Positions 1 through 25,824 of a stretch of DNA of 25,824 bases are shown piece after piece (position 1 is the first letter of the stretch; every line of letters starts with the position of its first letter). Position numbers and translations under genes: made by a program. Under the pieces are notes generated by a model. It was not told where the DNA came from. It saw only the letters and a list, made by a program, of their open reading frames with translations, and ran no database searches. Origin of the DNA: a virus. Location: positions 1 to 25,824 of the IMG/VR virus record IMGVR_UViG_3300034062_001679; one strand, written 5' to 3'.

Positions 1-104
1 GATATAAGCATCATTGCCCCGCCATACGTCGCGTCGCTTGTTGTCGTAGCTGTATCTGTATTGCTGCCGTACAGCGTCATTGTCCAGTTACTCTTTGCTG
101 GCAT
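1..104 (-). CDS. Partial tail gene after the tape measure (N-terminus only)
   Basis: An ATG at 104..102 follows the tape-measure stop by one base and has the ribosome site AGAGGA seven bases upstream. The first 34 codons are open to the window edge; they begin MPAKSNWTMTLYGSN and continue through a threonine-rich stretch to GGAMMLI. In siphophages the gene after the tape measure usually encodes a distal tail or baseplate protein. That position is the only basis for a role, because the visible residues carry no motif I recognise. The gene continues beyond position 1. Confidence 0.7.
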   Translation of the reverse strand, partial: MPAKSNWTMTLYGSNTDTATTTSDATYGGAMMLI

Positions 105-105
105 G

Positions 106-3100
106 TTATCCTCTCAACTTTCTTGCAATCATTCGTGAGCGGTCGCGCTCGTAAAGGTACGTGTCCATTCCTACCTGCACATCTACGCCCATGTTGCCTT
201 GTATTCCGTTCGGCATTGAATCCAGACGCTGCCGAATAGCCGATAGCTCCGAGCGCATAAGCTGCAATTCCGTTACCGGTATCGTGCTAATCTGGTTATC
301 CGCAAGCATCTTCTGCAAAGCAGGGAACGATTCAAGCGATTTGCCACTATGCAAGTGCTCAAGCAGCGCCCTGTTCTTGCGTGTAGTCTCTGCGGTCATC
401 ACGAACTCTTGCCCGTGGACTACGCCCGCTACTTGCTTTGTGCCGCCGTTGCCTGTGTAACCGCCCTCTTCAAAGCCCGATAATGCGGACTGCAATAATG
501 CCTTCAATGCTTGCACGGCTGCCAAGCCCGCAATCTGTCCAAATGGAGGCGGGATAACCGAGCTAAACAAGGCCACAATGGACGGCGTATATAGGTCAAG
601 CAATGCGCTAACAGTCGAGCCGACTACTTTCTTGAGTGCCTCGCCCGCGCTTTCCCCGCCCGCTACAAGAGATGCAAAAGCAGCACCCGCAGATACGGCT
701 ATTTGGTCAAGTGCCGCGCTCTGTACCTCTGCGGATTCTTTTGCTAGTTTCTCATCTTCTTTCTTAAGATTGGCTCGATCCTGTGCGTACTTATCTTCTA
801 TGGCCTTGAGTGCTGCCTCGTAAACTTCCTTGTCTTTGATACCCTGATCTTGCAGCGCCTTGACTTCCGCCGCCTTTAGTTTTTCAAGGTCAATCTCTTG
901 TTTAGCTATCTCTTTTCTACGTTCTAGTGCAGCGTTAACCGTATTAATACCGTCTTGCGCTGCTTGCGCCTGCTGATCTGCAATAGCTTGGAACGCTTGC
1001 GAGAAAGCCGTAGCCGTCGCACTTGCCGTCTGTTCCTGTTGTGCCTGTAAGTTGGCAAGCTGATCCACCGAATCTTGGTACGTCGCCGTACCATCCTGCA
1101 AGTTTTCGATTAACTTCTCTTGCTCTTCATTCAAGGCCGCCGCTTTGTCCGCAGCTTCGCCGTAGATAGTCGCAAAATCTACCGAGCGCAGAGCTTCACC
1201 AATGCCACGCAATGAGTCCGCAAATATCTCTCCCGCCTGCTTTACCTGTTGCTGCCTAATCTGCGCTACAATGTCCGCCGTGCCCTTCGCAATTTCATCT
1301 GCGCTCTGCTGGTATGCAGCGCGAATCTGCAATGCGTAGATATTGGACGTATCGCTTGGCAACGATTGTAGCTCTTGAAAGATGCGCTGCCGTGCCTCCG
1401 CTGCACTTGCCTTGAACGTAGAGGGATCAATCAAGCCGAGCTGCAACTGCTGCGCTAGCTTCTCGATTGCTTCCTTGTACGCTGGAGTCTGTTCAATTAT
1501 AGCGTCAATGCCTGCGCTTAAACTGCCCTCAATAACGGCACGCTGCGCTGATAGCAGCTCATTAGCTACGCCTGCATTGCCCGCCGCTAGCTGTGCTTTT
1601 AATCTCTCCACACGCTGCGCTGCAAACTTGGCCGTAATATCGTCCAGCTTCTTTTGCTGTTCCTCTTCTGCCTTTAACTGCTGCGCTCTGGCCTTCGCTT
1701 CTATCTCTGCAATCTTGCGGCCGTTCTCTTCGCGCAATATCTCAATGCGCTTGTTGATTACCGCCTCTTCTGCCGTACGAAGTTTGCCTGTACTCTTAAG
1801 CTGTTTGCGCTGTTCGTCGATTGCAGCTATTGCGTACTTCTGCTCAATCTCAATACGCTTCTTTGCACGCTCTTCATCGCTTGCTATTGTGTCCGTTGCT
1901 GCCAGTTCCCGCGCTTTTGCCTGCTCTGCGGTCAATCCTGCTAGCTCCTCTTTGGCTTTGCGTAGTGCTTCGGCTGCTGCCTTTGCTTTCTCTGGGTCAA
2001 CTGGAGGCGGGTCTTTTTTTAACTTTTTGTTAGTGTCGCCTAAATCCTTTGATGCTTCATTCAAATCTTCCGTTGCTTTTGTCTGTTCTTTTAATGCACC
2101 GGTAGTTTTCGCGCTGGTATCGTCAATGCCAAGCAAAGCATTTTTAATAGCCGTCAAATCAAACGATGCTATTGCATTGATGAGACGCAGTAAGTATTGA
2201 TATAAATTATCAACAATACCTATTACCGATGTGGCCACGGCCGCAAAAAACTGCAATACTCCAGCCAATCCTTGAACGATACCTATCGCTGCACTCAACA
2301 CAAGGTTAAGCGCAGACATAAGTATTTTGTTTTCTGTAATCGTTTTAACCAACGTAATAAACAGTTTTGCTAGTGCACCAATAACAGGTACTAGCGCTGT
2401 TCCAATTTGAGCATAAAGCTGCGCGATAGTAGGCAGTAGCTGTATTATCACGTCAAAGATCGGCTGTAACGCAGGGAATAACTGACGGAAAGTGTCAGCC
2501 AAAATGTTGATGATCTGCGTAAACGGAACCATTGCAGTATTGACTACTTGCAATATCACAGGAACAAGCTGCTGTATCAATCCTAACAACGGTTCAAGCA
2601 CCGCTGATATAAGAGATAGCAACGGCCCCGACAACGAAGATACAAGCGTGCTGATAGCTCCGCCAATCTGTTGTAGGATAGGAGCGAGCGGCGTTAAGAT
2701 ACCCTGCAATACAGGCAGCAGCGATTCCAACACAGGCAGCAACGTTTGCGCTAATGGTATCAACGCTTCCAGTAACTGCGAGCCTATCTTCTCAAATACT
2801 TCGCCTAGCTGGTTTTGCAGCTTGTTAAGAATACCGCCTACATCGCCCTGCTGATCTGCTACCGTCTTGAATGATTCACCAAGCTGCTCGTTAGCTTTCT
2901 TGAGCTTTTCAGCAGGTGAGATATTCGACTTCAATACCTCTGCAAGCTGCGGATATTTCTTGCTCAAGTTCTCAATAGCCGCCGCGCCTTCGGGATCGTT
3001 GATGCCTCGTGCAAATGCCTTTGCTACTGCTTCGCCCTTAACCGCTCCGTTGGTGAACGTCTCAAGTCCAGCGGCGAGCTTTGTCAAATCCTGTGCGCTC

Positions 3101-3624
3101 TCACCTGTAAAGCCGCCCAATGATGCAACGGATACAGCAAGCTCGCGCGTACGTGCGACCGGTTGCCCTAAATTATTGGCAAGCTCAAGAGATGACTTCG
3201 ACACTTTCTCAATTTCAGCGTCTACGTCTGCTATGCCTTGTGCCTTAAACGCTACCTCTAGCGAATCTTGAAATTCATCCGCTGCGAGTGCGCCTTCTTT
3301 GAGACCGCCTACGATACCAGATAACGCTTGCGAGGCAGCGCCACCAAGAGCACCGCCTGCTAGAGCCCCGAGGCCTCCGAGCTTTTTCCCTAGCCCGCCA
3401 GCTGCAGCGTCCGCGCCTTTGGTGTCTACATCTACCTTTACAGTTTCAGTCCTAGATAAACCGTCAATCTTCTTATCGGCTGCATCAACTTCGTTATCGT
3501 TGACGTCAACCTTAACGCTCGGTTTGGCATTGCCTAGCTTGTTAATCTGTGCAAGCGCATCGGCTAGCGACTTCTTGAGCGTGGTTAAATCTAGGCCAAT
3601 ACTGACGGTAGCTTTTTCTGCCAT
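106..3624 (-). CDS. Tail tape measure protein
   Basis: 1172 residues, the longest gene in the window. It sets tail length and is packed in the tail tube before ejection. Residues 1-110 are charged, then Gly/Ala-rich. Residues about 265-500 are a long hydrophobic Leu/Pro/Ile-rich stretch with several potential membrane helices, typical of tape measures. Residues about 520-1000 are Ala/Glu/Lys/Gln-rich coiled coil. The C-terminal part holds the FEEGGYTGNGG...VVHGQEFV signature common near the end of siphophage tape measures. The start ATG overlaps the stop of the upstream tail-assembly gene (TAATG). Its place after the tail-assembly genes supports the call. The minus-strand codon bias leaves several long empty frames on the plus strand; they are not genes. 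Confidence 0.95.
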   Translation of the reverse strand: MAEKATVSIGLDLTTLKKSLADALAQINKLGNAKPSVKVDVNDNEVDAADKKIDGLSRTETVKVDVDTKGADAAAGGLGKKLGGLGALAGGALGGAASQALSGIVGGLKEGALAADEFQDSLEVAFKAQGIADVDAEIEKVSKSSLELANNLGQPVARTRELAVSVASLGGFTGESAQDLTKLAAGLETFTNGAVKGEAVAKAFARGINDPEGAAAIENLSKKYPQLAEVLKSNISPAEKLKKANEQLGESFKTVADQQGDVGGILNKLQNQLGEVFEKIGSQLLEALIPLAQTLLPVLESLLPVLQGILTPLAPILQQIGGAISTLVSSLSGPLLSLISAVLEPLLGLIQQLVPVILQVVNTAMVPFTQIINILADTFRQLFPALQPIFDVIIQLLPTIAQLYAQIGTALVPVIGALAKLFITLVKTITENKILMSALNLVLSAAIGIVQGLAGVLQFFAAVATSVIGIVDNLYQYLLRLINAIASFDLTAIKNALLGIDDTSAKTTGALKEQTKATEDLNEASKDLGDTNKKLKKDPPPVDPEKAKAAAEALRKAKEELAGLTAEQAKARELAATDTIASDEERAKKRIEIEQKYAIAAIDEQRKQLKSTGKLRTAEEAVINKRIEILREENGRKIAEIEAKARAQQLKAEEEQQKKLDDITAKFAAQRVERLKAQLAAGNAGVANELLSAQRAVIEGSLSAGIDAIIEQTPAYKEAIEKLAQQLQLGLIDPSTFKASAAEARQRIFQELQSLPSDTSNIYALQIRAAYQQSADEIAKGTADIVAQIRQQQVKQAGEIFADSLRGIGEALRSVDFATIYGEAADKAAALNEEQEKLIENLQDGTATYQDSVDQLANLQAQQEQTASATATAFSQAFQAIADQQAQAAQDGINTVNAALERRKEIAKQEIDLEKLKAAEVKALQDQGIKDKEVYEAALKAIEDKYAQDRANLKKEDEKLAKESAEVQSAALDQIAVSAGAAFASLVAGGESAGEALKKVVGSTVSALLDLYTPSIVALFSSVIPPPFGQIAGLAAVQALKALLQSALSGFEEGGYTGNGGTKQVAGVVHGQEFVMTAETTRKNRALLEHLHSGKSLESFPALQKMLADNQISTIPVTELQLMRSELSAIRQRLDSMPNGIQGNMGVDVQVGMDTYLYERDRSRMIARKLRG

Positions 3625-4061
3625 TACTTCATTTCAAGTAGGGTGCTGCAATACTTCTGCACATCCGCGATTGTTACGTGATGCCAGAATCTTTCGGTCT
3701 CAAAATCTTTTGCGTCCTGTTCCGATAGCTTGCTCTTATCTGCCGTCGCTTTGATGCAGTCAATGCCGAGCATTAGCGCGCTCATTGTGTGCGGTAGCTC
3801 CTGCATTTGGCGATGCAATGCGGCTGCTTTTATCATGTTGCTCTTTGCCCATTCGGTCAAGTCAAGCTCTGTAAAAGTTCCGCCGTTTAGTATTGCTTTA
3901 TCCACAAGTACGGCAAACTCTGCATCTTCTGCATACATCTTCGATACGCTTGCCATGATGCGATCTTTGCTATGCTCTTCAATGTATGCGCTGATCTTGC
4001 CTTGCCATTCTTGCAGGAGCTTCGCGTTCGCTACTGATAGCGGGATAGGTTCAAAATTCAT
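3624..4061 (-). CDS. Tail assembly chaperone-like protein, paralogue B
   Basis: 145 residues lying directly before the tape-measure gene, where siphophages keep tail-assembly chaperones. It is visibly related to the protein at 4415..5026. Both have an N-terminal proline-containing segment followed by a W-containing helix, and near the end they share GIDCI(K/R)AT, (D/Y)SKLSE and FW..VT..(D/E)V. It lacks the charged insertion of about 45 residues present in the longer copy. The ribosome site AAGGACACACA precedes the ATG and is nearly identical to the site before 5026, which fits duplication of the gene with its leader. The call rests on position and paralogy rather than on a recognised domain. 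Confidence 0.7.
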   Translation of the reverse strand: MNFEPIPLSVANAKLLQEWQGKISAYIEEHSKDRIMASVSKMYAEDAEFAVLVDKAILNGGTFTELDLTEWAKSNMIKAAALHRQMQELPHTMSALMLGIDCIKATADKSKLSEQDAKDFETERFWHHVTIADVQKYCSTLLEMK

Positions 4062-4395
4062 TGTGTGTCCTTCGAGGTTTGTTGAGACGCTTGCCGCTAG
4101 CTTTTTCGTACATGTACGCTTGCTCGCCTACATCACCAGTCCACCACGGCTTCTTATAGTTAATTGCTTTTTGGATGTTTACCAGCTTGTAGAATTCCGC
4201 ATACGCCATATCCATTACTTCGTAGTAACTCAATCCCCATTCGGGAGCGTATTGGAGTGCCATTGCCATAGATGATGCGGTAGCTGGTAACGTGTCGGTG
4301 TAGTTATCGTCTATGTCCATTGTAAAGTTAGGATGCTCTTGCGAGAATCCGTACTTGTCTAACAGCTTCACATCGTGAATTTTCCACAAAGTCAC
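4051..4395 (-). CDS. Probable tail assembly protein (G-T type second ORF)
   Basis: 114 residues if started at GTG 4395. The start has only a weak ribosome site. The reading frame stays open upstream of the GTG, across the stop of the 4415..5026 gene and for about 20 codons inside it, in the +1 frame. This is the arrangement expected of the T part of a frameshifted G-T tail chaperone, which normally lies between tail tube and tape measure. The protein has Trp/Tyr-rich helices (APEWGLSYYEV, YKKPWW) and a basic C-terminus. Its stop overlaps the start of the next gene by 11 bases. An eight-codon mini-ORF spans the 19-base gap from the upstream stop to this GTG and may couple translation. The function is inferred from position. 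Confidence 0.6.
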   Translation of the reverse strand: MTLWKIHDVKLLDKYGFSQEHPNFTMDIDDNYTDTLPATASSMAMALQYAPEWGLSYYEVMDMAYAEFYKLVNIQKAINYKKPWWTGDVGEQAYMYEKASGKRLNKPRRTHNEF

Positions 4396-4414
4396 CCGCC
4401 AAACTTCAAATAGT

Positions 4415-5026
4415 TCATTGCTTGTGTGAGCTGCGAAATCGATCGACGTATTGAGCCACCTCCGAGGCCGTCACGTCCTGCCAAAATTCGCTATCGTTTG
4501 CGCTCTTGATAGCGTCCGATTCATTCTCTGATAGCTTGCTATAATCGACCGTAGCCCGTATGCAGTCAATGCCCATCAGCATAGACTCCATCGTCTGCGG
4601 GAAAGCGTCCAAGTTAAAGTACATTTGCCGCCCTATCTCCGGGCTGTCTTTTAGCAAGACAACCAACGAATCTTTGAGTTCCTGCTCTGCTATGGCCTTT
4701 GCTGCTTCCGCTGTCATTGGTTCGTATTCCAGCTCGGCTTGCTTTGCTGCTTTGCGCTGCTCGTTCTCGTATTCGTGCTGCGCTTTATGTGCCTCTATTA
4801 GGGCCACAATTCGCGCCTGAAGCGTTACATTGTTGACCATGCCCACTTCGTCGATAAGCTCGGCTAACTCTTCGCTACCGTGCCGCAATCGTGCAATCGT
4901 GCGGAGCATATACTCGACGCTTCTTTGCTGTACGTGATTGCTTATGCGCTGATACCAGTCTTTGCAAATCTGTTGATTGCGTAGCGTGACCGGTAGATGG
5001 TCTATTTCTATGCCGTTAAGTTTCAT
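4415..5026 (-). CDS. Tail assembly chaperone-like protein, paralogue A
   Basis: 203 residues, the first gene after the major tail protein. It has a good ribosome site (AAGGACACACA) and lies just behind an intrinsic terminator at 5038..5089. Residues about 75-120 are a charged Glu/Ala/Lys helix absent from the paralogue at 3624..4061. Residues about 140-195 match that paralogue closely (GIDCIRAT, YSKLSE, FWQDVT). In siphophages this slot is the G gene of the tail chaperone. Codon 197 (TTT, followed by C) is a candidate +1 slip site, at 4435..4438, that would join this protein to the next frame. The role is inferred from order and paralogy. Confidence 0.7.
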   Translation of the reverse strand: MKLNGIEIDHLPVTLRNQQICKDWYQRISNHVQQRSVEYMLRTIARLRHGSEELAELIDEVGMVNNVTLQARIVALIEAHKAQHEYENEQRKAAKQAELEYEPMTAEAAKAIAEQELKDSLVVLLKDSPEIGRQMYFNLDAFPQTMESMLMGIDCIRATVDYSKLSENESDAIKSANDSEFWQDVTASEVAQYVDRFRSSHKQ

Positions 5027-5037
5027 TGTGTGTCCTT

Positions 5038-5089
5038 AAAAATAGGGGGCTAGTAACTGACGGGACACAGATCGCCAGTACCAGCCCCC
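5038..5089 (-). terminator. Intrinsic terminator after the major tail protein gene
   Basis: On the minus strand a long imperfect hairpin has the outer stem GGGGGCT/AGCCCCC and an inner stem ACTGGCG/CGTCAGT with one mismatch. It is followed by TATTTTT at 5044..5038. It fills the 85-base gap between the tail tube gene and the next gene. A smaller GCGTA/TACGC hairpin lies just before it. The U-tract is on the transcribed side, so the element should end or thin out transcription after the highly expressed tube gene. There is no obvious new promoter behind it, so partial read-through to the tape measure is likely. Confidence 0.75.
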
Positions 5090-5111
5090 AGTATGCGTAT
5101 CGCTACGCTAT

Positions 5112-5717
5112 TTATACAATGTCGAGATCGACAAGCATCTTACCGTAAGGATATGTAGATGCTGCGATTGTAACAGTAACTGGTGTTACGGCTGTTGAAC
5201 CGACATAAGATGCTAATGCAGCCGATGGCAAAACAAGATTCGTTGTAATGCTTGTTGCAATAGCCGTAAGCGTTGGCTTAACGTAAGCTGTACCAGCAAA
5301 GTTTACAGAGCCAGAAGACTTTGAAACCTTAACGAGTCCAGCCCATGCAAGACGCTTGCCGTTGCCCGGTCCGTCTTTGATCGTTGCGCCGCGTACAAGC
5401 ATAGCAAGTGTCGTGCTGCCCGCTGATGTGCCGCTAATGATTTCGCCGTCTTCCATCGTCAGTTCTTCCGTTGTAGCTGATGATGTAGAAGCAGGTGCGT
5501 ACGTCTGGACGAAGTCCCAGTACAGCTTGTCTGCTTGTACTTGGTCTAATGTCCATGTGCGAATACCGTTGTCATCGTTAGCCCCGTCTGACGTGATCTG
5601 CGAATCACAAGTATAGACAGGAGTTGAAGATGCAAAGGTTGTCTGTGTTGTGCCAACGGTAACCGTAAAGAACTCTGCCTTACGTCCACCATTAATCACG
5701 AAACCAGATAGTGCCAT
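5112..5717 (-). CDS. Major tail (tube) protein
   Basis: 201 residues, rich in Thr, Ser, Val and Ala, with alternating beta-strand pattern and no membrane segment, as in siphophage tail tube proteins. The gene lies between the tail terminator/connector genes and the tail-assembly and tape-measure genes, the standard tube position. It is followed by a strong terminator, which fits a structural protein made in large amounts. The ATG follows GGAGAAATGAA, which lies in the end of the glycosyltransferase gene. I see no diagnostic motif, so the call rests on order, size and composition. Confidence 0.75.
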   Translation of the reverse strand: MALSGFVINGGRKAEFFTVTVGTTQTTFASSTPVYTCDSQITSDGANDDNGIRTWTLDQVQADKLYWDFVQTYAPASTSSATTEELTMEDGEIISGTSAGSTTLAMLVRGATIKDGPGNGKRLAWAGLVKVSKSSGSVNFAGTAYVKPTLTAIATSITTNLVLPSAALASYVGSTAVTPVTVTIAASTYPYGKMLVDLDIV

Positions 5718-5718
5718 T

Positions 5719-6468
5719 TCATTTCTCCATTTTTATAAGTGCTGTTAAATCGCGAACGTATGTATCGCGATAGAATGTATGCAGTCCGTGCTCTTCGTTG
5801 TTCTCTGCTAACCATCTGCCGATCAGAGTAGTATTGCGTATGAGCTTCTTCTTGAGCACTTCACTTTCGCCGCTGTAACCATTGTGTGCGATCGTGATAG
5901 TTGTATCAACGATGCTGTATCCAGCACCGCGGATAGTGTGTGCAATCTGCTCGTGTGCGTAACCTTCCCAATAGAATTCTGGAGTGTTGCGATACATCCG
6001 CAGTTGCCCGATGTTAAAGTATTCGTTTTCGTTTGCTTCGCCGATCAGCTTCTTATAGCATGACAGCGACGCTTGCCCCGCCATAAAACCACCTACGCCG
6101 CCGCCGTGCCTTTGTGTTGCCTCTGCTATGCCTTCGTGCTGCTGCTCGCAAAGGTATTCGTCGCAGTCCATCCAGAATATCCATTCCTTCGTAGCCATCT
6201 GACCGCATAGATTGCGAGCTTGTGCGAAGCTAAATTTTCCCTTCTCGTACGTCCATTCACGTGAGCGGATCGTGTGGTGTTCGTCGGTATGCTCTACCGT
6301 ATCGCTTACGTGATGCTCGCGCCCCTGCTTATTTAGCAGGATGCAAACCTCCGCATTCTTTGGTAGTGAACGGAGCATTCCCTGCATACTCTTGTGCATA
6401 TCGTCATGCGATGCGATAACGCAGAAGCTGACGGGGAAGGTATCTAATTGTGTGTCCTGTGTGTCCAT
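5719..6468 (-). CDS. Family 2 glycosyltransferase
   Basis: 249 residues. The N-terminal VSFCVIASHDD followed by NAEVCILLN has the start of a GT-A fold. ARNLCGQMATKEWIFWMDCDE (about residues 84-104) carries the aRN element and the metal-binding DxD/DE motif (D101, D103, E104) of GT2 enzymes. Further on, QLRMYRN and WEGYAHEQI match the R-x-fRN and G-x-xHE positions seen in this group. It should transfer a sugar from a nucleotide donor; the acceptor is unknown. Its place inside the tail-structural operon, ending two bases before the tail tube start, suggests that a virion protein, perhaps the tube, is the target. The ATG is preceded by AGGACAC, and that word recurs just inside the gene. Confidence 0.85.
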   Translation of the reverse strand: MDTQDTQLDTFPVSFCVIASHDDMHKSMQGMLRSLPKNAEVCILLNKQGREHHVSDTVEHTDEHHTIRSREWTYEKGKFSFAQARNLCGQMATKEWIFWMDCDEYLCEQQHEGIAEATQRHGGGVGGFMAGQASLSCYKKLIGEANENEYFNIGQLRMYRNTPEFYWEGYAHEQIAHTIRGAGYSIVDTTITIAHNGYSGESEVLKKKLIRNTTLIGRWLAENNEEHGLHTFYRDTYVRDLTALIKMEK

Positions 6469-6473
6469 GTGTC

Positions 6474-6938
6474 CTAGACCGGTCGTATAACAAAAGTGAC
6501 AGTGACAGCAATACCCATCTGGATTTTATTGCTGCCTGTGTTGAATTCGCCTACGTTGCCATCTACGTGCATTGACGTAATAGCCGTGTAAAATCTTCCA
6601 TCGTTATTGCTGCCTATTGCGTCGAGGTCGTACGTCTCTAGTGCGTACTTGATTCGGCTAGCAATATCGCCCGCCCGCTCGTTAGCTATGCCTAGTTCGC
6701 TAGGGTCTGCCTCTATCATTGCGTTGCACATGATCTCAACTAGCGCACGCCCAAGCCCCAAGCTCAAGCCCGTCTCTGCGTCCGTGTCGTACTGCATCTG
6801 GCTAATGTATGGATAGCAGATTGTAGTCTTTGACTCGTACGCATCTGGCCTCCATATACGACGCGGCGTAAGATTGCCGTCGCTGTTCAGAGCATCAATG
6901 ATTGTATCTACAATGTACTGCATCGAATTGGTAGCCAT
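6474..6938 (-). CDS. Tail terminator / tail completion-like protein
   Basis: 154 residues between a gp10-like gene and the tail tube region. Size and order fit the tail terminator (lambda U type) or tail-to-head joining protein that caps the tail tube. The N-terminal helix (MQYIVDTIIDALN) followed by beta-rich segments ending in TVTFVIRP is typical of this fold. The start overlaps the upstream stop as TAATG. I recognise no catalytic motif. The call is positional with supporting secondary-structure pattern. Confidence 0.6.
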   Translation of the reverse strand: MATNSMQYIVDTIIDALNSDGNLTPRRIWRPDAYESKTTICYPYISQMQYDTDAETGLSLGLGRALVEIMCNAMIEADPSELGIANERAGDIASRIKYALETYDLDAIGSNNDGRFYTAITSMHVDGNVGEFNTGSNKIQMGIAVTVTFVIRPV

Positions 6939-7465
6939 TATCCGAACTCCTGCATAAACTCATCTACGATCGTAGTTTCAAGCTCTTTGATAAGGGCTTT
7001 ATATCCGTTAGCGTCTCTCATGTATGCAGCAAAGCCCGGCTTTAGGAATGGCCTTGCACGCGCGCGAAATCCCTTTTTAGCGTTCCTATCCTTTGCGCCT
7101 AATTCGTTATAGAGCGCATACTTCAAACTGATGGTCTTGCCGTTGGATATTACTTGCGTTTCGGGATCGTATCCGTACTCAACTTCAAACTTGCCATTGC
7201 GAAACTCTACCTTGTTGAAGTTGCCTTTACCGCCCGGCTCAAGCGATCGCGCAATGTTACCGTAAAGTGTACGTAGCTTGCCGCTTGTGTTGTTGTTGGG
7301 ATAGTAACGGCGTCCACTCTTTGCCGTCTTCTGCCCAGATTCGTTTGGGTTTAGGTAGTCTTCCGTGTATATCTGCAACTCGTAAGGGATGTTTTGCGTA
7401 ACCTCCTTAACCGCTGCCAATATACCACGCTCCAGCCGTGCTAATCTTTGTGAGATGTCGCTCAT
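6938..7465 (-). CDS. HK97 gp10-like head-tail / minor tail protein
   Basis: 175 residues. An N-terminal helix is followed by a basic middle and by YALYNELGAKDR...RARPFLKPGFAA, which matches the conserved end of the HK97 gp10 family (E-x-GT..., RPFLxP). These proteins sit at the head-tail joint or complete the tail. It overlaps the connector gene (ATGA) and the next gene (TAATG), so it is translated as part of the connector series. Confidence 0.75.
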   Translation of the reverse strand: MSDISQRLARLERGILAAVKEVTQNIPYELQIYTEDYLNPNESGQKTAKSGRRYYPNNNTSGKLRTLYGNIARSLEPGGKGNFNKVEFRNGKFEVEYGYDPETQVISNGKTISLKYALYNELGAKDRNAKKGFRARARPFLKPGFAAYMRDANGYKALIKELETTIVDEFMQEFG

Positions 7466-8037
7466 ATCGTCACGCGCGTGTATGGTGCAAGCCGTGGCTT
7501 AACGCGCGTACGCATTGCCTGCAAAGTCTTTGATATGGACATACCGCCTTCACTTTCCGTGATAGCTGTCACCCCGAATCGGTTTGCCTGCGGTGCGAAT
7601 GGTGTCTCCATATACAACTCGGTCACCATCTCCGCAGCGCAGATCTCGATCACGCTCGGGATGCTAGTATAGCCGATTGACATGACCGCTTCGTACTGCT
7701 TGTTGATGAAACCATCTTCAAGGTAGAGATATTTAACGCCGCGAATGTCAACAAGATTAGTAGTGCCGGTGACGGAAGCAAATGTATCTCCGTAGCTATC
7801 TCTATATTTAAGCGTAGTCAACGTCACCGGCACGGTATAACCTGTTAGAAGCAACGTATCGCGCGTGCCTTCGTAGTAAGCAGTTACGCTTTCCTGAATG
7901 ATTGGCTGATTGCAGATGTCTTTAATCTCATTATCTACATAGCCGATAAGACGATCTATAAGACCGTCGCGGCTTGTGTCGATTGCTGCGATGTTTAGCC
8001 AGTCCTGCTTGATTATTGCGCGCGATACGAGAGGCAT
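7462..8037 (-). CDS. Head-tail connector / adaptor protein (gp6-like)
   Basis: 191 residues. The N-terminal part is helical (DWLNIAAIDTSRDGLIDRLIGYVDNEIKDIC), as in HK97 gp6/SPP1 gp15-type adaptors that bind the portal ring, and is followed by a beta-rich insertion with YYEGTRDTLLL and YLEDGFINK. The C-terminal half contains EICAAEMVTELY and ends with a basic tail. The ATG is preceded by AAGGAATAAGC. It starts the run connector, gp10-like, tail terminator-like. Assignment is by family pattern and order. Confidence 0.7.
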   Translation of the reverse strand: MPLVSRAIIKQDWLNIAAIDTSRDGLIDRLIGYVDNEIKDICNQPIIQESVTAYYEGTRDTLLLTGYTVPVTLTTLKYRDSYGDTFASVTGTTNLVDIRGVKYLYLEDGFINKQYEAVMSIGYTSIPSVIEICAAEMVTELYMETPFAPQANRFGVTAITESEGGMSISKTLQAMRTRVKPRLAPYTRVTI

Positions 8038-8040
8038 TGC

Positions 8041-8241
8041 TTATTCCTTGATTGCAGATGGTACTGGGGTCTCTGGCTTGATTGCCTTTACGTGCATCTT
8101 GCCTACTGTCATAATCGATCCGTCTGGCAGCTTGACTACACATGCGCTCGGAGTATCGTTTACTACTTCTACGTCAATGTCTTTTGCACCGTGATTGATT
8201 GTCACGATAGCCTTGTTTTTAATCTTGCTAAAATCAATCAT
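8041..8241 (-). CDS. Small beta-rich hypothetical protein
   Basis: 66 residues starting MIDFSKIKNKAIV. The start at 8241 overlaps the end of the upstream holin-like gene and has GGTAAGAG upstream, which is more likely than a longer in-frame start at 8292. The sequence alternates short beta strands (AIVTINH, DIDVEVV, CVVKLPDGSIMTV), suggesting a small barrel such as an SH3-like fold, with no membrane segment. It lies between the membrane-protein genes and the connector gene. I do not recognise a family; a small head or connector accessory protein is possible. Confidence 0.6.
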   Translation of the reverse strand: MIDFSKIKNKAIVTINHGAKDIDVEVVNDTPSACVVKLPDGSIMTVGKMHVKAIKPETPVPSAIKE

Positions 8242-8593
8242 TGCTCTTACCATCCTTTGCAAAGAATCCGAGTGCGAAAAGTACGACGGCAATAATTGCG
8301 TCCTGTGGAATCACAACGCCAGTAATTGAATTGACTAATACAGCCAATGCACCTACTACGCCTGTGACCGTTGTTTTCCAGTTGCTCATTAAAGCACCTT
8401 TGATAATTGTAAAAATGTGCGGGATCAGTTTCATGTATCCCGTAAATGCTAATGTCTTTGTTTCACGTGGAACATGCGGCTGCAATTCGTCTGCTAGCGG
8501 CACGCGCTCAATAGGTGGTACGTAGTCCTGCCGTTTGGGCCAGAACTTATAACGCAGTACAACCTTCGATATGATTGGGTCATCTGACAGCAC
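8234..8593 (-). CDS. Holin-like membrane protein with soluble N-terminal part
   Basis: 119 residues from a GTG start that overlaps the XhlA-like gene. Residues about 1-50 are soluble and basic (KFWPKRQDYVPP). Residues 69-119 begin MSNWKTTVTGVVGALAVLV, and a second hydrophobic segment DAIIAVVLFALGFFAKD follows; two membrane spans and a short charged tail resemble small phage holins. A second start at ATG 8389 has a much better ribosome site (AAGGTGCTTTA) and would give a clean 51-residue holin-like protein. Both forms may be made, or the upstream half may be a separate product in the same open frame. No endolysin is visible nearby, so a lysis role is inferred. Confidence 0.55.
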   Translation of the reverse strand: MLSDDPIISKVVLRYKFWPKRQDYVPPIERVPLADELQPHVPRETKTLAFTGYMKLIPHIFTIIKGALMSNWKTTVTGVVGALAVLVNSITGVVIPQDAIIAVVLFALGFFAKDGKSND

Positions 8594-8864
8594 GCTTGTA
8601 TGCCTTACGTGGTTTTGGGTCTGTGTTACCTGTTCGCTCTTCTAATCTTACCAGCCGCTCGATGATTTCAACGATGCGCTGTGTGATTAGCTCATCTGAT
8701 TTCTTGAGAGCAATGATTTCGTTGGTTGTATTGCTCATGACTTCATGCATAGCAATTACGTTATCACGTGTCTCGCGGAAGTCATTGACTAGCGTCTTCA
8801 CCCAGAAGCCGATGATGGCAAGCATGGTGCTCATGATGACGCCGAATAGAGTCTCTATTGTCAC
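8580..8864 (-). CDS. XhlA-like membrane-anchored coiled-coil protein
   Basis: 94 residues. One N-terminal membrane segment (TLFGVIMSTMLAIIGFWV) is followed by a long charged heptad region rich in Glu, Arg, Ile and Leu and by a basic tail. This layout resembles haemolysin XhlA-type or holin-partner proteins, although XhlA normally has its membrane segment at the C-terminus. The GTG start at 8864 overlaps the upstream stop (GTGA) and has the very strong ribosome site GGAGGTGA. Its partner is probably the holin-like gene immediately downstream. Confidence 0.6.
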   Translation of the reverse strand: MTIETLFGVIMSTMLAIIGFWVKTLVNDFRETRDNVIAMHEVMSNTTNEIIALKKSDELITQRIVEIIERLVRLEERTGNTDPKPRKAYKRAVR

Positions 8865-9121
8865 GCTTCACCTCCGAACAACGGCGGTGCTGGCTTCGGT
8901 ACGAACGGTATCATTGGAAGGTCTTTGATCCATAGGAACTCTGGGTTAGCGCAGTACGCCACTTCCTGCGCAGAGATAATCCAGTTGTCTTCGATGTCTT
9001 GAATAGGATTGAAATAGCTATCCTGCAAGAACACCTGACCACGCAGCGAGTCCGCTTGCTCTATTGTCAGCTTGGCGCAGTAGTTGACAAGTTGGTAAAT
9101 AGGTATCTCGGTTAAAATCAT
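8861..9121 (-). CDS. Hypothetical protein following the LamG-like gene
   Basis: 86 residues that join the upstream and downstream genes by ATGA and GTGA overlaps. The sequence is acidic in its first two thirds and ends with a proline-rich tail (VPKPAPPLFGG). It contains several aromatic residues (QDSYFNP, NWIISAQ, FLWIKDLP). I recognise no domain. Tight coupling to the LamG-like gene suggests a partner, for example a fibre-associated or chaperone-like product, but nothing in the sequence proves this. Confidence 0.7.
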   Translation of the reverse strand: MILTEIPIYQLVNYCAKLTIEQADSLRGQVFLQDSYFNPIQDIEDNWIISAQEVAYCANPEFLWIKDLPMIPFVPKPAPPLFGGEA

Positions 9122-9969
9122 ACTTGTCTCCCTAATGCTGTTTGGTATCTCTGAACAATCGTATAGAGTGTAGACGCTTGCGAATCTGTCAAACTCGAAC
9201 CAGCATGTACAAAAGCCAATTTCGAGAGTGCGAATTCATAACCACCCCACATGAGCCATAGATTGCCATTTTGCAAAGCTGTTGTAGATGTTGTGGTATT
9301 TGTAGCAAGCAAAGAATTGTTCTTGTAAAATTTTCTATTTGAGTTCGATGTCTCACTCCCAACAGCAAAGCCCATAGTGGTAGATGATGCTGCAGCGCTC
9401 TCTGTGCGATCATCACCACCATTAAATTGTGCTAAACCTATGGCTCGATTAAATACACGAAGTCCAATTAATCCTGCTGGATTGTAAGGGTTTGCATTGC
9501 AATTTATTTCTCCTGTATAATTTTGACTGTTTACACTACCGGTTACTACATAAGCCGAAATAGAAAAATCTCCATTAGTGAGATTATTAAATGCGTTGAG
9601 ATTAGTGTTCGCCCATGCATTAGTCCCATTGCCTGCCGCACCTGTTGAGTTATGCGTCCACCCTCCACTAAAGCTCAACCTGAAAGCCGAATTTTCATTG
9701 CGCGGATCAATCAAATTAAACATGTGAGTAGTTGCAGTAGCCCCGACAAAAGGATACACAGCTTTCATTTTCTCATAGAGACGTGCATTTCGCAAATCTT
9801 TAACAAGGCCTATGGTTGCTTTTTGCTCTCTGGAATCTCGTATACCTACTTGTCCAGTAGTTGACGCAGCGGCACAAAAAGCCCACCCATACAACTCGAT
9901 GATTTGCATGTTATTGCTTTTCGGCCTTCGCAACTGCAGCAAGTTATATCGTGCTGATCTTATGCTCAC
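9118..9969 (-). CDS. LamG/concanavalin-like virion protein, candidate host-contact protein
   Basis: 283 residues. The middle contains MKAVYPFVGATA, a stretch with FNLIDPRN, SFSGGWTH and GTNAWANT, and a C-terminal part ending YQTALGRQV. I recall this pattern from phage structural proteins with a beta-sandwich of LamG type. Repeated Asn, Thr, Ser and Gly and little Lys fit a surface-exposed beta protein. The GTG start overlaps the upstream stop (GTGA); a later ATG at 9909 is possible but has no well-placed ribosome site. It follows a set of fibre-like proteins and may bind carbohydrate on the host surface or decorate the head. The binding target is not visible. Confidence 0.6.
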   Translation of the reverse strand: MSIRSARYNLLQLRRPKSNNMQIIELYGWAFCAAASTTGQVGIRDSREQKATIGLVKDLRNARLYEKMKAVYPFVGATATTHMFNLIDPRNENSAFRLSFSGGWTHNSTGAAGNGTNAWANTNLNAFNNLTNGDFSISAYVVTGSVNSQNYTGEINCNANPYNPAGLIGLRVFNRAIGLAQFNGGDDRTESAAASSTTMGFAVGSETSNSNRKFYKNNSLLATNTTTSTTALQNGNLWLMWGGYEFALSKLAFVHAGSSLTDSQASTLYTIVQRYQTALGRQV

Positions 9970-10304
9970 GTAATCTCACAGCCAAACGCAGAGAAAGCAA
10001 TCGTATCAGCGACTGAAGTCCGAACCGTTATTACATCAGTTGCTGCCAATGTAATACCTAACACAAGCGTAATCGTATCATTGGGTAATACTGTCACGTC
10101 AAATGCAATGTAATGCTTTGGTTCAAGTGTTGCCCCCGCTGGTCTTATCGCAATCCTATACAAGGCAGTCGTGCCGCCAGAGGTAACATTAGCCACAGTA
10201 ATAGCTGAGACAACAGTTGACGTTGCACTCGGCACTGTGTACAGTGTTGCCGCTGTTGTATTGATAGGCGCTAACTGTCCAAGAACTTTATAGGTGTTCG
10301 GCAT
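9966..10304 (-). CDS. Small beta-rich virion protein
   Basis: 112 residues starting MPNTYKVLGQL, where TAATG overlaps the stop of the upstream fibre-like gene and GGGGGC lies just upstream. The sequence is strongly beta: LYTVPSATSTVVSAITVAN and YRIAIRPAG suggest a jelly-roll or Ig-like sheet, of the kind seen in phage tail and fibre accessory proteins that open with a variant of LYTVP...TVVSxI. There is no membrane segment. It sits in the fibre/cement block between capsid and connector genes. The function is a guess from fold pattern and context. Confidence 0.6.
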   Translation of the reverse strand: MPNTYKVLGQLAPINTTAATLYTVPSATSTVVSAITVANVTSGGTTALYRIAIRPAGATLEPKHYIAFDVTVLPNDTITLVLGITLAATDVITVRTSVADTIAFSAFGCEIT

Positions 10305-10543
10305 TATGCCCCCATGAGTAGAAATGGATGCAATGGAGTGTCTGTACTTCCACCACCGCCAGCAGGCACGGCCCACGTCTGGTCACCACGTAAAAACGTC
10401 GTGTTGTTGGCCGTGCCACTCGCAAGCCGTGCCGTAGCTACCGTGCCTGTCGTGATGTCGCTTGCGTCTATGTTGATCTCATCGGAGCTTTGCAGTTCCT
10501 GTATCTGGCCAGACGCTAGGACTAATGGTTTTTTGACTGCCAT
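10304..10543 (-). CDS. Short fibre-like protein with a glycine-rich end
   Basis: 79 residues. ITTGTVATARLASGTANN followed by FLRGDQTWAVP is a motif very common in phage tail fibre and neck-fibre proteins, usually just after an N-terminal attachment segment. It is followed by a GGGGS linker and a short hydrophobic end. There is no long fibre shaft, so this looks like an isolated attachment module or a truncated fibre gene. The ATG has no clear ribosome site and probably depends on coupling to the upstream gene, three bases away. The stop overlaps the next start (TAATG). Confidence 0.65.
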   Translation of the reverse strand: MAVKKPLVLASGQIQELQSSDEINIDASDITTGTVATARLASGTANNTTFLRGDQTWAVPAGGGGSTDTPLHPFLLMGA

Positions 10544-10546
10544 TGA

Positions 10547-11056
10547 TTAAGCCAACGTGATTGGTTGCTGTTCTTCAAAGTGCAATTCAGTCGCCGACAA
10601 TGCGACACCCAATTCCTGCGAGATATAGCCACTTGTGCTTGGTGCTGTTGATACAATACCGCCCGCAGTTGATCCGCTGAGATAGTATACAGCGCCCGGT
10701 GTCAACGAGGTAAGCCCTGTAATTGAGCCATCAAGATATACCGTTGCATTGTTAGGGCTTGTAACTGACGATAGTACGAAGCCATGACCACGGCGTCCGT
10801 TGCTTGCGTCTGCCTTGCGTGCCTTGATTGTGCCTGAATCATTGTAGAGATTCACAATATCGCCCGCACTCAAGTTCTCTGATGTGGCTGCGAGCTTTGT
10901 CTGCGCTCCTATGCCGGTAGGGAGAACCGTAGTATCGAGCTTCCCCGAAGCATCGAGTGCGACAATATCGCCTGCGTTGCCTGCACCTGATGATGTTACG
11001 GTAGCTTCAACTTCTGCGAGCTGACCGCTGTTGTTTTTTATGTACTTGTCTGCCAT
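10547..11056 (-). CDS. Phage virion protein of the cement/fibre type, copy 1
   Basis: 169 residues starting MADKYIKNNSGQLAEVEA. ALDASGKLDTTVLPTGIG, GHGFVLSSV, TPGAVYYLSG and LGVALSATELHFE are hallmarks of a widely spread, poorly named phage structural protein. I recall this pattern but no experimental function. Its C-terminal half is related to the neighbour at 11060..11503 (pGa-iYL, TAP(T/S), AL/I-sAT-L). It probably lies on the virion surface. The gene follows its neighbour by three bases and probably depends on coupled translation. Confidence 0.6.
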   Translation of the reverse strand: MADKYIKNNSGQLAEVEATVTSSGAGNAGDIVALDASGKLDTTVLPTGIGAQTKLAATSENLSAGDIVNLYNDSGTIKARKADASNGRRGHGFVLSSVTSPNNATVYLDGSITGLTSLTPGAVYYLSGSTAGGIVSTAPSTSGYISQELGVALSATELHFEEQQPITLA

Positions 11057-11059
11057 TGT

Positions 11060-11503
11060 TTACACCGTTTGAATAATTGTGTCTATGTCGATGATTAGTG
11101 TTGTTGCTGTGATTGCTTTTGCTACGTGGACTACGATGCTACCACCCGTGGGAGCAGTCTGCGTTAGCGAGCCGTTAGCCCCCAAATAGATAGCGCCCTT
11201 TGTCCAGCTCCACGAAGCGTCCGTAATCTGTCCGCTTGTTTTGATTGTGATGTTCTGCCCCGTGCTTGCTGATGTTGTGCTTATGCCAATTACTACCGCA
11301 TTAGCAAGCGAGTCTGGCGTAGCATACTTTGCAAGGCCGCTAGAATCCGTTGTAATGCATCGCAAAGCGGATAGCGACGTAGATGCTACCAGCGTCGTAT
11401 CAATCGCCGCAGGAACAATTCCGCCGCTAACAATATCTAGCACTACATCGTACTGCTTGATATCTACGCTTACCGTGTCTTGCCTTACGTTGATGGTGCT
11501 CAC
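11060..11503 (-). CDS. Phage virion protein of the cement/fibre type, copy 2
   Basis: 147 residues from a GTG start that overlaps the upstream stop (GTGA) and follows an ideal ribosome site (GAGGTGA). Its middle and end (VVIGISTTSAS, ITDASWSWTKGAIYLG, LTQTAPTGG and IVVHVAKAITATTLIID) align by eye with the C-terminal half of the gene at 10547..11056, so the pair probably arose by duplication. The composition is beta-rich with many Thr, Ser and Ala. The likely role is a capsid- or fibre-associated virion protein. Confidence 0.6.
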   Translation of the reverse strand: MSTINVRQDTVSVDIKQYDVVLDIVSGGIVPAAIDTTLVASTSLSALRCITTDSSGLAKYATPDSLANAVVIGISTTSASTGQNITIKTSGQITDASWSWTKGAIYLGANGSLTQTAPTGGSIVVHVAKAITATTLIIDIDTIIQTV

Positions 11504-11844
11504 GTTGTCACCTCGTCAACTACCGTAACATCACCTCGCAAAAGCTCGGTAACAACGCCGCTAATCGTAACTTCTAAATCCCACTTGTATTCGGTCGTGG
11601 TTACAAGGGCCGCCGTCTCAGCGCTCGTAAGCACAATGCTAAACGTGCCTGCTACTGCGCTTACGATCGTGCATGTAAACGTAGCGGCGAGCGTGCCCGA
11701 TACCGTACGCACTTGAGCCGCGAACGTATAGCCCGTGATATTCTGAACAGCGCCGTTGACTTTGTAGGTAAGTGTGCGAGCAAATGCCCCACCCTTGCGT
11801 ATCTGCAAGTCAACTCTTGCGCCTGCGTTGGATAGTGTTATCAT
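11500..11844 (-). CDS. Ig-like/BppU-like beta-sandwich protein
   Basis: 114 residues. The sequence reads like a single beta-sandwich: VDLQIRKGGAFARTLTYKV, YTFAAQVRT, AGTFSIVLTSAETAAL, YKWDLEVTI and LLRGDVTVVD. That order (input strand, then A-x-V-R, then t-A-e-TaaL, then Y-x-wDlev, then lL-G-v-V) occurs in small phage proteins related to baseplate upper protein Ig domains. The start is about 10 bases after a long hairpin at 11853..11898, and no good ribosome site is seen before the ATG. The role is structural, probably surface-exposed. Confidence 0.6.
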   Translation of the reverse strand: MITLSNAGARVDLQIRKGGAFARTLTYKVNGAVQNITGYTFAAQVRTVSGTLAATFTCTIVSAVAGTFSIVLTSAETAALVTTTEYKWDLEVTISGVVTELLRGDVTVVDEVTT

Positions 11845-11852
11845 GTGCTTTC

Positions 11853-11898
11853 AAGTGAGATCACCACGAGGGCCGTAGCCCCCGTAGTCATGTCACTT
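11853..11898 (-). other. Long intergenic hairpin capped by a UACG tetraloop
   Basis: In the 53-base gap between two structural genes, the transcript can fold with outer stem AAGTGA/TCACTT, middle stem ACTACG/CGTGGT (one G-U pair) and inner stem GGGC/GCCC closed by the loop UACG, an extra-stable UNCG loop when closed by C-G as here. No U-tract follows on either strand, so it is not a classic terminator. It starts within the stop codon of the upstream gene. It may protect or process the mRNA, or limit translation of the next gene. Confidence 0.6.
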
Positions 11899-12341
11899 TA
11901 GACAATCAGATTAGCTGCAAGACCGCGCTGCGTAGCGTTGTCTTCCGTTGTCAAGCTGTTGTAAAGATGAGCCGTGCATGCGCCGAAAGTGCCGGCAGAG
12001 CCATCACCAGCCGTAGCAACTACATCTAGATAACGCTTGCGGCCTTTGAGGTCGATGAAGAATCCGAAGATCTTGTTGTCATCATCTGCGCTCGGAAGTG
12101 CTGGAGCACCTGTCGCGCCGTATACAGCACCTGTAATATCAGCGGCTCCGCTCATGCCTGCATCGTCAGACTCTTGAACCTTAAGAGCAGTCATAGCGAT
12201 GTCAGTTGCGCCGAGTGCAAAGTAGATAGCTACCTTGTTAAAGCCGATGGTGTCGATTGTTGTTGTAGCGAACGAAGCGTTATCCTTGATAGCGGCAGGC
12301 GGCGTTACGTTTACAACCTTTACGTTTTGCAAGTTATTCAT
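11898..12341 (-). CDS. Probable head decoration protein
   Basis: 147 residues directly after the major capsid gene, the usual slot of head-decoration proteins. VTPPAAIKDNASFATTTIDT, ATDIAMTALKVQESDD, DDDNKIFGFFIDLKGRKRYL and VATAGDGSAGTFG follow the pattern of a small beta-rich family common next to HK97-fold capsid genes. The ATG has a good ribosome site (AAGGTGA). No membrane segment or enzyme motif is present. I recall the family pattern but not a proven function, so decoration is inferred from order. Confidence 0.65.
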   Translation of the reverse strand: MNNLQNVKVVNVTPPAAIKDNASFATTTIDTIGFNKVAIYFALGATDIAMTALKVQESDDAGMSGAADITGAVYGATGAPALPSADDDNKIFGFFIDLKGRKRYLDVVATAGDGSAGTFGACTAHLYNSLTTEDNATQRGLAANLIV

Positions 12342-12350
12342 TGGGTCACC

Positions 12351-13811
12351 TTATGAGTTCTTTGTTACAAGAGCTGCAAGCGCGCCGCGTTGACGTGCTG
12401 ATGCTGTTGTTGAAGCGTTACCGATGTTCCACCAGTTTACGCCGTAGCGAGCTGTGGACTTGTTGTACTGCGTGTCTGTCAGGAAGCCAACTTCTTGCGA
12501 GCTTGTGATTGAAAGACCACGACGATCGCCGAACAAACCAGCTTGAGCAGCATCACCATAAAACAGTACGAACTGGCTGTTCTCTGCTGACAGAAGCGGC
12601 GTGTAGAGTTCATCTGTGAAGACAACTTCAGCACCGTTGAAGAACTGACGTGTTACGCCGTCAACAATCTGTGTTGATGTGTTACCACCTGCTGCTTGGA
12701 TCAGAGGAACAATCGTGCCGTACCAAATCTGCGAAGGTGTATAGAAGCGGTTATTCATTCCGGGGAATGTGGCAACCTTTGCCTGCGTCTTGATGATGTC
12801 TGACAGCGTGATAGTAGCTAGCGTTGCGCCCGATGCTACCTGTACGCCCGCTGCGTATGCCTTGTTAGCATCCGTTGCCCATGTGCCGCCGATGTCAGTA
12901 ACGAGCTTCTTGAATGATTCGGTCAAACCTACGAGGTTGTTGTACGTTGAAGTACCATCGCCCAAGAAAGCAACCTTGTCTTCTTGTACAGCGTGAGCGT
13001 AGCCGTGATCCTTTGCAATCTCTTCTGCGATTGCTGCGTATGAATCTTCGCCGAGTTCAATCGTGTTCTGTGTAAGAGCACCGAACTTCTTGGCTGTAAG
13101 CTGTACGCCGCTGAACTGAACATCTGAAGCTGTGTAGCTCTGGCCTTCGCCAAGTGCGTATACAGTCGTGCCGCCTACGTTGCGGTTTACTGTGCGTGTC
13201 TCGCTGTTCATAGATACTACGTCCATGATACCACGAGCTACGCCGCGCTCTTCGCGGTAGTACAGGATGGCTTGGTCAAGCTCATCAACAACAGTCAAAC
13301 CGCCGAGCGAGTTGCTCGTTGTTGCCATTGTCTTTTGCATTGGTACGCCGTTATCCTTACACCATTGTGCCGAGTTAGCATCGCCAAGGTAAGCAGCGAT
13401 CTGGCGTCCTGCCTTGTATGCTGCTGCTCCTGCTTCGCTGCCGAACTGCTTAAATGCCTTGCCGCGGTAGTGCTGGCCTGTGATCTTTGCGCCTTCTGCA
13501 ACGAATCCAGAAGGTACTGGGGCCGCTGTCTTGAGTGCGTTAAGATCTGAAGCGTTCTTTGTCTTCATATCGTTAAGCGCCTTCTTTTGTTGGATGATTG
13601 TCATGATACGAGCGAGCTTGGCTTGTGCCTTTGCTGCGCCTTCTACTGCTGCCGATACCTCTTCAACTTCGGCTGTTTCTTCAGATGCTTCTGCAAGAAG
13701 CGCCGCGATCTGTTCGCGGATTGTTGCTACTTCAGCTGCCATTGCTTCCGGTGTTTCAAATGTCCCGGCGAGAACGGCATCCAAAGCGGCAAGGATTTCT
13801 TCCCACGTCAT
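12351..13811 (-). CDS. Major capsid protein, HK97 fold with scaffold-like N-terminus
   Basis: 486 residues. Residues 1-100 form a charged Ala/Glu-rich coiled coil like the HK97 delta domain, which acts as a built-in scaffold and is removed by the protease encoded just upstream. The rest has the HK97 shell pattern: a linker (AAYKAGRQIAAYLGDANS), SLGGLTVVDELDQAILYYREE and TVYALGEGQSY (E-loop region), LGEDSYAAIAEEI (spine helix) and ALLSAENSQFVLFYGDAAQAG towards the end. The start overlaps the protease stop (TAATG). The protease, capsid, decoration order confirms the call. The cleavage site cannot be fixed by eye but probably lies near residues 95-110. Confidence 0.92.
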   Translation of the reverse strand: MTWEEILAALDAVLAGTFETPEAMAAEVATIREQIAALLAEASEETAEVEEVSAAVEGAAKAQAKLARIMTIIQQKKALNDMKTKNASDLNALKTAAPVPSGFVAEGAKITGQHYRGKAFKQFGSEAGAAAYKAGRQIAAYLGDANSAQWCKDNGVPMQKTMATTSNSLGGLTVVDELDQAILYYREERGVARGIMDVVSMNSETRTVNRNVGGTTVYALGEGQSYTASDVQFSGVQLTAKKFGALTQNTIELGEDSYAAIAEEIAKDHGYAHAVQEDKVAFLGDGTSTYNNLVGLTESFKKLVTDIGGTWATDANKAYAAGVQVASGATLATITLSDIIKTQAKVATFPGMNNRFYTPSQIWYGTIVPLIQAAGGNTSTQIVDGVTRQFFNGAEVVFTDELYTPLLSAENSQFVLFYGDAAQAGLFGDRRGLSITSSQEVGFLTDTQYNKSTARYGVNWWNIGNASTTASARQRGALAALVTKNS

Positions 13812-14572
13812 TAGATTATCTCCATTGTGTTAATTGTTTGCATAAGCGATAGGAGCTGCTTGCGCTTAATCTCCTTATCGTCTGCCTTTGGTATTGGGTC
13901 TGTCTCGGCATGTAGCTGATACAGATTTTTCGACACGTCTTTCAGTTGATCGGCAAGTGAAAGGATCATGCCTCGGATTCGAGAGTTGAGAACGCGCCCC
14001 GCTTTACTACGCATATCCGCGTATGCGAGTGCGTGCTCTTCTGATTGCTTGATAAGCGTAGCCGCTACATCCAGCTTTTCTTCGAGTGTCATAGCTTTAA
14101 CGTTACTTGTCATGGTCATGGGATTAGCCCCTACCGTAACCGGAGACCATTCGATTATGTTCAGTTTGTTGAGTTCTTTTGTACCATCTGCGAGCGGTGT
14201 TGTCTCCACTTCTTCATATCCGAAGCTGTATTCATCGACGCTGCCGAATTTGATGTGCTCGTATGCGTCTTTGCCGTCGGTAGTGTTAAGGTTAAATAGG
14301 CCCTTTACATATAGCGCTCCGTTCTCACGTAGACGCTCTGGCAGACGCGCATCGCCCGCTGGTATCTCTTCTGCTAGAACCGTCTTACCAATCGGGCGCT
14401 GCATATCGTGCTGCCATACCATCTTTGGTAGCTTTGCCTCTATGCTCTCCTTAAATGCGCCATAAATAACGCGATCGCCGTATGAATCGACATTGCCGAA
14501 AACGCTCACGAACGCTTCAACGCTGCCTTCTTCATCGGCTTTAAATTCTACTGGTATGTTCTTGTACTTCAT
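13811..14572 (-). CDS. HK97 family prohead protease (S78)
   Basis: 253 residues. EAFVSVFGNVDSYGDRVIYGAF at the start, VWQHD with the catalytic His55, and GSVDEYSFGYE with the catalytic Ser116 are the herpesvirus-like protease signature of family S78; IIEWSPVTVGANP follows and carries Glu141. The C-terminal third is a charged helical extension that may guide the enzyme into the prohead. It cleaves the scaffold segment from the capsid protein. TAATG overlaps link it to both the portal fusion and the capsid gene. Confidence 0.95.
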   Translation of the reverse strand: MKYKNIPVEFKADEEGSVEAFVSVFGNVDSYGDRVIYGAFKESIEAKLPKMVWQHDMQRPIGKTVLAEEIPAGDARLPERLRENGALYVKGLFNLNTTDGKDAYEHIKFGSVDEYSFGYEEVETTPLADGTKELNKLNIIEWSPVTVGANPMTMTSNVKAMTLEEKLDVAATLIKQSEEHALAYADMRSKAGRVLNSRIRGMILSLADQLKDVSKNLYQLHAETDPIPKADDKEIKRKQLLSLMQTINTMEII

Positions 14573-17046
14573 TATACGTCGCTCGTTATTCTTGATTTGC
14601 GAACAGGTCGTAGTGTGCAGCGGCAGTTGATCGCCTCGCTTGGCTCACCCAGTCCGGGGCCTTCGCCCGCACCATCCACGTACTGATCGAATGTTTCGCC
14701 TTCCTCGATCCACTTACCATCCAGCTCTTCGTGCGTCTCACGTACATCAGCATCACGCTGGGATAGCCAGACTTGCACTACCTTGCGCTTTGGATCAGTT
14801 TCCCGCTGGTTAACACGCTTGACTGTCTGACGCTGTACCACGCTCGCCTGCGCTTTGCATGTCGTCGTAGCAATCATCTTTGCGCGTGATGTCGTAAGCT
14901 CTGTGAACTTTTTCTGCAATGCCGCCTGCACTACATCGACCGGCTGCCCTGCATTGGCTTCAAGAACCTTTGCCACATCGCGCTTCGTAGTGGTTACAGA
15001 CTCCGTCATGTTCTGCGTCATCTTGCGGATCTGCTCATCGCGGATTTGATCGGTAAAGCTCTGCACTTGTGTGAGATCACCGCCCACGCTCTCAAGTGTT
15101 AGCTCAATTATGCGGGTGCGTAGAACGTCCTGCGTCTCACGGTTGGCTACCATAAACTGCTTAACAAGCTCTGCGATGTTGATCGCATCCTGCGGGGCTT
15201 TGACCATTTTGTTGACGCCAACAAAACGATCAGACTTTACTTGCTTCATGACGGCGCGCTCTACACGCTTCATCATGTCGGCAACGTCTTTCTGTGTAGG
15301 TGCGAGCGCCTTCAGTACCACGTCCTCTTGCTTCTGCCAGTATTTAACCGCTTCCGGCTCGTGCCACTTTACTTTGCGGCCTTCTACGCTTTCGATTGGG
15401 TCTGCGTTCTGTACTGGTGCGGATGCTCTGCCCTCGCGCTCATCTTCGTTGTCCATTTGACCGACTAGCTTATTTGCCCACGTCTGCCCAGCGTCACCGC
15501 CCCACAATGCCCACGCTATGCGTCCTGCGCTGGGAAAGCCGTCCTGATCTGGCTGCCATCCTTCGCCCTGCTTGTCTACTTCGTGACGTGCAAAGTAGGA
15601 AGCCATACGACGCGCTGTATCGGGTGATACGTTGCGACCGTTCGACAGATCGCGAGCGCGTGCCACACCTACTTCTGTTCCACCGCGTCCGTATTCCTCG
15701 CGCCATTCTAGACCCTTCGCAGCTTCATCGCGCACACCCTGCGGCGGGCTAAAGTCGATCTCATCATAAGGGGCTTTCAGCTGCTTTGCCTCTGGCTCAT
15801 CAGCGCTAAACGCACCGAAGCCGCCCGCCGGCTGCTGTTCGTATGCAAAAACATCGCCGTTCTCTACATCTTCGTACTTGAGCGTTGCGCGTGCTTCGTT
15901 CAGCGTGATGATGTTCGCAGTGAACTGCTCTAGTGCCTGCTTTTGGATAGCTTCCGCGTCTGGTTGTAGTGCCTGCACCTCTGATGTATCAAAAGCAAGC
16001 TGAACGTCTGGGAATTCCTTACGCAATCCCGATTCGAGCTGCTCTTCGAGCGCATTCCAGAACGGAACGCGGGTCAAAGTAGTATATTCTTGGTACGCGC
16101 TTGCAAGGTTGTTGTAGGTACTCCGAGCCAGTCCTGCGCTCGTAAGCACTACCGCTGGATGGATGCGGAATGCACCGCAGATCGCCGTCTCAAGTTCCTG
16201 CGTTGTCTCAATCGCTTGCAGCTTCTGGGCATCTAGGCCCATCTGCTGGTAGCTCATGCCATTGCCTAGCACGATTGCATCCGTGCGATCTTTGCCGTTG
16301 GCATCCTTGCGTTTACGCAATTGCGCCCGCAAAGATTCAACCTGTGAAATAGGAACATCGCCCGGAGCTGATAAGATACCGCTTGGTATAGCATTTGAAG
16401 CCACAAGCGAATAGATCGTAGCTTGCAGCTCGTTGTATGTGTTGATCTTATCCCATGCAACGCTAATAGGGCTTATGCCCTTGTGCATATTTACAGGATC
16501 GCGGTATGCTGGATTCTGGATATGTATCACATCTTCCGCGGGCCAGTCCTGCGTTATGTTACCTGACTGGTAGCGGTATGCGTACACCCATCCCAAATCG
16601 TTAAGCAGTGGCGCAACGTGGGCATCCGAGTACGGATATAGCTCGACGATGTTGCCCATTGCGGAGCGTACCTTGACGATGTAAGCATTGCCGCCAATAG
16701 CTAGATATGTCCACACAATCTGCCAGAATTCAGCTTGACCCATCCGAGGATTGGGCTTGCGGAACAGCAGACTGACAGGATGGTTGCGATTGATCGTACC
16801 ATCGTCGTACATCGCAGCCAAAGGCGGCTCATTGAGCGTAGATGCGTAAACACCAACGCAAGCCGCTACAACTGGGTTGCGATTAAATCCGTGTTCTACG
16901 TTGGCAAGGTAACCAGCTTTTGAGGGATAGCCAATTCGCCCTCCGACTTGCGTGCCGTTAGGGCTTGGTAGTGCTTGATTGTTACGACCAAAGAGCTTTC
17001 TATTATTAACACCAAAAAGCGACTGGAAGTAATCAGCTATTAACAC
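14572..17046 (-). CDS. Portal protein fused to a GGDAG-type domain and a Mu gpF-like head protein
   Basis: 824 residues, about twice the usual portal length of 400-500. Residues 1-410 are an HK97-type portal (GFNRNPVVAACVGVYAS, LLFRKPNP, GNAYIVKVR, VIHIQNP, LTSAGLARSTYNNL), the dodecameric DNA gate. Residues about 432-532 form a separate domain: GVRDEAAKGLEWR, GTEVGVARARDLSNG, RRMASYFARHEVD and GRIAWALWGGDAGQTWA. Residues about 550-815 are a Mu gpF-like minor head protein with RAKMIATTT, then VWLSQRDADVRETHEELDG, then INCRCTLRP. The GTG start overlaps the terminase stop (TAGTG) and has only a weak ribosome site. No stop or frame break separates the modules. It probably makes portal and minor head parts in one chain. 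Confidence 0.9.
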   Translation of the reverse strand: MLIADYFQSLFGVNNRKLFGRNNQALPSPNGTQVGGRIGYPSKAGYLANVEHGFNRNPVVAACVGVYASTLNEPPLAAMYDDGTINRNHPVSLLFRKPNPRMGQAEFWQIVWTYLAIGGNAYIVKVRSAMGNIVELYPYSDAHVAPLLNDLGWVYAYRYQSGNITQDWPAEDVIHIQNPAYRDPVNMHKGISPISVAWDKINTYNELQATIYSLVASNAIPSGILSAPGDVPISQVESLRAQLRKRKDANGKDRTDAIVLGNGMSYQQMGLDAQKLQAIETTQELETAICGAFRIHPAVVLTSAGLARSTYNNLASAYQEYTTLTRVPFWNALEEQLESGLRKEFPDVQLAFDTSEVQALQPDAEAIQKQALEQFTANIITLNEARATLKYEDVENGDVFAYEQQPAGGFGAFSADEPEAKQLKAPYDEIDFSPPQGVRDEAAKGLEWREEYGRGGTEVGVARARDLSNGRNVSPDTARRMASYFARHEVDKQGEGWQPDQDGFPSAGRIAWALWGGDAGQTWANKLVGQMDNEDEREGRASAPVQNADPIESVEGRKVKWHEPEAVKYWQKQEDVVLKALAPTQKDVADMMKRVERAVMKQVKSDRFVGVNKMVKAPQDAINIAELVKQFMVANRETQDVLRTRIIELTLESVGGDLTQVQSFTDQIRDEQIRKMTQNMTESVTTTKRDVAKVLEANAGQPVDVVQAALQKKFTELTTSRAKMIATTTCKAQASVVQRQTVKRVNQRETDPKRKVVQVWLSQRDADVRETHEELDGKWIEEGETFDQYVDGAGEGPGLGEPSEAINCRCTLRPVRKSRITSDV

Positions 17047-18212
17047 TATATCTCGTAAACGTAAGTGTTTGATTCGTGTCCGTTTACAGCGTAGATGAGA
17101 GCATCGACCATATCGTCCAGCCGCCCATCTTTGCCATCGAACATAAGGAGCTGTTCGGTAAATTCCAAAGGTACGCTATTCACATGTTTGATGTAGCCAT
17201 GCTCATACTTGCCTGCGATGGGTAGAAAGCGGGTGAGCTTATTGCGGCCCCGTGGATTGACACCCTGAATGTTAAGCATTGTCTCGGCTCGGAGCTGCTG
17301 TACCATTACCTCTTGGTACGCCACGTTCTCAACGCACACGCGCACCGCATTCCAGTTGTAGGCAGTCTGCTTGATCTTGTCTTTGGTTTCGTTAAATGAC
17401 CACTTCCCAAACACCACATCAGCGACGTAATAGGTCGTGCCACGCTTGCCTACGACCACGATAGCGCGATCGTCTGCATTGGACTTCATGCCTACTGCCA
17501 AGTCAACGCCGATCACGTAGGTTATGTCATCTTCTGGAAGCAGAGCGTATTGCAGCCACTCTTTCCGCATGATGCGCCCCATTGGCCCGATGAATTCCCC
17601 TTCCAGCTCCTGCCGCGCAAACTCGCTCGTATACGTCTCTTCTAGGTTACGTACGTATTCGCTAGGCAGGTGGATGTTGTCGCGCGTCTTGGCTGTTACG
17701 ACGTAGTAGTCTGTGTTGCCTGCCGTTGCCTTGCGGAAGATGCGCTCGTATACCCAGTTGGTATCTCCGTTCGGCGATGTTGTAATCCAGCATCTGGTAG
17801 GGTCACGGCGAATACGGCCGAGCATAACATCCCACGTCGCACCATCCATGTAGTCCGCTTCGTCTAACCAAAACCAGTTTAGGTTAGGGCCGCGCAGGGA
17901 ATCAGGCTTATCTGCCGATCTCCAGAAGATCGTAGTCCCGTTTACGAGCTTTGTCACCCCTTCGCTCTTGTTATGCTCCTCTACGTACTGACTAAACAGG
18001 TCAAAGAAAGTGAGCTGCGTAGCATCACGGAGCATTGGGTACGTTGGTGCTAGGATTGTACCATACGTGCCCGCAGGCTGCCGTAGAACCTCTACGCAGC
18101 CCGCTAGCGTCTTGCCTGATCCGATACCGCCTACAAATCCCCTATGCCGCGCCGGATTGCTCCAGAAGTCTATCTGTGCTGGTAGCGGGTCTGCTATCTC
18201 CAATTTCGCCAT
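17046..18212 (-). CDS. terL: Terminase large subunit
   Basis: 388 residues. GFVGGIGSGKT (Walker A, residues 28-35), LNWFWLDEAD (Walker B with catalytic Glu) and WITTSPNG (coupling motif) form the packaging ATPase. IGVDLAVG (first nuclease Asp) and GRLDDMVDALIYA (last acidic pair) form the RNase H-like nuclease that cuts the concatemer. The start overlaps the small subunit gene by 71 bases and lacks a strong ribosome site, so translation is probably coupled. It drives DNA into the prohead through the portal encoded next. Confidence 0.97.
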   Translation of the reverse strand: MAKLEIADPLPAQIDFWSNPARHRGFVGGIGSGKTLAGCVEVLRQPAGTYGTILAPTYPMLRDATQLTFFDLFSQYVEEHNKSEGVTKLVNGTTIFWRSADKPDSLRGPNLNWFWLDEADYMDGATWDVMLGRIRRDPTRCWITTSPNGDTNWVYERIFRKATAGNTDYYVVTAKTRDNIHLPSEYVRNLEETYTSEFARQELEGEFIGPMGRIMRKEWLQYALLPEDDITYVIGVDLAVGMKSNADDRAIVVVGKRGTTYYVADVVFGKWSFNETKDKIKQTAYNWNAVRVCVENVAYQEVMVQQLRAETMLNIQGVNPRGRNKLTRFLPIAGKYEHGYIKHVNSVPLEFTEQLLMFDGKDGRLDDMVDALIYAVNGHESNTYVYEI

Positions 18213-18531
18213 TGTCTGCTTTCAAGGGTTTGCGGATTACTACTTCTATCTCTTGCACGCCGTTGGTTTGGTGCACCTTGTCAGACTGCCCTAACCTGTT
18301 AGCACCTAGCCAGCGCAGCATACCCGGGTCACCATCCATAGCTTTCTCGTACTGACGCTTATGCAGCGCACGCCGTCCCGCTGCTTGCCCCGCCTTCCAC
18401 GTCTCGTAATACTTCTTGTAGATTATCGAATCCGAAACGCCGAACTCCGTGGCTATATCGTCTACGCTGCACCCTTCCTTCGCCATTTGAAAGATCAGAT
18501 CTTCGTCCAATTCTATGCTAGGTCTTCCCAT
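18142..18531 (-). CDS. terS: Terminase small subunit
   Basis: 129 residues. An N-terminal helix-turn-helix (SVDDIATEFGVSDSIIYKKY, about residues 22-41) is followed by an alanine/arginine-rich helix and DPGMLRWLGANRLGQSDK, a signature of small terminases. It recognises the packaging site and recruits the large subunit. The C-terminal 25 codons overlap the large subunit gene. The ribosome site GAGGTC lies upstream of the ATG. The packaging site itself cannot be placed, though it is often in or near this gene. Confidence 0.9.
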   Translation of the reverse strand: MGRPSIELDEDLIFQMAKEGCSVDDIATEFGVSDSIIYKKYYETWKAGQAAGRRALHKRQYEKAMDGDPGMLRWLGANRLGQSDKVHQTNGVQEIEVVIRKPLKADNGEIGDSRPATSTDRLLEQSGAA

Positions 18532-18568
18532 TAAAACACGACCTCAACTAGTTTTACATTTTGTGTTT

Positions 18569-19138
18569 TTACTCTATCTCTTCCACTTGCACGGTAAAGT
18601 TAATATCTAGCAGCGTTTCCATGCGCTCGACGTATTCACGGAAGTTAGCATCAGTTTCGATCTGGTTGCGCATGTTACGCAAAGCGTGTATAACTGACGA
18701 ATGGTGCTTGTTAAATAGCCGCGCTATCAATGAGTTAGATAGTCGGTACTTCGTGAACAGGAAGTACATGAGCAGGTAGCGGCATTCTACGACCCAATGA
18801 AAGCGGGATTGCGCTACAAGCTGCTCCCATGTGCAGTTATAGAGCTTGCAGAATTGGTCTATAAGGTTTAGGATAGCTGGGTTTTGCGTGTTTGGTCTCA
18901 TGGTATGTTTTTCTTTGATGATTTTTAGTGCTCTTCTAGTGTCTGTTATGTGTGAAGGGATCATGTGCCTATTGAGTGCTATGTACAAATAATCCTGCAT
19001 CGCGCGCTTGCCTACTTCTGGGAATAGGTCGGGCTGTTTAAGAGCCCATGTTACGAACCGCGAGCGGTGCACATCAAAGTATTTCAGGATCGTGTCGGAC
19101 ATTGCCAGCACCTCATTTAGCTTTCTATACCGCCTCAT
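18569..19138 (-). CDS. DnaA domain IV-like DNA-binding protein
   Basis: 189 residues. Residues about 88-165 match the DNA-binding C-terminal domain of DnaA: VECRYLLMYFLFTKYRLSNSLIARLF, then NKHHSSVIHALRNM at the position of the DnaA signature (RDHSTVIHA), then an acidic helix. No AAA+ ATPase motif is present; residues 1-87 are a helical region I do not recognise. Such a protein could bind DnaA-box sequences to start, load or regulate replication. It is encoded just after the initiator genes and has an ideal ribosome site (GGAGGGTAAAT). The helix-turn-helix could alternatively act as a repressor. Confidence 0.8.
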   Translation of the reverse strand: MRRYRKLNEVLAMSDTILKYFDVHRSRFVTWALKQPDLFPEVGKRAMQDYLYIALNRHMIPSHITDTRRALKIIKEKHTMRPNTQNPAILNLIDQFCKLYNCTWEQLVAQSRFHWVVECRYLLMYFLFTKYRLSNSLIARLFNKHHSSVIHALRNMRNQIETDANFREYVERMETLLDINFTVQVEEIE

Positions 19139-19258
19139 ATTTACCCTCCGTGTTGTTTTTGAGTTGTTAAGTAATTCTTAATAGTTGTTTGCAGGCCGTT
19201 TCCAGCCCCGTAGACGCGTTTTTATTCGTCATTTGATACTTTGGACGCTCTGCAGTAT
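19139..19258 (-). promoter_or_regulatory. Upstream region of the DnaA-like gene with paired repeats
   Basis: This 120-base gap, one of the longest in the window, holds an inverted repeat TTAAG/CTTAA with a 5-base spacer at 19167..19181. It is flanked by direct repeats AGTTGTT at 19162..19168 and 19183..19189, which are 21 bases apart, about two helical turns. The region is AT-rich near the DnaA-like start. A repressor or autoregulation site is plausible. I see no convincing promoter boxes. A 21-codon frame on the minus strand lacks a ribosome site. Confidence 0.4.
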
Positions 19259-19798
19259 TTAAGCGGTTCTAACGCGCTCTCTATTCCTGTTGATCCAATC
19301 GACATCTAGCTTGAATCCCCATTTAGGTTCTTTTTGCGTGATAATGATAAGTGCCCATTCGTCAAGTTCCTGTTGAGTCAGGTATTTTTTCTCTGGCTTT
19401 ACTTCTTCCCTCGGTTCGTATCTGTTACCATCTACGCGATCATTGGTCTTGCGTAATGTTTGCTCGTATTGCTCTGGCGTTGGATAGAAGTCCGCTAACT
19501 CCAGCGTTGGGTCAACTCCCTTAAACTTCCAGTCACCCTTCATTATCCAGTCTTGCGCTCGCTGCGCTTGGTCGGGATGATAGCCGTCTGCTAGAAGCTG
19601 TTGAGTAAAGTATTCAAGGCGCATATCGTCAATCTTGATTTTGCGACCCATCGCCAAGTGCAAAACCATTTCCCTGACCCAAACCGCCAATGCTCGATTC
19701 GATGCCTCGCTTTCGGAGCCATTCATTGCTGTCTGCAAAGAGTTTTTGATAATCGATCTCCACTTCGCGATCGCCGAGTGTTCGTTTTTGTGTGCCAT
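19259..19798 (-). CDS. Replication accessory protein, possible helicase loader-like
   Basis: 179 residues, starting 170 bases inside the end of the initiator gene in another frame. KIKIDDMRLEYFTQQLL, then HPDQAQRAQDWIMKGDWKF, then ADFYPTPEQY resembles the N-terminal helical domain of phage helicase loaders, in which a W..fP(P/T) motif follows paired helices; this is a tentative match. The start at 19798 has AGGA seven bases upstream. Later ATGs at 19669, 19651 and 19624 have weaker ribosome sites, so the longer form is preferred. Position between the initiator and the DnaA-like gene supports a replication role. Confidence 0.65.
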   Translation of the reverse strand: MAHKNEHSAIAKWRSIIKNSLQTAMNGSESEASNRALAVWVREMVLHLAMGRKIKIDDMRLEYFTQQLLADGYHPDQAQRAQDWIMKGDWKFKGVDPTLELADFYPTPEQYEQTLRKTNDRVDGNRYEPREEVKPEKKYLTQQELDEWALIIITQKEPKWGFKLDVDWINRNRERVRTA

Positions 19799-20567
19799 TG
19801 CTGTTCCTAAAGTTGTTTTTGTTCCTGTTCCAATTCCTTGCTGTTGCCTTCCAATCCTTCATAGCGTTCTTGCCCACTTTCCAGCCGTTGGCTGTGTAAT
19901 GGTCGAAGAATTTGTTTGCTTCCTCCTGCGTGCTGCCTAGCTCAATGAAGTAGTCAAGGATTTCTTGACAACTTGGGCGCGTGAATGCGCGCGAGCGCAT
20001 ACTCACACTATCTATTTGTTCTTCTATTCTTTCCTTCTTCCCTTCTTTACTTCTTATTATAGCGCCCTTATCGCGCCCAGATTGCGCCCTAATCGTGCCC
20101 GAATCGCGCCCTGTTTCGTTCTCATGTCCTTGTAACTTGTTATAGTTTATAATAGTTAGGTGTGCCGTTTTCGTGCCCTGTTTTGACTCTATCATGCCGT
20201 CTTTTTTTGCGTGCATTATAAAGTTACGTACCATCTTTTCAGTAGTATAACTACGTAACGCAATAGTCTTGTAAGACATAACAAGTTCACCACGCTGCAC
20301 TTCTACAATTATGCCATCACGTACCCTTTTACGGGTTTCCCATTGGGCATTAAACAACATGACTAACCAGATGTTAGTATAGTTAGGATTCTCAAACAGC
20401 CAATGGTTCTGTAGCTTACGATGGACTTTAATCCAAGATTCATCCATAGTATAAATAGGAAACCCAGATGCTAACTGATTTTCCTCGGTCATGAATGAAC
20501 CGCCCGCACCGTCTCCGGTGAAGGAATCTTCTAGCATCTGGGTCGTATTGTCTATGTTGTTGTTCAT
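19629..20567 (-). CDS. Phage replication initiator-like protein (winged helix)
   Basis: 312 residues. Residues about 42-145 are a winged-helix domain of the phage replisome-organiser type: WIKVHRKLQNHWLFENPN, then GELVMSYKTIALRSYTTEKMVRNFI, then LTIINYNKLQG. Residues about 198-250 (CQEILDYFIELGSTQEEANKF, NGWKVGKNAMKDWKATARNW) match the C-terminal part common in these proteins. The linker between them is encoded by five 11-bp iterons, so this gene probably carries the origin it acts on. The last 57 codons are shared, in another frame, with the next gene. The ribosome site is weak (CCTAAAG). Confidence 0.8.
   Translation of the reverse strand: MNNNIDNTTQMLEDSFTGDGAGGSFMTEENQLASGFPIYTMDESWIKVHRKLQNHWLFENPNYTNIWLVMLFNAQWETRKRVRDGIIVEVQRGELVMSYKTIALRSYTTEKMVRNFIMHAKKDGMIESKQGTKTAHLTIINYNKLQGHENETGRDSGTIRAQSGRDKGAIIRSKEGKKERIEEQIDSVSMRSRAFTRPSCQEILDYFIELGSTQEEANKFFDHYTANGWKVGKNAMKDWKATARNWNRNKNNFRNSNGTQKRTLGDREVEIDYQKLFADSNEWLRKRGIESSIGGLGQGNGFALGDGSQNQD
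20020..20060. other. AT-rich, strand-skewed tract beside the iterons
   Basis: From about 20029 to 20057 the plus strand is almost pure pyrimidine (T and C) and the minus strand almost pure purine, inside the initiator gene and directly against the iterons. Easily melted, purine-skewed DNA next to iterons is the known layout of the lambda-type origin. A second AT-rich segment lies on the other side at about 20127..20160. Low-complexity linker coding (Lys/Glu/Arg) could also produce the skew, so this is supportive rather than decisive. Confidence 0.45.
20061..20111. repeat. Five 11-bp iterons, probable replication origin
   Basis: GCGCCC (one copy GTGCCC) starts at 20062, 20073, 20084, 20095 and 20106, exactly 11 bases apart. 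On the minus strand the units read GGGCGCGATTC, GGGCACGATTA, GGGCGCAATCT, GGGCGCGATAA and GGGCGCTATAA. Two weaker words (GTGCCG at 20162, GTGCCC at 20173) are again 11 bases apart. Because 11 is not a multiple of three, the repeat cannot be explained by a simple protein repeat. The location inside the initiator gene is like that of the iterons in lambda O. Confidence 0.75.
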
Positions 20568-20639
20568 CTTTAGGAATTAGCAATCTATGGCAGATACGCC
20601 ATAATTAGATCAAATTTCGTAATGTCCGTTATCCACGTA
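20568..20639 (-). promoter_or_regulatory. Gap upstream of the initiator gene with a DnaA-box-like site
   Basis: This 72-base gap is AT-rich and contains TTATCCACG at 20629..20637 on the plus strand, one base away from the consensus DnaA box TTATCCACA. It lies just before the initiator gene, 0.5 kb from the iterons. The phage's own DnaA domain IV-like protein or host DnaA could bind it. I cannot identify a confident promoter; the initiator start has a weak ribosome site. Confidence 0.45.
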
Positions 20640-21227
20640 TCAGAGCTTACGCAGCCACACTTGCCAGTTCTTTGCTAGGAGCTCGTATTCTCCATCGTAT
20701 ACTTCTAGCAATGTGTTAATCCCCTGCTTTGGATTGTACTTTGGCCCCTTGCCTGCATCCCAACCGTAGTCATCAAAAGCTAGTATGCCGCCCTGCTTGA
20801 GATACTTCCAGCCCTTTGCGCCGTCTTTCCATACCTGATCTGCGGTGTGGTCGCCATCGATGTAGATAAAGTCGAACTGATTGCGATCTAGCATGTTCGC
20901 GTAGCTATCGAAGAACCTATCTGACGTCATACGGAAGTATCGACACTTCATGTATGCCCGCAGTCCGATCCTGTCTAGATATGTGTCAAAAACATCTACC
21001 CAGTCGAACAGCTCGTGCTCTGCTTCGTCGCTGCCCTGCCACGTGTCCACGTCGTACAGCATTACTTTGTTACCTGTTAGCACATACCGTAGCAGCCAAT
21101 CGCTTGCGTGCCCTACAAATGCGCCAATCTGCAATGCTTGGTAGTTATCTTGCCCTGCTTCTGGCAGCAGGAATTCTGTAAAATTTGCTCGTGCTACCGA
21201 GTCAAACCAGTTCGGGTATTCAGTCAT
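20640..21227 (-). CDS. Class I SAM-dependent methyltransferase
   Basis: 195 residues. ALQIGAFVGHASDWL (about residues 31-45) is the SAM-binding glycine motif, VMLYDVDTW the acidic second strand, FDFIYIDGDHTADQVWKD (about residues 118-135) the Methyltransf_24-type motif, and LKQGGILAFDDYGW the post-motif strand. These enzymes mostly methylate sugars, small molecules or proteins, not DNA bases. The substrate is unknown. The strong ribosome site AGGAGGGT precedes an ATG that overlaps the upstream micro-protein stop by eight bases. Its place next to a DNA methyltransferase suggests a modification role, but that is inference. Confidence 0.85.
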   Translation of the reverse strand: MTEYPNWFDSVARANFTEFLLPEAGQDNYQALQIGAFVGHASDWLLRYVLTGNKVMLYDVDTWQGSDEAEHELFDWVDVFDTYLDRIGLRAYMKCRYFRMTSDRFFDSYANMLDRNQFDFIYIDGDHTADQVWKDGAKGWKYLKQGGILAFDDYGWDAGKGPKYNPKQGINTLLEVYDGEYELLAKNWQVWLRKL

Positions 21228-21318
21228 CTACCCTCCTATTATGTACGTATATCTCAAGTGCGATATACATCACTAGCAGCACCAAGCTGATCGCTAGCCC
21301 CCTGTCGATTGCGTCCAT
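21220..21318 (-). CDS. 32-residue single-pass membrane protein
   Basis: A short gene with the ribosome site GGAGGACAC. It begins MDAIDRGLAISLVLLVM and ends in a charged tail (YVHNRRVDD). One membrane helix of about 19 residues fits the positive-inside rule with its C-terminus inside. Its start overlaps the end of the DNA methyltransferase gene by 25 bases and its stop overlaps the next start by eight. The good ribosome site, complete membrane helix and nested overlaps support a real gene. Function is unknown. Confidence 0.6.
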   Translation of the reverse strand: MDAIDRGLAISLVLLVMYIALEIYVHNRRVDD

Positions 21319-22193
21319 GTGTCCTCCATCTCTTGTATTGTTTTGAAAATCTGCAATGCTACCTGTGGCACTATTGCGTTGCCGTAGCCCTTTATGCTTT
21401 CTCTTCGCCACTTTGGAATGGTAATACCGTCCAGTTCGGTGGGAATCCCATCATCTCCGCCACAAATAGGGGGTTGAGTTGGGAAGTTTTGCCAGTCGGC
21501 TTGTAAATCGAAGCTATCACATCGGTCAGATTTGCCTTGCCACGGTCGATGCTCGCATTGCCACGAGCTTCTTGGCACTTGGGTGTCGGAAGCAATCCGC
21601 TCTTGGCTAGTTGTGGCAGAGCTGCACCGTACCTGACTCCCTTGCTGTTGACGTTGAGCCCGTTCTCGTCCAGCTTCCTGTTGCCCCTCTCCAAATCCGA
21701 GGCTTTCGGAGTAGGCAACAATCCATATTCGATCTCTTCTGTGGGGAGCACCGACGGCGCAAGCTGGAATAATAAACGGCTGTACGGCGTAACCTTCAGC
21801 TTCCAATTCAGCACACACCTCTTCGAGTACCACGCCCCCATTCCAAGTAGTAAGCCCGAAAACATTTTCGCCCACGACGTAGGTAGGTCTGATTTCTCGA
21901 ATAGCTCGTAACATGTGGGGCCAGAGGTGACGATCATCGTCTTTGCCTTTGCGCTTGCCCGCTGCGCTGTACGGCTGACAAGGGAATCCGCCTGTGAGAA
22001 CATCAATAGCTCCTTTGTGAACATTGAAATCTGTATTTGTGATGTCAGCATAGCTTATCGCCTCTGGCCAGTAATGATGTAATATCTTCCGTGGAAACTC
22101 TGCCCATTCACAATGAAAGATATTATCCCATCGCATCCATTCGGCGGCAAGATCGAAGCCGCCAATCCCCGAAAAAAGTGAGCCATGACGCAC
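21294..22193 (-). CDS. C5-cytosine DNA methyltransferase
   Basis: 299 residues. Motif I is SLFSGIGGFDLA (residues 5-16), motif IV GGFPCQPYS (68-76, catalytic Cys72), motif VI GENV (108-111), motif VIII HRRDRIWIV (151-159) and motif X YGNAIVPQVA (270-279). Residues about 160-235, the target-recognition part, are short, polar and Gln/Arg/Ser-rich. It methylates cytosine at C5, probably to shield phage DNA from host restriction; the target site cannot be read off. Residues about 64-267 are also read in another frame by the nested gene. The ATG overlaps the stop of the VRR-NUC gene. Confidence 0.95.
   Translation of the reverse strand: MRHGSLFSGIGGFDLAAEWMRWDNIFHCEWAEFPRKILHHYWPEAISYADITNTDFNVHKGAIDVLTGGFPCQPYSAAGKRKGKDDDRHLWPHMLRAIREIRPTYVVGENVFGLTTWNGGVVLEEVCAELEAEGYAVQPFIIPACAVGAPHRRDRIWIVAYSESLGFGEGQQEAGRERAQRQQQGSQVRCSSATTSQERIASDTQVPRSSWQCEHRPWQGKSDRCDSFDLQADWQNFPTQPPICGGDDGIPTELDGITIPKWRRESIKGYGNAIVPQVALQIFKTIQEMEDTWTQSTGG
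21392..22003 (-). CDS. Out-of-frame gene nested in the DNA methyltransferase gene
   Basis: A 203-residue frame lying completely within the methyltransferase gene, +1 to it on the same strand. The ATG at 22003 has the ribosome site AAAGGAG six bases upstream; a longer form from 22051 lacks one. Features are TSGPTCYELFEKSDLPTSW, SRLLFQLAPSVLP, two LLPTPK motifs (residues 95-100 and 137-142) and a C-terminus with LNPLFVAEMMGFPPNWT (176-192) and LPFQSGEE. I recall LPTP/MMGFPxxWT proteins as a recurrent, unnamed phage family next to C5 methyltransferases. It could aid or modulate the methyltransferase. The chance that it is a conserved shadow frame is not excluded. Confidence 0.65.
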   Translation of the reverse strand: MFSQADSLVSRTAQRASAKAKTMIVTSGPTCYELFEKSDLPTSWAKMFSGLLLGMGAWYSKRCVLNWKLKVTPYSRLLFQLAPSVLPTEEIEYGLLPTPKASDLERGNRKLDENGLNVNSKGVRYGAALPQLAKSGLLPTPKCQEARGNASIDRGKANLTDVIASIYKPTGKTSQLNPLFVAEMMGFPPNWTVLPFQSGEEKA

Positions 22194-22492
22194 TAGTCCT
22201 CCTTCAATACGTTAATTCGTGGTAGATCCGCTCCGATTATGTTGCACGCATCGTCTATCGACCGTGCAACGCCGTACTGGCCCCTCCAATGCGCTGCAAA
22301 CTCGTACTGATCTTCCGTGAGCTTGCCTTTGGCCTGCTTCACTTCGATCATGTAATTGCGCCCGCGCCACCCTACTACAAGATCGGGAAAGCCCTGCCCT
22401 ACTGCGCTCATAACAGCGACAGAAGCACCGATCTTGCGTAGGTATGCTACTATCTCTTTCTGGTTTATGTCCACCTTTGCAGCCCTCTTCAT
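22193..22492 (-). CDS. VRR-NUC domain nuclease
   Basis: 99 residues. INQKEIVAYLRKIGA, VGQGFPDLVVGWRG, YMIEVKQAKGKLTEDQYEF and IDDACNIIG follow the VRR-NUC (PD-(D/E)XK) pattern, with the catalytic Asp in FPDLV and Glu-x-Lys in IEVK. Stand-alone phage VRR-NUC proteins are thought to resolve or trim branched DNA. The ATG at 22492 is two bases after the upstream stop with no clear ribosome site, so translation is coupled; a TTG two codons earlier is possible. The stop overlaps the methyltransferase ATG. Confidence 0.85.
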   Translation of the reverse strand: MKRAAKVDINQKEIVAYLRKIGASVAVMSAVGQGFPDLVVGWRGRNYMIEVKQAKGKLTEDQYEFAAHWRGQYGVARSIDDACNIIGADLPRINVLKED

Positions 22493-22494
22493 AA

Positions 22495-22842
22495 TCAAAA
22501 GGGAAGATCAGTAGGTTCTGCAATAACCGTTGCCTTGCTTGCCTGTGCGCCTTCGCCTAGCTTGTCGATCTTCCAGCAATCGAGCGACGTAAACCAGCCC
22601 ATGCCGCCTTCGCGCTTGTTGTAACCGCGTCCGCGCAGGTTTACACGTGCAGTAACGGTATCGCCTACCTTGAAGCGGTCTAGCTCCTTACACTTGTCTT
22701 GCGTGAACTGGCACTCCAGTTCCTGCGGGTATTCCGATTGCGTCTTGACTACGAAAGATCGCTTCTGGAATGTGTCTTTTACCTGCTGCGTCTGTCCAAT
22801 ATGGATCAGCTCGCCCGTGATGTTGATTGCGTCGCTGCTCAT
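22495..22842 (-). CDS. DUF3127-like single-stranded DNA-binding protein candidate
   Basis: 115 residues. ITGELIHIGQTQQVKD, FQKRSFVVKTQSEYPQELE, DRFKVGDTVTARVNLRGR and GWFTSLDCWKID follow the DUF3127 pattern, a small OB-fold family common in Bacteroidota and their phages. The end TDLPF resembles the DDIPF tail by which SSB proteins recruit partners. It probably protects single-stranded DNA during phage replication. It is followed by a nuclease gene and linked upstream by an ATGA overlap. DNA binding itself is inferred. Confidence 0.8.
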   Translation of the reverse strand: MSSDAINITGELIHIGQTQQVKDTFQKRSFVVKTQSEYPQELECQFTQDKCKELDRFKVGDTVTARVNLRGRGYNKREGGMGWFTSLDCWKIDKLGEGAQASKATVIAEPTDLPF

Positions 22843-23039
22843 CGTGTGCCCTTCTTGCGCAGTCTATGCGCTATTTGTGAAAGTATATCTAGCGCGGCTT
22901 TGTATTCCGCTGCATCTCTGCTCATGTTAGCTTCGTATTCGTAGATACCGGCACGTTCGTGCCATTCTACAAGCTGATCGTCATCGAACCTGCTTATCAG
23001 GTGGATAACGAAATCCGGGTCGGTTTGTTCTTGGTACAT
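22839..23039 (-). CDS. Hypothetical small acidic helical protein
   Basis: 66 residues, starting MYQEQTDPDFVIHLISRF and ending in a basic run (RLRKKGTR). The first half is acidic, with helix-forming DDDQLVEWHERAG; the rest is a charged helix. The ribosome site AGGGCATAA precedes the ATG and the stop overlaps the SSB-like gene (ATGA). I recognise no family. Coupling to the SSB-like gene suggests a replication or recombination accessory role. Confidence 0.65.
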   Translation of the reverse strand: MYQEQTDPDFVIHLISRFDDDQLVEWHERAGIYEYEANMSRDAAEYKAALDILSQIAHRLRKKGTR

Positions 23040-23056
23040 GTTATGCCCTATATTCG
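23024..23056 (+). promoter_or_regulatory. Possible plus-strand promoter
   Basis: TTTGTTC at 23024..23030 and TATATTCG at 23049..23056 lie ahead of the plus-strand terminator at 23100. Read as a sigma-70 type promoter this is TTGTTC, 18 bases, TATATT (3 of 6 and 5 of 6). Read as a Bacteroidota type it is TTTG, 21 bases, TATATTCG, close to TAnnTTTG. It would start an RNA near 23061. It is an eye-made match overlapping the start of a minus-strand gene. Confidence 0.25.
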
Positions 23057-23099
23057 TTCACCCCTTGTAAGTGAGTGCGTGACTCCTTGCTCCCTCCGT

Positions 23100-23136
23100 G
23101 AGCCGTCAGACGAAAATCTGGCGGCTCTTTTATTTT
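23100..23136 (+). terminator. Intrinsic terminator facing against the operon
   Basis: On the plus strand GAGCCGTCAGA pairs with TCTGGCGGCTC (11 pairs, one G-U) around the loop CGAAAA, followed by TTTTATTTT. On the minus strand the same hairpin is preceded by an A-tract and followed by ACGGAGGG, so it does not read as a terminator for the phage genes. It lies directly after the stop of the gene at 23130..23498. It could end an unseen plus-strand RNA or block antisense transcription. Confidence 0.7.
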
Positions 23137-23498
23137 ACCCATTCGCCCAATGTGTTTTCATAGCCGAACACCGTAGTAGATAGAGGGTAACGTGCAAGCA
23201 CCGCTGATACGTCTTTGCCTACCGCCCCGCGTACTTTCGTGTTATGCGCATCTTTGAGCTTTGCTTGGTCTACTATCTCTTCTACTATCTTGACTATCTC
23301 ACGTTCTGCCGGCATGTTTGATAGCCGCTCCAGTATAAGCGCAATATAATCCTTTGCTGCCGCTATTGCATCCTGTTCGTTGATAGCATCGTTTACTATA
23401 AACTGCTTACGGTATCTACCGCCGCGTTGCGCCTGTACGGATGCTCTGATAGCTACTACCTTGCCGCTTATGCTCACTCGCTCTATACGCTGCTTCAT
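23130..23498 (-). CDS. Hypothetical helical protein
   Basis: 122 residues. The start at 23498 is supported by an ATGA overlap with the small membrane protein and by GGGG upstream; a longer in-frame start at 23555 would run through that gene. The N-terminus is beta-like (RVSISGKVVAIRASVQ) and basic, then a long helix follows (AIAAAKDYIALILERL, EIVKIVEEIVDQAK), ending in STTVFGYENTLGEWVK. No family is recognised. The A-tract at its end is the complement of the T-tract of the plus-strand terminator. Confidence 0.65.
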   Translation of the reverse strand: MKQRIERVSISGKVVAIRASVQAQRGGRYRKQFIVNDAINEQDAIAAAKDYIALILERLSNMPAEREIVKIVEEIVDQAKLKDAHNTKVRGAVGKDVSAVLARYPLSTTVFGYENTLGEWVK

Positions 23499-23635
23499 AC
23501 GATCCCCACTAGCCAAAGGAAGAAGTATAGTGCGCAGGCAAAGGCAATAATACAAGTGAGAGCCACAAAGAACAGGATCAGTACCATAGCATCCGCCGCA
23601 AAGCGTGCTAAATCGATGTCATCACGTCTGCTCAT
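23495..23635 (-). CDS. 46-residue membrane protein
   Basis: The gene starts MSRRDDIDLARFAADAMVLI and consists, after a charged N-terminal 15 residues, of about 30 hydrophobic residues (VLILFFVALTCIIAFACALY, then FFLWLVGIV). These could form one long membrane helix or a tight hairpin. The ATG at 23635 has AAGGGGGCAAGC upstream, overlaps the previous gene by 14 bases, and the stop overlaps the next ATG (ATGA). The ribosome site and overlaps support it. The function is unknown; it is too far from the holin-like genes to be assumed to be a holin. Confidence 0.6.
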   Translation of the reverse strand: MSRRDDIDLARFAADAMVLILFFVALTCIIAFACALYFFLWLVGIV

Positions 23636-23825
23636 GCTTGCCCCCTTTGTGCGGCTTGTAGTTAGCGCAGTAAAAGCCGTCTGGATCGTCCAGCTCTATC
23701 TCTAACACGTCGCAGAATGCGTATGGTACAGAGATGGTATAGAATCCTTCGTAGCTCAACTGATCGCGCTCGTATTCTTTCAATCGGCTGCATGTTCTGC
23801 AAGTGCCGTGGTTGTTATCGTGCAT
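23622..23825 (-). CDS. Small CxxC protein, possible zinc ribbon
   Basis: 67 residues starting MHDNNHGTCRTCSRLKEYERD. C9 and C12 form a CxxC knuckle; C38 in YAFCDV and C53 in FYCANYKPHKGG could complete a metal site. The rest is beta-like and acidic (CDVLEIELDDPDG). The ribosome site AAGGAG is good. The gene overlaps the end of another tiny CxxC gene at 23815..23982, making a tandem pair. Function unknown; metal binding is inferred. Confidence 0.65.
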   Translation of the reverse strand: MHDNNHGTCRTCSRLKEYERDQLSYEGFYTISVPYAFCDVLEIELDDPDGFYCANYKPHKGGKHEQT

Positions 23826-23982
23826 TGTTGACTCCTTGTGTTAAATGTAGGGGCTTTGGCTTCCCAACCTCCGCCCCTGTTCCAAACCATACCACGTCGT
23901 GGTACTTGCACAACCGACATCGCAGGGGCATTCCCTGCTCTGTTAGTTGTAATAAGACTGCATTTTGCAATCTATGCTTCAT
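23815..23982 (-). CDS. 55-residue CxxC protein
   Basis: The frame fills the otherwise empty stretch after the ParB-like gene. The ATG at 23982 overlaps the ParB-like stop (ATGA), and the TAA lies ten bases inside the next gene. MKHRLQNAVLLQLTEQG is followed by MPLRCRLCKYHDVVWFGTG, with C22 and C25 as a CxxC knuckle and His28 nearby, then KPKPLHLTQGVNNAR. I recognise a general resemblance to small phage zinc-knuckle proteins. The ribosome site is weak and translation is probably coupled. The DNA contains several GC-rich inverted repeats. Confidence 0.65.
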   Translation of the reverse strand: MKHRLQNAVLLQLTEQGMPLRCRLCKYHDVVWFGTGAEVGKPKPLHLTQGVNNAR

Positions 23983-24803
23983 GACTTGCGCAATAACTTA
24001 ACATCCACCCAATCAACTGGCCGATCCTTTGTGTGCAAGAAGTTAACGCGCTTGATGATCTTGCCCTGCCGCCACGCATCCCATGCGCGGATTAGCCCGG
24101 AAGCCATAGCAAAATTGCGGATGATGTGCCGATTGTTCTTGAGCCGCATCAATGTTTCGCGAATGTTGATGATGGTTTCATCCTGCGGAAGAAGCGGCAT
24201 TCCAGTTTGCAACACGTCAAAGAATCTATCTGCTTGTTGAGGAAAATGCTTGTCAATCAGGTAATGAGCGGCAAAAATCGACTTTGCATTGCCTAGAAGC
24301 TCTCTGTATTTGTTGTAGCGCGTACCATTGATCTTGGTATTGAAAAAGACTTCGTTGGCAGCCATATCGAATTGCTTAATCTTATCTACAACGCGCTGAT
24401 CGTACATAGGATTTTTCGATTCTAATGATAATACAACGCCAGCTACCGCAGCTTTAACATTGGCATCCTTTATACCAGCAATTCCCAGTTGATCGCCCGG
24501 CGTACGTGCCCGTCCTGTATCAATAGTCATCTTCGCTTTAACAGGCAGATTGTACGTTACCATCATTTGCACAGGTCTATCAGCTTTGACAACGCCAAAA
24601 AGTCTATGGTGACAATCAATCAAATTTCCGTTAACGTCAAATGCTGGCCCGCTATTGTCTATTGTCCAGTTACCTTCTAAAATGTATTTGGCAAACATAT
24701 CTACGCGCTGATGCGAGATTGCTCTATTGCCTGCGGATTTAGAAAGAAAATCCCTTGCTATTTGTGGCGTGATGGTCATTTCGACCGAATATATATTGCT
24801 CAT
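23979..24803 (-). CDS. ParB/Srx-like phage protein
   Basis: 274 residues. The start at 24803 is fixed by an ATGA overlap and by the ribosome site AAGGGGAGCAAGG. ISHQRVDMFAKYILEGNWT, then FDVNGNLIDCHHRLFGVV, then VQMMVTYNLP, TIDTGRARTPGDQLGIAG is the ParB/Srx-like pattern, with DCHHR (residues 63-67) at the place of the usual DGQHR nucleotide-binding motif. The C-terminal half is helical. Phage members of this superfamily include nucleases and NTP-using regulators. The exact activity is not visible. A longer in-frame start exists but would overlap the upstream gene more. Confidence 0.75.
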   Translation of the reverse strand: MSNIYSVEMTITPQIARDFLSKSAGNRAISHQRVDMFAKYILEGNWTIDNSGPAFDVNGNLIDCHHRLFGVVKADRPVQMMVTYNLPVKAKMTIDTGRARTPGDQLGIAGIKDANVKAAVAGVVLSLESKNPMYDQRVVDKIKQFDMAANEVFFNTKINGTRYNKYRELLGNAKSIFAAHYLIDKHFPQQADRFFDVLQTGMPLLPQDETIINIRETLMRLKNNRHIIRNFAMASGLIRAWDAWRQGKIIKRVNFLHTKDRPVDWVDVKLLRKS

Positions 24804-25018
24804 CCTTGCTCCCCTTCCGTTGGTTTGTAGGTTAATTTTTCCAGCATTATTAGAGCTGGGTTGTTTTCTTCGCAATCTTCGTACGCATCATTCAGTAATC
24901 GCATGATCTCTTTTGCAACTTGCATAGTCGGTAGGCAATCTGCAACGCAGAAGTCAGCATCGAGATCAACCACCGAATAGAATCCGCTTGGCTGCTTCCA
25001 TGTTCCTAGCTTTCTCAT
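24800..25018 (-). CDS. Hypothetical small protein
   Basis: 72 residues beginning MRKLGTWKQPSGFYSVVDLD. A short beta-like N-terminus is followed by an acidic middle (LDADFCVADC) and a helix (AKEIMRLLNDAYEDCEENNP). ATGA overlaps join it to the genes on both sides, which supports the frame. No family is recognised. It may work with the neighbour at 25015..25260, which is similarly small and acidic. Confidence 0.6.
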   Translation of the reverse strand: MRKLGTWKQPSGFYSVVDLDADFCVADCLPTMQVAKEIMRLLNDAYEDCEENNPALIMLEKLTYKPTEGEQG

Positions 25019-25260
25019 CGCTGTTCCTCCGTTGGATCAATGTCGCGGCTGTATTGTAAGTCGTATTCGTAGCGATATGGGTCATATTTACTTGTAACAA
25101 CCCAGTGATAGCCATAAAAATCTGTGCTGTTTATCCCACGTACTTCTATTGCATACTGGTTGTCAAAAGATGCTTTATCATACGCAGACTGCCAGCTATC
25201 ATAAACTCCGACTATGTGGTTATCGCTATACTCATCCGCTGACAAAATGTATATCTTCAT
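25015..25260 (-). CDS. Small phage protein with a YSDNHIVGVYDS motif
   Basis: 81 residues starting MKIYILSADEYSDNHIVGVY. A single beta strand leads into the Y-S-D-x-H-I-x-G-V motif, which I recall from small phage and bacterial proteins of unknown function, followed by a helix (AYDKASF) and an acidic, Tyr-rich tail. The start at 25260 is supported by an ATGA overlap and a strong ribosome site (ACGGAGGTG); an earlier in-frame start is less likely. Confidence 0.65.
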   Translation of the reverse strand: MKIYILSADEYSDNHIVGVYDSWQSAYDKASFDNQYAIEVRGINSTDFYGYHWVVTSKYDPYRYEYDLQYSRDIDPTEEQR

Positions 25261-25824
25261 CGCTGCACCTCCGTATATGCGCCCTTGCTCCATACGAGAT
25301 CGAGTTCTTTAGCACGTCGTGCTACGTATTCGCGGATCGGTGCTTTGATACCTTCGTCTACGCTCTTGATTTGCATCACAATCGCCGTTAGCTCTTCTGG
25401 CCCCGTAGCGGCATCGATAGCCGATAGCCACTCCGTTATAGCTTCGTCCTGCTCTGACGTCGTAGCGGGCTTTATAGGCGGCAATTCGATACGTTCCGCG
25501 CCCTGCACTTGCACAACTTCCTCTTCATCAAGCATACCGAGACCGCACGCACTCAAGATCGCCCTGCGCTTTGCCTGCGTTGCTGCTTTCTTCATAGCAT
25601 TGCTAGCAGCATCGCCACGCATACCGCCAATCGTAACAGCTCCTATGTCCTCGGAGTAGCTGCCCGTCGGCGTTTCGCATCGGGCTGTTACTACATACTG
25701 ATCGCCGATGACCTCACGAGCTACGATCGCCACACGAAGACCGCGAATAGATGTAAGCTGCGCTGTGCAGGTCTTGTTAGCGTACAACGTGAGCTTGCCA
25801 GATAGCTTGATTAGATCAAACGGC
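25257..25824 (-). CDS. Possible phage recombination-associated protein (partial, cut by the right edge)
   Basis: The frame is open to the end of the window, so the gene starts beyond 25824; a TTG at 25787 is only an internal codon. Visible residues include FDLIKLSGKLTLYANKTC, RVAIVAREVIGDQYVV, AVTIGGMRGDAASNAMKKAA and QAKRRAILSACGLGMLDEEE. Families with KAxTKAKRR-x-LSxxGLGxLDE and an N-terminal GKLTLYANK are common in phage recombination or replication clusters, some of them single-strand annealing protein-like. That assignment is from memory of the pattern and is tentative. The stop overlaps the next ATG. Confidence 0.6.
   Translation of the reverse strand, partial: PFDLIKLSGKLTLYANKTCTAQLTSIRGLRVAIVAREVIGDQYVVTARCETPTGSYSEDIGAVTIGGMRGDAASNAMKKAATQAKRRAILSACGLGMLDEEEVVQVQGAERIELPPIKPATTSEQDEAITEWLSAIDAATGPEELTAIVMQIKSVDEGIKAPIREYVARRAKELDLVWSKGAYTEVQR

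Follow-up and report, generated by a model that had tools for sequence, protein, structure and literature searches.

The locus analysed here raises a simple question: is an array of short repeats lying inside a phage initiator gene the origin from which the phage replicates, or do the repeats serve some other end? The DNA is IMG/VR record IMGVR_UViG_3300034062_001679 (25,824 nt, a 25.8-kb fragment, henceforth the window), for which a preliminary description made from the letters alone had suggested a probable origin of the lambda O style. In our analysis the array is very probably where the initiator binds within a theta-type replication origin that the initiator gene itself contains, an origin of the same kind as SPP1 oriL, to which a helicase, probably that of the host, would be brought.

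The repeat array and the gene that contains it

Five 11-bp iterons run head to tail at 20057..20111 on the minus strand, within the gene of a 312-aa initiator (19629..20567, minus strand). Read along the gene, from 20111 down to 20057, they are GGGCGCGATTC, GGGCACGATTA, GGGCGCAATCT, GGGCGCGATAA and GGGCGCTATAA, with the consensus GGGCGCGATnn and a core word, GGGC(G/A)C, that recurs five times at an exact 11-bp step. On the plus strand the words start at 20062, 20073, 20084, 20095 (GTGCCC) and 20106, precisely where the preliminary description had placed them, and the two weaker words that it had reported further on, again 11 apart, are likewise present at 20162 (GTGCCG) and 20173 (GTGCCC). These mark a pair of sites at 20157..20178 (minus strand; GGGCACGAAAA and CGGCACACCTA) in the wing-coding part of the gene. 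By sequence comparison, genes with two other winged-helix types (B and C, see below) have a pair of their own word at the matching position. The array is the strongest short-period repeat of the window: the two top Tandem Repeats Finder scores, 60 (period 11) and 67 (period 22), both fall on it, and its best 44-bp stretch matches itself at lag 11 in 34/44 positions, compared with a maximum of 31 in 300 composition-matched random windows (maximum taken over periods 8–40).

Adjoining the iterons, and following them in the direction of the gene, is an AT-rich purine tract with 8-bp GAAG repeats (20019..20056, minus strand; composition and Tandem Repeats Finder). The strong purine/pyrimidine skew that had been ascribed to it is real (72% AT, 88% pyrimidine on the plus strand over 20019-20061), and the 42-mer richest in pyrimidine in the whole window (38/42) falls here. 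Its 8-bp period exceeds that expected from synonymous recoding (p 0.001, see below). By its composition, the tract would qualify as the adjacent AT-rich unwinding element of an SPP1-type origin.

Judged by sequence, the initiator appears to belong with the SPP1 G38P and DnaD-like replisome organizers. It matches PHROG 2514 (DnaD-like helicase loader) at E 4.5e-22 and SPP1 gene 38 by tblastn (E 9e-6, 31.8% identity, aa 45-147, 33% of the query), and its winged helix and that of SPP1 G38P fit one common alignment. The protein consists of a winged helix, a linker and an exchangeable C-terminus. For the winged-helix DNA-binding domain (aa 44-146; 20130..20438, minus strand) AlphaFold2 gave a winged-helix model with a pLDDT of 81.5 (residues 40-157, 34-row alignment), in which the predicted recognition helix spans about aa 110-122 (TTEKMVRNFIMHA); a full-length single-sequence model reached a pLDDT of 33 and was left unused. 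Foldseek searches of a viral library retrieved named replisome organizers (E 3e-9 to 2e-5) and, below them, phage O proteins (E 1.7e-3 to 6e-3), while the PDB yielded by fold only generic winged-helix regulators (E > 0.008) and by sequence weak matches. Among annotated phages, relatives of the winged helix occur in those of Vibrio, Shewanella, Staphylococcus, Listeria, Lactobacillus, Bacillus and Cellulophaga. A scan of genome contigs returned matches to the C-terminus only (Veillonella seminalis and a Rickettsiales MAG), from which the host was not identified, and the distant homologues of the C-terminus (L019-L076) mostly have other N-terminal domains and carry 12-bp (codon-phase) or 10-bp repeats. 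The array itself sits in the linker that follows the winged helix, beside the easily melted tract, as the preliminary description had it.

Periodicity in DNA and in protein

The repeats could in principle be a feature of the protein only, an 11-residue repetitive disordered linker grown by duplication, whose DNA has no role. Selection on DNA had been argued at the outset from the 11-base step being out of phase with codons. That argument is insufficient alone because three iterons make 33 bp, or eleven codons, and thereby repeat in the protein as well (GRDSGTIRAQSGRDKGAI), and linkers of this initiator family are generally of low complexity. The conclusion nevertheless stands on a different footing. 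We recoded each of 55 linkers with synonymous codons from its own gene, leaving the protein intact, and in the window the natural sequence exceeded its recoded copies at period 11 with p=0.0005, the lowest value that the test can give. The same was true at p<0.05 for 67% of the 55 genes (Fisher 8e-47, a value overstated by the relatedness of the genes and to be taken only as a guide), whereas the control periods of 10, 13 and 14 bp reached this level in only 2%, 9% and 4% of them (Fisher 0.99, 0.58 and 0.96). Codon choice adds an 11-bp periodicity beyond what the protein demands. Period 8 exceeded recoding in 27% of the genes, mainly those of the window's group and of marine relatives with a similar purine tract. 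In one marine clade (L145-L190) the 11-bp pairs (CAACC-type words) are weak, and a more pronounced 8-bp purine repeat, possibly a second element of the origin, lies directly downstream of them.

Repeat spacing in related phages, the comparison proposed in the preliminary description, gave a concordant picture. In a set of 80 viral loci picked by winged-helix pattern alone and reduced to 41 non-redundant genes, the best non-triplet period of the linker was 11 bp in 19 and 22 bp in 8 (27/41 together). Clear arrays in this set occupy a fixed position, starting just past the winged helix at about 102–115 codons from the start of the domain. Exceptions do occur among the homologues: Vibrio phage 1.167 and Pseudoalteromonas phage SL25 have 23-bp units, the same periodicity analyses detected no clear 11-bp array in Listeria A118 and ctekg1, and in the marine clade mentioned above the array is weak. 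The 11-bp step is kept in proteins whose linker sequences are unrelated, and a change of DNA-binding domain is accompanied by a change of word, as described below; with these observations added to the recoding results, we regard a purely protein-level explanation as very unlikely.

Co-change of the winged helix and the iteron word

If the initiator reads the iterons, its DNA-binding domain and their sequence would be expected to change together. The comparison of the window with 28 close relatives (29 genes, some of the contigs being near-duplicates) recovered five words: A, GGGCGC (window only); B, GGGCAC; C, AACACACG; D, AACACGCG; and E, approximately TCCnCCAAAAG. The word follows the winged-helix type in 29/29 genes, with one word per type, while N-tails and C-termini are exchanged: winged-helix type B is found with three C-termini and two N-tails, type C with two of each, and word D with two unrelated C-termini. 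In a Mantel test of 33 genes, word similarity correlated with winged-helix identity at 0.55 (p 0.001) and with the C-terminus at 0.19. It had been stated beforehand that an origin would be contradicted if close relatives retained the initiator but had lost the phased repeats; an array is kept in 28/28.

Where the exchange takes place can be seen by comparing the window with one relative, L003, to which its DNA is 97-100% identical up to codon 36, about 30-60% identical across the winged helix and iterons, and 83-100% identical again from codon ~176 to ~246. This pattern, together with the free exchange of N-tails and C-termini, indicates that the exchanged unit is the winged helix plus the iterons, and five types of this unit were seen within one phage group. 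We give roughly even chances to a broader proposal, namely that this unit is a portable specificity cassette swapped whole between otherwise near-identical phages, so that siblings' origins go unread by each other's initiator, and that a readable code between recognition helix and 11-bp word extends across phages of Bacillota, Pseudomonadota and Bacteroidota. A separate observation is that L208 and L005 have a near-identical word (GGGCACA) with a winged-helix identity of only 34%, possibly by convergence.

The co-change also bears on the identity of the reader. An origin could have its iterons read by another protein, e.g. the host DnaA or the product of a nearby gene for a 189-aa protein (18569..19138, minus strand) made up of DnaA domain IV (DNA-binding) only (Pfam Bac_DnaA_C, E 1.7e-9). 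This stand-alone domain, lacking the ATPase, is encoded 1 kb from the array and conserved in 10/10 records. It is, however, 98-99% identical among records with differing words, G000 (word A), G004 (C), G006 and G007 (both B), and cannot therefore set the word, which follows the winged helix instead. We consider another reader extremely unlikely and take the initiator's own winged helix as the probable one. In the 36.8-kb record G007 (the source of L088), the end of this DnaA-domain-IV gene is present again as a 165-bp copy in bases 1-165, perhaps a terminal redundancy or an assembly overlap.

Another neighbour offers a candidate partner. A 179-aa ORF (19259..19798, minus strand) overlaps the 3' end of the initiator gene by 170 bp (19629-19798) in a different frame and had no family match in Pfam or PHROG. 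Its identity is 69-91% in relatives with the same initiator C-terminus; otherwise it is 27-34% or the ORF is absent. Such a pattern is as expected of a partner of the initiator C-terminus, and one might guess at a helicase loader. Neither the window nor nine relatives of up to 36.8 kb, records that may be fragments, yielded a DnaB, which suggests the use of a host helicase. Further along, the overlap between two frames on the same strand (21294-22193 and 21392-22051, minus) spans 660 bp, and each of them matches a family of phage DNA methyltransferases (phrog_363, E 6.8e-75; phrog_1008, E 2.6e-25). No stop interrupts the inner (+1) frame in 78/80 viral loci, although these loci were chosen by the inner frame, which biases the test towards it; synonymous recoding of the outer frame predicts about 4.2 stops in the inner one and leaves it open 1.6% of the time. 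From these sequence comparisons, the two frames look like a widespread dual-coding gene pair.

Comparison with known in-gene origins

The closest known counterpart is SPP1, whose gp38 binds the direct repeats of oriL, located within gene 38 and provided with an AT-rich unwinding element (PMC6316719). Our recoding test found in gene 38 an 11-bp array directly after the winged helix (codons ~115-137), followed by an AT-rich tract. The window shares with it a G38P-homologous winged helix, direct repeats within the initiator gene past the DNA-binding domain, at the same place and with the same step, and the AT-rich element. It differs in that SPP1 has its own word (approximately AAACGACA/AAAAGACA) and a different C-terminal domain, and in that gene 38 is followed by a phage-coded loader (gp39) and helicase (gp40), whereas the window has no DnaB that we could find. 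A second origin like oriR of SPP1 was not found within the 25.8-kb fragment.

The lambda O gene likewise has iterons of its own in mid-gene, with an AT-rich tract alongside (PMC7466680). The lambda comparison made in the preliminary description holds for this way of working and for a distant likeness in fold, the window's winged helix resembling phage O proteins, but the nearest relative is SPP1 G38P/oriL, and the annotated lambda iterons are of 18 bp at 20–24-bp steps and not at 11. Membership of the lambda O family was rejected, the initiator having no Pfam match, to this family or any other, at E 0.1 and only the distant fold likeness (E 1.7e-3). When lambda O was put through the recoding test, periods 20 and 23 scored and 11 did not, as its annotated iterons predict. 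In Staphylococcus phage 80alpha, the origin has been shown genetically to be embedded in the gene of the G38P-like initiator ORF20 (PMC5499656); this protein is more distant than that of SPP1, with an N-terminal domain of another type, and as a second positive control it gave no 11-bp array by the same test. The 11-bp step thus goes with this winged-helix family and not with in-gene origins generally.

A DNA-binding domain with matching sites in its own gene would fit autoregulation too, the array then being an operator through which the initiator or another regulator controls transcription of the early operon and not the start of replication. The array lies, however, mid-gene, about 390–510 bp past the start codon and beside the easily melted tract. 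SPP1 uses the same layout as oriL (PMC6316719), and in the more distant 80alpha provision of the initiator gene in trans does not work, a sign of an origin in cis (PMC5499656). An operator in place of an origin is on these grounds highly improbable, though the array may have a dual use. Membership of the window's array in the SPP1-type family of in-gene origins is well supported as far as such data reach, and the initial proposal of a probable in-gene origin is strengthened by the SPP1 layout, the recoding excess and the co-change of word and winged helix. GC skew, which had been put forward as a check, is negative almost throughout the window and has no turning point, because nearly all genes are on one strand.

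At such an origin the initiator would bind through its winged helix to the iterons of its own gene, in head-to-tail order with one iteron to each helical turn, which would place the bound proteins on one face of the DNA. The complex of initiator and iterons could then untwist the adjoining AT-rich purine tract. A helicase, probably that of the host given that no DnaB was found, would be recruited by the exchangeable C-terminal part, possibly together with the product of the next gene, and replication would start at the array.

Exchange of the N-terminal domain with retention of the C-terminus has been described for the replisome organizers of Krappator (Oenococcus) phages (PMC12403621). The available part of that account does not mention accompanying repeats, while in the window's group the repeats move with the domain. 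SPP1-type in-gene origins are already known; what is new is an 11-bp rule that spans phages from several phyla, together with the swappable cassette of reader plus site. No statement of the 11-bp rule was found in the literature searched, which was mainly open-access.

The genes concerned are mostly annotated as 'hypothetical' or 'DnaD-like', and 11-bp steps just past the winged helix would allow the origins of such phages to be found from sequence alone. The natural swaps of domain plus site supply numerous matched pairs with which to study DNA recognition by the protein and to test whether phages exchange origins to avoid cross-recognition by siblings or satellites.

Follow-up and report, generated by a model that had tools for sequence, protein, structure and literature searches.

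A nested reading frame that most likely supplies the motif IX missing from a phage C5-cytosine DNA methyltransferase

Natural C5 methyltransferases made of two chains are exemplified by the alpha/beta enzyme M.EcoHK31I (YGGCCR), which belongs to a bacterial restriction-modification system, and by M.AquI. In M.EcoHK31I, the gene of the small subunit lies inside that of the large one, in another frame. According to PMC3404938 (citing Lee, Kam and Shaw 1995), the large subunit of M.EcoHK31I holds motifs I-VIII and X and its small subunit motif IX only, and a predicted recognition domain is placed in the large subunit; the small subunit of M.AquI holds motifs IX and X (PMC3404938). M.HhaI and other one-chain enzymes carry motif IX in frame in a single polypeptide. 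The locus described here, from virus record IMGVR_UViG_3300034062_001679 (positions 1-25,824, the whole stretch analysed, hereafter the window, in whose numbering all of its coordinates are given), shares with M.EcoHK31I both the division of the motifs between two polypeptides and the position of the small-subunit gene, nested in another frame of the large one. The difference is that the enzyme of the window is encoded in a phage genome without a recognised restriction partner. Judged by motif division and gene layout, and not by sequence, the system is best classed with M.EcoHK31I, as one more example of a kind that is known but barely catalogued. Unlike M.AquI, it has motif X in the large chain, and M.AquI is more like the forms found in the actinophages Alma and Geodirt (see below).

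The window also holds portal, capsid and terminase genes. The large chain, alpha (21294-22193, minus strand, 299 aa), is a C5 cytosine DNA methyltransferase of family PF00145 (E 6.7e-42), which also matches phrog_363 and TIGR00675, although the latter match reaches only position 197 of the 329 of the profile. Its motif survey reveals motifs I-VIII and X and no motif IX. The catalytic domain comprises motif IV, PCQ, with the catalytic cysteine (21975-21983, minus; invariant columns P71, C72 and Q73), motif VI, ENV (21861-21869, minus; invariant E109, N110 and V111), and motif VIII, HRRDR (21729-21743, minus; invariant H151, R153 and R155), all of them within the region shared with the nested gene. 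Motif X, GNAIVP (21366-21383, minus), lies outside the overlap, directly downstream of the stop codon of the nested gene. A gene for a class I AdoMet methyltransferase (Methyltransf_24; 20640-21227, minus) sits directly downstream of the nested pair. Two further long frames on the same strand, 19259-19798 and 19629-20567 (minus), both without a Pfam match, overlap each other by 170 bases, which could represent a second out-of-frame overlap or a mis-called start. When a restriction partner was looked for, the sole adjoining candidate was a VRR-NUC gene, which is not a recognised partner type.

The nested gene, beta (21392-22003, minus), occupies the +1 frame of alpha and encodes 203 aa. The preliminary description of this DNA had placed a frame of this length wholly inside the methyltransferase gene, and both its coordinates and its start hold: the ATG, with its A at 22003, follows a ribosome site, AAAGGAG, six bases upstream (22010-22016, minus), which overlaps the alpha codons for KGAID. 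This is the best-placed start, although the open frame spans 22051-21392 and contains, at 22051, another ATG farther upstream, whose ribosome site is weaker and which could also serve. The repeated LLPTP motif occurs twice in the protein, as had been read from the sequence (21707-21721, with an invariant T114, and 21581-21595, both minus), and the same bases indeed encode both FPTQPPICGGDDGIP of the enzyme and LNPLFVAEMMGFPPNW of the nested protein. The latter is a motif IX-like segment (21431-21478, minus), at which alpha reads TQPPICGGDDG. Beta matches phrog_1008 (E 2.6e-25), the catalogued family of the nested protein, while searches of Pfam, NCBIfam and PDB sequences with beta alone gave no match. 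The label of that family, 'DNA methyltransferase', implies a whole enzyme, whereas the nested protein holds neither AdoMet nor catalytic motifs.

Homologues selected by means of the nested frame are conditioned on that frame, and a second sample was therefore drawn by the methyltransferase frame only. It comprises 95 distinct genes, which are relatives of the enzyme of the window (about 42-78% identical) and not a survey of all C5 methyltransferases. Stops were counted from PCQ to just before motif X, with the expectation taken from synonymous codon shuffling. Frequent stops in homologues would have spoken against a gene, but the +1 frame contains 1 stop in the whole sample versus 474 expected, and is wholly open in 94 of the 95 genes versus 1.5 expected. 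The +2 frame, used as a control, shows no depletion (1434 stops versus 1462 expected), and the same treatment of canonical C5 methyltransferases with an in-frame motif IX yielded 174 stops versus 177 expected and an open frame in none of 14; the +1 frame of the canonical enzymes examined is full of stops.

Substitution patterns lead to the same frame. Among 84 independent pairs, third-position differences amount to 0.34-0.39 per site where the frames do not overlap but only to 0.22-0.26 where they do, and in the C-terminal overlap it is the first position, the wobble position of the nested frame, that is the most variable (0.31). When isolated substitutions are classed in both frames, and the nested value is taken among changes that are nonsynonymous in alpha, the nested dN/dS is 1.02 in the flanks (95% interval 0.69-1.5), 0.39 in the overlap with the catalytic core (0.30-0.50), and 0.09 in the C-terminal overlap (0.08-0.11). 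For alpha, dN/dS is 0.06 over the core and 0.20-0.31 over the C-terminal part. In the C-terminal half of the overlap, both frames are therefore under selection, and the nested one has the larger share in shaping the sequence. The nested frame is a real, selected protein-coding gene, as had been proposed, and the idea that it constrains the recognition region of the enzyme is also sustained by this codon-level comparison of the two frames, since purifying selection there is stronger on the nested frame than on the enzyme. The composition of alpha agrees with this stronger constraint and with the preliminary description of a Gln/Arg/Ser-rich recognition region: the stretch that separates motif VIII from motif X, with a median length of 130 residues (range 64-309), is polar, with 53% of QRSGNED residues versus 41% in the core, and 29% of hydrophobic residues versus 42%. 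Strong ribosome sites, on the other hand, do not constitute a family-wide rule: an ATG with a ribosome site of at least four bases is enriched 3.7-fold (21% of the homologues versus 5.5% after synonymous shuffling), yet only 21% have one.

The distribution of motifs between the two proteins points to their relationship. A motif IX-like sequence was found in 264 of 269 beta proteins, in 10 of 10 canonical enzymes and in none of 269 alpha proteins (C-terminal part); since this pattern was drawn up with knowledge of the beta motif, the count that carries information is the zero for alpha. Conversely, a motif X-like pattern is present in 264 of 269 alpha and in 2 of 269 beta proteins, and alpha motifs I-VIII keep their invariant residues in the alignment. 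The signature of beta, MMGFPxxW, occupies the position of motif IX in C5 methyltransferases. In an hhalign comparison, beta aligns with the C-termini of the actinophage enzymes (94%, E 8.8e-8), whose motif X in turn aligns with that of canonical enzymes. The direct comparison of beta with canonical enzymes is weak (p 0.019), yet falls in the exact register of motif IX, and a profile built from fused, alpha and beta sequences puts the MMGFP segment on residues 273-289 of M.HhaI, KLHPRECARVMGYPDSY, which are motif IX. Thus alpha corresponds to the one-chain enzymes in motifs I-VIII and X, and beta most likely supplies the motif IX that alpha lacks.

Structural comparisons are less informative for beta alone, which found no match among solved C5 methyltransferases in either sequence or Foldseek searches. 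Its AlphaFold model has low confidence (pLDDT 60.6), and a cyanase-like Foldseek match to this model was disregarded as noise (E above 0.1). The model of a fused actinophage enzyme matches M.HhaI and other C5 methyltransferases; its LPTP region is unmodelled (pLDDT about 30), so the packing of beta is not shown by the model. No counterpart outside the overlap family was found for the conserved N-terminal domain of beta, which overlaps alpha motifs IV-VIII. Because the C-terminal part corresponds to a region of canonical methyltransferases, this part at least could derive from a displaced fragment of the ancestral enzyme and need not be of new origin, and the birth of the whole nested protein by overprinting, suggested in the preliminary description, is not borne out.

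Nested pairs occur in Bacteroidota, Bacillota, Pseudomonadota, cyanophage and other genomes, and very distant enzymes with a nested frame are found in the E. coli phages K1G and K1H, Salmonella SI7, and phages of Vibrio, Rhizobium, Acinetobacter and Stenotrophomonas. MMGFP proteins had been described as neighbours of C5 methyltransferases; they are mostly embedded in them, with matches to the nested family overlapping a methyltransferase in the +1 frame at 236 of 237 loci. Both frames are annotated in some records, such as gp54/gp55 of Tadhana and gp32/gp33 of K1H. In the Porphyromonas phage phage018a (locus L002, 2191-3222), only the nested beta is annotated, as hypothetical, and the overlapping methyltransferase frame is not. 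A description of nested methyltransferase genes across phages was not found in the open literature, which was the literature covered, and the breadth of this architecture is what may be new.

A free-standing form, which had been proposed as something to look for, was found in Porphyromonas somerae (L184). Here, beta is a separate frame of 243 aa just downstream of alpha, overlapping its end by a few bases only, and the frame embedded in alpha has decayed (9 stops versus 11.6 expected without constraint). Relatives of the nested family sought near this copy were only overlapping ones. The same contig holds a 112-aa frame (L376, 1429-1767), a second beta C-terminus over a C-terminal fragment of a methyltransferase, which is perhaps a broken older copy.

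Fused forms were also found. In L381 and L427, a beta-like tail follows motif X in the same chain as alpha, and these tails match the nested beta of Pseudomonas phage PS-1 and Klebsiella phage BUCT711 with E values from 2e-28 to 3e-21; in L427, the +1 frame has been released from constraint (7 stops versus 7.0 expected). McrB-like AAA features (GISGTGKSR and DEMNLAPVEQYF) occur in the gene after each fusion (L381, 1329-2333 then 2210-3319; L427, 1411-2478 then 2385-3944), and gene content of this sort suggests a bacterial restriction or defence locus. Actinophages present a third arrangement. In Alma and Geodirt, the LPTP repeats and an MMxxP segment are located in the +1 frame that also holds motif X, while in Seagreen and L390-L395 these three elements are fused in frame as the C-terminal half of the enzyme. 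Where mycobacteriophages are annotated with a pair of successive 'DNA methylase' genes, these appear to be the two parts of a single split C5 methyltransferase, as in Mycobacterium phage Alma (L386, 1469-2489), in which motifs I-VIII are read in one frame and the +1 frame supplies LPTP, MMxxP and motif X. The existence of separate, fused and split forms indicates that beta is a protein in its own right, which has been joined to alpha in several ways.

Taken as a whole, the locus very probably encodes a two-subunit C5-cytosine DNA methyltransferase in two nested reading frames. Alpha holds the AdoMet site, the catalytic core (motifs I-VIII) and motif X. Beta would have its own start within the alpha gene, in the +1 frame, and would be translated by internal initiation on one shared mRNA, where the adjacent starts would keep both products in balance. 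The two chains would then assemble after translation, beta completing the small domain with its motif IX-like segment. The LPTP-repeat region of beta and the variable segment of alpha, encoded by the same bases, may both contribute to target recognition. Beta would be required for methylation, and is probably an essential subunit.

Other explanations of the second frame have to be weighed against this two-subunit enzyme. The probability that the +1 frame stays open passively, as a side effect of codon bias and of the conserved motifs of the enzyme, is practically nil. Some resemblance to the nested profile does arise passively, since synonymous recodings still reach about 51 bits, but the real genes score 176 bits and are the best in 261 of 261 comparisons; the single stop in place of hundreds, the low nested dN/dS, the free-standing and fused copies, and the control enzymes with no stop depletion refute this explanation. 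It is also unlikely that ribosomes reach the second frame by frameshifting from alpha, which would yield a hybrid of alpha (motifs I-VIII) and beta (LPTP and motif IX) instead of an independently initiated protein. In its favour, the two halves are split between +1 frames in some Gordonia and mycobacterial phages and joined in a single frame in others; however, a strong ribosome site and ATG precede the nested gene in the window, a late shift would not produce the conserved N-terminal domain of beta over motifs IV-VIII, and P. somerae encodes beta as a separate gene.

Of the roles considered in the preliminary description (partner, inhibitor or specificity factor), that of partner is favoured, by the motif IX position of beta, the lack of this motif in all 269 alpha proteins, and the natural fusions. 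The view that beta regulates or inhibits the methyltransferase, or acts in counter-defence, and is not a subunit would fit an N-terminal domain without known homologue and a structure that is not predicted, but it is highly improbable, as it would explain neither why beta carries the motif missing from alpha in every case nor why both exist as one chain. A broader proposal on the two-subunit enzyme, to which we give slightly less than even credence, is that phage C5 methyltransferases have long, and as a general rule, had their motif IX subunit encoded in a nested frame. The recognition regions of the two subunits would be written in the same DNA, where any change, or any repeat gained, would alter both chains at once, and lineages would have repeatedly escaped by moving beta downstream or by fusing it to alpha.

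Few long nested genes on the same strand are known in which both products can be given a role in one enzyme. In this case, the catalytic core is encoded in one frame, while the other most likely provides the motif that it lacks. Because separated and fused versions also exist in nature, what overlapping genes cost and what they gain can be tested directly. Many C5 methyltransferases of phages and prophages are annotated as a single protein, or as a pair of 'DNA methyltransferases' with no stated relation, and cloning them on that basis would leave out a probably essential subunit.
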